A stretch of DNA of 64,000 nucleotides from Pantoea nemavictus. GTDB lineage: Bacteria > Pseudomonadota > Gammaproteobacteria > Enterobacterales > Enterobacteriaceae. Positions 1 to 64,000 of this stretch are shown piece after piece (the stretch's first letter is position 1; each line of letters starts with the position of its first letter). Made by a program: the position numbers and the translations under genes. The stretch spans positions 3,472,001-3,536,000 of the forward strand of contig NZ_JBBGZW010000001.1 of NCBI RefSeq assembly GCF_037479095.1, written 5' to 3'. Under the pieces are notes generated by a model, which was not told the origin of the DNA, searched no databases, and saw only the letters and a program-made list of their open reading frames with translations.

Positions 1-141
1 GAGATCGGTAACTGGCTGCAGCCGGTATTCAGCAAGCTGGATGAGAAAACCCTGCAACAGCTGAACGCGCAGATTGCGGTCGATGGTCAAGATGCCAGTC
101 AGGTCGCGAAACAGTGGTTACAGCAGAATAAGTTGCTGTAA
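1..141 (+). CDS. osmF: Osmoprotectant ABC transporter substrate-binding protein, C-terminal end only
   Basis: The window opens inside this gene; only the last 46 codons and the TAA stop are present. The fragment ends in a charged helix (KQWLQQNKLL), as expected at the C-terminus of a betaine/choline-type periplasmic binding protein. The identification rests mainly on the next three genes, which are the YehY, YehX and YehW components in the order osmF-yehY-yehX-yehW known from E. coli. The product would be the periplasmic receptor that delivers compatible solutes to YehY/YehW. Promoter and signal peptide lie outside the window. Confidence 0.75.
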   Translation, partial: EIGNWLQPVFSKLDEKTLQQLNAQIAVDGQDASQVAKQWLQQNKLL

Positions 142-144
142 ACA

Positions 145-1311
145 GTGTCGTCGTTGTTATTCAGACCCCGCCAGCAGCCGGTGCTGCTGGTGCTAACCAC
201 GCTTATCTCGCTGGCGCTGTTTGCCTTGCCGCTACTGAGCTTCGCCGCTAATCGTCTGGTTTCCGGGCAGCCGCTGTTGTTTTGGCAGGTAGCGAATAGC
301 GGGTTGCTGCTGATACCGCTGCTGTGGCTGTGGCAAGGATTATGGTGGCCTGCGCGGCGTATCAGCGCGGTCAGCTTGCTGCTGGCGGCCGACGTCATGC
401 TGGCGTTGCTTATCTGGCTCGCCGGGCAACAGGCGACGGCGTTGGCGAACAGCGGTAGTCCGCTGGCGCGCACCGCGTTTGGCAGCGGCTTATGGTGCGC
501 TGCGGCGCTGTCGCTGCTGCTAGCGGCCGAAGCGGTACGGCAAATTACGGCCAGCACGCCGTGGCGCATTGTGCTCAACCTGCAAATCTGGCTGTTGCCG
601 CTGCTGCTGCTACTCAGCGGTCACCTCGATCGTCTCTCGTTATTGAAAGAGTATGCCAACCGCACGGCAGTGTTCGACGCGGCCTTCAGCCAACATCTGT
701 GGCTGCTCGGCGGTACGCTGTTGCCGACGCTGCTTCTCGGCTTGCCGCTCGGCCTGGCGATTGCGCGTCGTCAACGCTGGCAGAACGCCGCGTTTAGCGT
801 GCTGAACCTGATTCAAACCGTGCCGTCGGTGGCGCTGTTTGGCTTACTGATTGCGCCGCTGGCCGGTTTGGTCGCGCATTTCCCGGTGCTGGCGCGCTGG
901 GGCATTAGCGGCATCGGCATTGCACCCGCGCTGATTGCCCTGGTGCTCTATGCGCTGCTGCCGCTGGTGCGCAGCGTGGTGGCCGGTTTGCAGCAGGTGC
1001 CGCAGGAGGTACGCGAAACCGCGCGCGGCATGGGCATGAGCGCATGGCAGCAGTTCTGGCTGGCCGAGCTGCCGCTGGCGCTGCCGGTGTGGCTTTCTGG
1101 CTTGCGCGTGGTGGTGGTGCAAACCGTTGGTCTGGCGGTGGTCGCCGCGTTGATTGGCGCGGGTGGATTTGGTGCCATTGTTTTTCAGGGATTGCTGAGC
1201 AGCGCGCTCGATCTGGTGCTGCTGGGCGTGATTCCGGTGGTGGCGCTGGCGGTGATTTTTGATGCACTGCTGCGTTTACTGTCGGCACTGCTGGAGAGAC
1301 GTCATGATTGA
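145..1311 (+). CDS. yehY: Osmoprotectant ABC transporter inner-membrane permease YehY
   Basis: 388 residues against about 385 in E. coli YehY. The N-terminal half is a string of leucine-rich membrane segments. The binding-protein-dependent permease domain starts near residue 185, and an EAA-type ATPase contact loop (RETARGMGMSAWQQFW) lies near residues 289-305. The start is GTG, three bases after the osmF stop, so the genes are almost certainly co-transcribed and translationally coupled. With YehW it should form the membrane channel of the OsmF system, a low-affinity betaine-type importer induced under stress in relatives. Internal antisense and shifted open frames are shadows. Confidence 0.9.
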   Translation: MSSLLFRPRQQPVLLVLTTLISLALFALPLLSFAANRLVSGQPLLFWQVANSGLLLIPLLWLWQGLWWPARRISAVSLLLAADVMLALLIWLAGQQATALANSGSPLARTAFGSGLWCAAALSLLLAAEAVRQITASTPWRIVLNLQIWLLPLLLLLSGHLDRLSLLKEYANRTAVFDAAFSQHLWLLGGTLLPTLLLGLPLGLAIARRQRWQNAAFSVLNLIQTVPSVALFGLLIAPLAGLVAHFPVLARWGISGIGIAPALIALVLYALLPLVRSVVAGLQQVPQEVRETARGMGMSAWQQFWLAELPLALPVWLSGLRVVVVQTVGLAVVAALIGAGGFGAIVFQGLLSSALDLVLLGVIPVVALAVIFDALLRLLSALLERRHD

Positions 1312-2239
1312 ATTTCATCAGGTGAGCAAAGTGTTTGCCGGGAAAGAGGCGATACGCAACCTGTCGCTAAAGATTGAGAAGGGCAGTTTTACCGTGCTGA
1401 TTGGTACCTCGGGTTCCGGCAAATCCACCACGCTGAAGATGATCAACCGGCTGGTCGAGCACGACAGCGGTGAAATTCGTTTTGCCGGTGAACCGATTGA
1501 GCGCATGGATGCCCGCGCGCTGCGCCGCCGCATCGGTTACGCCATTCAGTCGATTGGCCTGTTCCCGCACTGGAACGTGGCAAAGAACATCGGCACCGTG
1601 CCGTCGCTGCTGGGCTGGCCGCAGGCGAGGATCAATCAGCGCGTCGACGAGCTGCTGGCGCTGCTTAATCTTGATAGCCACCTGGCATCGCGCATGCCGC
1701 ATCAGCTTTCGGGCGGACAGCAACAGCGTGTCGGCGTGGCGCGCGCGCTGGCGGCCGATCCGGAACTGCTGCTGATGGATGAACCGTTTGGCGCGCTCGA
1801 TCCGGTCAATCGCCTGGCGCTGCAGCACGAGATGCTGCGCATCCAGAAAATGACCGGGCGCACCGTGGTGCTGGTCACGCATGACATCGACGAAGCGCTC
1901 ACGCTGGCCGATCAATTGGTGCTGATGGATGGAGGTGAAATTGTGCAGCAGGGCAGGCCGATTGATTTGCTTACGCAGCCGGTGAATGACTTTGCGCGCG
2001 AATTCTTTGGTCGCAGCGAGCTTGGCGTGCGTTTGCTGGCACTGGGTCGCGCCGGCAGTGCGGCACGGCGCGGCGAATGGCTCGATGCGGAACCGATCGC
2101 CGAATCACTCACGCTGCGTGAAGCGCTGTCGCAGTTTATTGCGCGTCGTACCGATAAACTCCCGGTGGTTGATCAGCAGCAACAGCCGCTGGGCGTGCTG
2201 CACTTTAGCGATCTGCTGCGCCAGCAGGAGGCGAGCTGA
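1304..2239 (+). CDS. yehX: Osmoprotectant ABC transporter ATPase YehX
   Basis: 311 residues from the ATG at 1304, which overlaps the end of yehY by 8 bases; an upstream in-frame start would extend further into yehY and is less likely. Walker A is GTSGSGKST, the signature is [10 protein letters not shown] and Walker B is [13 protein letters not shown] followed by a THD switch. The C-terminal part (after about residue 235) carries a single CBS-like segment ([20 protein letters not shown]), typical of the glycine-betaine ATPases, where CBS domains sense ionic strength. It powers YehY/YehW. Confidence 0.92.
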
Positions 2240-2970
2240 TGCGGCTGTTACGCGATCCGCTCTACTGGCTGCTGGCGGCCTTTTTGCTGCTGCTGTGGGG
2301 ATTGCCGCACAGCGGCCCGCTGTTTGCGCACTGGTTTCCGCAGCTCGAGCGGCCGCTCTATCAGCAGGAGAGTTTCTGGCGCCTGGCGCTGGCGCATCTG
2401 GCGCTGGTGGTAAGCGGTAGCCTGCTGGCAGTGGTGGTCGGCGTGGGCTGTGCGGTGTTTGCCACGCGGCAGGCCGGGCGCGCGTTTCGTCCATTACTGG
2501 AAACGGTAGCTGCGGCAGGGCAGACGTTCCCGCCGGTGGCGGTGCTGGCGATAGCGGTGCCGGTAATGGGATTTGGCGCGACGCCCGCCATCATAGCGCT
2601 GTTTCTCTACGCGCTGCTGCCGATTCTGCAGGGTACGCTGGCGGGTTTAGATAGCGTGCCGGCCAGCAATCGTGAAATAGCCGTTGGCCTCGGCATGGGG
2701 CCGTGGCGGCGTTTATGGCAGATTGAGCTGGCGCTGGCCGCGCCGGTGATCATGGCCGGGGTACGAACATCGGTGATGATCAGTATTGGTACCGCCACCA
2801 TTGCGTCTACCGTGGGCGCAGAAAGCCTCGGATCGCCGGTGATCATCGGATTGAGCGGTTTTAACACCGCTTATGTCATTCAGGGGGCACTGCTAGTGGC
2901 GCTGCTGGCGTTGATTTGCGATCGTCTGTTAGAGCGGGTGCAACGCAAACTTAGTTGGTATGCACAATAA
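2239..2970 (+). CDS. yehW: Osmoprotectant ABC transporter inner-membrane permease YehW
   Basis: 243 residues, the same length as E. coli YehW. The start ATG overlaps the yehX stop by one base (TGATG), so it ends a translationally coupled four-gene operon. It has about six membrane segments and an EAA-type loop ([16 protein letters not shown]). It is shorter than YehY because it lacks the extra N-terminal membrane block; the two probably form a heterodimeric channel. Its last 20 bases overlap the convergent small gene yohO on the other strand. Confidence 0.92.
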
Positions 2971-3058
2971 GGCTGTAGCCGACCAGCATCATGCCGCCCA
3001 TGCCGCCAAGCGCCATGATGGCGAACAGGGAACCGATAAGGAGTTTATTCCAGTTCAT
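2951..3058 (-). CDS. yohO: Small membrane protein YohO
   Basis: 35 codons plus stop. The protein is a single hydrophobic helix with the glycine/methionine core [17 protein letters not shown]. This closely resembles the 35-residue E. coli YohO as I remember it, and it sits in the same place, between mlrA and yehW. It overlaps the 3' end of yehW by 20 bases in antisense. Function is unknown in the family; the shape suggests an inner-membrane single-span protein. It is too short for ordinary gene callers and easily missed. Confidence 0.75.
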
Positions 3059-3099
3059 AAGGAGACCTGAGAAAAGAAATTTAGGGCGGCATCATAACG

Positions 3100-3138
3100 C
3101 GCACACTCCGCCAGGCAAAGGCCGTGTGTGCGATTTTT
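3100..3138 (+). terminator. Possible terminator of the osmF-yehYXW operon
   Basis: CGCACAC (3100-3106) pairs with GTGTGCG (3126-3132) and is followed by ATTTTT on the plus strand. The loop is long and the stem interrupted, so the hairpin is modest. If real it would end transcription from yehW past the antisense yohO gene. Confidence 0.4.
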
Positions 3139-3140
3139 GC

Positions 3141-3875
3141 TTATGCAGGATCGTGCAGATGAATCGCAAAACCTTGGGCCTGCCAGTGTTCAAACTGCTC
3201 TTGCTGACGGCGCGTCGGTTTTTTACCGGTCCAGATAAACAGGTTTTGCCCGGGGAACAGTTCAGGACGCGGCATGTCCAGCGGCTCCGCCAGCACATCC
3301 ATGCGCCAGCCCTGCTGCGCTAAGCGCCAGGCTTCCAGCCAGATGCGGGTGCGATCTTCCACCGCCCAACCAATCATCAGCGCATCTTTACCGGCTTTCT
3401 TACGCGCGCCTGCCAGGCAAAACGCCACATAATCAATCAATGCGCCATCCAGCAGACTGCACATGGTGCGGGCGGTGTTCTGATCTAAGCCCAGACGCTG
3501 GCGAACCGGCACAAACACATGATCGATTAGCGCATCCACCGGATGTTCCCGGCCAATAGTGGCAATTTTGGTGCGTAATTTAGCCGGGCGCACGTGGCGC
3601 AGCACGCTCATCAACTCTTCCTGCAGTGCCGACCAGCCGTCGTGCACATTGACGGTGGCGCCTTCCAGCAACGCTTTCACTTTGCCAACGGGCACGCCGC
3701 TCTCTATCCAGCGTTTTATCTCTTCGATACGCTGAACATCTTCATCATCAAATTGCCGATGACCACCTTCGGTGCGCTGCGGCTTTAACAGACCGTAACG
3801 TCGCTGCCATGCGCGAAGCGTTACTGGGTTGATTCCACAGCGTTCGGCTACGTCCCCGATACTGTATAAGGCCAT
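3141..3875 (-). CDS. mlrA: MerR-family transcriptional regulator MlrA
   Basis: 244 residues from the ATG at 3875, preceded by GAGGA; E. coli MlrA is 243 and starts with the same MALY-G-VA pattern, so an ATG nine codons upstream was not used. Residues 1-70 are a MerR-type winged helix with the strongly conserved block [20 protein letters not shown]. The rest is the cobalamin-binding-like C-terminal domain of the family. In E. coli MlrA activates csgD and so curli and biofilm formation. The upstream region carries two TTGTACAA palindromes that fit the family's operator, suggesting autoregulation. It is adjacent to yohO-yehW as in E. coli. Confidence 0.92.
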
Positions 3876-3928
3876 AAAGTCCTCAAAAATTCTGACCTGC
3901 ATAACAACACCTTAACCCCCACGACTGG

Positions 3929-3957
3929 GTTGTACAACGATTTTTTAGTTGTACAAC
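3929..3957. promoter_or_regulatory. Predicted MlrA-type operator pair
   Basis: Two identical 10-bp palindromes GTTGTACAAC lie at 3929-3938 and 3948-3957, 19 bp centre to centre. MlrA of E. coli is known to bind two TTGTACA half-elements separated by about 12 bases; here the two TGTACA cores are 13 bases apart. The pair lies 54 bp upstream of mlrA and between mlrA and the divergent XRE-cupin gene. Confidence 0.55.
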
Positions 3958-3984
3958 TTGACCTTGTTGAGGATTCGTAGTGTT

Positions 3985-4000
3985 ATCTCATATATGAGAT
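3985..4000. promoter_or_regulatory. Perfect 16-bp palindrome, candidate operator of the XRE-cupin regulator
   Basis: ATCTCATATATGAGAT is a perfect inverted repeat centred about 34 bp upstream of the ATG at 4027. Autoregulatory XRE proteins commonly bind such palindromes at their own promoter. A further TTGAGAG half-site follows at about 4013. Confidence 0.45.
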
Positions 4001-4026
4001 TTAATTCCCATAATTGAGAGGTGAAG

Positions 4027-4590
4027 ATGTCTGCTTCGGAAACTGACGATCGCTTAGCGTCAAGACTGGCCGAACTGCGCGTGCAGCGCGGTTGGTCATT
4101 AGATGAATTGGCGATGGCGACCGGCATCAGTCGGGCTTCATTGTCGCGAATTGAGCGCGCTGAAACCAGCCCGACAGCCGCTTTGCTTAATCGGCTGTGT
4201 GTCGCTTACGGTTTGACCATGTCACGCCTGCTCAGCGAGGTGGAAGAGGAGGCGGCGCTGTTGCTGAAAGCGGAGCAGCAGCCGGTGTGGCATGATGCCG
4301 CCAGCGGTTTTCAGCGCCGCAACGTGTCGCCGCCCGCCAGCCATTTTAAAGCGGAGCTGGTGGAGGGCGTGCTGCGTCCTGGCGCGCGCATCGATTACGA
4401 TGCACCGCCGGTGCAGGGGCTGGAGCAGCATATCTGGCTGCAATCGGGCGAGCTGACAATCTTGATGGATGACCAGCGCTGGACGCTGCAGGCGGGCGAT
4501 TGCTTGCGCTTCCATCTCACCGGCAAATCCGCCTTCGAGGCTCACGCCGAAGGCGGCGCGCGCTACATTTTGGTGGTATGCAAACCATGA
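4027..4590 (+). CDS. XRE-family transcriptional regulator with C-terminal cupin domain
   Basis: 187 residues from the ATG at 4027, which has GAGAGG at a suitable distance; a GTG two codons earlier is possible. An HTH_3 domain occupies about residues 10-65 (motif LATG-SRASLSRIER variant). A cupin barrel occupies about residues 105-185 (EQHIWLQSGELTILMDDQRW, then AGDCLRFHLTGKSAFEAH). Such proteins sense small ligands through the cupin and usually control amino-acid or polyamine genes, including a neighbouring acetyltransferase. The following GNAT gene overlaps it by four bases, so the pair is an operon. The target genes are not known. Confidence 0.8.
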   Translation: MSASETDDRLASRLAELRVQRGWSLDELAMATGISRASLSRIERAETSPTAALLNRLCVAYGLTMSRLLSEVEEEAALLLKAEQQPVWHDAASGFQRRNVSPPASHFKAELVEGVLRPGARIDYDAPPVQGLEQHIWLQSGELTILMDDQRWTLQAGDCLRFHLTGKSAFEAHAEGGARYILVVCKP

Positions 4591-5105
4591 TTGAGATCGA
4601 ACCTCTCAGCGCCACCCAGGCGCAGCCGCTGCTGGCAGAGTTAAGTGATGTGCTGCAGGGCTGCGTGGCCGACGGTGCCAGCGTGGGCTTTATTGATGCG
4701 AGAGATCGCGCGGCGATTGAGCATTTCTGGCAGGACAAAATTTACAGCCTGGCGAGCGGCGACAACCAACTGCTGGTGGCGTATCAGCAGGGCGTGATTG
4801 TGGCGACGGTGATGGTGGGGTTCAGCGCGATGCCGAATGGTCGCCACCGTGCTGAGATCAGCAAGCTGCTGGTGCATCCGCGCGCGCGACGTCAGGGCAT
4901 TGCCCGCCGCCTAATGCAACAAGCCGAACAGCTGGCGCAGCAGCAGGGCAAAAGTTTGCTGGTGCTGGACACACGCAGCGGTGACGTGGCGACGGCGTTG
5001 TATTTGTCGATGGATTGGCAGATTGCCGGGGCGATTCCGCAGTATGCGGAGTCGACTGAAGGTGTGCTGGATGCGACTACGGTGATGTATAAGGTGTTGC
5101 GCTGA
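4587..5105 (+). CDS. GNAT-family N-acetyltransferase
   Basis: 172 residues from the ATG at 4587, which forms an ATGA overlap with the stop of the XRE-cupin gene; an alternative ATG is three codons upstream. The acetyl-CoA binding motif A is clear near residues 88-108 (EISKLLVHPRARRQGIARRL), followed by LLVLDTRSGDVATALYLSMD. The substrate cannot be read from the sequence; coupling to a cupin regulator suggests a small amine or antibiotic-like ligand that the regulator also senses. Confidence 0.82.
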   Translation: MIEIEPLSATQAQPLLAELSDVLQGCVADGASVGFIDARDRAAIEHFWQDKIYSLASGDNQLLVAYQQGVIVATVMVGFSAMPNGRHRAEISKLLVHPRARRQGIARRLMQQAEQLAQQQGKSLLVLDTRSGDVATALYLSMDWQIAGAIPQYAESTEGVLDATTVMYKVLR

Positions 5106-5109
5106 GATC

Positions 5110-5248
5110 GTGCTCGCTGTCCCCCTCCTCGGTCCTCCCCCACGAGTGGGGGAGGAAGATGCTGCTATATGTTAGTTCTGAAGTTGCATGTGGCAGCGTC
5201 TCCTTCCCCCACTCGTGGGGGAAGGCCGGGATGGGGGACAGCGAGCAC
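5110..5248. repeat. 139-bp paired-hairpin repeat, family A copy 1
   Basis: Bounded by GTGCTCGCTGTCCCCC and its complement GGGGACAGCGAGCAC. Each arm holds its own G/C hairpin: CCCCC-ACGAGT-GGGGG (core 5142-5147) and CCCCC-ACTCGT-GGGGG (core 5211-5216). The arms are complementary to each other as well as internally. Its reverse complement matches the copy at 13417-13555, also exactly 139 bp. It fills the gap between the GNAT gene and the convergent LysR gene and may serve as a bidirectional terminator. Confidence 0.9.
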
Positions 5249-5267
5249 CAACCCAAAATGCACCAAC

Positions 5268-6239
5268 TCAGTGCGCCGCTTCCGCCTCGGCTATCCCCAG
5301 CGTCTGCATAAACAGCTTAATAATCGGATTTATTTTGCGCCCCTTTTTCATCAGCAGACAAAACGGGTTCTCGCGACGAATTGAATCATCACCCAATTCG
5401 CATAGCTGACCGCGCGCAATAAACGCGGCGGCATAATGCTCTGGTAAATAACCAATAAAATGGCCGGTTAAAATCAACATAGCCACCGATTCCACTTGTA
5501 CCGCTTGTACACCACTCTCCTGCAAGGGGATGATGCGACGATCGTCGCGTGGCGTTACATATAAATGATTAATGATTTTCTGCTCACGTAATGTTTCCAG
5601 CGATATACTCTTATCGCGCGAGCCTGAATATAAAGGGTGTGACATAGAACAATATAATTTTGAATATTCCTTATAAAGCGGAAAGTAATCAAAATCACTT
5701 TTCATTTCATAAACCGGTGCCACCCCACAATGAAAACGGCCTTCGCTAATGCCGCGCTCAATATCGTCTAATTGGGCGGTTTGTAATCGAATTTGCACTT
5801 TTGGCGCTTTCTGGTGCAGCTGTTGCACCGCGGCGGTGACCGGCGATTGCGGGTCAGAAATGGTGTTGTCTACCACGCAAATGGCAATATCACCCAGCAG
5901 TTCGTTGCGGCTGTTGTGCAGCCGCTCACGAAACAGATTCAGCGACACAAACAGCTCCAGCGTGGCCTGATAAACGTTAATGCCATATTGCGTCAGCTCA
6001 AAACCTTCACGCCCGCGGCTGCATAACGTCATGCCGAGACGAATTTCCAGATCGGAAACCTGTTTACTGATTGCTGCCAGACCAATATTCAATTCGTGAC
6101 TGGCGGCGGTTAATCCGCCAGCTTCTACCACGCATTTAAATACCCGCAGTAATTTTAAATCGATATTACTCAGTGCCAGAACCGCATTATCGCTGCGATT
6201 ATTTGCATTGTTTCCGGACTGGGAAACTTTACTTTCCAT
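5268..6239 (-). CDS. LysR-family transcriptional regulator, first of two paralogues flanking the lyase island
   Basis: 323 residues. The N-terminal winged helix (residues 28-85: LKLLRVFKCVVEAGGLTAAS) is followed by a LysR substrate domain. It has an extra polar N-terminal tail of about 25 residues. The C-terminal segment HFIGYLPEHYA is nearly shared with the LysR at 15756-16652 (RFIGYLPEHYA), suggesting related effectors. It is transcribed divergently from the argininosuccinate-lyase paralogue across a 157-bp gap, the usual arrangement for a LysR controlling the divergent operon. The gap is AT-rich. Confidence 0.88.
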   Translation of the reverse strand: MESKVSQSGNNANNRSDNAVLALSNIDLKLLRVFKCVVEAGGLTAASHELNIGLAAISKQVSDLEIRLGMTLCSRGREGFELTQYGINVYQATLELFVSLNLFRERLHNSRNELLGDIAICVVDNTISDPQSPVTAAVQQLHQKAPKVQIRLQTAQLDDIERGISEGRFHCGVAPVYEMKSDFDYFPLYKEYSKLYCSMSHPLYSGSRDKSISLETLREQKIINHLYVTPRDDRRIIPLQESGVQAVQVESVAMLILTGHFIGYLPEHYAAAFIARGQLCELGDDSIRRENPFCLLMKKGRKINPIIKLFMQTLGIAEAEAAH

Positions 6240-6396
6240 TTTTGCTATTCAACTCCGGAATAATTGCGGTGATTGTACAGTGAACCTGAAATGCGCAGTA
6301 TTTACTAGTTTGTTCATAAAATAAGTTTTTATTATCGCTAGTGGCGCATTCATCTCTTTTTCGTATCGCTGATGATTATCTGTAAGGGGAAATAGC

Positions 6397-7824
6397 ATGT
6401 CTGATAATGCCGAACTGTTATGGGGCGCGCGTTTTAAAGCGGCACCGGCGGCGAGTTTAACCGCGCTGTCTCGTAGCCCGGATTATTACTTTGCATTAGC
6501 ACCTTACGATCTGGCGGGCTGCCGGGCGCATGCCCGTGAACTGGCGCGCGGCGATCTGCTAAGCGCAGAAGAACTCAGCACCATGCTGGCGGCGATTGAT
6601 GCGCTGGACGCCGATTATCGTGCCGGTCAACTGCATCCCATTGCTGCCGATGAAGATGTGCACACCTTTATCGAGCGTGCGCTGACCGAACGTTTAGGCC
6701 CGCTGGGCGGCAAGCTGCGCGCTGGGCGTTCGCGTAACGATCAAACCGTTAACGACCTGCGTCTTTACCTACGTGACAACGGCCGCAAAGTCGCCCGCGC
6801 GCTGCTGGAATTACAGCAGGCGCTGGTGGAGCAGGCGGCGCAGCACACCGAAAGCGTCGCGCCCGGTTTCACCCATTTACAGCAGGCGCAGCCGATTGTG
6901 TTCGGGCATCAGCTGCTGGCACATGCGCAATCCTTCGCTCGCGATATTGAACGCATGCAGGATTGGGATCGCCGCAGCGCGCGCTGTCCGCTCGGTGCCG
7001 CCGCCATGGCCGGATCCGCGATTGCGCGCCAGCCGGAGCAAGCCGCTACCGATCTCGCTTATCTCGCGCCGTGCGAGAACTCCATCGACGCCGTTGCCAG
7101 CCGCGATTACGCCGCCGAATTCCTGTTTGTCACCAGCATGATTGGTATCAACCTGTCGCGTTTATGCGAAGAGGTGTGCATGTGGGCCTCGCGCCAGTTC
7201 CGCTGGGTGGAGCTGCACGACAGCTACGCCACCGGCAGCTCAATCATGCCGCAGAAGAAAAATCCGGATATCGCCGAGCTGACGCGCGGTCGCTCTGGCC
7301 GCCTGGTCGGCAACCTGATGGCGCTGCTCACCACCATGAAAGCAATGCCGCTCTCCTACAACCGCGATCTCAGCGACGACAAACGCAACGTGATTGATGC
7401 GGTCGATACGCTACTGCTGGTGCTGCCGGCAATGGCGGGGATGATGGCGACGCTGAAATTCAATACCGAGGTGATGCGCGAGCAGGCACCAGACGGTTTC
7501 ACGCTGGCCACCGAAGTGGCCGACTGGCTGGCGATGCGCGGCGTGCCGTTCCGTGAGGCGCATGAGATCACCGGCCAGCTGGTGCAATTGTGCGAGCGTG
7601 AAAACTGCGGCCTGTCAGATCTCAGTGATGCACAGCTGCAGGCGGTGGATGCGCGCTTAACGCCAGAAGTGCGCAGTGCCCTGACGCTGGAAGCCGCACT
7701 GGCGGCGCGCAGCGGTTACGGCGGCACCGCGCCGGCACGGGTGCGAGAGCAATTGGCGCGTCTGCAAACCCTGATGCAGGACCAGCAGCGCTGGACCGAA
7801 GATTACGCTGGCCCACGCGCCTGA
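6397..7824 (+). CDS. Argininosuccinate lyase family carbon-nitrogen lyase (paralogue)
   Basis: 475 residues, somewhat longer than biosynthetic ArgH (about 457). Family motifs are present: AGRSRNDQ near residue 110, the histidine region GFTHLQQAQP, and the mobile-loop signature GSSIMPQKKNPD at residues 280-291, whose second serine is the catalytic base. Members remove fumarate (or a similar enoic acid) from an N-substituted amino compound. It has a clear ribosome site (AAGGGG) and heads a run that includes an amino-acid ABC transporter, two NodB-fold hydrolases and an MmgE/PrpD protein. That context indicates catabolism, not arginine synthesis, so I do not call it argH. The true substrate is unknown; an argininosuccinate- or aminodicarboxylate-like compound is plausible. 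Confidence 0.85.
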   Translation: MSDNAELLWGARFKAAPAASLTALSRSPDYYFALAPYDLAGCRAHARELARGDLLSAEELSTMLAAIDALDADYRAGQLHPIAADEDVHTFIERALTERLGPLGGKLRAGRSRNDQTVNDLRLYLRDNGRKVARALLELQQALVEQAAQHTESVAPGFTHLQQAQPIVFGHQLLAHAQSFARDIERMQDWDRRSARCPLGAAAMAGSAIARQPEQAATDLAYLAPCENSIDAVASRDYAAEFLFVTSMIGINLSRLCEEVCMWASRQFRWVELHDSYATGSSIMPQKKNPDIAELTRGRSGRLVGNLMALLTTMKAMPLSYNRDLSDDKRNVIDAVDTLLLVLPAMAGMMATLKFNTEVMREQAPDGFTLATEVADWLAMRGVPFREAHEITGQLVQLCERENCGLSDLSDAQLQAVDARLTPEVRSALTLEAALAARSGYGGTAPARVREQLARLQTLMQDQQRWTEDYAGPRA

Positions 7825-7834
7825 GGAGGCTTTT

Positions 7835-8710
7835 ATGTCGTCAACGCCGATTGAGCCGAGTTTAAACAACAGCCGCGAGCAGACGCATTACGATCTCGAT
7901 CGTTATCAGGTGGTGCCGCGCCGCTATTACGGCCGCATTACCGCATCCGCAGTGATTCTTATCCTGCTGGCGCTGCTGGTGAATGCCTTTGCCCACGGCA
8001 ACATTGAGTGGTCCTTCGTTGGCCAGTTCTTCACCGCGCAGGCGATTCTTAACGGCGTGGTGAACACGCTAATCATGTCGGTGCTGGCGATGGGGCTTGG
8101 CATCCTGTTCGGCGTGATCACCGCCATCATGTACATGTCGCCAAACCCGGTGCTGCACTACATCGCCGTGGGTTACGCGTGGATCTTCCGCGGCACGCCG
8201 CTGATTTTGCAGCTGCTGCTGTGGTTTAACCTCGCGCTGGTGTTCCCGACCATCAGCATTCCCGGCCTGTTCAGCGTGCAAACCGTCAGCTTTATGACGC
8301 CGTTCCTTGCCGCGCTGCTCGGTTTGAGCATCAATCAGGGCGCCTATACCTCGGAAGTGGTGCGTGCAGGTTTGCTGTCGGTGGATACCGGACAGTACGA
8401 AGCAGCGAAAGCCATCGGCATGCCACGGCTGCAGGCGCTGCATCGCATCATTCTGCCGCAGGCGATGCGCGTGATTCTGCCGCCGGTCGGCAATGAGTTT
8501 ATCAGCATGATCAAAACCACCAGCCTCGCCAGCATGATTCAGTACTCCGAACTGCTCTACAACACGCAAACCATCTACTTCGCCAACGCGCGCGTGATGG
8601 AGCTGCTGTTCGTGGCGGGCATCTGGTACCTGATTGTGGTCACGCTGCTGTCCTTTGGGCAGAGCCGACTGGAACGTTACTTCTCACGCGGCCATCGTCA
8701 GCGTCAGTAA
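7835..8710 (+). CDS. Polar amino-acid ABC transporter permease
   Basis: 291 residues. A long cytoplasmic N-terminal tail (about 35 residues) precedes the membrane segments and a permease domain of the HisM/GlnP type. The EAA contact loop [20 protein letters not shown] lies near residues 189-208. It starts 10 bases after the lyase stop with AGGAGG, so it is co-transcribed. A single permease gene serves the system, implying a homodimer. Confidence 0.88.
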
Positions 8711-8723
8711 GCAGGAGCCAAAC

Positions 8724-9488
8724 ATGAGAAACATCGTGCGCGCCGTCAAGGTGAACAAATATTTCGACCAGTTCCACGCCCTAAAGGATGTCAGCCTGGA
8801 AGTGAACTACGGCGAGGTGATGTGCATCCTCGGGCCGTCCGGTTCCGGCAAAAGCACCTTTTTACGCTGCATTAATCAGCTGGAGAAGGTCGATAAAGGC
8901 GGGATTTGGGTCGACAACGAACTGGCGGGCTATCGCATCGCCGGCAATAAATTGCATGCCTTAAGCGACAAGCAGATTGCGCGTCAGCGTCTGCAAACCG
9001 GCATGGTTTTCCAGCGCTTCAATCTGTTCCCGCATAAAACCGCGCTGGAGAACATCATTGAAGGGCCGTGTCGCGTCATGCTGCGTCCGAAGCGAGAAGC
9101 CTGTGAAGAGGCGATGGCGCTGCTGGATCGCGTTGGCATGGCGCATAAAGCGCACGACTATCCGCAGTCGCTCTCCGGCGGCCAGCAGCAGCGCGTGGCG
9201 ATTGCCCGCGCGCTGGCGATGAAACCCAAACTGATGCTGTTTGACGAACCCACTTCGGCGCTGGATCCGGAAATGGTGGGCGAAGTGCTGGCGGTGATGC
9301 GCCAGCTGGCAAAAGAGGGCACCACCATGCTGGTGGTCACCCACGAAATGGGCTTTGCCCGCGAGGTGGCCAATCAGGTGGTGTTTATGGACGAGGGACG
9401 CATTATCGAGCAGGGCGCACCGGAAGACATTCTGCTGAACCCGCAAAATCCACGGATGAAAAACTTTATTAACGCGATTCTTCTTTAA
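8724..9488 (+). CDS. Polar amino-acid ABC transporter ATPase
   Basis: 254 residues from the ATG at 8724 (GGAG ribosome site); longer upstream frames run into the permease and were rejected. It has Walker [10 protein letters not shown], a Q-loop ([11 protein letters not shown]), signature [15 protein letters not shown], Walker [14 protein letters not shown] and the H-loop THEMGF. It is typical of the glutamine/histidine-type importer ATPases and lies between the permease and the binding protein, 13 bases after the former. Confidence 0.92.
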
Positions 9489-9504
9489 CGTGACCGGGGT
9501 GAAT

Positions 9505-10326
9505 ATGAAAAAGCTGTTATTGAGTGCCATCAGTGCCGCCGTGCTGCTGCAATCGTCTGCCTGGGCAGATATCGCCGTGCCTGCCGCCATCAAAGAGAAA
9601 GGGCTGACGGTCGCGATCATGCCGAACTATCCGCCGATGGATTTTAAAGATCCGGCGACTAACCAGCTGACCGGCGTGGATTACGATCTCGGCCAGGCGA
9701 TTGGTGAAAAGCTGGGCGTGAAGATCAACTGGCAGGAGATCGCCTTCGAGCAGATGGTGAACGCGGTAGTGACCAAGCGTGTTGATCTGGTGATGTCCGG
9801 CATGACTGACACCAAAGAGCGTCAGCAGGTGGTGAATTTTATCGACTACTTCAAAACCGGCCCGCAGTTTTACACCCAATCCGCGCGCAGCGATATCAAC
9901 AGCGCCATGGACCTGTGCGGTAAGAAAGTCGGCACCAGCCGTCGCACCACCTTCCCGCTGGAGATTGCCAAATGGTCCAAAGCGCACTGTGAAGCGGCTG
10001 GCAAGCCCGCCATCATCGTGGTCGGCGCCGAAGGCACCGCCGATGCGCGCACCCAGCTGCGTCAGAACCGTCTGGATGGCGTGGTGCAGGGCAGCGAAAC
10101 CCTGCCGTACATCATGGATCTGGAAAAGGGTAAATATAAGCCACTCGATAAAGCCTTCTCCTTCCAGTACACCGGCATGGCGATTGGTAAAGATGCGACG
10201 GAGCTGACCGCCGCAGTGCAGGCCGCTATCGACGCGATGATTGCTGACGGTTCATACCAGAAAATCCTCGGCAAATGGGGCCTGGCCGACAACGGCGTAA
10301 CGAAAGCAACGGTCAACCAGGGCTAA
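9505..10326 (+). CDS. Periplasmic substrate-binding protein of the amino-acid ABC transporter
   Basis: 273 residues from the ATG at 9505; a GTG at 9490 is in frame but lies next to the ATPase stop. The signal peptide is MKKLLLSAISAAVLLQSSAWA with cleavage before D22. It is a family 3 solute-binding protein: the early ligand-contact region is IMPNYPPMDFKDP, and the hinge-domain motif DLVMSGMTDTKERQ is present. Two cysteines (in DLCGKKVG and KAHCEAAG) could form a disulphide. The ligand is presumably the compound processed by the neighbouring lyase and hydrolases. Confidence 0.88.
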   Translation: MKKLLLSAISAAVLLQSSAWADIAVPAAIKEKGLTVAIMPNYPPMDFKDPATNQLTGVDYDLGQAIGEKLGVKINWQEIAFEQMVNAVVTKRVDLVMSGMTDTKERQQVVNFIDYFKTGPQFYTQSARSDINSAMDLCGKKVGTSRRTTFPLEIAKWSKAHCEAAGKPAIIVVGAEGTADARTQLRQNRLDGVVQGSETLPYIMDLEKGKYKPLDKAFSFQYTGMAIGKDATELTAAVQAAIDAMIADGSYQKILGKWGLADNGVTKATVNQG

Positions 10327-10338
10327 AGGAGCGCGCAG

Positions 10339-11184
10339 ATGCAACAACCGGGCGCAGTGCGCTGGCCGCAGGGTAAACGCGGCTGCATGGCGCTGGCGTT
10401 TGACCTCGACGGTCCTACCGGCGATGCCATGCTGAATGGCAGCCTGTGGTCAACGCCAGAGTATTTTACCTTTGGGGCTTACGGGCCGTACCGCGCGCTC
10501 GGGCGTCTGCTCGACCTGCTGCGCGCCTTCCAGATTCCCGCCACCTTTTTCGTTCCGGCGTGGGTGGTGGAGCAGTGGCCGCAGCAGTGTCAGGCGATTA
10601 TTGAACAGGGCCACGAAGTGGCTTATCACGGCTATCGCCACGAATCGTTCTGGTCGATTTCACCGGATGAACAGCGCGCGGTGATGGCGAAATCCGCTGA
10701 GATCTTTAAGCACTATCTTGGCATCACCGCCTGCGGTTTTCGTACGCCGTCGGGCGACTGGCATGCCGAAACGCCGCAGATTCTGCGCGACGCGGGCGTG
10801 ATTTACTCCAGCAGCATGCGCGGTGACGATCGCCCCTACAGCATTCCAGTGGCGGGCCATACGCCACTGGTAGAGATTCCCGGCAAGTGGGAGATGGACG
10901 ATTACGCCTCGCTGGCCTACACGCGCCAGCCCGATTTCCCGAAAGGCGGTGACCGTATCGCCAGCTATGCGCACACGCGTGATAACTGGCAGCGCGAGTT
11001 CGATGGCGCGATGGATGAAGGCTTGTGCCTCACCACGCTGTTCCACCCGAAAATCTCCGGGCAGCCGGGACGGCTTTTGCTGCTCGAACAGCTGTTTGAA
11101 CATATGACGGCGCGCGATGACGTGTGGTTTGCGCGCTGCGACGCGGTGGCGCAGTGGTATTTGCAGGAGCAACAGCATGACTGA
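10339..11184 (+). CDS. Polysaccharide-deacetylase (NodB-fold) family hydrolase, first of an overlapping pair
   Basis: 281 residues. Catalytic/metal motifs of the NodB fold are visible: FDLDG near residue 18-22, HGYRH at residues 97-101 and GFRTPSGDW near residue 133. It lacks a signal peptide, so it is cytoplasmic; together with the PuuE-like spacing this points to amide or ring hydrolysis of a small molecule, not polysaccharide work. It starts 12 bases after the binding protein (AAAGGAG) and overlaps the second hydrolase by 8 bases. All presumed metal ligands are kept here, unlike in its partner. Confidence 0.82.
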   Translation: MQQPGAVRWPQGKRGCMALAFDLDGPTGDAMLNGSLWSTPEYFTFGAYGPYRALGRLLDLLRAFQIPATFFVPAWVVEQWPQQCQAIIEQGHEVAYHGYRHESFWSISPDEQRAVMAKSAEIFKHYLGITACGFRTPSGDWHAETPQILRDAGVIYSSSMRGDDRPYSIPVAGHTPLVEIPGKWEMDDYASLAYTRQPDFPKGGDRIASYAHTRDNWQREFDGAMDEGLCLTTLFHPKISGQPGRLLLLEQLFEHMTARDDVWFARCDAVAQWYLQEQQHD

Positions 11185-12064
11185 ACCTTCACGCTGGCCG
11201 CTGGGCTTCCAGTCGGCGGCGATCCTCACTATCGATTTCAACGATATTCACGGCATTCTCACCCAGGCTCCCGCGGTGGCGGGGCGCGATAAAACGCTGT
11301 CGGTGTGGCGCTACGGCACGCTGCGCGGCGTCGATCGCGTGCTGGCGCTGCTGGCGGAAAAGCAGCTCAAAGCAACCTGGTGCATGCCTGCGATTGTCGC
11401 CGAAGAGCAGCCGGAATTAGTGCAGCGCATGGTGGCGGATGGCCATGAAATCGCCTGTAGCGGCGATGTGCATGAAGATTTTTCGGCTTTGACGCTGGAG
11501 CAGCAGATCGCCAGCGTGACGCGCGGCTGCGACAAACTGGCGCAGGTCGCCGGTCGCAATATCGTCGGCTTCCGCACACCCGCCGGACAGTGGAAACCGG
11601 GGCTGGCGCAGGCGCTGGTTGAGTGCGGCATTCGCTGGTCATCAAGCTGGCGCGGCGACGATTTGCCGTACTTCCATCCCGGCACGCGCTTAGTTGAACT
11701 GCCGATGCACTACACGCTAGAAGATGAGCCGTACTTTGCTTTTAATCTCAGCCCGGCGATCCCGCCAGGCCAATCGCGCATCGCGCCCTATGGCGAAACG
11801 CTGGCGAACATGACGCAGGATTTCCACGGTTTCCACCGCTTTGGTCTGTGCTATTTGCTGCGGCTGCATCCGGAAATTATCGGCACCGCCGGACGCATTG
11901 GTCTGCTGCGTTCACTAGTCGACACGCTGCAACAGCACAATGTGTGGATCGCCACCGCTGAGCAGGTGGCGGCGCACTGGCAGACGCAGCCGGAGAATGA
12001 TTTCTCGCATCCGGCGGAGGTGTTTAGCCGCATCATCGGAGGTGCGCATGGCGAGTACGCTTGA
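11177..12064 (+). CDS. Polysaccharide-deacetylase (NodB-fold) family protein with degenerate metal site
   Basis: 295 residues from the ATG at 11177 (AGGAG ribosome site). The fold is the same as its upstream neighbour: IDFND near residue 20, GFRTPAGQW near residue 130 and the C-terminal block YLLRLHPEIIGTAGR. However, the first histidine of the HxxxH metal motif is serine here (SGDVH, residues 95-99, against HGYRH). Loss of that ligand suggests a metal-independent or non-catalytic partner. The 8-bp overlap with the previous gene and 17-bp overlap with the next suggest a stoichiometric complex. Confidence 0.78.
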   Translation: MTEPSRWPLGFQSAAILTIDFNDIHGILTQAPAVAGRDKTLSVWRYGTLRGVDRVLALLAEKQLKATWCMPAIVAEEQPELVQRMVADGHEIACSGDVHEDFSALTLEQQIASVTRGCDKLAQVAGRNIVGFRTPAGQWKPGLAQALVECGIRWSSSWRGDDLPYFHPGTRLVELPMHYTLEDEPYFAFNLSPAIPPGQSRIAPYGETLANMTQDFHGFHRFGLCYLLRLHPEIIGTAGRIGLLRSLVDTLQQHNVWIATAEQVAAHWQTQPENDFSHPAEVFSRIIGGAHGEYA

Positions 12065-13409
12065 TCAACTGGCGGCTTTTATCGCCGAGAGCCACTTCGC
12101 ACAACTGCCGCAGCCGCTGGTGGAGCAGGCGAAACGTCATCTGCTGGATACGCTCGGCGCCTCGCTGGCGGGCTGCGATAGCCCGATCTGGCGCCAGTGT
12201 CTGGCGCTGGTTAATGCAGAGGGCGGGCACGCACAGGCGCAGGTATGGGGCAGCGCGCAGCAGGTTAATGCGCGTCAGGCGGCATGGCTGAACGGCGTGG
12301 CGGCGCACATGTATGAACTGGATGATACTGGCGGCTGCGATCACTCCGGTGCGGTGGTGATCCCGGCGCTGCTGGCTGCACTGCCGCTGGCAACGCAGCC
12401 GGTGGACGGTCAGGCGCTGATCGTCGCGATGGTGATTGGCTATGACATCGGTCGTCGGGTATTAGAAGCCTGTGGTGGTTACTCCGCCCACAACGGCGCG
12501 GGCTGGCACTCCACCGCCAGCTGCGGCGTGTTTGGTGCGGCGGCAGCGGTGTGCTCGTTGCTGCAACTGGATCGCGCGCAGTGCGCGTCGGCGCTGGGGA
12601 TTGCCGCCAGCTTCAGCGGCGGTTTATGGAGCTTTATCCACGACGGTTCGCACACCAAAAAACTGCATGCCGCACGCGCCGCAGAAGGCGGCGTGCAGGC
12701 CGCGCTGCTGGCACAGCGCGGTATCAACGGGCCTGCTGCAGTATTCGAAGAGCGTTGGGGCGGTTTCCTGCAAACTTTAGCGCCACAGACGCAGCAGCCG
12801 CAGGCGCTGACGGCAGATCTGGGCGAGGTGTGGAAGCTGGCGCGCTGCTCAATCAAGCCGTACGCATCCTGCCGTGGCACCCACGCGGCGATTGATGCGC
12901 TGAGTAGGTTACTGCAGCAGCATGATGTGCGGGTAGAGCAGATTGCGCGCATTGTGGTGGGCGTTAATCCGTTCCTGCTGGAGATGTGTGGTGGACGCGA
13001 GCTGCGCAGTCTGGCGGCGGCGCAGATGAGTTTGCCCTATGCGCTGGCGGCGCGCGCGCTGTATGGCTCAGCCGAGCTGGCGAGTTATGACGACGCTAAA
13101 CGTCTGCATCCAGCGGTGGAAGCGCTGCTGGCGCGCATTGTGCTGGTGATCGATGAGCAGCAGAGCCGCGACGATGAACCGTGGGTGCGGCTGGAAAGCG
13201 TGCAGGGCGCGCAGTGGCAGCAGCACGTGCCGGTGCCGTCGGGCGCGCCGACTAATCCGTTAAGTCTTGAGGCGCTGCTGGCGAAGTACCGCAGTCTGGC
13301 ATTGCGCGTGCTGCCGCTGGAGCAGGTCGAACGGCTAGAAGCGATCTGTCTGGAGTTAGAGGAAGTGGCCGACGTGCGCGAAGTGGTGGGGCTATTGGCG
13401 GTTAGGTGA
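12048..13409 (+). CDS. MmgE/PrpD family protein
   Basis: 453 residues from the ATG at 12048 (GGAGG ribosome site, overlapping the previous gene by 17 bases). It has the family hallmarks: an N-terminal helical domain with DTLGASLAG and the region HNGAGWHSTASCG near residues 147-159, followed by IAASFSGGLWSF. Family members include 2-methylcitrate dehydratase, aconitate decarboxylase and iminodisuccinate epimerase. Next to a fumarase-superfamily C-N lyase and without other methylcitrate-cycle genes, an epimerase or dehydratase of an aminodicarboxylate is more likely than PrpD. It ends the plus-strand operon; a family A repeat follows within 8 bases. Confidence 0.82.
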   Translation: MASTLDQLAAFIAESHFAQLPQPLVEQAKRHLLDTLGASLAGCDSPIWRQCLALVNAEGGHAQAQVWGSAQQVNARQAAWLNGVAAHMYELDDTGGCDHSGAVVIPALLAALPLATQPVDGQALIVAMVIGYDIGRRVLEACGGYSAHNGAGWHSTASCGVFGAAAAVCSLLQLDRAQCASALGIAASFSGGLWSFIHDGSHTKKLHAARAAEGGVQAALLAQRGINGPAAVFEERWGGFLQTLAPQTQQPQALTADLGEVWKLARCSIKPYASCRGTHAAIDALSRLLQQHDVRVEQIARIVVGVNPFLLEMCGGRELRSLAAAQMSLPYALAARALYGSAELASYDDAKRLHPAVEALLARIVLVIDEQQSRDDEPWVRLESVQGAQWQQHVPVPSGAPTNPLSLEALLAKYRSLALRVLPLEQVERLEAICLELEEVADVREVVGLLAVR

Positions 13410-13416
13410 TTTTATT

Positions 13417-13555
13417 GTGCTCGTTGTCCCCCATCCCGGCCTTCCCCCATAAATGAGGGAAGGAGACGCTGCCACATGCAGCTTCAGAACGAACATATGG
13501 CAGCATCTTCCTCCCCCATTTATGAGGGAGGACCGAGGAGGGGGACAGCGAGCAC
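13417..13555. repeat. 139-bp paired-hairpin repeat, family A copy 2
   Basis: Same element as 5110-5248 in inverted orientation and exactly the same length. The hairpin cores are ATAAAT (13449-13454) and ATTTAT (13518-13523), which differ from ACGAGT/ACTCGT in copy 1. In both copies the two cores are exact complements of each other. It lies between the convergent MmgE/PrpD and dehydrogenase genes. Confidence 0.9.
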
Positions 13556-13584
13556 ATTCAAACCACAGCGAGCACATTCAAACC
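13545..13584. repeat. Exact 20-bp tandem duplication at the edge of the family A repeat
   Basis: ACAGCGAGCACATTCAAACC occurs twice back to back (13545-13564 and 13565-13584). It copies the last 11 bases of the family A element plus adjoining unique sequence, consistent with slippage. Confidence 0.9.
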
Positions 13585-13589
13585 ATAAA

Positions 13590-14675
13590 CTAAACCCTGC
13601 CCGCCAACCCCTCAACCCGCTCAATCGCCGCCAGTAAACGTGCTTCTGTCACCGTTTCGCCCATATTCGCCATATCCGGCGCGTGTACCGATTCGCGCAC
13701 AATCAGCGCCAGCTCACTCGCCGCTAAATCGGCAATTTCGCGCAGCGTCAGCGGTACGCCGCAGTCGCGCGCCAGGCGCATCTCATCCAGCACTTCCTCA
13801 TCCGTGCGGTTCTCCAGCGCCAGCAAGCACAGGTTGCCGAAGCCGACCAGCAAGCCGTGGCCAAACTCGCGGGTTTTATCACAGAAGGTAAAGCCTTCAT
13901 AAATCGCATGTGAAGCCGCAGCATGCGCGCCGTTGCTCATCAGTGAGGTCAATCCGGCCCAGGTAAAAATCGCATCGAGCACCTGATCGAGCGACGCGCT
14001 GCTCTCACCGCGCAGCACCGCGGCATAGGCTGCCGGGCCGTGTTCGGCAATCACGTCATAACAGATCCGGCTATGCGCCAGCGAAGAACGCGCATTGCCT
14101 TCGCGCGCGGGATGACGGGCGCTGACTGCGCGGAACTCGTACCACTTGGCCAGCGTATCGCCCAAGCCTGCCGCCAGCCAGCGCGCGGGCGCGTTGGCCA
14201 GCAGCTCACTATCAATAATCACCGCCGCTGGAGCCTGCGGCAGCGGGAAGATATCGAAGAAATTGCCGTTGTCGTCATAGCGAATACTCAGCGGCGTCAC
14301 CGCCGAACAGGTGGCGGCGATGGTCGGCAGCGTCACTACCGGCAAGCCGAGCTGGGCGCCGACCGCTTTCACCGTATCCAGCGATTTACCGCCGCCAACG
14401 CCAATCAGCACCTCGGCGTGCAACTCGCTGGCGATGGCGGCCAGACGATTGATGTGCGTGATTGAGGTTTCGCCGCCAAACCACTCTTGCGCCAGCAGCG
14501 TGACGTTAGCGGCCAGCAGCTGCGCACGCACCTGGCTTTCCACGGCCTGCAACGCCTGATGGCCACCAATGAGCAGCGCACGCTGGCCGAGTCCGGCACA
14601 AATCGCGCCCAGTTGATTGATCACCCCAGCACCGCGTAGCACGCGCGCCGGGAACACCAGATTCTGTTGTGTCAT
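13590..14675 (-). CDS. Iron-type alcohol dehydrogenase family oxidoreductase (HcxA/GldA-like)
   Basis: 361 residues from the ATG at 14675, which overlaps the stop of the upstream ureohydrolase by one base (TGATG). The nucleotide-binding glycine motif IGVGGGKSLDTVKA lies near residues 86-99. The three metal ligands are recognisable: D in GLGDTLAKW, H in AASHAIYEG and H in EFGHGLLVG. The block PTIAATCSAVTPLS resembles E. coli YbdH (HcxA), a 2-oxoacid/hydroxyacid dehydrogenase, more than glycerol dehydrogenase. It probably oxidises or reduces an oxo- or hydroxy-acid arising in the same pathway as the ureohydrolase. Confidence 0.82.
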   Translation of the reverse strand: MTQQNLVFPARVLRGAGVINQLGAICAGLGQRALLIGGHQALQAVESQVRAQLLAANVTLLAQEWFGGETSITHINRLAAIASELHAEVLIGVGGGKSLDTVKAVGAQLGLPVVTLPTIAATCSAVTPLSIRYDDNGNFFDIFPLPQAPAAVIIDSELLANAPARWLAAGLGDTLAKWYEFRAVSARHPAREGNARSSLAHSRICYDVIAEHGPAAYAAVLRGESSASLDQVLDAIFTWAGLTSLMSNGAHAAASHAIYEGFTFCDKTREFGHGLLVGFGNLCLLALENRTDEEVLDEMRLARDCGVPLTLREIADLAASELALIVRESVHAPDMANMGETVTEARLLAAIERVEGLAGRV

Positions 14676-15634
14676 CACTTGTTCTCTGTGTAACGGACGC
14701 CGGGCAACACGCACAGCATCTCATAAAGGATATTGGCCGCCAGCTGTGAGGTCATGCCGCTGATGTCATACGGCGGCGACACTTCCACCAGATCGCCGCC
14801 CACCAGGTTCAGCCCACGGCAGCCGCGCACGATCTCCAGCCCCTGCATCGAGGTCAAACCGCCCACTTCCGGCGTACCGGTACCGGGCGCCCATGCGGGA
14901 TCGAAGCTGTCGATGTCGTAAGAGAGATACACCGGGCCGTCGCCGATACGCGCGCGCACCTCGGCCATCAGCGGCGTCATCGAGTGATACCAGCACTGCT
15001 CGGCAGGCACCAGATGGAAGCCCTGATCAACGCCCCATTGAAAATCGTCGGCGGCGTAACCTTGTGCGCGTTGGCCAATCTGCACCACGCGCTGACAGTC
15101 AAGCAGCCCTTCCTCCACCGCGCGGCGGAAGGTGGTGCCGTGCGCGATCTTCTCGCCAAACATCTCATCGTTGGTATCGGTATGCGCATCAATATGAATC
15201 AGGCCCATCGGCCCATGCTTCTTCGCCAGCGCGCGCAAAATTGGCAGCGTCAGCGTGTGATCGCCACCGAGCGTTAAGGGGATAATCGGCCAGTTATTCA
15301 GCTCGGTATAATAGCTTTCAATGATATCGACCGATTTCAACAGGCTGTAGGTGTTGATCGGCACATCCCCGAGATCGCCAACGCGCAACGAATCAAACGG
15401 CGCCGCGCCGGTGGCCATGTTGTAAGGGCGAATCATCACCGAATCGGCGCGAATGGCACGCGGCCCGTAGCGTGTGCCGCTGCGCTGCGAGGTGCCGATA
15501 TCCAGTGGGATGCCAACAAAAGCCACATCTAAATCAGCCGGGGATTCCGCGGCGGGCAGACGCATCATGGTGCCGCGTCCGGCGAAACGAGGCATTTCAT
15601 TACCGCCTTGCGGCTGAGGGAAATCGGTCATCAT
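14675..15634 (-). CDS. Agmatinase-family ureohydrolase (guanidinobutyrase/guanidinopropionase type)
   Basis: 319 residues, the length of guanidinobutyrase-type enzymes. Manganese ligands are all visible: LTLGGDHT, HIDAHTDTND and YDIDSFDPAWAPGTGTPE. The N-terminal block QPQGGNEMPRF followed by MMRLP is characteristic of the Pseudomonas guanidino-acid ureohydrolases rather than of SpeB. The reaction would be guanidino acid plus water to amino acid plus urea. ATG at 15634 (GGAG just upstream) or at 15631. It is divergent from the LysR at 15756 and coupled to the dehydrogenase behind it. Confidence 0.85.
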   Translation of the reverse strand: MMTDFPQPQGGNEMPRFAGRGTMMRLPAAESPADLDVAFVGIPLDIGTSQRSGTRYGPRAIRADSVMIRPYNMATGAAPFDSLRVGDLGDVPINTYSLLKSVDIIESYYTELNNWPIIPLTLGGDHTLTLPILRALAKKHGPMGLIHIDAHTDTNDEMFGEKIAHGTTFRRAVEEGLLDCQRVVQIGQRAQGYAADDFQWGVDQGFHLVPAEQCWYHSMTPLMAEVRARIGDGPVYLSYDIDSFDPAWAPGTGTPEVGGLTSMQGLEIVRGCRGLNLVGGDLVEVSPPYDISGMTSQLAANILYEMLCVLPGVRYTENK

Positions 15635-15755
15635 GGGCTCCTGCGGCTAAGTGAAGCCCATCATTACCCGGTTGGCTGACGGGAAAAATCCTTGACAGCA
15701 GATAATCACTTCAGAGATTACTTAACTTTAGTCAGCAATCACTGAAGGAAAATCG

Positions 15756-16652
15756 GTGCAGACGCTTCCCAATCTTAAACTGCTGCAGGTGTTTGCCAGC
15801 GTGGTGGAAAATCAGGGCTATTCACGCGCGCAGCAGGCGCTGAACATGACCACGCCCGCCATCAGCGCCTACATGAGCGAGCTGGAAAGCCAGCTCGGTT
15901 TTATCCTGTGCCAGCGCGGGCGCGGCGGCTTTACGCTCACCAGCAAAGGCGAGCAGTTTTATCGTTACAGCCAGGAGATGCTGGCGACGCTGGCGGGCTG
16001 GCAGGAGCAGGTGGAAACGCTGAAAAGCGCGCAGGGCGGGACGTTCTCGCTGGGCGTGGTGGATGCCACCGTCACCGACAGCACGCTGGATCTCCCCGCC
16101 GCCATTGCCCGCTTCAACCAGCGCTTTCCGGCGGTGTTTTTTAACCTGAGCGTGCGCGATCCCAATGAGCTGCAGCAGCAATTGCTGGAGGATCGGCTCG
16201 ATTTGGCGATTGGCCACTTTCCGCTGCGTGCCAGCAATCTGGTGACCATCCCGCTGTATGAGGAGCAGCACTGGCTCTATTGCAGCCCGGAACATCCGCT
16301 GGCTGAGGGCCATCCAGATGTGCTTACCGTGCAGCAAACCGGCATGGTGACGCGACGTTACTGGAATCAACAGGAGCTGAACAAGCGCGGTTTCCGCCAG
16401 AGCAACGCGTCGGTAGAGAGTATCGAAGCGCAGCTGACGCTGATTCTCTCCGGCCGTTTTATCGGTTATCTGCCCGAACACTACGCGCGCAGCGGAGAAC
16501 AGCAGGGCGCGCTGTGCCGCCTGCTGCCGCACCATTTCCACTTCCGCGCACCCTTCTCCTTTGCTTTTCGCCGCGGGCGCGCGCGTGAAACGCTGATCCG
16601 CGCGATGCGTGAAATTCTGAATCCAGCGCGAAAAAATAGCAGCGAAAGCTGA
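15756..16652 (+). CDS. LysR-family transcriptional regulator, second paralogue flanking the lyase island
   Basis: 298 residues. The start is GTG at 15756, supported by GAAGGA seven bases upstream and by the absence of a better ATG. Winged helix at residues 4-62 (LKLLQVFASVVENQGYSRAQ). The effector domain shares the motif RFIGYLPEHYA and the general layout with the LysR at 5268-6239. It is divergent from the ureohydrolase-dehydrogenase pair across 121 bp and is likely its regulator. Confidence 0.87.
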   Translation: MQTLPNLKLLQVFASVVENQGYSRAQQALNMTTPAISAYMSELESQLGFILCQRGRGGFTLTSKGEQFYRYSQEMLATLAGWQEQVETLKSAQGGTFSLGVVDATVTDSTLDLPAAIARFNQRFPAVFFNLSVRDPNELQQQLLEDRLDLAIGHFPLRASNLVTIPLYEEQHWLYCSPEHPLAEGHPDVLTVQQTGMVTRRYWNQQELNKRGFRQSNASVESIEAQLTLILSGRFIGYLPEHYARSGEQQGALCRLLPHHFHFRAPFSFAFRRGRARETLIRAMREILNPARKNSSES

Positions 16653-16706
16653 CGCTGCGCCAATACTGTGTAAAAATACAGGCCAATTCAGCAAACAGTA
16701 ATGAAT

Positions 16707-18851
16707 ATGGCCCTGACAGCAGCGATAAAAAGCCAGATTGCGCAATGGTATAAGGCGCTGCAGCAGCAGGTTCCTGACTTTATCCCGCGCGCGCCGCAGC
16801 GCCAGATGATTGCCGAAGTGGCGAAAAGTCTGGCCGGTGACGAAGGGCGCCATCTGGCGATTGAAGCGCCAACCGGCGTAGGAAAAACCCTCTCTTATCT
16901 GATTCCCGGCATTGCGGTGAGCCGCGCCGAGGAAAAACGGCTGGTGATCAGCACCGCCAATGTGGCGTTGCAGGATCAGATCTTCACGAAGGATCTGCCG
17001 CTGCTGAAGAAAATTATCCCCGATCTCACCTTTACCGCGGCCTTTGGCCGAGGACGCTATGTCTGCCCGCGTAACCTTGCGGCGCTGGCGGCCACCGAGG
17101 ATCAGCAGGGCGATTTATTGCTCTATCTCGATGAAGAGGCGGTGAGCGGTTCCAAAGAGGAGCAGAAATTCTGCGCCAAACTGGAGAAACAACTCAGCAG
17201 CTACCGCTGGGATGGTTTGCGCGATCACACCGATGTCACCATCGACGATAGCCTGTGGAAGCGCCTCTCAACCGACAAAGCCAACTGCCTTGGCCATCAC
17301 TGTCGCTGGTATCGCGAATGCCCGTTCTTTGTTGCGCGCCGCGAAATTGAGCAGGCGGATGTGGTGGTGGCGAACCATGCCTTGGTGATGGCGGCGATGG
17401 AGAATGAATCGGTGCTACCGCCGGCAAAAAACCTGATGCTGGTGCTGGATGAAGGTCATCATTTGCCAGAAGTGGCACGCGATGCGCTGGAGATGAGTGC
17501 GGAAATCACGCCGGGCTGGAGCAGTTTGCAGCTCGATCTGTTCGTGCGGCTGGTAGAAACCATCATGGCGCAGTTTCGGCCAAAATCGCCGCCGCCGCTC
17601 ACCAATCCGGAACGCCTCAAAGGCCACTGCGATGAAATGCGCGAGCTGCTGCAAATTCTCTGCGACGCCCTCAATCCGCTGCTGCCGGGCAACAATCAAC
17701 CGGGTGAATTCCGTTTTGTGCTGGGCGAACTGCCAGAAGAGTTGATCAGCCTCTGCGCGCGGCTGTTTAAGCTCAGCGATGCGCTGCGCGGCTTGAGTGA
17801 AGGATTGCTCAACGAGCTCGGCGATCAAACCGGTAAAGCCGACATTATGCGGCTGCATAAAGCCATCATTCAGCTCAATCGCCATTTCGGCTGGTTCGAA
17901 TCGATCAGCAAACTGTGGCGGCTGGCGGCGATGGAGAAAGCCTCGAATGCACCGGTATCGAAATGGATTACGCGTGAAATTCGTGAAGGGCAGGCGCACC
18001 TGCTGTTCCACTGCGCGGGCATTCGCGTTAGCGATCAGCTGGAAAAAATCCTGTGGCGCAAAATCCCACACGTGGTGGTGACCTCCGCGACGCTGCGATC
18101 GCTGAACAGCTTTAACCGATTGCAGGAGATGTCTGGCCTGAGCGAAAAAGCGGGCGATCGTTTTGTGGCGCTGGATTCGCCGTTTAACCATATCGAACAG
18201 GGCAAGCTGGTTATCCCGCAGATGCAGTTTGAGCCGCTGATGGCGCAGGAAGCGGAACACATCGCTGAGATGGCGCGCTTTTTCCGCCAGCAAATTGCCG
18301 AAGAGCAGCACAAAGGCGTGCTGGTGCTGTTCGCCAGCGGGCGTGCGATGCAGCAGTTTGTCAGCCACGTTACCGATCTGCGCCTGTCGATGCTGGTGCA
18401 GGGCGATCAACCGCGTTCGCGGCTGGTGGCGCTGCATCGGGAACGCGTCGAAGCCGGCAAAACCAGTATTTTAGTTGGGCTGCAATCGTTCGCCGAAGGG
18501 CTGGATTTGAAGGGCGATCTGCTGTCGCAGGTACATATCCATAAAATCGCTTTTCCGCCGGTGGACAGTCCGGTAATTTTGACCGAGGGCGAATGGCTGA
18601 AGAGCCTGAAACGTTATCCTTTCGAGGTGCAGAGCTTGCCGAGCGCCTCCTTTACTCTGATTCAGCAGGTAGGACGTTTGATTCGCAGCCACAGCTGCTT
18701 TGGCGAAATCGTGATTTACGATCGCCGCCTGCTCAACAAAGCCTACGGCAGCCGACTGCTGGCCGCATTACCGGTGTTCCCGATTGAGCAACCGCCGATG
18801 CCGGAAGCCAGCGGTGAAAAAGCAAAAAAACGCCGCAGTAAGAAAACCTAA
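16707..18851 (+). CDS. dinG: ATP-dependent DNA helicase DinG
   Basis: 714 residues from the ATG at 16707, matching the MALTAA start of E. coli DinG; an ATG two codons earlier is also in frame. Superfamily 2 XPD-like 5'-3' helicase: Walker A EAPTGVGKT, the DEAH-equivalent DEGH (near residue 248), and motifs V/VI in GLQSFAEGLDLKGD and QQVGRLIRS. The four iron-sulphur cysteines are present (YVCPRN, then NCLGHHC and RECPFF). The C-terminus is a basic tail. It resolves R-loops and replication-transcription conflicts. It is followed by ybiB as in E. coli. Confidence 0.95.
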   Translation: MALTAAIKSQIAQWYKALQQQVPDFIPRAPQRQMIAEVAKSLAGDEGRHLAIEAPTGVGKTLSYLIPGIAVSRAEEKRLVISTANVALQDQIFTKDLPLLKKIIPDLTFTAAFGRGRYVCPRNLAALAATEDQQGDLLLYLDEEAVSGSKEEQKFCAKLEKQLSSYRWDGLRDHTDVTIDDSLWKRLSTDKANCLGHHCRWYRECPFFVARREIEQADVVVANHALVMAAMENESVLPPAKNLMLVLDEGHHLPEVARDALEMSAEITPGWSSLQLDLFVRLVETIMAQFRPKSPPPLTNPERLKGHCDEMRELLQILCDALNPLLPGNNQPGEFRFVLGELPEELISLCARLFKLSDALRGLSEGLLNELGDQTGKADIMRLHKAIIQLNRHFGWFESISKLWRLAAMEKASNAPVSKWITREIREGQAHLLFHCAGIRVSDQLEKILWRKIPHVVVTSATLRSLNSFNRLQEMSGLSEKAGDRFVALDSPFNHIEQGKLVIPQMQFEPLMAQEAEHIAEMARFFRQQIAEEQHKGVLVLFASGRAMQQFVSHVTDLRLSMLVQGDQPRSRLVALHRERVEAGKTSILVGLQSFAEGLDLKGDLLSQVHIHKIAFPPVDSPVILTEGEWLKSLKRYPFEVQSLPSASFTLIQQVGRLIRSHSCFGEIVIYDRRLLNKAYGSRLLAALPVFPIEQPPMPEASGEKAKKRRSKKT

Positions 18852-18903
18852 TTATCAATGTTGGCAGCCGCATGGCGGCGCGCCCTGGAAGCGGGAATGC
18901 CTG

Positions 18904-19872
18904 ATGGAACTGAACAAAATCATTAAAGAGATTGGGCGCGGTAAAAATCACGCGCGCGATATCGATTTCGACACCGCGCAGGCGTTGTACCGCGCGATGC
19001 TGGCGGGTGAAGTGCCGGAGCTGGAGCTGGGTGGCATCCTGATTGCGTTGCGTATCAAAGGCGAAGGCGAAGAGGAGATGCGTGGTTTTTATCACGCCAT
19101 GCAGCAGCAGATGATGCAGCTGCAGGCACCTGCTAACCGCCCGATGCCGATTGTTATCCCCAGCTACAACGGCGCACGACGCCAGGGCAATCTGACGCCG
19201 CTGCTGGCGCTGCTGCTGGTGAAACTCGGCTTCCCGGTGCTGCTGCACGGCGTCAGCGATGATCCGACGCGCATCACCTCCGAAGCGGTGCTGGCGGCGC
19301 TGGACATCGCGCCGGTAACGTCTGCTGAACAGGCGCAGGCGAAGCTGGATAACGGCGAGCTGGCGTTTATCACCATCGACAACCTCTGTGCGCCGATGGC
19401 GAAACAGCTGTCGCTGCGCTGGCGCATGGGCGTGCGCAACAGCGCGCATACGCTGGCGAAGCTGGCCACGCCGTTTGCTGAGCGTGCGGCACTGCGCCTG
19501 GCCAGCGTGTCGCATCCGGAATATGTGCCGCGCGTGGGCAAATTCTTCCAGGATATTGATGCTCCGGCGATTCTGTTGAATGGCACGGAAGGTGAGGTGT
19601 ACGCCAATCCGCAGCGCTGTCCGGCTATCAATTACATGCGCGGCGCGGGTAGCGAAGCGGAAGTGTGGGTTGAGCGCCAGCCGGAAGTGAGCGTGGAACT
19701 GCCGGAAAGCAAAAGCGCAGCGGATACCGCCGCGTGGATCAAGCAGGTGTTAGCCGGTGAACGCGCGGTGCCGCAGGCGCTGCGATTGCAGCTGGCATGC
19801 TGTTTGGTGGCGACCGGTGAATCGGCCAACCTGGCGGATGCGGAAGCGCGTTTGCAATTGGCAGAGATTTAA
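18904..19872 (+). CDS. ybiB: YbiB, TrpD2-like nucleic-acid-binding protein
   Basis: 322 residues from the ATG at 18904; E. coli YbiB is 320. The fold is that of anthranilate phosphoribosyltransferase (helical N-domain with LELGGILIALRIKGE, then the nucleotide-fold domain), but the family binds nucleic acid and does not make tryptophan. It lies 52 bases after dinG. In E. coli the pair is LexA-regulated; the promoter would be upstream of dinG (16653-16706), where I see no clear SOS box. Confidence 0.9.
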   Translation: MELNKIIKEIGRGKNHARDIDFDTAQALYRAMLAGEVPELELGGILIALRIKGEGEEEMRGFYHAMQQQMMQLQAPANRPMPIVIPSYNGARRQGNLTPLLALLLVKLGFPVLLHGVSDDPTRITSEAVLAALDIAPVTSAEQAQAKLDNGELAFITIDNLCAPMAKQLSLRWRMGVRNSAHTLAKLATPFAERAALRLASVSHPEYVPRVGKFFQDIDAPAILLNGTEGEVYANPQRCPAINYMRGAGSEAEVWVERQPEVSVELPESKSAADTAAWIKQVLAGERAVPQALRLQLACCLVATGESANLADAEARLQLAEI

Positions 19873-19920
19873 AGATTAAAGCCATTGAATTAAGCGCCTT
19901 ACTTATAGCATGCACAATCT

Positions 19921-19998
19921 GTAGCGGCGCGATTAATCGCGCTTTTCAATGGCGGTAATGTGCCCATCCAGATAATGCGCAATAAATTGCGCCGCTAC
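19921..19998. repeat. 78-bp paired-hairpin repeat, family B copy 1
   Basis: Begins GTAGCGGCGCGATTAATCGC and ends in the complementary arm TTGCGCCGCTAC. Each arm has an internal A/T-centred palindrome (GCGATTAATCGC; GCGCAATAAATTGCGC). Same length as copies at 32600 and 38803. It lies between ybiB and the convergent amidohydrolase. Confidence 0.9.
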
Positions 19999-20035
19999 GG
20001 TACGCGCAAACATCCGCCATGCATGGCGACCGCGA

Positions 20036-21193
20036 TCAGGCTTTCGCCAGCACGCTCTCCACTAACTGCTGCCAGAAGGTAATGCCGATTGGCAGCAGCT
20101 CATCGTTAAAGTCGTAGTTGGCGTTATGCAGCGGTGCGGAAGGTGTCGCGCCATCGGCACCTAACCAGAAATAGGCGCCGGGACAGGCTTCCAGCATGCA
20201 GGCAAAATCTTCGGATGCCATGGAAGGGTTAACCTGCCAGTTGACCTGCGCTTCACCGAGCAGATCGACACCGACCGCGCGCACCTGTTCTGCCTGCTCG
20301 GCATGGTTGGCGGTGACCGGATAACCGGGATACCAGTGAATCTCGCCGCTGACGCCAAATGGGCGCGGCAAGGTAGTGACAAAATCCTCAATCAGACCGC
20401 GCACGCGATTACGTACGTCGGTCTGCAAACATCGCACCGTGCCGCGTAACACGATCTGCTCAGGAATGACGTTAATCGCTTCGCCGCCGTGAATCTGTGT
20501 CACGCTCACCACGGCGGAGGCCAGCGGCGACAGGCGACGTGAAGGAATGGTTTGCAGCGCCAGAATCAGTTCCGCCGCCACAACCATCGGATCGGCACCG
20601 CTTTCCGGCATCGCCGCATGACAGCTTTTACCGTGCAGGGTAATTTCAAACGAATCGAGTGACGCCATCATCGCGTCCGGATTTACCGCCAGCGTTCCTA
20701 CCGGCATCCCCGGCCAGTTGTGCATGGCGTAAACCGCATCCATCGGGAAGCGCTGGAACAGACCTTCTTCCACCATCTTGCGTGCGCCACCGAGGTTCTC
20801 CTCAGCGGGCTGGAAGATAAAGTGGAGTGTGCCGCTGAAGTTTCGCGTGGCGGCGAGCTGACAGGCTGCGGCCAGCAGAATGGCGGTGTGGCCATCGTGA
20901 CCGCAGGCGTGCATGACGCCGGTTTTCTGTGACTTCCACTGCGGAGTGCCTTTTTCGGTAATCGGCAACGCGTCCATATCGGCACGCAGGCCAATAATCG
21001 GACCGGGACCGTTTTCTAATGTGCCAATGACGCCAGTGCCCGCCAGGCCACGAAACACCTGTAATCCGGCATCAGCCAGAACGTTAGCGACTAGCTCGCT
21101 GGTTTGCTGCTCCTGGTAACCCAGCTCAGGATGTTGATGTAACTGACGACGCCAGTGCAGGGCGTTTTCCAGCAGGACAGCAGGCAGGCTCAT
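20036..21193 (-). CDS. M20D-family amidohydrolase (hippurate/N-acyl-amino-acid hydrolase type)
   Basis: 385 residues. N-terminal RRQLHQHPELGYQE, metal ligands in HACGHDGHT and PAEENLGGA, and a dimerisation domain in the middle (about residues 180-290). This is the HipO/AbgB/ILR1-like branch that cleaves N-acylated amino acids, such as hippurate or auxin conjugates. No signal peptide. It is monocistronic and flanked by repeats on both sides, and it has no counterpart here in E. coli. The exact substrate is not readable from sequence. Confidence 0.85.
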   Translation of the reverse strand: MSLPAVLLENALHWRRQLHQHPELGYQEQQTSELVANVLADAGLQVFRGLAGTGVIGTLENGPGPIIGLRADMDALPITEKGTPQWKSQKTGVMHACGHDGHTAILLAAACQLAATRNFSGTLHFIFQPAEENLGGARKMVEEGLFQRFPMDAVYAMHNWPGMPVGTLAVNPDAMMASLDSFEITLHGKSCHAAMPESGADPMVVAAELILALQTIPSRRLSPLASAVVSVTQIHGGEAINVIPEQIVLRGTVRCLQTDVRNRVRGLIEDFVTTLPRPFGVSGEIHWYPGYPVTANHAEQAEQVRAVGVDLLGEAQVNWQVNPSMASEDFACMLEACPGAYFWLGADGATPSAPLHNANYDFNDELLPIGITFWQQLVESVLAKA

Positions 21194-21324
21194 AAGGTAA
21201 GGCTCTCCATCAGCAGCAGTGGCTGCAAAATAATGTATTTACTGTAGTGGCAAGCGCATGGCGGCGTCTATCGTGGAGCGTAAGAATTTGGCTATAGGGT
21301 ATAGCGGAATGGAATAAAGCATTG

Positions 21325-21431
21325 GCTCGATCGGCCCCTTCTCCCGCGAGCGGGAGAAGGCTGGGATGAGGGGAATGCTGCACAATGTTGAAAGGTGCGC
21401 GCTGTCCCTCACCCTAACCCTCTCCCGCAGG
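21325..21431. repeat. Paired-hairpin repeat, family C copy 1, left part (split by IS481)
   Basis: Contains CTTCTCCCGCGAGCGGGAGAAG and, at the far end, CCCTCACCCTAACCCTCTCCCGCAGG. The second hairpin is cut after CAGG by an IS481 element; it resumes at 22716 as CAGGCGGGAGAGGGG. The intact form is seen at 28417-28591. Confidence 0.85.
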
Positions 21432-22715
21432 TGTTCAGTCCGGGGAGATCGTGAACACTTGTTCGGGGACATGGTAGACACTTACAACTAAGGCATAAGA
21501 ACCCGTTTATGGAGTCGCTTATGCCCTGGGATGCGAGAGATACCATGTCATTACGTACTGAGTTTGTTCTGCTCGCCTCGCAAGACGGGGCGAACATCCG
21601 CGAGCTGTGCCGCCGCTACGGCATTTCTCCCGCCACCGCCTATAAGTGGCTTCGCCGCTGGGCTGAGGAAGGGCCGTCCGGTCTTCAGGACCGCTCACGC
21701 ACGCCCCGTCATTCCCCCGGCAGGTCGCCCGACGACATCACTGACCTGCTGCGTATGGCGCATGAGCTTCATCAGCGCTGGGGAGCACGCAAGATTAAGC
21801 GCTGGCTCGAAGAACGCGGACACCGCATGCCCGCCTTCAGCACCGTCCATAACCTGATGGCCCGCCACGGCCTGCTGCCGGGACTGGCTCCGGGTATCCC
21901 GGTCACGGGGCGCTTTGAACACGCGGCCCCGAACCAGCTCTGGCAGATGGATTTTAAGGGCCACTTTCCCTTTGGCGGCGGCCGCTGCCATCCGCTTACC
22001 CTGCTGGACGACCATTCCCGGTTCTCGCTGTGCCTTGTGCACTGCGCTGACGAACGGCGCGAGACGGTACAGGAGCAGCTGGTCAGCGTCTTTGAGCGCT
22101 ACGGCCTGCCGGACCGGATGACGATGGATAACGGCTCACCGTGGGGCGACACGACCGGGACCTGGACGGCAGTGGAGCTGTGGCTGATGCGGCAGGGTAT
22201 CCGGGTGGGCCACTCCCGGCCTTACCATCCGCAGACGCAGGGCAAGCTGGAGCGCTTTCACCGCAGTCTGAAGGCGGAAGTGTTGCAGGGAAAGTGGTTC
22301 GCGGATAGCGGAGAGCTGCAGCGCGCCTTCGACCACTGGCGGGCAGTCTACAACCTTGAACGCCCGCATGAGGCGCTGGATATGGCGGTGCCGGCGTCGC
22401 GCTATCAGCCATCATCGCGGCAGTACAGCGCCCGCGCAACGTCACCGGAATACGACGAGGGCGTGATGGTCAGGAAGGTGGATATCAGCGGGAAGCTGAG
22501 CGTAAAAGGCGTCAGCCTGAAGGCAGGCAAGGCGTTCAGGGGAGAGCGGGTTGGGCTGAAGGAGGCGCGGGAAGACGGTTACTACGAAGTGTGGTGGTAC
22601 AGCACAAAGGTGGGGGTGATCGACCTGAAGAATAAGTCGATCACCATGGGTAAGAATGTTAAAAAGTGTTCACCATGTCCCTGAACACCCGTTTACCATG
22701 TCCCCGGACCGTACA
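21432..22715 (+). mobile_element. IS481-family insertion sequence with 4-bp target duplication
   Basis: 1284 bp. The terminal inverted repeats start TGTTCAGTCCGGGGA (left) and TGTACGGTCCGGGGA (right end, complement), about 20 of 25 positions alike. CAGG is duplicated at 21428-21431 and 22716-22719. Removing the element plus one CAGG restores the second hairpin of the family C repeat, CCTCTCCCGCAGGCGGGAGAGG-like, which proves the boundaries. Confidence 0.9.
21521..22684 (+). CDS. IS481-family transposase (intact)
   Basis: 387 residues from the ATG at 21521 (GGAG six bases upstream); an ATG four codons earlier is possible. N-terminal helix-turn-helix (GISPATAYKWLRRWAEEG), then an rve integrase core with the DDE residues in WQMDFKGHF, MTMDNGSPWG and GKLERFHR. 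The reading frame is complete and the C-terminal domain is present, so the enzyme is probably active. Confidence 0.92.
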   Translation: MPWDARDTMSLRTEFVLLASQDGANIRELCRRYGISPATAYKWLRRWAEEGPSGLQDRSRTPRHSPGRSPDDITDLLRMAHELHQRWGARKIKRWLEERGHRMPAFSTVHNLMARHGLLPGLAPGIPVTGRFEHAAPNQLWQMDFKGHFPFGGGRCHPLTLLDDHSRFSLCLVHCADERRETVQEQLVSVFERYGLPDRMTMDNGSPWGDTTGTWTAVELWLMRQGIRVGHSRPYHPQTQGKLERFHRSLKAEVLQGKWFADSGELQRAFDHWRAVYNLERPHEALDMAVPASRYQPSSRQYSARATSPEYDEGVMVRKVDISGKLSVKGVSLKAGKAFRGERVGLKEAREDGYYEVWWYSTKVGVIDLKNKSITMGKNVKKCSPCP

Positions 22716-22740
22716 CAGGCGGGAGAGGGGATTGATCGGC
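22716..22740. repeat. Family C repeat copy 1, right remnant
   Basis: CAGGCGGGAGAGGGGATTGATCGGC completes the palindrome interrupted at 21431. Only a few bases of native sequence separate it from the IS256 target site. Confidence 0.8.
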
Positions 22741-22750
22741 GTGCGCGGGT

Positions 22751-24068
22751 GAGCCTGTAATTTAAATTGTGTAATTGCCTGTTTTTGATATGTTCCCGAC
22801 ATCACGGAGACAGGTAATTATTATGGATGAACAAAAACTCAAAGCCCTTGCTGCCGAACTGGCAAAGGGCCTCAAAACGGAAGCTGACCTCAATCAGTTT
22901 TCACGCATGCTTACGAAGCTTACCGTCGAAGCCGCGCTCGGCGCAGAGCTCACTGAGCACCTCGGGCACGAAAAAAACCAGCCCAAAAAAGGCAGTAACG
23001 CCCGCAACGGCTACTCCGCTAAAACGCTGCTCAGCGATGATGGCAAAGTCGAAATCAACACGCCACGCGATCGCGAAGGCACCTTTGAGCCGCTACTTAT
23101 CCGTAAAAACCAGACGCGCATTACCCAGATGGACCGGCAAATCCTCTCGCTCTACGCCAAAGGCATGACCACGCGGGAAATCGTTGCGACATTCAAAGAG
23201 ATGTACGACGCTGACGTGTCGCCCACACTGATATCGAAGGTGACGGATGCGGTTCAGGAGCAGGTCACCGAGTGGCAGAACCGCCCGCTCGACTCGCTGT
23301 ATCCTATTGTTTACCTTGACTGTATCGTAGTGAAAGTCCGTCAGGACGGCAGCGTCATAAACAAATCCGTTTTCCTGGCGCTCGGCATCAATGCCGAAGG
23401 CCACAAGGAACTGCTGGGCATGTGGATAGCGGAAAACGAGGGGGCGAAGTTCTGGCTGAGCGTGCTGACAGAGCTTAAAAATCGTGGTCTGGAAGACATT
23501 CTCATCGCCTGCGTTGATGGCCTGAAAGGCTTCCCGGACGCGATAAACAGCGTGTACCCCCAGACGCGCGTGCAGCTGTGCGTGGTGCATATGATCCGCA
23601 ACAGCCTGAAATACGTCACGTGGAAAGACTACAAAGCCGTCACGCGTGATCTGAAGGCGATTTACCGCGCCCCAACGGAAGAAGGCGGCCTTGCGGCGCT
23701 GGATGCGTTCGCTAAATCCTGGGATGAACGTTATCCGCAAATCAGTAAAAGCTGGCGGGCTCACTGGGTGAACCTGAGCACGTTGTTCGCTTATCCGGAA
23801 GATATCCGCCGTGCGATTTACACGACGAACGCCATCGAATCGTTGAACAGCGTGATCAGACAGGCGATCAAAAAACGGAAGGTGTTCCCGACGGATGAGT
23901 CAGTGCGAAAGGTGATCTGGCTGGCAACGGAAGCGGCGGCGGCGGCGAAATGGACAATGCCGATCATCAACTGGCGGCTGGCGATGAGCCGCTTTATTAT
24001 CGAATACGGTGACCGCCTGAGCGGCCACCTTTAAGGGTGGGCAGTTACACAGAATTATTTACAGGGTC
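22751..24068 (+). mobile_element. IS256-family insertion sequence with 8-bp target duplication
   Basis: 1318 bp. Inverted repeats are GAGCCTGTAA at the left and GACCCTGTAA (complement of the right end), with similarity continuing for about 28 bp (TGTGTAAYTGCC). The target GCGCGGGT is duplicated at 22743-22750 and 24069-24076. It inserted 14 bp past the hutU stop codon, in the gap holding the family C repeat, and did not damage hutU. Confidence 0.92.
22823..24034 (+). CDS. IS256-family (mutator-type) transposase (intact)
   Basis: 403 residues from the ATG at 22823; the longer upstream frame runs into the terminal repeat. The mutator-type DDE core includes VYLDCIVVKV, the CVDGLKGFPDAI motif and the C-terminal IESLNSVIRQAIKKRKVFP block with the glutamate. 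The frame is complete. Its N-terminal region TKLTVEAALGAELTEHLGH is typical of enterobacterial IS256 members. Confidence 0.93.
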   Translation: MDEQKLKALAAELAKGLKTEADLNQFSRMLTKLTVEAALGAELTEHLGHEKNQPKKGSNARNGYSAKTLLSDDGKVEINTPRDREGTFEPLLIRKNQTRITQMDRQILSLYAKGMTTREIVATFKEMYDADVSPTLISKVTDAVQEQVTEWQNRPLDSLYPIVYLDCIVVKVRQDGSVINKSVFLALGINAEGHKELLGMWIAENEGAKFWLSVLTELKNRGLEDILIACVDGLKGFPDAINSVYPQTRVQLCVVHMIRNSLKYVTWKDYKAVTRDLKAIYRAPTEEGGLAALDAFAKSWDERYPQISKSWRAHWVNLSTLFAYPEDIRRAIYTTNAIESLNSVIRQAIKKRKVFPTDESVRKVIWLATEAAAAAKWTMPIINWRLAMSRFIIEYGDRLSGHL

Positions 24069-24082
24069 GCGCGGGTTGGACG

Positions 24083-25768
24083 TTATTTCTGCATCGGCAG
24101 GTTGAGACCGTGCTCCTGCGCGCAGCTTTGCGCTAATTCGTAACCTGCATCCGCGTGACGCATTACGCCAGTGGCCGGATCGTTCCACAGCACGCGGCCC
24201 AAACGCGCATCCGCTTCTTTGCTGCCGTCACAGACAATCACCACGCCGGAGTGCTGAGAGAAGCCCATGCCGACGCCGCCGCCATGATGCAGGCTCACCC
24301 AGGTCGCGCCGCCCGCAGTGTTCAGCAAGGCATTCAGCAGCGGCCAGTCTGAAACCGCATCTGAACCATCTTTCATCGCTTCGGTTTCACGGTTCGGTGA
24401 AGCCACGGAACCGCAGTCCAGGTGATCGCGACCAATCACAATGGGCGCTTTCAGCTCGCCGTTACGCACCATTTCGTTGAACGCCAGCGCCGCTTTGTGA
24501 CGCTCGCCGAGGCCCAGCCAGCAGATACGCGCCGGTAAGCCCTGGAAGGCAATACGCTCCTGCGCCATATCCAGCCAGCGATGCAGATTGTGGTGATCCG
24601 GGAACAGCTCTTTCAGTTTGGCATCGGTCTTGTAGATATCTTCGGCATCGCCCGACAGCGCTACCCAGCGGAACGGGCCTTTGCCTTCACAGAACAGCGG
24701 ACGAATATAGGCGGGCACAAAGCCGGGGAAATCGAAGGCATTCTTCACGCCTTCATCCAGCGCCACCTGACGGATATTGTTACCGTAATCCACGGTCGGC
24801 ACGCCCATATGATGGAAATCGAGCATCGCCTGCACATGTACCGCCATGGAGGCACGCGCGGCTTTCTCCACCGCCTTCGGATTGCTGACGCGCTCAGCTT
24901 CCCAGCGCGCCACATCCCAACCCACCGGCAGATAGCCGTTGATCGGATCGTGCGCCGAGGTCTGATCGGTGACGATATCCGGCTTCATGCCGCCCGCTTT
25001 GGCACGTTTTACTAGCTCTGGCACAATTTCAGCGGCGTTGCCCAGCAGGCCAACAGAAATAGCGCGCTTCTCTTTATTCGCCTGATCGATCAGTTTCAGC
25101 GCGTCGTCGAGCGTGTAGGCTTTATGGTCGACATAGCGGGTGCGGATACGGAAATCGATACGCGACTCCTGGCACTCAATGGCTAACACGCTGGCACCGG
25201 CCAATACGCCCGCCAGCGGTTGTGCGCCGCCCATGCCGCCCAAACCGGCGGTGAGGATCCAGCGACCGCTCAGATCGCTGTCGTAATGCTGGCGACCGGC
25301 TTCGGCGAAGGTCTCAAACGTTCCCTGCACGATGCCCTGCGCACCGATGTAGATCCACGATCCGGCCGTCATCTGGCCGTACATCATCAGGCCTTTTTTA
25401 TCCAGCTCGTGGAAGTGATCCCACGTCGCCCAATGCGGTACCAGGTTGGAGTTGGCCAGCAGCACGCGCGGCGCATCGGCATGGGTACGGAACACGCCCA
25501 CCGGTTTGCCAGACTGGATCAGCAGCGTCTCATCCGGCTGTAACGCACGCAGCGAACGCAGGATCTGCTCGAAGCACTCCCAGTTGCGTGCGGCTTTACC
25601 GATGCCGCCGTACACCACCAGATCTTCCGGGCGTTCCGCCACGTCAGGATCGAGGTTGTTCTGGATCATGCGGTAGGCCGCTTCAATCAACCAGTTGGCG
25701 CAGTGCAATTCATTACCGCGCGGCGCACGGATTTCACGGGCTACAGCCTGAGTCAAAGTTTCGCTCAT
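24083..25768 (-). CDS. hutU: Urocanate hydratase
   Basis: 561 residues from the ATG at 25768 (AAGGA upstream); an ATG one codon earlier is adjacent, and the much longer upstream frame overlaps hutH. NAD-binding glycine loop [15 protein letters not shown] near residue 172-186, and the family block [15 protein letters not shown]. It converts urocanate to imidazolone propionate using tightly bound NAD. It lies 10 bases downstream of hutH in the same operon. The IS256 element sits directly behind the stop codon. Confidence 0.95.
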
Positions 25769-25778
25769 CATCGATTCC

Positions 25779-27332
25779 TTAATTAACAGTCTTACGCTTA
25801 CTTGGCAGCAGCGCGGTAAGGGATTCTGGCCAGGCTGAATCGCTGGCCCACAGGCGCATGGATTCAATATCCGGCGCCAGTAAACGGTCGTGATCGAGGA
25901 ATGCCACGTTCGCGCGGATGCGGCGCATCTCTTGCTCTAGCGTTGGCGAGCTCTGCAGCGGGCGGTGGAAATCGATACCTTGCGCGGCGGCCATCGCTTC
26001 AATGCCTACCACGGCGGCGGTGTTAAAGCACATGCTGCCGAGGCGACGGGCGGCGTAAGTGGCCATTGAGACGTGATCTTCCTGGTTGGCCGAGGTCGGC
26101 AGGCTGTCAACGCTGCCCGGATGCGCGAGCGATTTATTCTCGGAAGCCAGCGCCGCTGCCGTCACCTGCGCAATCATAAAGCCGGAGTTAACACCGCCGT
26201 CGTTGACGAGGAACGGTGGCAGGCCAGAAAGACCGGTATCCAGCAGCAGCGCCAGACGACGCTCGGAAATGGCACCGATTTCGGCAATCGCCAGCGCCAT
26301 AATGTCGGCGGCAAAGGCGACCGGCTCGGCGTGGAAGTTGCCGCCGGAGATGACATCGCCGCTGTCGCTGAACACCAGCGGGTTATCGGAAGCCGCGTTA
26401 GCTTCAATCTGCAACACGCGCGCGGCGTGCGTCAGGTTATCAAGGCAGGCGCCCATCACCTGTGGCACGCAGCGAATCGAGTAGGGATCCTGCACGCGGC
26501 CACAGTGGGTGTGCGAGCTGAGAATTTCGCTACCGGCTAATAAAGAGGAGACGGCGGCGGCGACGTTGATCTGTCCCACCTGACCGCGCGCCTCGTGAAT
26601 ACGCGCATCATAAGGTTTTACTGAACCTTTGATCGCTTCCAGCGATAACGCACCGGCCATCAAGCCAGCGGCGAACAGATTTTCCGCTTCGAACAGGCCG
26701 CGTAACGCCAGCGCAGTTGAGACCTGGGTGCCATTCAATAGCGCCAGGCCCTCTTTTGGCCCCAGCACGATTGGCGGTAAGCCAACGCGCGCCAACCCTT
26801 CGGTGGCGGGGATCAGTTGGCCATCCACGCGCACCTGGCCTTCGCCGATCAGCATCAGCGACATGTGCGCCAGCGGTGCCAGATCGCCGGATGCGCCGAC
26901 CGATCCTTTCTCCGGAATACACGGCATCACACCGGCGTTGAACAGCGCCAGCAGGGCTTCGATCAGTTCGATGCGCACGCCGGAATGACCGCGTGCCAGG
27001 CTAATAATTTTGGTGGCCACCACCAAACGCGCGACATTGTCGGGCAGCAGATCGCCCAATCCCACGCTGTGCGACAGCACCAGATTGCGTTGCAGTTCGG
27101 CCAATCGCGCCGAGGGAATCTGCGTCTGCGCCAGCTTGCCGAAACCGGTATTGATGCCGTACACCACGTTGCCGGATGCGACGATGGCATCAACGGTTTC
27201 ATGGGCACGATCGATCGCCGCACGCGCGTCATCCGCCAACGTGAGCGTAACCTTGCTTTGATAGATGGTGCGCAAGGTCGCGAGGTCCACTTCACCGGGA
27301 ACGAGGCGAATTTCCTGAACCGAACCTGACAT
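25779..27332 (-). CDS. hutH: Histidine ammonia-lyase
   Basis: 517 residues. The MIO-forming tripeptide Ala-Ser-Gly is present at residues 147-149 in [14 protein letters not shown]. Other active-site residues are in place: Y in [11 protein letters not shown] in [10 protein letters not shown] in LLNGTQ, Q, Y and R in QDPYSIRC, F in GGNFHAEP and E in NQEDHVSM. It catalyses L-histidine to trans-urocanate plus ammonia. It is first gene of the minus-strand hutHU operon. A HutC-type operator (27341-27354) abuts the ribosome-binding site, and a second operator lies at the sigma-54 promoter upstream. Confidence 0.96.
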
Positions 27333-27340
27333 AGTCTACT

Positions 27341-27354
27341 CCTGTCTATACAAG
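27341..27354 (-). promoter_or_regulatory. HutC-type operator next to the hutH ribosome-binding site
   Basis: CCTGTCTATACAAG is an imperfect palindrome of the GT-N-TAT-N-AC class recognised by HutC-subfamily GntR proteins. It lies 9 bp upstream of the hutH ATG and its edge overlaps the AGGAG element. Confidence 0.65.
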
Positions 27355-27442
27355 TGATCTGGCATATATCGGACGCCAGTATTTTGCGATGTGGCTGTCC
27401 GATTTACCGTGGATTGCGATGAGTGAAGCATAAGTGTCTAAT

Positions 27443-27456
27443 CTTGTCTATACAAG
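27443..27456 (-). promoter_or_regulatory. HutC-type operator at the hutHU transcription start
   Basis: CTTGTCTATACAAG is a near-perfect palindrome lying directly downstream of the predicted sigma-54 promoter (27458-27474), where transcription of hutHU would begin. Binding here would block initiation. Confidence 0.7.
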
Positions 27457-27457
27457 T

Positions 27458-27474
27458 AGCAAGCGCTATGCCAG
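27458..27474 (-). promoter_or_regulatory. Predicted sigma-54 promoter of hutHU
   Basis: On the minus strand the sequence is CTGGCATAGCGCTTGCT: GG and GC are exactly 12 bases apart as required for -24/-12 elements. The same core occurs at 33988-34004. The upstream side (27530-27575) has TGCACC half-sites that might bind NtrC. The leader to the hutH ATG would be about 115 nt. Confidence 0.7.
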
Positions 27475-27588
27475 ATTGTTCTGGTTCTGTGAAATACCGC
27501 GCAGTGCGCTGTAGCAGACGCAACGGCGTCAAGGGTGCACCGAAACAGGGCGAAAGCTGCACCAATGCTGAGCTGTCTGCACAATTAG

Positions 27589-27600
27589 ATGTATATACAT
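27589..27600 (+). promoter_or_regulatory. HutC-type operator upstream of hutC (autoregulation)
   Basis: ATGTATATACAT is a perfect palindrome 51 bp upstream of the hutC ATG. The rest of the 319-bp hutH-hutC gap holds the other operators and the sigma-54 promoter; no gene is visible there. Confidence 0.65.
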
Positions 27601-27651
27601 TTACGGGCTGAGACAGTAAACTTTGGGCATTATTCATAAAAGGAACAGGAA

Positions 27652-28407
27652 ATGGCCGAGCAAACAGCAGTAGCACAGCTGGCTGCGGCGATGGGCGATG
27701 AGCCCGCGCCAATTTACCAGCGGGTGAAGCAGGCGATCGTCAGCCAGATCCGCGAAGGTCACTGGAAAGCCAACCAGCGGGTGCCATCTGAAAGTGAGTT
27801 GGTGAACGAGTTGGGCGTGAGCCGCATGACCATCAACCGCGCGTTGCGTGAGCTGACCAGCGAGGGTTTTCTGGTGCGCATGCAGGGCGTTGGCACCTTT
27901 GTCGCGGAGATGAAGGGCTACACGGCAATGCTGGAAGTGCACAATATTGCCGATGAGATCGCTCAGCGTGGTCATCAGCACAGCTGCAAAATTTTATCGA
28001 TTGGCCAGATGAAGGCCGACCCCGAGCAGGCAGCGGTGTTGGGCTTATCTACCGGCCAAACGCTGTTTCACTCGCTGATTGTGCATTACGAAAACGACTT
28101 GCCGGTGCAGCTGGAAGATCGTCTGGTCAATCCGCTGGTGGCACCGGATTATCTCAGTCAGGATTATCATCAGCTGACGCCGTACACCTATTTAATGCGC
28201 GTGGCGCCGTTGACCGCCGGTGAGCATATTGTTGAAGCGGTGCTGCCGGATCTGCGCCAGCGTAAGCATCTGGCGCTGGATGAACATGAGCCGTGTCTGC
28301 TGATTCGTCGCCAGACGTGGAGCGACAATAAGATTGTGACTTACGCGCGTTTGCTCTATCCGGGCTCGCGTTATAAGTTGCTGGGGCGTTTTCGAGGGCA
28401 TGGTTAA
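27652..28407 (+). CDS. hutC: Histidine utilisation repressor HutC (GntR family)
   Basis: 251 residues. GntR winged helix at residues 20-90 (IYQRVKQAIVSQIREGHWKA then RVPSESELVNELGVSRMTIN), followed by a UTRA effector domain (about residues 105-245), which in HutC binds urocanate. AGGAACAGG precedes the ATG. Its predicted operators are found at six places in the hut locus, including its own promoter, so it is the local repressor of histidine uptake and breakdown. Confidence 0.95.
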   Translation: MAEQTAVAQLAAAMGDEPAPIYQRVKQAIVSQIREGHWKANQRVPSESELVNELGVSRMTINRALRELTSEGFLVRMQGVGTFVAEMKGYTAMLEVHNIADEIAQRGHQHSCKILSIGQMKADPEQAAVLGLSTGQTLFHSLIVHYENDLPVQLEDRLVNPLVAPDYLSQDYHQLTPYTYLMRVAPLTAGEHIVEAVLPDLRQRKHLALDEHEPCLLIRRQTWSDNKIVTYARLLYPGSRYKLLGRFRGHG

Positions 28408-28416
28408 GCGTTGCTT

Positions 28417-28591
28417 CCCCTCACCCTAGCCCTCTCCCGCGGGCGGGAGAGGGGACTAGCCGGTGCGGTTTGGGATAATTGAGCTGAATCGAGGTGTTCA
28501 TCGCTGAATTTACTCGTTCATCGCTGGATCTACTCGTTCATCGCTCGATCGGCTCCTTCTCCCGCTGGCGGGAGAAGGTTGGGATGAGGGG
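28417..28591. repeat. Paired-hairpin repeat, family C copy 2, with internal 20-bp tandem repeats
   Basis: Outer arms are CCCCTCACCCTAGCCCTCTC and the complementary GGTTGGGATGAGGGG. Hairpins are CTCTCCCGCGGGCGGGAGAG and CTTCTCCCGCTGGCGGGAGAAG. Between them, three tandem 20-mers starting GTTCATCGCT lie at 28496-28515, 28516-28535 and 28536-28555. It separates the convergent hutC and hutD genes. Confidence 0.88.
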
Positions 28592-28601
28592 AATGCGGCT
28601 C

Positions 28602-29141
28602 TCACTCTACCCGGCTAAGCGCCACGAACAGCAGTTGGGCATCCGGCGTTTGGGGTGCCAGCTGCGTAGGCTCATCCAGCCACCAGATCCCCTGATTCAT
28701 GGCCAGCGTTTCTCCGCCTGGCATTTGCCACGAACCCGCCACCACCCACGCCACGCCGTGTTCACTGCTAACCGTTTGTTTTGCGATCGCCACCTCTGAA
28801 TGCCAGCTATCGCGCCGCGTCATGATATTAAAGTCCTGACAGCTGCCGCTAATTTTGGCCTCAACTGCCCATTCACCCGGAAATGCCCACGGCTGCAGCG
28901 GCGTTAAGCGCCGTTGCGCGTGCTCACTCTCCAGCACAACGCTGTCGCCGTGTAGCAGGGTAATCACGCGGTCGATGCCGGGGAAGGGCGAAAACGGCCC
29001 GTCGGCGGAGATGGTCGCGATGCTGGCACGCCAGGCAAACTGCGCTGCGCCTGGCGGATAGCTGATGATTTCGCGCGTCTCGCCGCCGCCGTTACGCCAG
29101 CGGCTCACCGGCAGTTGCTCATAGGTAAAACGCGTTCTCAT
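28602..29141 (-). CDS. hutD: HutD family protein
   Basis: 179 residues. N-terminal block PVSRWRNGGGETREI and FAWRASIATISADGPFSPFPGIDR are the family signature; the fold is a bicupin. The biochemical role is unsettled; in Pseudomonas it is needed for proper growth on histidine and is thought to set an upper limit on hut expression by binding formylglutamate or urocanate. The start overlaps the hutF stop by four bases (ATGA), so it is translated from the hutF transcript. Confidence 0.88.
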   Translation of the reverse strand: MRTRFTYEQLPVSRWRNGGGETREIISYPPGAAQFAWRASIATISADGPFSPFPGIDRVITLLHGDSVVLESEHAQRRLTPLQPWAFPGEWAVEAKISGSCQDFNIMTRRDSWHSEVAIAKQTVSSEHGVAWVVAGSWQMPGGETLAMNQGIWWLDEPTQLAPQTPDAQLLFVALSRVE

Positions 29142-30493
29142 TGCAGCGCCCTCATCGCCTCGGCAAAGCGCGCCGCTGCTACTTCTTCGGCCGGATGATG
29201 GCCATGATGAATCACCTGTTTACCGGCCACAAATACGTCGCGAATCTGCTCGCGCTGCCCGCCAAACAGCCAGCGATTCAGCAGCGAAGCGCTGCTCACG
29301 CTGCCGAGAAATGCATCTTCTGCCAGCACCAACCAATCGGCACGTTTGCCCGTCCCCAGTTCGCCCGCTGCTAAACCGCACGCCTGCGCGCCACCCTGCG
29401 CGGCTTGCTGCCACAGCAGATCGCCCACCGAAGGTTGATTCGGCAATGTGATGCGGTTGCGACGGCGATCGCGTAGTCGCTGGCCGTACTCCAGCCAGCG
29501 CAGCTCCTCCAGCGCGCTAAGCGAAACATGGCTGTCGGAACCAATGCCCCAGCGGCCGCCGCGTGCAATGTACTCAACCGCCGGGAAAATGCCGTCGCCG
29601 AGGTTGGCTTCAGTGGTCGGACATAAACCGGCCACCGCGCCGCTTGCCGCCATGCGTTGAATCTCATCGTCATCCAGATGGGTAGCGTGAATCAAACACC
29701 AGCGCTGATCGACATTAAAGCGGTTGAGCAGCCAGGCCACCGGACGTTCGCCGCTCCACGTCAGGCTGTCATTCACCTCTTTTTCCTGCTCGGCAACGTG
29801 AATGTGCACCGGCACATCCTGCGGGCAGGCGGTTAACACCTCATGCATTTGCGCTTCACTCACCGCGCGCAGCGAATGGAAACAGATGCCATGATTAAGC
29901 AGCGGTTTATCCGCGCTCCAGCTCGCCACGCGCTGCTGCTGTTGCAGGTAGGCTTCAGTTTGCTGGATGAAACGGCGCTGACCGTCGCTGGCCGGCTGCG
30001 CACCAAAGCCGCTGTAGCTATACAGCACCGGCAGCAAAGTTTGGCCGATGCCTGCCGTGTCTGCCGCTGCCATTAAATGCAGCAGCATTGCATCATCGGC
30101 ATACGGCTGCCCATGCGGATCGTGGTGTAGATAGTGGAATTCCGCCACCTGGCTGTAACCGCCTTTTAGCATGTCGATGTAGAGATGCGTGGCGATATCG
30201 CCAACCTGCTGCGGCGATAGCCGCTGCACCATGCGGTACATCAGATCGCGCCATGTCCAGAAGCTGTCCTGCGGATCGCCCGCCACTTCGGTTAACCCAG
30301 CCATCGCGCGCTGAAAGGCGTGCGAATGCAGATTGGCAATCGCCGGGATAACCGATCCAGCAAGGCGCGTGGCCGTACCGGGTTCGCTATCAGGCGTGAG
30401 TTCAGTGATTTGGCCGGCTGCGTTGGTGGTGATCAGCACGTGCTCATGCCAGCCGTCGGCCAGCAATGCGCGTGGGGCAAAATACGTTGTCAT
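29138..30493 (-). CDS. hutF: Formimidoylglutamate deiminase
   Basis: 451 residues from the ATG at 30493, the usual length; the longer frame upstream crosses the HutC operator. It is an amidohydrolase-superfamily enzyme with the metal motif [14 protein letters not shown] near residue 55 and downstream metal histidines in VHIHVAEQ and CLIHATHL. It deiminates N-formimidoyl-glutamate to N-formyl-glutamate plus ammonia, the fourth step of the five-step route. It is divergent from hutI across 85 bp containing a HutC operator. Confidence 0.94.
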
Positions 30494-30516
30494 GGTTGAT
30501 CCTGCATGGCGGAAAG

Positions 30517-30536
30517 TTGTATATACATATACATAC
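30517..30536. promoter_or_regulatory. HutC-type operator in the hutF-hutI divergent promoter region
   Basis: TTGTATATACATATACATAC holds a full TGTATATACA palindrome (30518-30527) plus an overlapping second half. One site between the two start codons could control both operons. No sigma-54 signature was found in this gap. Confidence 0.65.
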
Positions 30537-30578
30537 TTTGATGCGCAGTGTAAATCGCCGAACGTGAAGGGGAGTGTG

Positions 30579-31796
30579 ATGGCAGAAGCGAAGCAGATCG
30601 ACAGCCTGTGGCTGGGGGCCGACATCGTTACGATGCGTGACGGACACTACAATCTGATTGCCGACGGCGCGCTAGCGGTCGATCAGGGAAAACTGATTTG
30701 GGTGGGGCCACGCAGCGATTGCCCGGCTTTCGCACCGCGTAAACAGCACGAATTTTCCGGCGGCATCATTACGCCTGGTTTAGTGGATTGCCACACGCAT
30801 CTGGTGTTTGGCGGCGATCGCAGCCAGGAGTTTGAGCAGCGTTTGAATGGCGTCAGCTATGCGGAGATTGCGGCGCAGGGCGGCGGCATCCTCTCCACGG
30901 TTCGCGCCACGCGAGCTGCAACTCAGCAAGAGCTGGTGGCAAGCGCGCGTTGGCGGCTGGATCGTCTGCTGGCGGAAGGCGTGACCACGGTAGAGATCAA
31001 ATCCGGTTACGGCCTCGATGAAGCCAGCGAGCTCACGATGCTGCGGGCCATCCGCGAGCTGGCGGAAACGGTGCCCGCCGATGTACAGGCCACCTGTTTA
31101 GCCGCGCACGGTTTCCCGCCGGAGTTTAAAGACAACCCGCAAGGCTGGATCGATATCATCTGCCAACGCCTGTTACCGCAGGTAAAAGCAGACGGTTTGG
31201 CGGATGCGGTGGATGCATTCTGCGAACATTTAGCCTTTTCACCGCAGCAGGTCAACGCGGTATTCGATGCCGCTAAAGCCTTAGATTTGCCGGTGAAACT
31301 GCATGCCGAGCAGCTTTCCGCGCTGGGCGGCGCGGCGCTGGCGGCGCGTTACGGTGCGCTCTCCGCCGATCATCTGGAATATGCGACTGAAGAGGATTGT
31401 AAAGCGATGGCACAGCACGGCACCGTGGCGGTGCTATTGCCGGGCGCGTTTTATCTGCTGCGCGAAACCCAGCGTCCGCCGGTCGCACTGTTCCGGCAAC
31501 ACGGCGTGCCGATGGCGCTGGCCAGCGATGCCAATCCGGGCACCTCACCGGCGCTATCGCTGCGCCTGATGCTGAATATGGGCTGCACGCTGTTTGGTCT
31601 GACGCCGGAAGAGGCGCTGGCTGGCGTGACGCTGTGGGGCGCTAAAGCGCTGGGCTTAGCGCAATCGCACGGTTCGCTGGAAGCGGGCAAGGTGGCGAAT
31701 TTTGTTCACTGGCCGCTGGCGCGTCCGGCAGAGCTGGTTTACTGGCTGGGCGGCGAATTGCCGTGCCAGGTTATCTATCGTGGAGAAGCGCAATGA
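30579..31796 (+). CDS. hutI: Imidazolonepropionase
   Basis: 405 residues from the ATG at 30579 with AAGGGGAG upstream; a long N-terminal frame reaching back over the operator and hutF was rejected. Metal motif [10 protein letters not shown] near residue 70, then KLHAEQLS and [13 protein letters not shown]. It hydrolyses imidazolone propionate to N-formimidoyl-glutamate. It overlaps hutG by four bases. Confidence 0.95.
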
Positions 31797-32584
31797 CCTC
31801 TTTTCATTTCACCGCCGGCAGGATTCCGTTGCTGGTTAGCATTCCGCATGCGGGCACCCAATTAACGCCAGAAGTTGAGGCCGGATTGAGCGACGCGGCG
31901 TGCGGCCTGCCGGACACCGATTGGCATCTGCCGCTGCTGTACGATTTTGTCCGCGATTTGGGTGCCAGCGTGCTGATTGGCCACTATTCGCGCTTTGTGA
32001 TTGACCTCAATCGTCCGGCGGACAATCAACCGCTCTACACCACGGCGACCACCGGTTTATATCCGGAAACGTTATTCGACGGCAGCCCAACCTTTGTCGC
32101 GGGTAAAACGCCGAGTGCTGAGGTGCGTCAGGGCTATCTGGACACCATCTGGCAGCCGTATCACCAGCAGCTGCAGCAGGAGCTGGCGCGCCTGAAGGCG
32201 CAGCACGGTTACGCGCTGCTGTTTGATGCACACTCGATCGCCTCCGTCATTCCGCGCCTGTTTGACGGGCGTTTGCCGGATCTCAACATCGGCACCAATG
32301 ATGGCGCCAGCTGTTCAACGCCGGTGATTGAAGCGATTAAACAGGTTTGTACGGCACAAAACGATTACAGCTGGATCGCTAACGGACGCTTTAAAGGTGG
32401 CTATATTACGCGCGCCTACGGCCAGCCGGAGCAGGGCGTGCAGGCGGTGCAGCTGGAGCTGGCGCAGCTTAATTATATGGATGAGACGCCGCCGTTTGCC
32501 TGGCAACAGGACCGCGCTGGGCAGCTACAGAAGGTGCTAAAACCGCTGCTGCAGGCGTTTATTGAAGCGGGTAAACCCGTTTAA
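31793..32584 (+). CDS. hutG: N-formylglutamate deformylase (amidohydrolase)
   Basis: 263 residues from the ATG at 31793 (ATGA overlap with hutI). It belongs to the formylglutamate amidohydrolase family: [26 protein letters not shown] and [15 protein letters not shown]. It is not the agmatinase-like HutG of the direct formiminoglutamase route, which agrees with the presence of hutF. It releases glutamate and formate, completing the pathway. Confidence 0.93.
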
Positions 32585-32599
32585 CCCTCCGCACAAACC

Positions 32600-32675
32600 G
32601 TAGCGGCGCGATTTATCGCGCGTATTAATGGCGGCATTATGCCCATCCAGAAATGGCGCAATAAATTGCGCCGCT
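32600..32675. repeat. 78-bp paired-hairpin repeat, family B copy 2, split by IS110
   Basis: Starts GTAGCGGCGCGATTTATCGC and stops at TTGCGCCGCT. The missing last two bases AC lie at 33885-33886 on the other side of the IS110 element, which restores exactly 78 bp. Confidence 0.9.
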
Positions 32676-32688
32676 TGTATCTTGAATG

Positions 32689-32857
32689 TGTTGCTGGTTA
32701 GCTACCAGCAACATGAAACGGAGGCAGCTTTTTGCGCCGCTTAAGACCCGATCTTGCTTCGTAGCTTTAAGCCCTCCGTTTCTCCTTTCACGCCAGCAAC
32801 TACTCTGAACGGTAACCAGAAGCTCTGACTTCGTATGTACAAGGCTAGATGGCGTGA
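32689..32857 (+). ncRNA. Predicted bridge RNA of the IS110-family element
   Basis: Three stems in order: TGTTGCTGGT/ACCAGCAACA (32689-32698 with 32704-32713); GAAACGGAGG/CCTCCGTTTC (32715-32724 with 32773-32782); TCACGCCA/TGGCGTGA (32788-32795 with 32850-32857). The loop of the second stem contains TTGCGCCGCT (32732-32741), identical to the left target at 32666-32675, and TCGTAG (32759-32764), complement of the right target CTACGA (33883-33888). The loop of the third contains ACGGTA (32809-32814), as in the right IS end (33876-33881), and TACAAG (32838-32843), complement of the left junction CTTGTA (32674-32679). This is the target-loop/donor-loop plan known for IS621. Confidence 0.8.
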
Positions 32858-32883
32858 TGGTTTAAGTGAAAGGGAGATATCCG

Positions 32884-33867
32884 ATGTTCTGTCTTGGTAT
32901 TGATGTCAGCAAAAACAAACTCGACCTCTGCCTGTTCCCCGGCAACGGCAAAAAGAAAACGAAATCCATCAAAAATCAGGTCGGCGTAGAACGTGACATC
33001 TGCGACTGGCTCCAGAAGCAGAAGTGCCCGCCAGAGCAGGTGATGGTGGTGATGGAAGCGACCAGCGTCTATCACGAAAACGTCGCTTACGGGCTGCACG
33101 GGAACACGCCCGTGACGGTCTGTATCGGCAATCCGCAACGGGTCAGGGAGTTTGCCCGCGGAATGGGTATCCTGACCAAAAATGACGCGGTCGACGCCTG
33201 GGTGCTGGCCCGTTACGGCGAGCTGAAACAGCCCGATGCCTGGGTTCCGCCGCCACCGGAAGTCCGCAAGCTGAAAGACCTGCTGCGTCTGCGTGACGCC
33301 ATCGTTGAAGATGTGCAGCGCGCGACGAACAGGCTCGAGAAGGCGAACTCAACCCAGACGGCGGGCGAGGTGACCGACTCGCTTGAAAGAACAAAAAAAT
33401 CGCATGAAAAGGAGCTGAAGCGAATAAACGCGCTGATTGACGACCACATGGATAAGAATGATGGTCTGAAAGATGATCTTAAGCTGCTGGAGTCGATAAA
33501 AGGTATCGGCGGCGTAGTGGGAACGACCATGCTGTCGGTGCTGCGTACGTGCCAGTTCCGCAATGCGGGTCAGGTAGCGGCGTGGCTGGGCGTGGTGCCG
33601 GTCGAGAAGACGTCAGGCAGTTCGGTGAGAGGGCTGGCCCGGATGTCGAAAACCGGTCCCGCCGACGTGAGAGCGAAGCTGTATATGGCCGCGATAGTAG
33701 CGGCAAGGTGGAATCGCCCCGTAAGAGCGCTGTATGAAAGGCTGATGGCGAAGGGCAAGCCAGCCAAAGTGGCGCTGGGAGCGGTGATGCGCAAACTGGT
33801 CCATCTCTGCTTCGGTGTGCTTAAAACACGAGAGCCGTGGAACGAAAACTACGTAGCTACCGCTTGA
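32884..33867 (+). CDS. IS110-family DEDD recombinase (transposase), intact
   Basis: 327 residues from the ATG at 32884 (GGGAG upstream); a GTG six codons earlier is less likely. RuvC-like N-terminal domain starting GIDVSKNKLDL, the glutamate in VMEATSVYHE and the aspartates in TKNDAVDAWVLARY. Coiled linker around residues 150-190. C-terminal Tnp domain with IKGIGGVVGTTML, AAWLGVVP and the catalytic serine region SGSSVRGL. It would catalyse RNA-guided recombination at the CT core. The stop codon lies inside the right-end inverted repeat. Confidence 0.92.
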   Translation: MFCLGIDVSKNKLDLCLFPGNGKKKTKSIKNQVGVERDICDWLQKQKCPPEQVMVVMEATSVYHENVAYGLHGNTPVTVCIGNPQRVREFARGMGILTKNDAVDAWVLARYGELKQPDAWVPPPPEVRKLKDLLRLRDAIVEDVQRATNRLEKANSTQTAGEVTDSLERTKKSHEKELKRINALIDDHMDKNDGLKDDLKLLESIKGIGGVVGTTMLSVLRTCQFRNAGQVAAWLGVVPVEKTSGSSVRGLARMSKTGPADVRAKLYMAAIVAARWNRPVRALYERLMAKGKPAKVALGAVMRKLVHLCFGVLKTREPWNENYVATA

Positions 33868-33987
33868 CGTTCAAGACGGTAGCTACGATTCATTACTCTG
33901 CACCACCACTATGCACATCCTGCCCCCATACGGTGCAGCATTGATCGCGCTGCGTGACAATCCCCCTGATTCTGCAGCTTTGCCATT

Positions 33988-34004
33988 TTGGCATAGCGCT
34001 TGCT
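33988..34004 (+). promoter_or_regulatory. Predicted sigma-54 promoter of the histidine-transporter operon
   Basis: TTGGCATAGCGCTTGCT has GG at 33990-33991 and GC at 34002-34003, 12 bases apart. Sixteen of its seventeen bases equal the promoter in front of hutHU. Upstream, TGCACC (about 33899-33904) and GGTGCA (about 33942-33947) resemble NtrC half-sites. Confidence 0.7.
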
Positions 34005-34007
34005 AGG

Positions 34008-34020
34008 TTGTATGTACAAG
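34008..34020 (+). promoter_or_regulatory. HutC-type operator at the transporter-operon start
   Basis: TTGTATGTACAAG overlaps the transcription start expected from the sigma-54 element just upstream, the same geometry as in front of hutHU. Confidence 0.68.
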
Positions 34021-34102
34021 TAAACACCACGCAGCGATTATGATTTTTTATACTGGCTGGCTCACAAAAAGCTTATGCCGACAATGATCTGCCGCACGCT
34101 AA

Positions 34103-34116
34103 CTTGTATATACATG
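34103..34116 (+). promoter_or_regulatory. Second HutC-type operator in the transporter leader
   Basis: CTTGTATATACATG lies in the roughly 170-nt leader between the predicted start and the binding-protein ATG. A downstream operator in the leader also exists for hutH. Apart from these sites the 33887-34183 gap shows no gene. Confidence 0.62.
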
Positions 34117-34183
34117 AAAGGTCATCTGCAAAAATATCACCCGCAGAGACCGAGAAACTCGATAAATAACCAGGAGAAGCCGC

Positions 34184-35035
34184 ATGACGTACCGCGCCCC
34201 GATTCGCCGTTTTTGCCTCACGACCCTGTTTGCCAGCCTGATGATCAGCGGTGTTGCTGTACAGGCGAAAGAGTGGAAATCGATCACTATCGCTACTGAA
34301 GGCAGCTATGAACCCTGGAACCTGACGCTGCCGGGCGGCAAGTTAGGCGGCTTTGAACCTGAACTGATGGAAGATCTGTGCAAGCGCATGGGCATTCAGT
34401 GCAAGCTGGTGGTGCAGAACTGGGACGGCATGATCGCTGGCCTGAATGCCGGTAAATATGACGTGATCATGGATGCGATTGTCATCACGCCAGATCGCAA
34501 AAAAGTGGTCAACTTCACCGCGCCTTATGCTTCAACGCCCGCCACCTTTATCACCACCAAAGACAGCCCGCTGCTGCCGGCCGATCACAACATCATCAAG
34601 CTGCATGACGATGAAAAAGAGATCAACGCAGCGATTGCCCCGCTGAAAGCGGCGCTGAAGGGCAAAACCATCGGCATTGCCTCTGGCACCGTCTACACGC
34701 CGTTTATCGATAAGTACTTCAAAGGTGATGCCGACGTACGCGAATACACCTCGTCGGCGGATGCGATGCTTGATCTGCAATCGGGTCGTATCGATGCGGT
34801 ATTCGATGATGTGACCTTTGCGCAATCGATGCTGGCGCGTAAAGAGAACAATAACCTGGTCTTCAGCGGCCCGCAGCTCGGCGGCCCGATCTGGGGCGAG
34901 GGCGAAGCGATGGGCGTGCGCATGGCGGATAACGATTTGAAAGCCAAGCTGGATGAGGCGATTCATGCCGCGCTGGCCGATGGCACGGTGAAAAAGCTCA
35001 GTGAGAAGTGGTTTAAAACTGACGTAACCCCGTAA
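34184..35035 (+). CDS. Periplasmic binding protein of a histidine/basic amino-acid ABC transporter
   Basis: 283 residues with a signal peptide of about 28 (RRFCLTTLFASLMISGVAVQA, cleaved before KEWK). Family 3 binding-protein features: IATEGSYEPWNL, LGGFEPELMEDLCKRMG, YDVIMDAIVITPDRKKVVNF. It is close to the lysine/arginine/ornithine/histidine and opine binding proteins. Placement under HutC operators in the hut locus indicates histidine or urocanate as ligand; this is inference. First gene of a five-gene operon. Confidence 0.88.
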   Translation: MTYRAPIRRFCLTTLFASLMISGVAVQAKEWKSITIATEGSYEPWNLTLPGGKLGGFEPELMEDLCKRMGIQCKLVVQNWDGMIAGLNAGKYDVIMDAIVITPDRKKVVNFTAPYASTPATFITTKDSPLLPADHNIIKLHDDEKEINAAIAPLKAALKGKTIGIASGTVYTPFIDKYFKGDADVREYTSSADAMLDLQSGRIDAVFDDVTFAQSMLARKENNNLVFSGPQLGGPIWGEGEAMGVRMADNDLKAKLDEAIHAALADGTVKKLSEKWFKTDVTP

Positions 35036-35047
35036 GTGAGGTGAAAG

Positions 35048-35767
35048 ATGATGAGCCTGCTGAGTTTTGGTGCTGATGGCTGGGGCCGCCTGATCCTGAG
35101 CGCCGCCTGTACCACGCTGCTGCTGTCGCTGGTGGCGCTGATGATTGGTGCGGTGGTCGGTTCCGGTGTGGCGGCGGCCAAGTTATCACCTCAGCGCTGG
35201 CTGCGCTGGTTAGGTGAAGGCTATTCGGTGGTGTTTCGCGGCATCCCGGAACTGCTGGTGATCTACCTGTTCTATTTTGGTGGATCCGGCCTGATTACGC
35301 TGGTCGGGCAGATGTTTGGCGCGGATGGCTTTATCGAAGCGCCGCCGTTCCTGATTGGTGCGCTGGCTATCGGGCTCATCTCGGGTTCGTATCAGGGTGA
35401 AGTGTATCGCGCGGCGCGTCTGGCGCTGGCCAAAGGCGAAGTCGAAGCGGCAGTGGCGATAGGCATGCCGCGTTGGCGTATCGCGCAACGCATTCTGTTG
35501 CCGCAGGTGGTGCGCTATGCGCTGCCGGGCATGTCGAATGTGTGGCAGATGAGCCTGAAAGACTCGGCGCTGGTGTCGGTCACCGGCATCGTCGAGCTGA
35601 TGCGCGCCAGCCAGGTCGCCGCCGGATCTACGCGCGATTACTTCACCTTCTATCTGGTCGGCGCTGCCTGTTATCTGGTGCTGACGCTGCTGTCTAATCA
35701 TGCGTTTCGCCGGGCAGAGTCGCGCCTCGGTCGTGCGTGGCAAAGTCGCACTGCGGCACAGCATTAA
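35048..35767 (+). CDS. HisQ-type ABC transporter permease
   Basis: 239 residues, ATG at 35048 (or the next codon). Membrane segments from residue 15 on; the EAA-type loop is EAAVAIGMPRWRIAQRILLP near residues 132-151. It belongs to the HisQ/ArtQ/OccQ group and pairs with the permease that follows. Confidence 0.9.
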   Translation: MMSLLSFGADGWGRLILSAACTTLLLSLVALMIGAVVGSGVAAAKLSPQRWLRWLGEGYSVVFRGIPELLVIYLFYFGGSGLITLVGQMFGADGFIEAPPFLIGALAIGLISGSYQGEVYRAARLALAKGEVEAAVAIGMPRWRIAQRILLPQVVRYALPGMSNVWQMSLKDSALVSVTGIVELMRASQVAAGSTRDYFTFYLVGAACYLVLTLLSNHAFRRAESRLGRAWQSRTAAQH

Positions 35768-35778
35768 GGAGCAGCAGC

Positions 35779-36507
35779 ATGATCGATTTCGCCTTTCTCT
35801 CTGACACCTTCCTCAAGCTGAGCGCCGCGCTGCCGGTGACGCTGGGCCTGTTTATCAGCGCCTTTCTCTGCGGCGGCATTCTGGCGATCGGTATTTTGTC
35901 ACTGCGTATGAGCCGCTGGCGCGTGCTAAGCGGCTTTGCGCGCGGCTATATTCTGGTGTTTCGCGGTTCGCCGCTGATGATCCAGCTGTTTCTCATCTAT
36001 TACGGCCTTGGCCAGTTTGGCGTGATCCGCCACAGCTTCGTCTGGCCGTTCCTGCGCGAGCCGTTCATCTGTGCGGTGCTGGCGCTGTCGCTGTGCACCG
36101 CGGCCTATACCGCCGAGATTCTGCGCGGCGCATTGCTGGCCGTGCCCGCCGGACAAGTGGAAGCCGGGCTAGCCTGCGGCATGTCGCGCTGGCTGCTGCT
36201 GCGCCGCATTATTGCGCCGATCATGTTGCGCTATGCGCTGCCGGCGTACTCCACCGAAGCGATCCTGCTGGTGAAATCCACCGCGTTAGCCAGTCTGGTG
36301 ACCGTTTGGGACGTGACCGGTGTGGCGCAGCAGATCATTCAACGCACCTATCGCACCATGGAAGTCTTTATCTGCGCGGCGGCCATCTACCTGATTCTCA
36401 ACTTTATTATCGTCCAGCTGTACGGGCTGTTAGAGCGCCATCTGAGTGCGCAGCATCGTGCCGCAAAAAAGCCGTTGCCCGCCGTTAAACCGCTTGCCGG
36501 AGAGTAA
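35779..36507 (+). CDS. HisM-type ABC transporter permease
   Basis: 242 residues from the ATG at 35779 (AAGGAG). Five or so membrane segments; EAA-type loop [20 protein letters not shown] near residues 130-149. It is the second half of the heterodimeric channel, in the usual HisQ-HisM order, and is followed by the ATPase after one base. Confidence 0.9.
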
Positions 36508-36508
36508 T

Positions 36509-37303
36509 ATGCATCACACATCACCCGTTACCTTATCCGCCACCGATATCCATAAATCTTTTGGCGCGATGGAAGTTCTGAAAGGCATTTCGCTGCAGGC
36601 ACATCAAGGCGATGTCATCTCAATTCTCGGTGCCAGCGGCTCGGGCAAAAGCACCTTGCTGCGCTGCATCAACCTGCTGGAAACGCCGGATGCCGGCGTG
36701 GTGAGCGTGGGCGGTGAAACCATTGAGATGAAGCGCCACGCGCGCGGTCATCAGCTGGCGGCCAACCCAAAACAGATTGAGCGCCTGCGTTCACGGCTGG
36801 GCATGGTGTTCCAGAGCTTTAATCTGTGGTCACACATGACGGTGCTGCAAAACGTCATCGAAGGCCCGCACTACGTATTGAAACGCGACAAAAAAAGCTG
36901 CATCGCGCAGGCGGAGCAGCTGCTCGATCGCGTGGGGTTGCTGAATCGCAAAGATTTCTATCCGGCGCAGCTGTCGGGCGGCCAGCAGCAGCGCGTAGCG
37001 ATTGCCCGCGCGCTGGCAATGGATCCCGAAGTCATGCTGTTCGACGAACCGACCTCGGCGCTCGATCCGGAACTGGTGGGCGAAGTGCTGAAAGTGATGC
37101 GCAGCCTGGCAGAGGAGGGGCGCACCATGCTGGTGGTGACGCACGAAATGGGCTTTGCGCGCAACGTCTCCAATCGCGTGGTGTTTATGCATCAGGGCAC
37201 TATTGATTGTCAGGGTGCGCCGGAAGAGATGTTTGGCGAGCAGGGATCGCCGCGCTTTAAGCAATTTATCTCCAGCCACCACGGTGTGGAGCAGCCAGCA
37301 TGA
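36509..37303 (+). CDS. HisP-type ABC transporter ATPase
   Basis: 264 residues from the ATG at 36509, one base after the permease stop. Walker [11 protein letters not shown]-loop [11 protein letters not shown], signature [15 protein letters not shown], Walker [14 protein letters not shown], switch THEMGF. The HisP-specific insertion [19 protein letters not shown] is present. It overlaps the lyase-like gene behind it by four bases. Confidence 0.92.
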
Positions 37304-38787
37304 CCGTGGTGTGGGGCGATAGCCCACTAACATGGCAGGAACTGGTGCAGGTGGCACGCCACAATGCGGAGCTAAGCCTGAGCGTTAGCGCCTGGCAGCG
37401 CATTGCGCAAGGTCGCGCGATTGTCGATGAGATTGTGGCCAGCGGCCAGATTGCCTATGGCATCAATACCGGCTTGGGCGCGCTGTGTAATATCACGCTG
37501 CCGGAGGAGCAGCTTAGCCAGCTATCGCGTAATACGCTGCTGAGCCATGCCTGCGGCGTGGGTCAAGTGCTGACGCGTGAACAGGCGCGCGCCATTCTGT
37601 GTGCGGCCATTGCTAATTACAGCCACGGAAAATCCGGCGTGTCGGTGGCGCTGGTGCAGCATCTGCTGGCGCTGCTTAATCAGCAGATTACGCCGCAGGT
37701 GCCCGCGCAGGGATCGGTGGGCTATCTCAGCCATATGGCGCATATCGGCCTGGCGCTGATAGGGGTTGGCGAGGTTGAGTATCAAAACCAGATGATGCCC
37801 GCTGCGCAGGCGTTAACGCTGGCGGGTTTGCAACCCTATCGTCCGGGCGCTAAAGAGGGGCTGAGCCTGGTGAACGGTACGCCGTGCATGACGGGCTTGT
37901 CCTGCCTGGCGCTGGATGATGCCGCGCGTTTGCTCGATTGGGCGGATGTCACCGGTGCGATGAGTTTTGAGGCGCTGCGTGGACAGTTGGTGGCCTTTGA
38001 CGCCGAAGTGATCGCGCTGAAAGCCAGCCCGGGCATGCAGCGCAGCGGTCAGCGCTTGCGTCAACTGCTGAGCGATAGTCCGCTGCTGGCGGCCAGCGTT
38101 GGCATTCGCACCCAGGATGCACTCAGCCTGCGTTCGATGCCGCAGGTGCACGGGGCCAGCCGCGATCAGTTCGATCACGCGGCGCGCCAGATCACCATTG
38201 AACTCAATGCCTGTACCGATAATCCGCTGGTGCTCGGCACAGCGGATAGCTGGCGCGTGGTGTCGCAGGCTAATCCGCACGGTGAATCGGTGGCGATGGC
38301 GGCGGATCTGCTGGCGATTGCGATGGCGGAAGTTGGCAGCATCGCCGAGCGACGCCTCGATCGCCTGGTCAATCCCCTGGTGAGCGGTTTACCGGCGTTT
38401 CTGGTGGCACAGCCGGGCGTTAACTCCGGCATGATGATTGCGCAGTATGTGGCGGCGTCGCTGTGCGCAGAGAATCGCCAGCTGGCGCAACCGGCGGTGC
38501 TGGATAACTATGTCACCTCGGGTTTGCAGGAAGATCATCTCAGCCTTGGCACCGGTGCGGCGCTCAAGCTGCTGAAGCTGCTGGGCAATGTGTGGCAGAT
38601 TCTGGCAATTGAGTATCTGCTGGCGGCGCAGGCGCTGGATTTCCACGGCGAAGATCAGCTGGCGCAAGGCACGGCGCAGGCATTACGTCGCCTGCGCACC
38701 GTGGTGGCCAACTGGCAGGAAGATCGCTGGCTGGCCCCGGAAATTGCGCGCGCGGTTGAAGTGTTGAAAAGTTATCATCCGCGCTGA
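37300..38787 (+). CDS. HutH-like aromatic amino-acid lyase paralogue lacking the MIO tripeptide
   Basis: 495 residues, overlapping the ATPase gene by four bases. It aligns with HutH throughout, but where HutH has [15 protein letters not shown] this protein has [13 protein letters not shown] (from residue 138): exactly the three residues that cyclise to the MIO electrophile are gone, in frame. Of the other active-site residues, Y (AYGINTGLG), H (LLSHACG), N (LVNGTPC), Q and R (QDALSLRS) and E (LQEDHLSL) are kept, while the HutH Tyr in QDPYSIRC is Leu and the Phe in GGNFHAEP is Pro. It is therefore unlikely to be a conventional ammonia-lyase. Its position in the HutC/sigma-54 transporter operon suggests a role with histidine or urocanate. 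HutH1-type proteins of Pseudomonas hut loci may be related. Confidence 0.85.
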
Positions 38788-38802
38788 AAAAGCGCACTAT
38801 CC

Positions 38803-38880
38803 GTAGCGGCACGATTTATCGCGCCTATTAATGGCAGCGCCGTGCCCATCCACACATTGCGCAATAAATTGCGCCGCTAC
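38803..38880. repeat. 78-bp paired-hairpin repeat, family B copy 3
   Basis: GTAGCGGCACGATTTATCGC to TTGCGCCGCTAC, followed by GA, so it still contains the complete uninterrupted target TTGCGCCGCTACGA predicted for the IS110 bridge RNA. It separates the convergent lyase-like and flavin reductase genes. Confidence 0.9.
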
Positions 38881-38895
38881 GAAATGTGTCAGGCA

Positions 38896-39528
38896 TTAAC
38901 TGCGGCGGGCATCCGGGCGCACCAAATCAAAGCGCAGCTCCTCGCTGATGCCGTAATAGGCCGACGGACCACCGGCACGCAGGATCGGCTGCGCTTTGGC
39001 GGTTTGGTAGATGCCATTCTCCAGCAACGCCTCATCAATATGGATGGCGACGGCTTCACCCAGCACCAGCCAGCTATCAATCGGATGGCCTTGTGCATCC
39101 TGCAGTTGAATCAGCTGCGTCAACTTACACTCAAAATTCACCGGGCTTTCTGCCACCATGCTGACATTGACGTGTGACGCTGCCAATGGCGTTAATCCCG
39201 CCAGCGCAAACTCATCCTGATCGGACGGCACTGACGCGGAGCTCTCATTCATCGCTTCGGCCAGCGGACGCGTTGCCAGGTTCCAGACAAACTCTTTGGT
39301 CTCCGAGATATTTTGCACGCTGTCTTTCCAGCCGCTGCTGGCAAAACCAATAATCGGCGGATGATAATTGAAGCAGTTAAAGAAGCTGTACGGCGCCAGA
39401 TTGCGCGTGCCGCTGGCGCTCTGTGAGCTGACCCAGCCAATCGGGCGTGGACCGACGATGGCATTCAGCGGATCGTGCGGCAAACCGTGTCCAGCGCGTG
39501 GCTGATAAGAGTAACGTTGACGTGTCAT
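38896..39528 (-). CDS. Flavin reductase-like FMN-binding protein
   Basis: 210 residues. The DIM6/NTAB flavin-reductase fold is recognisable: NAIVGPRPIGWVSSQ, NLAPYSFFNCFNYHPPIIGF and ETKEFVWNLAT. Such proteins bind FMN and reduce it for a partner monooxygenase or act on their own; no monooxygenase gene is adjacent. It is divergent from the LysR at 39681 across 152 bp, so that regulator may control it. Confidence 0.85.
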   Translation of the reverse strand: MTRQRYSYQPRAGHGLPHDPLNAIVGPRPIGWVSSQSASGTRNLAPYSFFNCFNYHPPIIGFASSGWKDSVQNISETKEFVWNLATRPLAEAMNESSASVPSDQDEFALAGLTPLAASHVNVSMVAESPVNFECKLTQLIQLQDAQGHPIDSWLVLGEAVAIHIDEALLENGIYQTAKAQPILRAGGPSAYYGISEELRFDLVRPDARRS

Positions 39529-39680
39529 TTCTGCTCCCGGTGATGATCAAAGCTTTATCTTAGCCGGTTAGCTTAGAGCGCAATAGCCAGTAGTTGCGTA
39601 CAACGCACGCATTGCTTCCCGTTGTTTACGTATTCGTAATACGGCTAGTATGACCTTTTGGCTGGTTGCAGGGAGTGGCA

Positions 39681-40586
39681 ATGAAACATCCCGATTTAAA
39701 CTTGTTAATTGCGCTGGATATTTTGCTGGAAGAGGGCAGTGTAGCGGCGGCTGCCCGGCGCATGAACCTCAGCGCACCGGCGATGAGCCGCACGCTCGGG
39801 CGGATTCGCGACACCCTGGGCGATCCGGTTTTTGTCCAGGCGGGACGCAAGCTGGTGCCCACGCCACGCGCGCTGGCGCTGCGTGAGCAGGTGCGTGCAG
39901 CGGTTGAACAGGCCACGCAGGTGCTCACGCAGGGCGAAAATGTGCCGCTGGTGGGGCTGGATCGCCGCTTCAATGTGCGCGCCAATGATACTTTCACCGG
40001 CTTCTATTCCGGGCGTTTGCTGGAAGTCATGGCGCAGGAGATGCCTCGCGCGCTGCTGCACTTTGCGCCGGAAGAGGATGATGTGGACGTGGAGCTACTG
40101 CGCAGCGGCCGCGTCGATCTGTTTATCAGCGCGGCGCGCCAGCTTGGTCCTGAAATTCGCGTGCAGCCGCTGTTTACCACCCGGTTTGTTGGGCTGGCGC
40201 GCCACGACCATCCGATTTTTGCTGGGGATATCTCCCCCGAACAGCTGACGCGCTGGGGACATATCAGCATTTCACGTCGCGGCAAAGCCACGGGACCGAT
40301 TGATAGCGCACTGGAGCAGCAGGGATTGCAGCGTCAGATATCGCTGATTGTGGCCACACCCTATAGCGCGATCTTCGCCCTGCAGGATTCTAACCTGTTA
40401 TTACCACTGCCGGAGCATCTGGCGCGCAGCGCGGTGAGTGCCGGCATGCGCGTGCGCACCTTTGAGCTGCCGGTGCCGCTCGAGACAGTGCTGTTAACGC
40501 AGGCCTGGCATCCGCGCTTCCAGCAGGATGCGGCACATCGCTGGTTGCGTCAGACCATCCGCCAGTTATGCAGCAACGACGGCTGA
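39681..40586 (+). CDS. LysR-family transcriptional regulator
   Basis: 301 residues from the ATG at 39681 (GGGAG upstream). The N-terminal helix MKHPDLNLLIALDILLEEGS and the recognition helix AARRMNLSAPAMSRTLGRIR resemble the NodD/YbeF-like LysR branch. It lies between the divergent flavin reductase and a FUSC/DUF1656/HlyD efflux set on the same strand, so either could be its target. Confidence 0.88.
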   Translation: MKHPDLNLLIALDILLEEGSVAAAARRMNLSAPAMSRTLGRIRDTLGDPVFVQAGRKLVPTPRALALREQVRAAVEQATQVLTQGENVPLVGLDRRFNVRANDTFTGFYSGRLLEVMAQEMPRALLHFAPEEDDVDVELLRSGRVDLFISAARQLGPEIRVQPLFTTRFVGLARHDHPIFAGDISPEQLTRWGHISISRRGKATGPIDSALEQQGLQRQISLIVATPYSAIFALQDSNLLLPLPEHLARSAVSAGMRVRTFELPVPLETVLLTQAWHPRFQQDAAHRWLRQTIRQLCSNDG

Positions 40587-40696
40587 ATATTGCTTAATCC
40601 GTGCGTTTGACGCACTCATCAATTTAACAATCGTCACTTTTACGCATGGATTCCTTTCCCTACAGTGAGCCCAACTTTCACGGTTGAGGATTCTCC

Positions 40697-42577
40697 ATGC
40701 AGTCCCGCACTCTCTCATTTGCCCACCGGTTCGTGTCGCAGTGCGATTTAACCACGCCGCGCGCGACCTATATTCTGCGTTCGTTAATCGCCGCCAACCT
40801 GGCGCTGGTGGTGGCTTACGCGCTGGAACTGGACATGCCCTATTCGGCGGCGACCACCGTGTTGCTGGTGCTCAATCCGGTGCAGGGCGCGGTGCTGGGC
40901 AAAGGTAAATGGCGCCTGATCGGCACGCTGGTTGGCATGGTGGTGGCGCTGGCATTGATGGCCGCGTTTGCCCAGCTTCCGTGGCTATTTATGCTGGCAG
41001 AGAGCCTGTGGCTCGGCGTGTGCGTAATGGCGATGAGCGTGCTGCGCCACTTTCGCGCCTCGGGCGCGGCGGTGGCGGGTTACACCATTGGCCTGGCAAC
41101 CCTTGGGGCGATGCAGCATCCCGATCTGGCTTTTGCACACGCGGTGGGCCGCGCCTCGACGGTGGCGATTGGGGTGGTGTCACTTGGGCTGGTGACGGCA
41201 CTGTTTAGTCGCCGCACCTTAAGCAGCAAACTGGACGCGCTGCTGCTGCGTTTAACGCAGCAAACCGCCACGCTACTGGCTATGCAAGGCCCGCCGGCGG
41301 CCCAGCATCGACTGATGAGCGAAATCTACAGCGTTGACGATTTGCTGGCAGCAGCCCGCCAGGAGTCCGTCACGCTTGCGCAGCATAGCCGCTCCATCCA
41401 GCAAGCCATGGATGCGCTGGGTGAGATGGTGGCGAGCGGCGTCAGTCAGCCAGCGGCGATCTGGCAACGTGTCGCCGATGCGCTGGCGCAGGGCCGGGCG
41501 GGATTGCCTACGGCGCGGCATCTACTGCTAGACGCGCGTGCTGATGAAACGCAGCCTCAGACGCACATTGACGCCATGCAACGCGTAGTCCAGGTGCTTA
41601 GCTATCTGCCCTACACCTCTTCATCACCGCGCCTGGTCGCGCCGAGTTTTCATCGTGACTGGAGCGGTGCACGGCGCAATGGATTACGTGCCACCTTAAC
41701 GCTACTGGCGGCATCGCTGCTGTGGTTGGGCAGCGGCTGGCCTGCGGGCGATATTATGCTGCTGATCATTGCGCCTTATTGCGCCTTGCTCTCCGCATCT
41801 CCTCAGCCTGCCGCCGGTGCACAACAGTTTTTGCGTGGCACGCTGTATGCGCTGCCGATGGCGCTGATCTGCGCCTTTCTGGTGCTGCCGTTGATTAATG
41901 GTCTACCGCTGTTGCTGCTGGTGCTGAGCCTGTTTTGGTTGCCGGGTATTTATGCCACCAGCTATCCGCAACATATTCTGAGCGGGTTGGCGTATCTGGT
42001 GGGGTTTAACACCTTAACGGCGGCCAGTAACCCCATGGTGTATGACGTTACGCAGTTTCTTAACTGGTCGCTGGCGTGGCTGACCGGCACGGCGTTAACG
42101 CTGCTGGCGTTTAAGTTGATGCCACGTAACCCGGCGCGTCATGTGCAGAGACTGCGGGCGCGGATTCGGCTCAACAGTCTGGCGTTGCTGGCGGGAAAAG
42201 CGGCGAAACCGCTGCGCTGGCAGCAACAGCAGCAGCATCGGCTGGCGCAACTGGGGGCGCTGCTGCGCACCCAACCGCAAGCACAGGATCTTGCGCTGCT
42301 GCAGGGCTTAGCCAGCCTGCAGCTGGGGCGTGAAGTGCTGCGTTTACGCGCGCTGGCAATCGATTCGCCGTGGCGATCGCAAATTGTCACGGCACAACAG
42401 CGTATTGCACGTCGCGCGGGTAACCCGCTCCAGGCGGCGAAGCACGCTCAACGCACGGCACGTTTGCTGCGCGGTGATGCGACTTTAGCGGCCGGTTTTA
42501 GCGCCCTCGCGCAGCTATTGCAGCAGCATGCTGACTACTTCTCGCCGCAGCAGGGAGGGGATGCGCATGTTAAGTGA
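40697..42577 (+). CDS. FUSC-family inner-membrane efflux protein (AaeB/YdhK-like)
   Basis: 626 residues. It has two halves, each with a bundle of membrane segments followed by a cytoplasmic region: LRSLIAANLALVVAYALELD at residues 28-47 and RNGLRATLTLLAASLLWLGS near residue 325-344. Relatives export aromatic carboxylic acids together with a HlyD-type adaptor. GAGGA precedes the ATG. It overlaps the DUF1656 gene by 11 bases. Confidence 0.86.
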   Translation: MQSRTLSFAHRFVSQCDLTTPRATYILRSLIAANLALVVAYALELDMPYSAATTVLLVLNPVQGAVLGKGKWRLIGTLVGMVVALALMAAFAQLPWLFMLAESLWLGVCVMAMSVLRHFRASGAAVAGYTIGLATLGAMQHPDLAFAHAVGRASTVAIGVVSLGLVTALFSRRTLSSKLDALLLRLTQQTATLLAMQGPPAAQHRLMSEIYSVDDLLAAARQESVTLAQHSRSIQQAMDALGEMVASGVSQPAAIWQRVADALAQGRAGLPTARHLLLDARADETQPQTHIDAMQRVVQVLSYLPYTSSSPRLVAPSFHRDWSGARRNGLRATLTLLAASLLWLGSGWPAGDIMLLIIAPYCALLSASPQPAAGAQQFLRGTLYALPMALICAFLVLPLINGLPLLLLVLSLFWLPGIYATSYPQHILSGLAYLVGFNTLTAASNPMVYDVTQFLNWSLAWLTGTALTLLAFKLMPRNPARHVQRLRARIRLNSLALLAGKAAKPLRWQQQQQHRLAQLGALLRTQPQAQDLALLQGLASLQLGREVLRLRALAIDSPWRSQIVTAQQRIARRAGNPLQAAKHAQRTARLLRGDATLAAGFSALAQLLQQHADYFSPQQGGDAHVK

Positions 42578-42761
42578 AGTGTCGATTGCCGGCATCTATC
42601 TGCCGCCTTTCTTTATCTATCTCTGTGCCACTTTCCCGCTATTCCTTGCTGCACGTGCGCTGCTGGTGCGCTGTGGTGTGCTGCATTGGGTCTGGCATCC
42701 GGCGCTGTTCGAATTTGCTTTGTCTTTTCTCTTACTGGCGGTGTTAATTCTCTATGTCTGA
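42567..42761 (+). CDS. DUF1656 small membrane protein (AaeX/YdhI-like)
   Basis: 64 residues with two hydrophobic helices (GIYLPPFFIYLCATFPLFLA and the C-terminal leucine-rich segment). ATG at 42567 has GGAGGGG at the right distance; an ATG two codons earlier is too close. Such proteins always accompany FUSC and HlyD partners. It overlaps both neighbours. Confidence 0.85.
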   Translation: MLSEVSIAGIYLPPFFIYLCATFPLFLAARALLVRCGVLHWVWHPALFEFALSFLLLAVLILYV

Positions 42762-43674
42762 TTCAGTTTTCTCATGGAAGTCGTCCCTCAGGATGGTCAT
42801 GACGCTGCTGGTGGTGGCCGTCGCAATCTGGCTGGCAATCGCTCTGTGGCGGGCCTACGTGCTGGCGCCCTGGACACGCGATGGTCGCGTCAGTGCGCAG
42901 GTGATTCGCATTGCCCCGGAGGTTTCCGGCACGGTGCAGACGGTGCCGGTGGCGGATAACCAGTTTGTGGCGCGCGGTACCACGCTGTTTGTGATTGATC
43001 CACTGCGCTTCCAGCTTGCGGTGGCACAGGCTGAAGCTCAGCTGCGGGAGGCCAACGCCACGCTGCAGCAAAAGCGCGATGAGGCGCAGCGGCGGCGGCA
43101 AATGGCGGCGCTGATGGCCGCTGAGGAGGTACAACGTGCGCGCGAGGCATTGCTGGTGGCGGAGGCGCAACAGCAGCAGGCGATCGCAGCGCTGGCTCTC
43201 TCGCAGCTCAATCTACAACGTGCCACGGTGCGCGCACCGGTGGATGGCTATGTAACCCATCTGCGCTTACAGGCGGGAGATTATGCGGTGGCAGGCACAC
43301 CGGATGTGGCGCTGGTGGATGCGCACAGCTTCTGGGTTACCGGCTACTTCGAAGAAACCAAACTACACGCCATGCATATTGGCGATCGCGTTGATATTCA
43401 TCTGATGGGCGACAGCCAAACGCTTAGCGGCCGCGTTGCCAGCTTTGGCCATGGCATCAGCGACACCAATCAGCAGGTGGATGAACAGGGTTTGCCCGGC
43501 GTAGAAGCCACCTTTAGCTGGATTCGCCTGGCGCAGCGCATTCCGGTGCGCATCGAACTCGAGGCGCTACCGCAGGATAAATTACTCACGGCTGGCATGA
43601 GCTGCAGCATTGCGGTGGCGGGTAACACGCGCGCCCGCGGACGTCTGACAGCGTTGCTGGCGCGCTGGCTTTAA
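42754..43674 (+). CDS. HlyD-family efflux adaptor (AaeA/YdhJ-like)
   Basis: 306 residues. One N-terminal membrane anchor (residues 12-32), a split lipoyl domain (GTVQTVPVADNQFVARGTTL; RATVRAPVDGYVTHL) around a coiled coil of about 60 residues rich in alanine and glutamine, and a beta-barrel domain. It overlaps the DUF1656 gene by 8 bases. It bridges the FUSC pump to an outer-membrane channel; none is encoded in this operon. Confidence 0.88.
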   Translation: MSDSVFSWKSSLRMVMTLLVVAVAIWLAIALWRAYVLAPWTRDGRVSAQVIRIAPEVSGTVQTVPVADNQFVARGTTLFVIDPLRFQLAVAQAEAQLREANATLQQKRDEAQRRRQMAALMAAEEVQRAREALLVAEAQQQQAIAALALSQLNLQRATVRAPVDGYVTHLRLQAGDYAVAGTPDVALVDAHSFWVTGYFEETKLHAMHIGDRVDIHLMGDSQTLSGRVASFGHGISDTNQQVDEQGLPGVEATFSWIRLAQRIPVRIELEALPQDKLLTAGMSCSIAVAGNTRARGRLTALLARWL

Positions 43675-43690
43675 TCAATCAGGAGGTTGT

Positions 43691-44085
43691 ATGTCGTTAA
43701 ATCCCCAGGATTTTACCGTTTATGATATTCAGGCTTTTCCGCTGGTGTGCCTTAACCAGCAGGCCGTGCTGCCGGGTTACGCCAGCCAATGGGAAGCGGA
43801 GATGCTGGCGCTGCTACAGCAAGGGCGCCGTTTGTGGTGGTCTATGATCACATGCGCGTTGAAGAGACCGAGGCCGATCGGCGGCAACGCGGTGACTGGC
43901 TGATTCGCCATCGCCAACTGCTGAGTCAACGCTGCAAAGGAATGCTGAGTATTGAGAGTGAGGCGTCGCGCTGTGCGGAACTGCGTAAGATGCGCAAAAT
44001 GTTCGGCATTCCGCATCAGGTGGTGAGTTCACGCACTTATGCCCTGGCGCAGATGCAGCAATGGCTGGCTCGCGCACAGAAATAA
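43691..44085 (+). pseudogene. Frameshifted gene of unknown function
   Basis: The frame opens with GGAGG and ATG at 43691 (MSLNPQDFTVYDIQAFPLVC) and reads to about LLQQG. From about 43826 the sensible protein continues in the next frame (APFVVVYDHMRVEETEADRR to the TAA at 44085). One missing base in the GC run near 43821-43830 (AAGGGCGCCG) would join them into a protein of about 131 residues. I do not recognise the family. It could be a recent pseudogene, a sequencing error or, less likely, a programmed shift. Confidence 0.6.
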
Positions 44086-44164
44086 TGGCAAAAAACGGCG
44101 GCTGATAATTTCTTTTACGCGCGCAGCGGGGTATCTTACGCCCGCGCTATTTTCCGGAGAAACT

Positions 44165-45091
44165 ATGAACAAGCCAGCCGCCACGTCACCTTTCCATCCG
44201 CGTAACCGCCACCAGGGCCGTTATGATTTTGCTGCTCTGACCGCAGCCCATCCGCCGCTGGCGGTGAAAGTGCGTCCCAACGGCTACGGTGAGTTGTCGG
44301 TGGATTTCGCCGATCCTGAAGCGGTTATGCTGCTGAATCAGGCCCTGTTGAAACTGTTCTACAACCTTAACTGGCAGCTGCCGGCAGGCTACCTGACGCC
44401 GCCGGTTCCGGGCCGTGCTGATTACGTGCACGCGCTGGCCGATCTGCTGGCGAGCGACAACGGAGGCGTGATCCCGCGCGATTTAGATGTGATGGATATC
44501 GGCTGCGGCGCGAACTGCATCTATCCGCTGATTGGCAACGCCGAATATGGCTGGCGCTTCACCGGCACCGATATCACCGCCGAAGCGATTACTGCCGCAG
44601 GGCAGATTGTAGCGAGCAATCCGGGCTTGCAGCGCGGCGTGCGTTTGCGCCGTCAAAAGGATGCCGCTGCCATTTTCGCCGGCGTGGTGCACAAGAACGA
44701 ACGCTATCATGCGGTGTTGTGTAACCCGCCGTTCCACTCCTCCGCGCAAGAAGCGGCCACTGTTGGCCAGCGCAAAACGCGTAATCTGGGCTTAGGCAAA
44801 AACGCACCGCTCAATTTTGGTGGTCATCACAGCGAACTGTGGTGCGATGGCGGCGAGCGCAAGTTCGTCGGTCAGATGATTGATGAAAGCGTGGCGCACT
44901 CAGACAACATTGTGTGGTTCACCTCGCTGGTGTCACGCAAAGAGAACTTGCCGGCGCTGCGTGACCAGTTGCGCGATCTGGACGCTTATGAAGTGCGCAT
45001 CATCGAAATGGCGCAGGGGCAGAAGCAGAGCCGCTTTATCGCCTGGACGTTCCAGCCGCCAGCGACACGCGCTAAGCGGCTGAAACGCTGA
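44165..45091 (+). CDS. rlmF: 23S rRNA (adenine-N6)-methyltransferase RlmF
   Basis: 308 residues from the ATG at 44165, the same length as E. coli RlmF (YbiN). SAM-binding motif LDVMDIGCGANCIYPLIG near residue 113-130 and the N6-adenine catalytic motif CNPPFHSS. It methylates A1618 of 23S rRNA. An N-terminally longer frame overlaps the upstream pseudogene and was rejected. It converges on ybiO with a gap of two bases. Confidence 0.95.
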   Translation: MNKPAATSPFHPRNRHQGRYDFAALTAAHPPLAVKVRPNGYGELSVDFADPEAVMLLNQALLKLFYNLNWQLPAGYLTPPVPGRADYVHALADLLASDNGGVIPRDLDVMDIGCGANCIYPLIGNAEYGWRFTGTDITAEAITAAGQIVASNPGLQRGVRLRRQKDAAAIFAGVVHKNERYHAVLCNPPFHSSAQEAATVGQRKTRNLGLGKNAPLNFGGHHSELWCDGGERKFVGQMIDESVAHSDNIVWFTSLVSRKENLPALRDQLRDLDAYEVRIIEMAQGQKQSRFIAWTFQPPATRAKRLKR

Positions 45092-45093
45092 GT

Positions 45094-47370
45094 TTATTGC
45101 GCTGGCGGTAGCGCCGGTAAACTGGCAGCGGACGTGATATCGCTGCCGGTTTGCATCACTTCCACCGTTTGGTGCGGTGCTTTAATGCCAGCCGCATCAA
45201 AATGCTTCTTCACCTTGTCGTCCAGCGCAAAGCGCACCGTCCACTGTTTCAGCGGCTGGGTGGTGAAGGAGACGCGCACGGTAAAGGATTGATTGGTTAA
45301 GCCCACCAGTCCTGCAAAGCTCGGCTCGCCAATCACCATGCCGCGAATGTCCGGATTCTCCAGCAGTTCCTGCACCGCACCTTGCAGCGTCGCGTTAACG
45401 CGTTCGGTGTCTTCACTGCGATCCACATCATAGTTGGCGACGAACGAGCCGATACCGCGCACAAAGTTGGCGAAAGTGGTGATCGATGACCACGGAATAA
45501 TGTGATAGGCGCCGGTATCCTGGCGTACGCCCACCGAGCGAATGGACATGCGCTCCACTGTGCCAGTGATCGGGCCAATCGTTACCAGATCGCCGGTGTT
45601 CATGCCGTTCTCAAACTGGATAAAGATGCCAGTAATGATATCTTTCACCAGCGTTTGTGAGCCGAATGACACTGCCAGGCCGAGTGCACCGGCACCGGCC
45701 AGCAGCGGCGCAATGTTGACCCCGACTTCCGACAGCAAAATCATAATGGTGATGGTGCTAATCACCACCGCCAGCGCATTACGGAACAGCGTCAGCAGCG
45801 TGCGGGTGCGTGCGCTGGGCATCGGACGACCGTGCGAATCTGACGCCAGACGGCTTTCGATCAAACTGGCCAGCAGCGTCCAGCCTACCGCCGATAGCAG
45901 CACAATCATCACGATGCGAATCAGCACATCCACCATTTTCTGTCCGGCACCGAGGGTCAGCCAATGCCAAAGATCAAACAGATTCCATGCGTTGAGCAGT
46001 AACAGCAGCGTGGCGAATACCGTGACTACGCGCGCCAGTTTTAGCAGCGCTTTTATCCAATCATTGACGCGCTTTTGCAGCTCGGGATAGTTGCGGCGCA
46101 TATCCGGTGAGAGCGTAACGGTCTTGCCGATCCAGCGCGTGAGCATGCCGGAAATCAGCGCGGCGATGACGACGATGGCCAGGCTGCGCACCGTGGCGGA
46201 CATCATAAACTTCAGGCTGTCGCCGGGATTGAAGATCGAGAACAGGAACAGCGCGATAAAGTAGGCGCTGGCCAGCCAGTGCCACACCATACCGAAGGCG
46301 CGGATGAACAGCGCAAAGAAACTCATGCTGCGATCGGCGAGGCGCGACAGTTCGTGATGGATGTTGTTTTTGTTGCGGAAAATCAGCCACAGTGCCCACC
46401 CGGTCATGATCCCCATGATCAGCATATTAACCAGCGCAGCCACCTGAATATTGACCTGATTAGAAACAATGGGCACCACCACTAATAAGCCGTAGCCAAT
46501 AATGCCGCTCAGCCAGCTTAAACGTGTGTTCCAGTAGCTGGCGCGCGCATCCGGTAAGTGGAAGAAGCGCAGCGCGGGGAAACGCGGGCAGAATATCAGG
46601 CGCAGTACCGCTTTAAAGAATTCAATGAGCGCAAAGGCGTTGAGGAATAGCCCTTGCTGATAGGCGATGGTGCGGTTGCCGTTGTGATAGTTGTCGCTGA
46701 TGATCTGGCCGACAAACAGCGTCAGCGCCAGCAGCAAAATATCAAGAATAAACGCCATGAAGATAGTGGCGGGCAGATGCAGCCACTTGGTGCGCTCAAG
46801 GTTTTGCTGGCGTCCCCAGCGCCCCATGCGCCGCCACACCGGCCACATCATGCGGCGCGTCAGCCAGTAAAAGGCAAACACCGCGGCGGCGAGGCCGGCA
46901 AAGTATTTCAGCGCATTGAGAAAGGTTTGCTGGTTGAAGGCTTTGTGCGGCGCGTTGGTGATGTTGTCATGTAACTTCACAAACTGTGAGGCCACCGCGC
47001 CGCCATATTGACGCGTGACGTTGGTGACGCTCTCCAGCACCGTAGGATCTTCCTGATCCGCCTGCGGTGGGGCGAGCACCGGCTGTTCGCTGGTGGATTT
47101 ACTGTTAGCGGCCTGGCGTAACTGATCGATCAATTCCTGACGTGAAGCGTTGTTATCCAGAATATTGGCCAGCGCGGCGTAGGCGGCTTTTTTCTCTTCT
47201 ACGCTGGGTTCACCTTCCGCGCTGCTGCTGCTGGCTGGCGTTTGTGACTGCTGTGCTGCCACGGCGGCCTGAGGCAGATTAACCGCCTGCGCCGAAGGCA
47301 TGAGAAACAGGGTGAGCAAACTGAAGAGTAACCACAGGGTGGCACGACCGGGTGGGCTGGCAGACAACAT
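45094..47370 (-). CDS. ybiO: Moderate-conductance mechanosensitive channel YbiO
   Basis: 758 residues from the ATG at 47370 (AAGGAG upstream). It has a signal peptide (to about residue 29, PSAQA), a periplasmic helical domain, then a series of membrane segments and an MscS core: LLAGAGALGLAVSFGSQTLV is the pore-lining helix near residue 540-560. E. coli YbiO is 741. It acts as a tension-gated safety valve in the inner membrane. The neighbours rlmF and glnQ are as in E. coli. Confidence 0.94.
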   Translation of the reverse strand: MLSASPPGRATLWLLFSLLTLFLMPSAQAVNLPQAAVAAQQSQTPASSSSAEGEPSVEEKKAAYAALANILDNNASRQELIDQLRQAANSKSTSEQPVLAPPQADQEDPTVLESVTNVTRQYGGAVASQFVKLHDNITNAPHKAFNQQTFLNALKYFAGLAAAVFAFYWLTRRMMWPVWRRMGRWGRQQNLERTKWLHLPATIFMAFILDILLLALTLFVGQIISDNYHNGNRTIAYQQGLFLNAFALIEFFKAVLRLIFCPRFPALRFFHLPDARASYWNTRLSWLSGIIGYGLLVVVPIVSNQVNIQVAALVNMLIMGIMTGWALWLIFRNKNNIHHELSRLADRSMSFFALFIRAFGMVWHWLASAYFIALFLFSIFNPGDSLKFMMSATVRSLAIVVIAALISGMLTRWIGKTVTLSPDMRRNYPELQKRVNDWIKALLKLARVVTVFATLLLLLNAWNLFDLWHWLTLGAGQKMVDVLIRIVMIVLLSAVGWTLLASLIESRLASDSHGRPMPSARTRTLLTLFRNALAVVISTITIMILLSEVGVNIAPLLAGAGALGLAVSFGSQTLVKDIITGIFIQFENGMNTGDLVTIGPITGTVERMSIRSVGVRQDTGAYHIIPWSSITTFANFVRGIGSFVANYDVDRSEDTERVNATLQGAVQELLENPDIRGMVIGEPSFAGLVGLTNQSFTVRVSFTTQPLKQWTVRFALDDKVKKHFDAAGIKAPHQTVEVMQTGSDITSAASLPALPPAQ

Positions 47371-47468
47371 CGCTTTCTCCTTGAACGGCACAAGAGGGAA
47401 GTATAGTCAGTGATGGAAGGTACAGATTCTGAAAGGAAAATTGATTTGTGTGTGGGGTGGTGAGGAAG

Positions 47469-47520
47469 AAGGTCGTCATCAATGACGACCTTACAGAATC
47501 GGTCGCCAACCATGGCGACC
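47469..47520. repeat. Double-hairpin repeat, family D copy 1
   Basis: First hairpin AAGGTCGTCA-TCAA-TGACGACCTT (47469-47492), then GGTCGCCA-ACCA-TGGCGACC (47501-47520). It begins seven bases beyond the glnQ stop and could act as its terminator. A related pair lies at 61857-61912. Confidence 0.75.
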
Positions 47521-47526
47521 TGGCTA

Positions 47527-48249
47527 TCAGGATACGTGCTGCAGGAACTCGCGCAGACGATCGCTCGGCGGGTTGGTGATCAGCTCGTCTGGATTGCCAT
47601 CTTCGGCAATGGTGCCTTTGTCGATGAAGATCAGACGTGAAGCGACTTTTTGTGCAAAGCCCACTTCGTGCGTCACGATGACCATGGTCATACCTTCCTC
47701 AGCCAGATCCTGCATCACTTTCAGTACTTCGTGACGCAGTTCGGGATCCAGCGCTGAGGTCGGTTCATCAAACAGCATCATTTTCGGCTTCACCGCCAGC
47801 GCACGCGCAATGGCCACACGCTGCTGCTGACCACCGGAAAGCTCAGACGGGAAGTGGTGCGCACGCTCGGCGAGGCCCACTTTGCCCAGCAGCTCACGCG
47901 CCAGCTTGTGCGCTTCCTCTTTCTTCGCACCGCGCACGCGAATCGGGCCAAAGGCCACGTTATCCAGCGCGCTCATCTGTGGGAACAGATGGAACTGCTG
48001 GAACACCATGCCCGCTTCCTGACGAATTAAGCGCTCATCAACTTTTGGGTCATTAACCTTCATGCCATCGACAATCAGGTCGCCGGTGGTGATCTCTTCC
48101 AGCTTGTTGATGCAGCGCAGCAGCGTGGATTTACCAGAACCCGATGGCCCGATAATCACCACCACTTCGCCTTGATTGATCTTCAGGTTGATGTCGTGCA
48201 GCACCTGAGTCTGGCCGAAATTCTTCGAGACGTTGTTAAATTCAATCAC
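47527..48249 (-). CDS. glnQ: Glutamine ABC transporter ATPase GlnQ
   Basis: 240 residues, as in E. coli. Walker [10 protein letters not shown], signature [15 protein letters not shown], Walker [14 protein letters not shown], switch THEVGF. The start overlaps the glnP stop by four bases. Last gene of the glnHPQ operon, which imports glutamine from the periplasm. Confidence 0.96.
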
Positions 48250-48905
48250 AGAATTTTCATCCTTTTCTCAATACGGCGCAGCACAAAGCTCAACACCAGC
48301 GTAATAACCAAATAGATAATGGCAACGGCGCTCCAGATTTCGAGCGCGCGGAAGTTACCGGCGATGATCTCCTGGCCCTGACGCGTCAGTTCGGCCACGC
48401 CAATCACGATAAACAGCGAAGTATCTTTAATGCTGACAATCCACTGGTTACCCAGCGGTGGCAGCATACGGCGCAGTGCCAGCGGCATAATCACGTAACG
48501 CAGGGTTTCGCGGCGCGACAAACCCAGCGCCAGACCCGCTTCACGGAAGCCTTTATTAATCGACAGCACCGCACCGCGAGTGATCTCTGCAATATAGGCG
48601 CCGGAGTTGATCATAATGGTGACCACCGCCGCGCTGAATGGATCGATACGCAGGTCGGGGAACGCCATCGGCAAGGCGAAGTAGATAAACATCACCTGGA
48701 CTACGATTGGCGTGCCGCGAATCAGTTCGATGAATACCAGTGCGATGTTATTGGTGATCCAGCCGCCGTAAGCGCGCGCAAAACCGGCGACTAAACCGAT
48801 AATTAAACCGCCGACCAGGCCGAGGACCGAGATCAGCAGGGTCATTTTGGCACCTTCGATTAAAATCGGCAGGGCAGGCCAAATGACGCTCCAGTCAAAC
48901 TCCAT
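48246..48905 (-). CDS. glnP: Glutamine ABC transporter permease GlnP
   Basis: 219 residues, the E. coli length. Five membrane segments and the EAA-type loop [20 protein letters not shown] near residue 133-152. Forms a homodimeric channel with GlnQ. It is 85 bases downstream of glnH, a gap similar to that in relatives. Confidence 0.95.
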
Positions 48906-48990
48906 GGTGTGACTCCAAAATCTGTTGCGTGGAAATGTAAAAAGCAGGGAGTTTTATGCTCCCCGCTGGAAAAATCGGCTTAGGCCGCAA

Positions 48991-49737
48991 TTATTTTGGT
49001 TCAGTACCGAACCATTTTTTATAGATGGTGTTGTAAGTGCCGTTGTCGCGCAGGGTTTTCAGTGCGCCGTTCACTTTTTCACGCAGGTCATCGCTGCCTT
49101 TCGGGAAGGCGATGCCATATTGTTGTGCTTCAATGGATTCGCCAACCGCTTTGAAGCGGCCTTTACCGGCGGTATTGATGAAGTACAGGATGTTTGGCGT
49201 ATCGTGCAGCACGGCGTCAGCACGTTGGGTGCCTAACTCCATGTAAGCGTTGTCGATATTCGGGAACTGACGCAGATCTTTCGATTTGATGTGCGCTTTC
49301 GCGTAATCAACCGAACCGGTGCCGCTTTTCACTGCCACAACTTTACCGTTCAGATCGTCGATGCCTTTAATGTCTTTTTCATTTTCGCGCACCATTACCA
49401 GCAAACCGCTTTTGTAGTAGCCGTCTGAGAACTCGATGGCTTTCTTACGCTCTTCGGTGATGGTGATGCCGGCCAGCGCCAGGTCAATATTTTTGGTTTG
49501 CAACGCAGGGATGATGCCGCTGAAATCCATCGGCTTGAAGGTGTAATCCAGTTTCAATTCTTTAGCGACCGCGTCCCACAAATCGATATCAAAACCGACG
49601 TATTTATCGCCTTGTTTGAACTCGAAGGGAACGAATGCGGTGTCGGTGGCGACAATCAGTTTTTTGTCTGCTGCGGTGGAAGAAAGGGAGAAGGCCAGCG
49701 CCAGCGCGGCCACGGAGACTTTAATCAATGACTTCAT
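48991..49737 (-). CDS. glnH: Glutamine-binding periplasmic protein GlnH
   Basis: 248 residues from the second of two adjacent ATGs (49737), the E. coli length. Signal peptide [20 protein letters not shown] with cleavage after about residue 22 (TAA-DKK). It contains [20 protein letters not shown] and [19 protein letters not shown], nearly identical to E. coli GlnH. A sigma-54-like promoter and an NtrC-type palindrome precede it. Confidence 0.96.
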
Positions 49738-49791
49738 CATTTTTTTCCTTATTACCCTTCAGGCCTGGTGGCCCGATGTACGGCTTATCAT

Positions 49792-49809
49792 ATGAAAAAA
49801 TTATGCCAA
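49792..49809 (-). promoter_or_regulatory. Possible sigma-54 promoter of glnHPQ
   Basis: The minus strand reads TTGGCATAATTTTTTCAT: the -24 element is good, the -12 element has TC instead of GC at the right distance. E. coli glnH is known to have an NtrC-dependent sigma-54 promoter. The leader would be about 42 nt. Confidence 0.45.
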
Positions 49810-49878
49810 CTTTTCATTTTTCACGAAATCAGTCGTTTTAAGCACTTGCTGACACGATTTTGCGCTGCAGAAAAGGGT

Positions 49879-49894
49879 TGCACCTTATTGGTGC
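49879..49894. promoter_or_regulatory. Candidate NtrC-binding site upstream of glnHPQ
   Basis: TGCACCTTATTGGTGC is a TGCACC-N4/5-GGTGC palindrome matching the NtrC consensus, about 100 bp upstream of the predicted start. More GGTGCA/TGCACC half-sites follow up to 49941. The 49741-50059 gap otherwise holds the dps terminator and no gene. Confidence 0.55.
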
Positions 49895-50017
49895 CTTATT
49901 TTGGTGCAAGGTGCTGTTGTGGTGCAGGCACAGTGTGCACCATGGGCGGGGCGAGCGAAAGAAGGGTTTAAGGAATTGTTAACGACGTCAAAAAAAGCAC
50001 CACAATGTTACAGACGT

Positions 50018-50041
50018 AAAAAAAGGCGGGATAACCCGCCG
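50018..50041 (-). terminator. Rho-independent terminator of dps
   Basis: On the minus strand: GGCGGG-TTAT-CCCGCC followed by seven T. It lies about 20 bases past the dps stop. Confidence 0.85.
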
Positions 50042-50059
50042 TTATTGTGAGATTGAAAT

Positions 50060-50563
50060 TTATTCAATATTTGATTCGATGAACCACAGGAATTTATCCA
50101 AATCACGCGATGCCGCGGTGAAGATATCAGCGGTATCTTCATCGCTGACTTCAGTGATCGCTTTACGCGTGTCATTCGCTACAATCGCATAACGATCGGC
50201 CAGCGCTTTCAGATGATCCTGCACGCTATGAATATTTAGCGGATAGCTTTTCAGTGGTGTTTTGTCGTTGACGATCTGGGTGGTGCCCAGCGCCACGCCG
50301 CCCAGCTGAACCACGCGTTCAGCGATAGTGTCCTGGTGATCGGTAATCGCCGTACGGAAGCCATCAAGCATCTCATGTACGCCAATAAAGTTAGCGCCGC
50401 GCATATTCCAGTGCGCTTGCTTGGTGATCAGCGACAGGTCAATAAACTCCACTACCAGACGGTTGAGCACCTCGATGGTCGCTTTTTTATCGCTGTCAGC
50501 GACGTCATTACGGGTGTAAATCAGATCAGACGATTTAGTTTTAACCAGTTTTGCGGTACTCAT
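50060..50563 (-). CDS. dps: DNA-protecting ferritin-like protein Dps
   Basis: 167 residues from the ATG at 50563, matching the MSTAKLVK start and length of E. coli Dps; an adjacent ATG and a longer frame precede it. The ferroxidase residues are in KQAHWNMRG and [18 protein letters not shown]; the basic N-terminal tail used for DNA binding is present. The dodecamer stores iron and coats DNA in stationary phase. The 296-bp gap upstream is AT-rich and contains only promoter-like sequence. Confidence 0.96.
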
Positions 50564-50859
50564 CATTAATGTCCTCTTATTGATGGTTGTCCTAATCAAG
50601 CACGGAAATAAGTATAGCAGCAGTTTTAGACTCTGCAGAGTTGATTAAAACGATGACAGGAATAGATAAACCTTAATGTTGCTCATGGATTGTGCGTTTT
50701 TTATTTTACGTTATATAAAACAATGATTTAATTACGATGTTAATTATTTATTAATCCTGTTGCAAAATAATAACAGAAAATTCTTATTATCGGCCAAAAA
50801 ATGATAATGAGAATGCGTCTATATTTAACCTGCCTGAAGCAGGCTAAATAAAGGGTTAT

Positions 50860-51768
50860 TTATTGCGGATTATTAATATCCACTTCGCTTATTTTCGCGC
50901 TTTTTTGTTTCATGGTCAGCGTTGAACCCGCCGAGGCGATAATGATCGCCAGCAACGCAATCCACTGCTGGAGCGTTAACAACTCGCCAAGGAACAGCAT
51001 GCCCGACAGCGCAGCCATCGCCGGTTCCAGACTCATCAAGGTTCCGAAAATACGCGCTGGTAGACGCGTCAGCGCCATCATTTCAAGAGAATAAGGAATC
51101 GCGCTCGAGAGCAGGGCGATCAGCAGTGCCAAAGGCAGTACTTCCCAGTGCCAGATCCCCGGAGCGGCAAAGGTCAGGCCGAGGGGAACGAAAATCACTG
51201 ATGCAATCAGCGATCCCATCGCGACCGTTGCCGGACCATGTTCGGCACCCGCGCGCTGACCCGCAAGAATATAGACCGCCCAACAAGCGCCGGCTCCTAC
51301 CGCCAGCAAGGCGCCGAGCGGATCGATGTGGCTCATTCCTGCGCCGATTGGCAGCAGAAACCATAAACCGACCACCGCCAGCAGCACCCAAATGAAATCA
51401 AGCGGCCGACGCGCACCGATTAATGCCAGTGTTAATGGGCCAAGAAATTCTAAACCCACCGCGACGCCAAGCGGCACGGTGCGAATCGCCAAATAGAAGA
51501 GATAGTTCATGCAGCCGAGCGCTAAGCCATACATCAGCAGCGGCTTGCGTTGCGCACGCGTGAAGCGTAAACGCCACGGCTTAAAGATAATGCAGAGAAT
51601 AACGGTGCCAAGTCCCAGGCGCAGTGCGGTGATGCCCGGCGCGCCGACGGTAGAAAAGAGGGATTTCGCTAATGAAGCGCCGCCCTGCAGTGAAAGCATT
51701 GCAATAAGAAGTACGGCGATAGGGAACAACACTGGGGCCATATTTTTGGTCGTTGGAGGCGCAGACAT
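50860..51768 (-). CDS. rhtA: Threonine/homoserine exporter RhtA (EamA/DMT family)
   Basis: 302 residues from the ATG at 51768; an ATG four codons upstream directly follows AAAGGA, so the start is uncertain. Ten membrane segments in two EamA repeats; segments such as IQGGASLAKSLF-type QGGASLAKSLFSTVGAPG and GQRAGAEHGPATVAMGSL match E. coli RhtA. It exports threonine, homoserine and some analogues. Divergent from ompX as in E. coli. Confidence 0.93.
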   Translation of the reverse strand: MSAPPTTKNMAPVLFPIAVLLIAMLSLQGGASLAKSLFSTVGAPGITALRLGLGTVILCIIFKPWRLRFTRAQRKPLLMYGLALGCMNYLFYLAIRTVPLGVAVGLEFLGPLTLALIGARRPLDFIWVLLAVVGLWFLLPIGAGMSHIDPLGALLAVGAGACWAVYILAGQRAGAEHGPATVAMGSLIASVIFVPLGLTFAAPGIWHWEVLPLALLIALLSSAIPYSLEMMALTRLPARIFGTLMSLEPAMAALSGMLFLGELLTLQQWIALLAIIIASAGSTLTMKQKSAKISEVDINNPQ

Positions 51769-52146
51769 CCTGTAATCCATTCCTTTAGGTTTTAACAGCG
51801 AAGTAACAAGTACCCAGTGTAAAGGAATCTTCAGCAAATAAGGAGATACGAAGCGGGGAAATAAAAAGCGTTAATAGTTCAGAATTTGCCCGTTTTCAGG
51901 GCCATTTCCGTAAAGAAACGTCAGGTTTTTTTAGGAATATACTTAAACGCATTTTTTGTGATCGGAAATTTTGTTGCAGAAAAATGATGGTTTTTATAAG
52001 TAAAATGAATGACATAGGAAACTTCATTAACTTTCTGTTACACCAAACAATCTGTTAGACAACAAATTGCGGGCAGAGTTTCTTGCTGTTTTTTGTTATA
52101 TTTATAGCGTTGTCAGGAGAGAAGTATATTCACATTTGAGGTGGTT
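51769..52146. other. AT-rich rhtA-ompX divergent regulatory region, no gene seen
   Basis: 378 bp without a credible reading frame. It must hold the ompX and rhtA promoters. TATATTTATAGCG near 52097-52110 is the best -10-like sequence for ompX, giving a leader of about 35-40 nt with GAGGT before the ATG. No sRNA terminator was recognised. Confidence 0.5.
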
Positions 52147-52656
52147 ATGAAAAAAATTGCATGTCTTTCAGCATTGGCTTGTGTACTTGCAGTTTCTGCA
52201 GGTTCTGCCATGGCACAAAGCACCGTTACCGGTGGTTACGCTCAGAGCGATTATCAAGGCGTTGCTAACAAAGCAAACGGCTTCAACCTGAAATATCGTT
52301 ACGAAGACGGTACTAACCCACTGGGTTGGATCGGCTCTTTCACTTACACCGAGAAAGATCGTACTGACGCTGGCGTTTATAACAAAGGCCAATACTACGG
52401 CGTGACCGGTGGTCCAGCTTACCGTCTGAACGACTGGGCAAGCATCTACGGTGTTGTAGGTGTTGGCTACGGTAAATTCCAGTCTACCGCTCCAGAGCGC
52501 CAGAAAGCTGATACCAGCGACTACGGTTTCTCTTACGGTGCAGGTATGCAGTTTAACCCAATCGAAAACGTTGCACTGGACGTGGGTTACGAGCAGAGCC
52601 GCATCCGCAACGTCGACGTTGGCACCTGGATTGCTGGCGTAGGTTACAGCTTCTAA
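52147..52656 (+). CDS. ompX: Outer-membrane protein OmpX
   Basis: 169 residues from the ATG at 52147 (a GTG two codons before is in frame). The signal peptide MKKIACLSALACVLAVSAGS ends with AMA-Q at 23/24. The mature protein is an eight-stranded barrel: STVTGGYAQSDYQG, NLKYRYEDGTNPLGWIGSF, YGVVGVGYGKFQ, and a C-terminal GVGYSF with the terminal phenylalanine needed for BAM recognition. Codon choice is strongly biased to common codons (high expression). Own terminator follows. Confidence 0.96.
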   Translation: MKKIACLSALACVLAVSAGSAMAQSTVTGGYAQSDYQGVANKANGFNLKYRYEDGTNPLGWIGSFTYTEKDRTDAGVYNKGQYYGVTGGPAYRLNDWASIYGVVGVGYGKFQSTAPERQKADTSDYGFSYGAGMQFNPIENVALDVGYEQSRIRNVDVGTWIAGVGYSF

Positions 52657-52684
52657 GTTCTTGCTTAGACCAGTTGCACAATAA

Positions 52685-52710
52685 ACGGTCCTTCGGGGCC
52701 GTTTTTTTTT
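52685..52710 (+). terminator. Rho-independent terminator of ompX
   Basis: ACGGTCC-TTCG-GGGCCGT followed by a run of nine T, with one G-T pair; 28 bases past the stop. Confidence 0.9.
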
Positions 52711-52751
52711 GCGCGCCACTCTATCATCAATCCCTGTGTGGCGGTTAAAAC

Positions 52752-52780
52752 ACAAAGCCCGCTACATGAGCGGGCTTTGT
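52752..52780 (-). terminator. Hairpin behind the mntS-like gene, probable terminator
   Basis: ACAAAGCCCGCT-ACATG-AGCGGGCTTTGT, a perfect 12-bp stem 22 bases past the stop of the minus-strand small gene. Only a weak T-rich tail (GTTTT) follows on that strand. Confidence 0.7.
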
Positions 52781-52801
52781 TAAATTCTGGAGGAGTGGGA
52801 T

Positions 52802-52996
52802 TTAGCCGCGCCAGATCAGGTTAGGGCACGGACGTTCAACCAGCGCTTTACCGGTTAGCTTTTCAATTAGCATCAAACGCAGCGCAAACGGTGAGCGAGT
52901 GAACAGGCACAGCAGCGATTTTAGCTCGAAAGCCGGTTTGCTCTGTTCAGCCTGGAAGCATTTGCCACAGTCGAGGCAGTTTTTCATGGTAGTCAT
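52802..52996 (-). CDS. mntS: MntS-like small protein with cysteine-containing N-terminal extension
   Basis: 64 residues from the ATG at 52996 (GGGAGG five bases upstream). The middle part LLCLFTRSPFALRLMLIEKL resembles the 42-residue E. coli MntS (RVFSHSPFKVRLMLLSML), and the gene has the same location and orientation, on the minus strand just upstream of mntR. MntS raises free manganese by inhibiting export. Here about 20 extra N-terminal residues carry a CLDCGKC cysteine cluster and the tail differs, so the identity is good but not certain. A predicted MntR box lies upstream. Confidence 0.65.
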   Translation of the reverse strand: MTTMKNCLDCGKCFQAEQSKPAFELKSLLCLFTRSPFALRLMLIEKLTGKALVERPCPNLIWRG

Positions 52997-53065
52997 GTTC
53001 ACCTCCCGAGTGAATTACGACATCTTCTTGTAGCCTTTATAAGCTATTCGCTTACATTATCAACA

Positions 53066-53085
53066 AAGATAGCACTGGCTATACT
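53066..53085. promoter_or_regulatory. Predicted MntR operator between mntS-like gene and mntR
   Basis: ATAGCACTGGCTAT (53069-53082) matches the ATAGCAAAGGCTAT palindrome of E. coli MntR targets such as mntH. It lies 73 bp upstream of the mntS-like ATG. Confidence 0.65.
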
Positions 53086-53197
53086 CTTTAGCCAACACTA
53101 TTTAGGAAAAATTTGTGCTTATTTGTGCCTGGTTTACAATGAGCGCAGCCAGCCCGCACCGCAGGTAAAGTGCGGCAGATAATAAAGAGGAAGTTGA

Positions 53198-53656
53198 ATG
53201 AGTCGTCGTGCAAAAATCGCCACCAACACGCCCCAGGGGCCGCTGAAAGAGATTGAGGAGCATGTTGAAGGATTTCGCCAGGTGCGCGAAGCGCATCGTC
53301 GTGAGCTGATTGACGACTACGTTGAGTTAATCTCTGACTTAATTCGCGAATTTGGCGAGGCGCGTCAGGTAGATATGGCTGCGCGTCTCGGGGTTTCGCA
53401 GCCCACCGTAGCCAAGATGTTGAAGCGCCTTGGTACCACCGGACTGGTTGAGCAAGTACCCTATCGCGGGGTGTTTCTGACCGCCGAAGGCGAGAAGCTG
53501 GCTGAAGCGAGCCGCGTGCGCCACCATATTGTAGAAACCTTCCTGTTGGCGCTGGGTGTTAGCCCGGAAACCGCGCGCCGTGATTCAGAAGGCCTGGAGC
53601 ATCACGTCAGTGATGAAACGCTGGCCGTCTTCCAGAAATTTTACGAGAGTCGCTAA
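53198..53656 (+). CDS. mntR: Manganese-responsive transcriptional regulator MntR
   Basis: 152 residues (E. coli 155). DtxR-family winged helix ([20 protein letters not shown] near residues 60-79) and metal-binding/dimer domain with histidines in [13 protein letters not shown] and EGLEHHVS. It represses manganese import and mntS and activates export when manganese is plentiful. Followed by ybiR after 20 bases, as in E. coli. Confidence 0.95.
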
Positions 53657-53676
53657 CTACAAGGCCTTCCGCCATC

Positions 53677-54786
53677 ATGCCCATCCTGCTTCGTTCTTTA
53701 ATGCGCGATCGTATTTTGCATTTGTTGTTGCTGTTGGGTGTGATTATGTTGCCGCTGGCGAATTTTCGCTGGTCGCAACTGCCTGGTGCCGTTGACTGGC
53801 ACACTATCATGACGCTGACAGGCCTGTTGATGTTGACGAAAGGGCTGGAGAACAGCGGCTATTTTGATGTGCTCGGTGCGCGCCTGATCCAACGCTTCCA
53901 GCATGAACGGGCGCTGGCGCTGTTTATGGTGTGCGCGGCAGCTTTGCTTTCTACTTTTCTTACCAACGACGTCGCACTGTTTATTCTGGTTCCGCTGACG
54001 TTAACGTTGCGGAAATTCTCGCGTCTGCCGATCTCACGTCTGATTATTTTTGAAGCGCTGGCCGTCAATGCGGGATCGTTATTGACCCCGGTCGGCAACC
54101 CGCAAAATATTCTGTTGTGGAGCCACGGTTCGCTTAGCGTTGGCGGATTTATTGGACAGATGGCGCCGCTAGCGGCCTTTCTGATGCTTACGCTGATGGC
54201 GCTGACGTGGTGGAGCTTTCCGGCACGCGCGATTCAAAAGCATGAGCAGAATGAAACCCAGCGGTGGCGCAAGCCGCTATTTGTGATTAGCGTCGCGCTG
54301 TATATCGTTTTTATTGTCGCACTTGAGATGAAAATGACCGGCTGGGCGTTACTGCTGGTGGCGGCGTGTTTCCTGATTATGGCGCGCAGCGTATTGATCA
54401 GCATCGACTGGAGTTTGTTGCTGGTATTTGTCGCGATGTTTATCGATGTATTTTTGCTGATGCATTTATCCTGGCTGCAGCCGCATTTTGCCGCGATTGG
54501 CCAATTAGGTGAGGGCGGACTTTACCTGCTGGCGATCGGTTTATCGCAAATCATCAGTAACGTCCCCGCCACCATTTTGCTTTTGCAGAAAGTGCCACCG
54601 TCCGAGGTGCTGGCGTGGGCGGTGAATATCGGCGGTTTTGGCTTATTGCCCGGATCGCTCGCCAACCTGATCGCCCTGCGCATGGCGCAGGATGCGCGCG
54701 TTTGGTGGCGTTTCCATCTGTTTTCTATCCCCATGCTCGCCTGGTCGATGGCGGGTGGATGGCTGCTGTTGCACTTATTGGCTTAA
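53677..54786 (+). CDS. ybiR: Putative inner-membrane anion transporter YbiR
   Basis: 369 residues (E. coli 372). ArsB/NhaD-type permease with about 10-11 membrane segments; FLTNDVALFILVPLTLTL and GSLLTPVGNPQNILLW are the two re-entrant signature motifs. Substrate unproven. It probably shares a transcript with mntR. Confidence 0.92.
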   Translation: MPILLRSLMRDRILHLLLLLGVIMLPLANFRWSQLPGAVDWHTIMTLTGLLMLTKGLENSGYFDVLGARLIQRFQHERALALFMVCAAALLSTFLTNDVALFILVPLTLTLRKFSRLPISRLIIFEALAVNAGSLLTPVGNPQNILLWSHGSLSVGGFIGQMAPLAAFLMLTLMALTWWSFPARAIQKHEQNETQRWRKPLFVISVALYIVFIVALEMKMTGWALLLVAACFLIMARSVLISIDWSLLLVFVAMFIDVFLLMHLSWLQPHFAAIGQLGEGGLYLLAIGLSQIISNVPATILLLQKVPPSEVLAWAVNIGGFGLLPGSLANLIALRMAQDARVWWRFHLFSIPMLAWSMAGGWLLLHLLA

Positions 54787-54901
54787 CTGCGGGCCAATGT
54801 CGGCTTGTGTAAAGTTGCATTGGCATTTGTCAATTTCCCATCTAAGGTTATGTTGACCGTTTTTGCCCGGGAATCGGGACAACTGCCTACGATGAAAAAT
54901 T

Positions 54902-56032
54902 ATGAGTGAAAACCAGAATCAGCCGTCCGCACGCGATCAGCAAGATCCGCAAAACACATCAACATCCAATCAAGACAACAACGAACCAGAACGTAAACGC
55001 CCCGGAAAGAAACCCCTGATAATCCTCGCCGTTGTGGTGGTGATTATGATTGTGGTGGCGTTATGGTTCTGGCTCACCACGCGCAACATTGAAAGTACCG
55101 ACGATGCCTTTACGGAAGGCAACGCTGTGACCATTGCGCCGAAAGCCTCTGGCTATGTGGTCAAGCTGCTGGTGCGCGATAATCAGCGGGTGAAGAAGGG
55201 TGATCTGCTGGTTGAAATCGACGCGCGCGATACCGAAGCGCAGCGCGATCAGGCCAAAGCGCAGCTGGGATTAGCGCAAGCGCAGCTGCATCAGGCACAG
55301 GCGCAGTTAGATTTGTCGCGCGTGCAGTATCCGGCGCAGCGTGACCAGGCGCTTGCCGATCAGGCCAAAGCGCAGGCGAACTTATTGAATGCGCAGGCAG
55401 ATTATCGTCGTCAGCGCGGTGTCGATCCTCGCGCCACTTCACAACGTAATATTGATACTGCCGCCGCTCAGTTGCGTTCAGCTGAAGCACAATTGCAGAG
55501 CGCTAAAGCTCAGGTCGAAGTGGCTTCGCAGGTTAAGCTGCAAATTCGTCAGCAGGAAACCAATGTTGAAGCGCGTGAGCAACAAGTTGCCCAGGCCGAA
55601 GCACAACTTAACACCGCCGAACTGAATCTCTCGTATACCCAGGTACGTGCGCCCTATGATGGTTTTGTCACTAAGCGCAACGTGCATCTCGGTACGCTGG
55701 TGCAGGCGGGCAGCGCACTGTTCTCGCTGGTTTCACCTGAAATCTGGATTAACGCCAACTTTAAAGAGTCGCAGCTGGCGCGCATGAAGCCGGGTAACAA
55801 AGTGGAAATCAGCGTGGATGCCTGGCCAGATATGAAGCTGGAAGGGCACGTTGATAGTGTGCAGATGGGCTCGGGTTCACGCTTCTCTACCTTCCCGGCC
55901 GAGAATGCCACCGGCAACTATGTGAAAATTGTCCAGCGCGTGCCGGTGAAAATCGTTATCGACAAAGGTTTGGATCCAAATCATCCGTTGCCGCTGGGCC
56001 TATCGGTTGAGCCGAAGGTGACAGTGGAATGA
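54902..56032 (+). CDS. EmrA/HlyD-family multidrug efflux adaptor
   Basis: 376 residues. A polar, Gln/Asn-rich N-terminal tail of about 35 residues precedes one membrane anchor (residues 40-63). The lipoyl halves (SGYVVKLLVRDNQRVKKGDL; YTQVRAPYDGFVTKR) flank a long alanine/glutamine-rich coiled coil of about 100 residues. It overlaps the next gene by four bases. With the EmrB-like pump and the outer-membrane factor it forms a complete tripartite exporter. E. coli has ldtB in this stretch instead. Confidence 0.88.
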   Translation: MSENQNQPSARDQQDPQNTSTSNQDNNEPERKRPGKKPLIILAVVVVIMIVVALWFWLTTRNIESTDDAFTEGNAVTIAPKASGYVVKLLVRDNQRVKKGDLLVEIDARDTEAQRDQAKAQLGLAQAQLHQAQAQLDLSRVQYPAQRDQALADQAKAQANLLNAQADYRRQRGVDPRATSQRNIDTAAAQLRSAEAQLQSAKAQVEVASQVKLQIRQQETNVEAREQQVAQAEAQLNTAELNLSYTQVRAPYDGFVTKRNVHLGTLVQAGSALFSLVSPEIWINANFKESQLARMKPGNKVEISVDAWPDMKLEGHVDSVQMGSGSRFSTFPAENATGNYVKIVQRVPVKIVIDKGLDPNHPLPLGLSVEPKVTVE

Positions 56033-57597
56033 GTGCGAGCGAAAGCTGGCGTCCGGCCAGCAATCCGTGGCTGGTTGCCATCACGGTGACGCTGGCGGTG
56101 TTTATGGAGATCCTCGACACCACCATCGTCAACGTCGCACTGCCGCATATCGCGGGTTCGCTCTCCTCCAGCTACGACGAATCCACCTGGGTTTTGACCT
56201 CCTATCTGGTCGCCAACGGCATCGTCTTACCGATTTCGGCGTTTTTCAGTCGCCTGTTCGGCCGCAAGCAGTTCTTCCTGATCTGCATCGTGATGTTCAC
56301 CATCTGCTCCTTCCTATGCGGCATCGCCACTGAGCTGTGGCAGATCATCTTGTTCCGCGTGCTGCAGGGCTTTTTTGGTGGCGGATTGCAGCCGGTGCAG
56401 CAATCGGTACTGCTTGATTACTTCAAGGCGGAAGATCGCGGCAAAGCGTTTGGCCTGTCATCGATTGCCATCATCGTCGCGCCGGTTATCGGTCCGACGC
56501 TCGGCGGCTGGATTACGGATAACTACAGCTGGCGCTGGGTGTTCTTCATTAATATCCCGGTGGGCATTTTAACCGTGATGGCGATTTACCAGCTGCTGGA
56601 AGATCCGCCGTGGGAGCGTAAGTGGGCGAAAGGTCGCCTGAAGATTGATTACATCGGCATCAGTTTGATCACGCTGGGACTCGGTTGTCTGCAGGTGTTC
56701 CTCGATCGCGGCGAAGATGAGGATTGGTTTGCTTCACACTTTATCATCCTGTTCGCCACGCTGGCGCTGGTCGGTATTGTTGGCGCGATTTACTGGTTAC
56801 TGTACGCGCGTAAGCCGGTGGTTGATCTCACGGTAATGAAAGATCGCAACTTCTGGGTTGCGGGATTGCTGATGGCGGGCATGGCGATGATTTTGTACGG
56901 CAGTTCGGTGGTGCTTCCGCAACTGGCGCAGCAGGATCTGGGTTATACCGCCACCTGGTCGGGGCTGGTGCTGTCGCCCGGCGCGATACTGATTGTGCTG
57001 ACCATTCCGCTGGTATTGAAGCTGATGCCGATCGTGCAAACGCGCTATATCATCGCGTTCGGTTTTACCTGTCTTGCCAGCGCCTTTTTCTACTCCAGCA
57101 CGCTGACGCCGGACGTCGATTTCAAAACCCTGGTGATGATGCGTAGCGCGCAGTCGATCGGACTGGGCTTCCTGTTTGTGCCGCTCACCACCATTGCTTT
57201 TATTACCGTACCGCAGCGTCTGAATGCCGATGCCTCGGCGCTGTTCACCATGTTCCGAAACGTTGCCGGTTCAATCGGCATTTCGCTTTCCACTGCAGGC
57301 ATTACGGAACGTATGCAGACACGATCGGCGAACATGGTGCACAACATGTCGCCGCTCAATGAACCTTACAATCTCACGCTGCAACACTGGGCCGACTCGA
57401 TTCGTAATTTCACCACTGCGGTGGGCGATCCGCTGGTGCTGGCGAGCGGGCAGCTGTATCAGGAGATGATCGCCCAGGCGCGTATCCTGGCGTACATCGA
57501 CGTATTTATGGGCCTGAGTATCGTGGCTTTGCTACTGATTCCATTTTGTTGGTTGCTTTCGCCGATTAAGAGCGAAGGCGGTGCAGGAGCACATTAA
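56029..57597 (+). CDS. DHA2-family (EmrB-type) multidrug efflux MFS transporter
   Basis: 522 residues, 14 predicted membrane segments. Motif LDTTIVNVALPHIAGSL at residues 25-41 (the DHA2 motif D1), motif A-like SRLFGRKQFFL and motif C VIGPTLGGWI. Proton-driven export of hydrophobic compounds is expected. Substrates cannot be deduced. Confidence 0.9.
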   Translation: MSASESWRPASNPWLVAITVTLAVFMEILDTTIVNVALPHIAGSLSSSYDESTWVLTSYLVANGIVLPISAFFSRLFGRKQFFLICIVMFTICSFLCGIATELWQIILFRVLQGFFGGGLQPVQQSVLLDYFKAEDRGKAFGLSSIAIIVAPVIGPTLGGWITDNYSWRWVFFINIPVGILTVMAIYQLLEDPPWERKWAKGRLKIDYIGISLITLGLGCLQVFLDRGEDEDWFASHFIILFATLALVGIVGAIYWLLYARKPVVDLTVMKDRNFWVAGLLMAGMAMILYGSSVVLPQLAQQDLGYTATWSGLVLSPGAILIVLTIPLVLKLMPIVQTRYIIAFGFTCLASAFFYSSTLTPDVDFKTLVMMRSAQSIGLGFLFVPLTTIAFITVPQRLNADASALFTMFRNVAGSIGISLSTAGITERMQTRSANMVHNMSPLNEPYNLTLQHWADSIRNFTTAVGDPLVLASGQLYQEMIAQARILAYIDVFMGLSIVALLLIPFCWLLSPIKSEGGAGAH

Positions 57598-57598
57598 C

Positions 57599-59128
57599 AT
57601 GAACAAGATTTCGCGCTCGACGCCGTCACTGACGCTGCTGGCGCTGTCATTATTGCTGGCCGGTTGCGCCGTAGGACCTGATTACCAGTCGCCGCAGGCG
57701 CACACGCCGGGTAGCTACCATGATTTGCCTTCGCAGCAGGCTTCCAAACCGCTGGCGGCGGCGACCAATCCGCTGTGGTGGAAAAGTTTTAACGATCCGC
57801 AGCTGGATAGCCTGATTGAGCGCGCGGTTGCCGGCAACTTAACGCTGCAGCAATCGGTACTGCGCATTGCTGGCGCGCGCGAGCAGCTGGCGCAAGCGCG
57901 CGGCGGTTTGTTCCCGTCCCTCAACGGCTCGGCAAAAGTCACGCGACAGCAGCTGGGTTTAAAGGGCTTACTGAAGTCTAACGGTGTTTACGATCAGGTA
58001 GACAGCGATGTGGCCAACCAGCTGAACGGGTTGGACCATTCCGTTACTCTTTATCAGGGCAGTTTTGACGCCAGCTGGGAGCTCGATCTGTGGGGCAAAG
58101 TGCGCCGCCAGATGGAAGCGGCGGATGCGCAGCAGCAGGCGGCCATTGAACAGCGCAACGATGCGCTGGTGTCGCTGGAAGCAGAAGTGGCTCGCGCTTA
58201 TCTGCAGTTGCGTGGTTCACAGGCGGTGCTGGCAACGTTGCAGCAGCAGATCGAGGTGGCGCAGCAAACCTGGGAATTGACGCAAAGCCAGCAGCAAAAC
58301 GGTCTGGCGCCTACCACGGATGTGGAAAATGCCCGCGCACAGCTGGCCTCACTCAATGCGCAGCTGCCGCAGTATCAGGCACAGCAATTACAGGCCATGA
58401 ACGGCCTTGCGGTTCTGCTGGGGAAAACGCCAGGCGCGCTGGATAACGAGTTGATGAACCCCAAAGCGCTGCCCGAGTTGCCGAAAATGGTACCGGTGGG
58501 GATTCCGGCGACGCTGGCGCGTCGTCGCCCGGACATTCGTCAGGCAGAAGCGACGTTGCATGCACAAACCGCCAACATTGGCGTATCGGTTGCCGATCTC
58601 TTCCCCAGCCTGTCGCTGACCGGGCAACTTGGGGTGCGCAACACCGATGCCAGCTATCTGGATGACTGGAGCAGTCACTTCTTCAGCGTAGGGCCGTCGC
58701 TCTCTATCCCCATTTTCCAGGGCGGTCGTTTAGTTTCCAGCGTAAAACTGGCGCGTGCTCAGCAAGCGAACGCGGCGCTCGATTATCGTCAAACGGTGTT
58801 GACCGCGCTGCAGGATGTGGAGAACGCGTTGGTGAGCTATCGTGCCGATCAGCAGCAGGTCATCGCACTGGATGAGACCACGGGCGCTCTGCAGCGCGCC
58901 TTTGATTTAGCCAGCGACAGTTATCGGCAAGGCATCTCGACCTTTATTGATGTGCTGGATGCGCAGCGTCAACTGTCGCAAGCCAAAGCGCAGTCGACTC
59001 AGGCGCGTATGCAAAGTGCGCTCGATCTGGTGGCGTTATATAAAGCGCTCGGCGGCGGTTGGGAACCTTATCAAAACGTCAACCTGCCGGACTATTCTGT
59101 GTTTGGCCCGGCAACAGAGGTGCATTAA
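57599..59128 (+). CDS. NodT/OprM-family outer-membrane efflux lipoprotein
   Basis: 509 residues from the ATG at 57599, one base after the pump stop; a GTG six codons upstream was not chosen. Lipobox LLLAGC at residues 17-22 predicts N-terminal acylation. Two OEP repeats follow with the long helical regions (AREQLAQARGGLFPSL; RPDIRQAEATLHAQTANIGV). It is the TolC-like duct of the operon and is closed by a good terminator. Confidence 0.9.
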   Translation: MNKISRSTPSLTLLALSLLLAGCAVGPDYQSPQAHTPGSYHDLPSQQASKPLAAATNPLWWKSFNDPQLDSLIERAVAGNLTLQQSVLRIAGAREQLAQARGGLFPSLNGSAKVTRQQLGLKGLLKSNGVYDQVDSDVANQLNGLDHSVTLYQGSFDASWELDLWGKVRRQMEAADAQQQAAIEQRNDALVSLEAEVARAYLQLRGSQAVLATLQQQIEVAQQTWELTQSQQQNGLAPTTDVENARAQLASLNAQLPQYQAQQLQAMNGLAVLLGKTPGALDNELMNPKALPELPKMVPVGIPATLARRRPDIRQAEATLHAQTANIGVSVADLFPSLSLTGQLGVRNTDASYLDDWSSHFFSVGPSLSIPIFQGGRLVSSVKLARAQQANAALDYRQTVLTALQDVENALVSYRADQQQVIALDETTGALQRAFDLASDSYRQGISTFIDVLDAQRQLSQAKAQSTQARMQSALDLVALYKALGGGWEPYQNVNLPDYSVFGPATEVH

Positions 59129-59139
59129 TTTTACTTAGT

Positions 59140-59163
59140 AGCCGGTTAACCACCGGCTTTTTA
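59140..59163 (+). terminator. Rho-independent terminator of the tripartite efflux operon
   Basis: AGCCGGT-TAACC-ACCGGCT followed by TTTTTAT, 12 bases past the stop. Confidence 0.88.
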
Positions 59164-59543
59164 TCGCCACGATAAGTAAAAATGAGATTTCTCTCCCATC
59201 CTCGGCAATATAATAATCCCCTATGAAAATAGGGCCTGCGTTACACCATTAATCCTTTTTTACCTTTATGCTCAGTTATGCTGCACAGCACAATAGCTGC
59301 TAAATGATTGTTTAATACCTGGGAATATTGGTTTGAAATCGATTCCAGCTGCAACATAAGCAACAACCAAGGGTTGTTAATTCAGGGTTAATTAAAGGCG
59401 ATGCGGCGCTTTTAAACCTCAACGTAAGAAATATGTAAGCAAGTTCAGATTAATCCAGGCAATAAAATTAATTTATTTTTTTATTTGAATTAGGTAATCT
59501 TGCCACTACAGTTTATTTAACCCCCTTAAGCAAGGACATTGTG
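59164..59543. other. AT-rich region upstream of the H-NS gene, no gene seen
   Basis: 380 bp, markedly AT-rich near 59460-59520 (runs of T and A, TTATTTTTTTATTTGAATTA), without a credible reading frame. Curved AT-rich DNA of this kind is typical of H-NS autoregulated promoters. A promoter for the next gene must lie here. Confidence 0.5.
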
Positions 59544-59945
59544 ATGAGTGACGCATTTAAAGTTCTGAACAACATTCGCACATTACGTGCGCAGGCTCGT
59601 GAACTGCCATTGACCGATCTGGAAGAGATTCTGGAAAAATTAACCGTCGTTGTGACTGAACGTCGCGACGAAGTAAATGCAGAAGAAGCACAGAATCGCG
59701 AAAAAGAAGAGAAGCTGTCTAAATATCGCGAAATGCTGCTGGCTGACGGTATTGACCCGAACGAATTACTGGGTGCTCTGGAAGTGGGTAAAAAGCGCGC
59801 CAAGCGTGCACCGCGTCCAGCGAAATATTCTTACACTGACGAAAACGGTGAAGAAAAATCATGGACTGGCCAAGGCCGTACCCCAGCTGCGATTAAGAAA
59901 GCACTGGATTCAGGTAAAAGCCTCGACACTTTCCTGATCAAATAA
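59544..59945 (+). CDS. hns: H-NS family nucleoid-associated protein
   Basis: 133 residues from the ATG at 59544 (AAGGA upstream; a GTG one codon earlier). N-terminal dimerisation helices [20 protein letters not shown], the coiled linker, [10 protein letters not shown], and the DNA-binding loop [20 protein letters not shown] followed by GRTPAAI. The length is like StpA (134), but the sequence is closer to H-NS. In E. coli hns is elsewhere, so this may be the main hns gene moved or a second copy. It silences AT-rich foreign DNA. Terminator directly after. Confidence 0.88.
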
Positions 59946-59968
59946 TCCGCACAATCCTTGTAAGTGGG

Positions 59969-59998
59969 AGCCGAAGGCAAATGTCTTCGGCTTTTTTT
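59969..59998 (+). terminator. Rho-independent terminator of the H-NS gene
   Basis: AGCCGAAG pairs with CTTCGGCT (59985-59992) followed by seven T in all. Confidence 0.88.
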
Positions 59999-59999
59999 A

Positions 60000-60250
60000 T
60001 TTATTTAAATACATTTTTACCTCGCGCCCGGGCACATTAGCTGCACACGCTGGTCTCGTTCGCCAACGGCGTAAGATTCCAGGGACTCGTCAGCTTGCGG
60101 CCTTGCTATCGCGCAAATTATTTTGCGTATACGCTCAACACGTTCAGTTCATTACACGCTCTGCTTCTGGCGCAGAGGTGGCGTCAGGGTGCCCGCTTCT
60201 GGCATAATGCCCGCTGTTTTTTCCTCCACTGCGTAACAAAGGTCAATGCC
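60000..60250 (+). promoter_or_regulatory. Upstream region of ybiT, promoter only
   Basis: No gene visible. TGGCATAATG near 60201-60210 is a good extended -10 candidate, giving a leader of about 35-40 nt to the GTG start of ybiT. Confidence 0.4.
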
Positions 60251-61843
60251 GTGTTAGTTTCCAGCAATATCACCATGCAGTTCGGCAGTAAGCCGCTGTT
60301 CGAGAATATCTCCGTTAAATTTGGCGGCGGTAATCGTTACGGTTTAATCGGTGCGAACGGCAGCGGTAAATCAACCTTTATGAAAATACTGGGCGGCGAC
60401 CTGGTTCCAACAGGTGGAAATGTTTCCCTCGATCCTAATGAGCGTATCGGTAAGTTACGCCAGGACCAATTTGCCTTTGAGCAATATAGTGTGCTGGACA
60501 CCGTGATCATGGGCCACAATGAATTGTGGGCAGTGAAGCAAGAGCGTGACCGTATATATGCCTTGCCAGAAATGAGCGAAGAGGAAGGCTATAAAGTGGC
60601 CGACCTTGAAGTCGAATACGGTGAAATGGACGGTTACAGTTCGGAATCACGTGCCGGTGAATTATTACTGGGCGTGGGCATTCCCGTGGAGCAGCATTAC
60701 GGCCCGATGAGTGAAATTGCGCCGGGCTGGAAATTGCGCGTGCTGTTAGCGCAGGCATTATTTGCTAATCCCGATATTTTGTTGCTCGATGAACCGACCA
60801 ACAACCTGGATATAGATACCATTCGTTGGTTGGAGCAAGTGCTCAACGAACGTAACAGCACCATGATCATCATTTCGCATGACCGTCATTTCCTGAATAT
60901 GGTTTGTACGCACATGGCGGATCTGGATTACGGCGAACTGCGCGTTTATCCGGGTAATTATGACGAATATATGACCGCGGCGACGCAGTCGCGCGAACGT
61001 TTATTATCGGATAATGCGAAGAAGAAAGCGCAAATTGCCGATCTGCAATCGTTCGTTAGCCGCTTTAGCGCCAACGCCTCTAAATCCCGTCAGGCGACTT
61101 CGCGTGCTAAGCAGATTGATAAAATTAAGCTGGAAGAGGTGAAAGCCTCCAGCCGTCAAAACCCGTTTATCCGTTTTGATCAGGATAAGAAGCTGTTCCG
61201 TAATGCGCTGGAAGTTGAGGCGCTGACCAAAGGTTTTGATAACGGTCCGCTGTTTAATAAGCTCAACCTGATGTTAGAAGTCGGCGAGAAATTGGCGATT
61301 CTGGGTGCTAACGGTATCGGTAAAACCACGCTGTTGAAAACGCTGATTGGTGAACATACTCCCGATAGCGGTACGGTGAAATGGTCTGAAAATGCACGCA
61401 TCGGTTATTACGGTCAGGATCATGCGGAAGACTTCGCTGAAGATCTGACGGTATTTGACTGGATGAGCCAGTGGAAGCAGGAAGGCGATGACGAGCAGGC
61501 GGTGCGCAGCGTTCTCGGTCGTCTGCTGTTTGGTCATGATGAGATCAACAAGCCCGCTAAGGTGCTGTCCGGTGGTGAGAAGGGCCGCATGCTGTTTGGC
61601 AAGCTGATGATGCAGAAGCCGAACATTCTGATCATGGATGAACCGACTAATCACCTGGATATGGAATCGATCGAGTCGCTCAACATGGCGCTGGAAATGT
61701 ACGAAGGCACCTTAATCTTCGTCTCGCATGACCGTGAGTTTGTGAGCTCGCTGGCCACGCGTGTGATGGAGATGAAAGCCGATCGTATTGTCGACTTCAC
61801 GGGTAACTATGAAGATTACCTGCGCAGCCAGGGTATTGTTTAA
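60251..61843 (+). CDS. ybiT: ABC-F family ATPase YbiT
   Basis: 530 residues, equal to E. coli YbiT, with a GTG start (AAAGG upstream); the open frame extends 52 codons further up without support. Two ABC domains: Walker [10 protein letters not shown] and GANGIGKTT, Walker [14 protein letters not shown] and [13 protein letters not shown], joined by a helical P-site tRNA-interaction linker (about residues 240-300). There are no membrane segments. ABC-F proteins act on the ribosome in translation. It converges on moeB. Confidence 0.95.
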
Positions 61844-61856
61844 TCTCTGCATCGCC

Positions 61857-61912
61857 AGGTGCGCATCAATGCGCACCTTACTGTAATGAAGGTCGCCCTG
61901 GAGGCGGCCTTC
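61857..61912. repeat. Double-hairpin repeat, family D copy 2
   Basis: AGGTGCGCAT-CA-ATGCGCACCT (61857-61878) followed by GAAGGTCGCC-CTGGA-GGCGGCCTTC (61888-61912). It resembles 47469-47520 including ACCTTAC-G-AAT between the hairpins. It separates the convergent ybiT and moeB genes. Confidence 0.75.
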
Positions 61913-61917
61913 ATCAT

Positions 61918-62673
61918 TTAAGGCTTGCCACAAACTTCACAATGCGCATCCTGCGCGACTCTCATGCTGCGGAATTCCGCGCTCATCGCGTCATACATCA
62001 GTAAGCGCGCGCTGGCCGGTTTGCCAAACTCCGTCAGCACCTTTAGGGTTTCCATCGCCTGCATCGCGCCGATCACACCCACCAGCGGTGCCATCACCCC
62101 GGCTTCTACACAGCTCAACACCTGCTCGCCGAATAAGCGGCTGATGCAGCGATAGCACGGCTCGCCGGGCTGCCAGGTAAATACGCTCAGCTGGCCTTCC
62201 ATACGAATCGCTGCACCGGAAATCAGCGGGACCTGGTGCTGGAAACAGAGGCGATTGATTTGCTCGCGCGTAGTGACGTTATCGGTGCAATCTACCACGG
62301 CATCGTGGCGGGCAATCAGTGCGCTGAGCTGCGTATCATCTAACTGCGCATCAATCGGCTCGAGCTGGCAGTGCGGATTAAGCGCCGCCAGCGGCTGCTG
62401 TGCCGAGGTGACTTTCGCCACGCCAATTTTTGCATCGCTGTGCAGGATCTGCCGTTGCAGGTTGCTCAGGCTCACGGTATCGAAATCGAGCAAGGTGAGA
62501 TGGCCCACGCCTGCCGACACCAGGTAAGGTGCCGCCGCGCAGCCCAATCCGCCGAGGCCAATCAGCAACACGCGTGCCGCCTTGAGTCTCTCCTGGCCAT
62601 CAAAATCGAAGCCACGCAGCACAATCTGGCGGTTATAGCGCAGCATCTCATCATCGCTCAACTCCACGCTCAT
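61918..62673 (-). CDS. moeB: Molybdopterin-synthase adenylyltransferase MoeB
   Basis: 251 residues. E1-like Rossmann motif LLIGLGGLGCAAAPYLVSAG near residue 36-55, adenylation residues in DFDTVSLSNLQRQ, and two CxxC zinc pairs (CYRC; CEVC at the C-terminus). It activates MoaD for molybdenum-cofactor synthesis. Its start overlaps the moeA stop by one base (TAATG). Confidence 0.96.
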   Translation of the reverse strand: MSVELSDDEMLRYNRQIVLRGFDFDGQERLKAARVLLIGLGGLGCAAAPYLVSAGVGHLTLLDFDTVSLSNLQRQILHSDAKIGVAKVTSAQQPLAALNPHCQLEPIDAQLDDTQLSALIARHDAVVDCTDNVTTREQINRLCFQHQVPLISGAAIRMEGQLSVFTWQPGEPCYRCISRLFGEQVLSCVEAGVMAPLVGVIGAMQAMETLKVLTEFGKPASARLLMYDAMSAEFRSMRVAQDAHCEVCGKP

Positions 62674-63914
62674 TAGCCCTCCAGCAGGCTGTTGAAGGCT
62701 TCAATTTCTACCCACTCGCCGGGCTCAACGTCACCGCGATCGCGCTCGAGCACCACAAAACAGTTGGCCAGCGCAAAGGAGCTGAAGACGTGCGAACCCT
62801 GCGCGCCGGTACTGCGCACTTCCAGCTCGCCGTCGTCACCACGGCTGAAAATGGCACGCTGGAAGTCGAGACGACCCGGGGATTTCTTCAGGCGTTGCGT
62901 GGCGCGCGCGCGTTGACGCAGCGGCATGATGCGCGTGGTTTGGCCAGTGAGCGTCGCCAGCAGCGGCTGTACCAGCTGATAGAACGTCACCGCTGCCGAG
63001 ACCGGATTACCCGGCAGGCCGCAGAACCAGCTGTTCGCCAGCCGTCCAAAGGCAAAGGGTTTGCCCGGCTTGATCGCCAGTTTCCAGAAGGTGATAGCGC
63101 CCAGCTCCTCCAGCATCGCGCGGGTGAAATCGGCCTCGCCGACCGACACGCCGCCGGTGCTGATCACCACATCGGCCTGACGATCGGCTTCGGTAAAGGC
63201 GGTACGCAGCGCCGCCTGGTCGTCAGCAATCACGCCAAGATCGATCACTTCGCAGCCCAGTTTGTTGAGCATCAGCGCGACGGTGAAACGGTTGGTATCG
63301 TAAATCTGGCCAGCGGCTAATGGCTGACCCACCGCCTGCAGTTCATCACCAGTCGAGAAGATCGCCACACGCAGTTTACGCAGCACGCTCACTTCGGCGA
63401 TGCCCAGCGACGCCAGCAACGGCAACTCGGCGGCACCAAGGCGCACACCGGCATCCAGCACCTGTTTTCCCGCCTGAATATCTTCGCCGATGCGGCGGAT
63501 ATTTTGCCCTTCCTGCAGCGGTGCGGTAATCACAATGCCGCCGTCGCGCTGCAAGGTTTGCTCCTGCATTACCACGGCATCACAACCGGCGGGAATCGGC
63601 GCGCCGGTCATAATGCGAATCACGCTGCCCGCTGGCCACTCGCCGTTAAAGGGCGCACCGGCGAAGGCTTTTCCCGCCACCGGCAACACGCGATCGGCTG
63701 CGCTATCCGCCAGACGAACGGCGTAACCGTCCATGGCTGAGTTATCAAAAGAGGGCACATCGAGCGGTGAGTTAATCGGTTTAGCGGTGATGCGCCCGGC
63801 GGCTTCAAACAGCGAAACGTTCAGCGAATCGCTAATCGGCGTTAACTGCTGCAGCATCTTTTGCTGCGCGTCTTCGAGGGAGATTAATCCTGCGGTAAAA
63901 GGTTCCATGTCCAT
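62673..63914 (-). CDS. moeA: Molybdopterin molybdenumtransferase MoeA
   Basis: 413 residues (E. coli 411); an ATG two codons in is also possible. Conserved blocks: [59 protein letters not shown] and [12 protein letters not shown]. It inserts molybdenum into adenylated molybdopterin. The remaining 86 bp to the window end hold the divergent promoter region; no gene starts within them. Confidence 0.96.
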
Positions 63915-64000
63915 CTCTGCCTGGTTAATTTCAGATGCGGTCTATTATGGGTAATGCGTGGCCGTTAAGCGAGCGCGCACGTTACTCATTCACCGCACAT

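Follow-up and report, generated by a model that had tools for sequence, protein, structure and literature searches.

The window analysed here, the whole stretch of 64,000 nucleotides, carries on its forward strand a 1,207-bp IS110-family element at positions 32676-33882, counted without its core and flanked on both sides by CT dinucleotides (left core at 32674-32675; right core at 33883-33884, followed by the AC of the target). A preliminary description had set the start at the same base, but its end at 33884 takes in the right CT core. The element encodes a 327-aa recombinase (32884-33867) with two Pfam domains, DEDD_Tnp_IS110 (PF01548; 76.6 bits, cut-off 29) and Transposase_20 (PF02371; 81.6 bits, cut-off 21.3), and with the IS621 and ISCro4 recombinases as relatives in the PDB. 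Residues D7, E58, D101, D104 and S244-G245 are invariant in nine aligned sequences, and the DEDD residues and the Ser-Gly pair align to those of IS621. Both domains and the catalytic residues thus being present, the protein is assigned by sequence comparison to the IS110 family and, within it, to the IS110 group. As is typical of that group, the longer noncoding stretch lies upstream (208 bp left of the recombinase ATG versus 15 bp right of the stop codon) and long terminal inverted repeats are absent. Assignment to the IS1111 group was considered and rejected: that group has a long downstream noncoding region and a subterminal inverted repeat (sTIR) of usually 11-13 bp with 7/3-bp extensions (PMC11187229), whereas here the noncoding region is upstream and the sTIR measures 7 bp with 4/6-bp extensions. 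A hairpin, GTAGCTACCG...CGGTAGCTAC, spans the right end (33853-33886), its last four nucleotides being target.

The element's own genome (G000) holds ten full-length copies, 99-100% identical and with identical ends. All ten share one insertion point, which reads (T/G)TGCGCCG-CT on the left and CT-AC on the right, that is, T or G followed by TGCGCCGCT, the element, and then CTAC. The left target, located in the window at 32666-32675, is TTGCGCCGCT in nine copies and GTGCGCCGCT in the tenth, an exception that fits a guided insertion because its first letter falls outside the nine positions read by the left guide of IS621 (PMC11208158). The right target, CTAC (33883-33886), present in 10/10 copies, is complementary to the GTAG tag carried by the repeat described below. 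A genome of the same species, G028, retains the empty site of the window copy with a single CT, 206/208 identical to the joined flanks with one gap, and yielded no recombinase match at E 1e-40; G024 likewise has an empty site at this locus. Insertion is exact at the CT core, a trait of the IS110 group. The preliminary description had stated that excision restores a repeat of exactly 78 bp, and removal of the element on one CT core indeed leaves 78 bp, but the empty repeat of G028 is 79 bp long because of one extra base. No relative of the element was found in the viral collection, and a first scan of genome contigs with the single protein as query confirmed none. In plasmids and Escherichia coli genomes, no single place spanning 80% of the element turned up in any record; the matches listed were 65-67% identical over about half of it, and in 13 plasmid records the best place was 80-90% identical. 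The element is named in no title or abstract of the literature searched, although this is no proof that nothing is in print.

Other IS110 elements share this genome. Four copies of a second family (L046, L048, L223 and L224, at G000:C1:1567280-1568203, 3260013-3260936, 3427901-3428824 and 1715-2638), with 35-36% protein identity, all lie at a different palindromic repeat, GGTCGCC..AATGGCGACC-CT, and have a leader that carries GGCGACCC. A further relative, L225 (C1:377025-377954), has another leader. A near-identical copy of the right-end hairpin stands alone at L019 (G000:C1:3108330-3108362), with no other part of the element present; GCACA and TGTGC flank it, as they do some REP-like repeats.

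The repeat occupied in the window (left 76 bp at 32600-32675, last 2 bp, AC, at 33885-33886) is an inverted pair of GTAG-tagged 22-nt palindromes with the unit GTAG plus CGGCGCGATTTATCGCGC; overlapping or spaced inverted pairs of such palindromes were read at nine other places. Its arms fall into two types, and exact 12-mer counts of intact C-type arms (TCGCGCCGCTAC) and T-type arms (TTGCGCCGCTAC) stand at 103:105 in G000, 307:34 in G012 and 549:47 in G031, the latter two being congeners, so that the ratio depends strongly on species. GTAG-type REPs have been described as high-copy palindromes of 20-40 bp with GTAG at one end (PMC3733652), a description that the repeat, judged by its sequence, fits. 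Among enterobacteria, the GTAG-3 families of that description occur only within the Escherichia-Klebsiella cluster (PMC3733652), so the Pantoea repeat may form a separate REP family. The companion RAYT transposase (PF01797), considered as a source of the repeats, was detected in none of four genomes (G000, G012, G031 and G125, the last from another genus of the same family), with 5/14 control genomes positive, and was set aside; RAYT/REP units may be lost by deletion (PMC3733652). The Pantoea genomes G000, G012 and G031 therefore present a high-copy GTAG palindrome family with no detectable RAYT.

Upstream of the recombinase gene lies a leader with the predicted architecture of a bridge RNA. 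Positions 32676-32866 fold at -64.7 kcal/mol, compared with -49.65 +/- 4.58 kcal/mol in 200 shuffles (z -3.29), into what had been described beforehand and is borne out here: a 5' hairpin (32689-32713) and two stem-bounded loops, one target-binding (32715-32782, stem GAAACGGAGG / CCTCCGTTTC) and one donor-binding (32788-32857, stem TCACGCCA / TGGCGTGA), the former supported by folds and by stem pairs changed on both sides. The target loop contains the putative left guide TTGCGCCGCT at 32732-32741 (9-nt core at 32733-32741), which repeats, as previously noted, the ten bases of the flank that begin at 32666, and the putative right guide GTAG at 32761-32764. Directly after the latter, a CT (32765-32766) can pair with the donor AG at 33881-33882 in the manner of the handshake guide described for IS621 (PMC11208158). 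The donor loop contains a left guide, ACGGTA (32809-32814), matching the donor ACGGTA at 33876-33881, and a right guide, ATGTACAAG (32835-32843), for the donor CTTGTAT at 32674-32680, laid out as in IS621 (PMC11208158); both donor motifs of the preliminary description, ACGGTA and TACAAG (at 32838), were recovered at these places. When the leader was dinucleotide-shuffled 20,000 times, the 10-mer turned up in 24 of the shuffles and the 9-mer in 55, and none held the 9-mer together with GTAG and both donor motifs; chance therefore does not explain the four guide matches.

The right guide had been given earlier as TCGTAG, a hexamer that is present at 32759-32764 but whose last two bases, as a guide, were over-read: the bases that follow CTAC are GA in 3/10 copies, GG in 4/10 and AG in 3/10, so that seven copies mismatch. 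Preference for a full CTACGA right target was accordingly rejected, GA also following CTAC in 21/105 intact T-type sites of G000 (P ~0.32), and the outer two bases make no visible difference. This bears on where the element could land. Two unoccupied 78-bp repeats in the window had been singled out, one at 38803-38880 with the whole target, which does contain TTGCGCCGCTAC, and one at 19921-19998 with one mismatch; the latter is likewise 78 bp long and contains the full TTGCGCCGCTAC, and its mismatch lies at a position also mismatched in 7/10 real insertions. Since these last two bases are not needed, more than 100 further sites qualify, and the earlier set of two was far too small for a genome with 105 intact TTGCGCCGCTAC sites.

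Comparison of 13 aligned leaders gave a consensus of 35 predicted pairs, 10 of which have changed on both sides with pairing kept, and some of which are broken in 2/13 sequences. Across this alignment it is the target loop that varies, the donor loop being conserved, a pattern also reported for IS110 relatives of IS621 (PMC11208160). The 5' hairpin was not drawn by RNAalifold from alignment A2, in which loop lengths are unequal; single folds of the first 50 nt form it in 18/18 leaders, several of them copies, with 4/18 weaker than -10 kcal/mol. Rfam offered no family, a SNORA56 hit at 23.2 bits against a cut-off of 80 being rejected as chance. The left end is thus predicted to encode a bridge RNA with target loop, donor loop and four guides, as is characteristic of the IS110 group.

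Joining of the two ends may create a promoter. A -35-like TTGACG (33864-33869, forward strand) overlaps the recombinase stop codon at the right end, and a -10-like TATCTT, a consensus match only, lies at the left end (32678-32683, forward strand); only in the joined ends do they form a sigma-70-like TTGACG-17-TATCTT with a 17-nt spacer and 9/12 consensus bases; shuffles of the 1,351-bp region average 0.5 such matches. The integrated left end has no comparable promoter match; transcription of the RNA is therefore expected chiefly from the excised circle, as has been described for IS621 (PMC11208160, PMC11208158).

Evidence that the guides are in use comes from relatives whose guides differ. In the congeners G031 and G012 the left guide is TCGCGCCGCT, one letter off (C for T at position 1), and the correspondingly different arm of the repeat is occupied in all 19 of their copies: 18/18 in G031, found by their leaders, have TCGCGCCGCT as the left flank, as does the single copy in G012. 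The right flank is CTAC in the 13/13 G031 copies (of 18) that could be read by script and in G012. Across the three congeners the left target equals the element's own 9-nt left guide in 29/29 copies (10 in G000, 18 in G031, 1 in G012). Were arms chosen at random, zero C-type insertions in G000 would have P ~0.001 for ten copies and 0.002 for the nine with TT; the 18/18 insertions of G031 into its commoner arm would have P 0.23, and the three genomes combined give 0.0002, so the arm-choice signal rests mainly on G000 and G031 alone proves little. The proteins are about 80% alike (79% identity in G012; in G031, where the C-terminal part was seen, 82-84% over that part). G031 contains at least 18 sister-element copies; in two of them (L031 and L033) stretches of N occur within the gene, and of such copies protein searches saw the C-terminal part only. 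The G012 element L021 (G012:C3:609075-613055) has about 200 bp extra in its right end, with the right-end motif at 1411 instead of 1201, and the extra stretch carries several palindromic repeats, one of the 78-bp type. The preliminary description had named as decisive against RNA guidance the occurrence of the same loops at unrelated targets; no such case was found in the three congeners. Further afield, three copies of a relative in G125 (64% protein identity) lie at TATCCACCCT and have the guide TATCCACCCT; the 12-mer TATCCACCCTAC occurs 97 times in G125 and not once in G000, G012 or G031, which suggests that the guide tracks the repeat native to its host.

The same correspondence was sought more widely. 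A fixed rule located the element start in 23/80 named loci and not in the other 57, two of the 23 repeating G048 and G038; with one fixed left-end rule and leader window, 39 elements yielded 27 distinct leaders, 12 having been dropped as leader-window duplicates. L083 (orientation and truncation unclear) and L025, L028, L046 and L048 (distant or of another family) were left out of these tests. Scored against their own left targets, the 27 leaders sum to 221, compared with a permutation mean of 130 and maximum of 169, and 0/100,000 permutations reach 221; a smaller set of 13 leaders gave 108 for self against 54 for non-self pairs (0/100,000). These counts are not strict probabilities because the elements are related and some are nearly identical (G401/G340; G210/L143/L154). 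In 20/27 leaders no other target scores above the own left target, and the remaining 7 fit another element's target better; the worst own-target fits are L148, L158 and L176, and the poorly matching sites L144 and L162 are among the rows dropped as leader duplicates. The left-guide match ends before the core in G401 and G340 and before the core T in G384 and G210, that of G210 also needing a 1-nt gap. For the right end, 20 rows were used, namely the rows that had a right end, with repeated leaders removed and G031 added. The right guide, taken at its best-matching position and so leaning towards a match, agrees with the right target in 4/4 bases in 19/20 leaders and in 3/4 in one. The next base, taken as the handshake letter, can pair in 20/20 leaders with donor position 7, which is G, A or T, 19 by Watson-Crick pairs and one by wobble, a result that 0/100,000 shuffles reach. 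In the present element no pair forms between the donor loop's handshake base and target position 7, G standing opposite G.

Such natural covariation between guide and target supports the mechanism that we consider by far the most probable, at roughly 93%: the leader of this IS110 element would be a bridge RNA that guides insertion by the recombinase into the CT core of a GTAG-tagged repeat. The leader would be transcribed as the bridge RNA, its target loop base-pairing with the GTAG-tagged palindrome through the left guide TTGCGCCGCT and the right guide GTAG, and its donor loop with the element's own joined ends. By analogy with IS621, the element would form a circle whose candidate junction promoter (TTGACG-17-TATCTT) drives the RNA, recombinase and RNA would together bring about insertion of the circle into the CT core, and the DEDD residues with the serine would carry out strand exchange. 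The sequences themselves show the element's boundaries, its ten insertions at a single site, the empty site in a same-species genome and the four guide matches, as well as the conserved fold, in its predicted form, the guide-target covariation and the handshake-donor match. Targeting of a palindromic repeat by RNA, as first proposed, is upheld by the 29/29 congener copies and the covariation across 27 leaders; the phrase direct sequence evidence, used at that stage, holds as far as strong comparative evidence goes, but direct is too strong.

The best surviving alternative, though an improbable one, is that the recombinase alone reads the hairpin or the CTAC edge and that the guide matches in the leader are by-products. 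In its favour, every target in the three congeners is an arm of a single palindromic repeat and has, wherever it could be read, the CTAC edge in common. Yet between proteins about 80% alike the arm chosen changes with the leader, although CTAC closes both arm types and G000 has the two about equally often; and the fit of leaders to their own left targets lies beyond all permutations tried. Still less credence is due to the proposal that the leader is a structured 5' UTR that only regulates translation of the transposase, with a piece of the flanking repeat captured through gene conversion or an earlier mis-excision. In its favour, the leader has a predicted structure, and regulation by two small RNAs and by structure at the 5' end of the mRNA has been described for ISPpu9 (PMC8450116). 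Against it, relatives whose targets are quite different have the match at a similar position of the loop, the right guide and the handshake base match 4-5 bases ahead of the stem, and two donor guides match the element's own ends. The leader may regulate in addition to guiding. That the ten identical sites arose by homologous recombination or duplication of one occupied repeat is largely refuted and very improbable, for while the copies are 99-100% identical and repeat arms occur at more than 200 places, the flanks beyond the repeat differ in 10/10 copies, L012 and L017 have no second arm in the 90 left bases shown, and G028 has the exact empty site of the window copy.

If the leader is indeed a bridge RNA, we infer that in this lineage right guides are locked on the tag and left guides follow the stem. 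It is tempting, if speculative and somewhat short of even odds, to regard these RNAs as host-tracking addresses, in which the right guide remains fixed on a GTAG tag that does not vary, the left guide changes, by as little as one letter, to follow whichever stem is abundant in the host, a one-base change moves the element between arm classes of the palindrome, and the repeats serve as harmless docking sites common to element and host. Relatives with the right targets CTCA or CTGA exist, so a right guide locked on the GTAG tag is not a rule for all. Bridge RNAs are recently described programmable recombination guides, and their natural retargeting and strictness merit testing; the present element is likely to exemplify in nature the programmable insertion that genome engineers are now developing. 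Two leaders whose left guides are one letter apart and near-equal target numbers in one genome provide a ready 2 x 2 test of single-base specificity, and the handshake covariation (three donor letters, 20/20 paired) adds natural support for the handshake step.

The bridge RNA of IS110 elements is already known, and this element is an ordinary member with unusually clean natural evidence of guide-target co-evolution, the most useful part of which is the switching of arms within one repeat family by a single guide letter. Its closest described counterpart for comparison of mechanism is IS621 of E. coli (PDB 8wt6-8wt9; Durrant et al. 2024, PMC11208160; Hiraizumi et al. 2024, PMC11208158), with which it shares a DEDD-plus-serine recombinase of similar length (phmmer 172 bits), a predicted left-end RNA with 5' hairpin, target loop and donor loop, the CT core, the right target CTAC (as given by the base labels in PMC11208158), a discontinuous right donor guide, a candidate junction promoter and insertion in palindromic repeats. 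It differs from IS621 in its left target, the stem of the Pantoea GTAG-tagged repeat as opposed to an E. coli REP, in its 7-bp subterminal inverted repeat TTCAAGA/TCTTGAA, and in that the target-loop handshake pairs with the donor whereas that of the donor loop is unpaired with the target. ISCro4 (PDB 9t56), compared by protein sequence only, is the best PDB match at 173 bits. ISPpu9, ISPpu10, ISPa11 and ISRm19 are likewise IS110-family elements inserted specifically into REPs of their hosts (PMC1525189); their hosts are others, the points of insertion in the REP are stated for ISPa11, ISPpu9 and ISPpu10, and the passages of that paper on these elements do not mention a guide RNA. The nearest parallel to the retargeting is that of ISEc11, the IS1111 representative in PMC11187229, and ISXne4, two related elements in which RNA and target have changed together; their targets share 3/13 bp, whereas here one left-guide letter separates the two arms of one repeat family.
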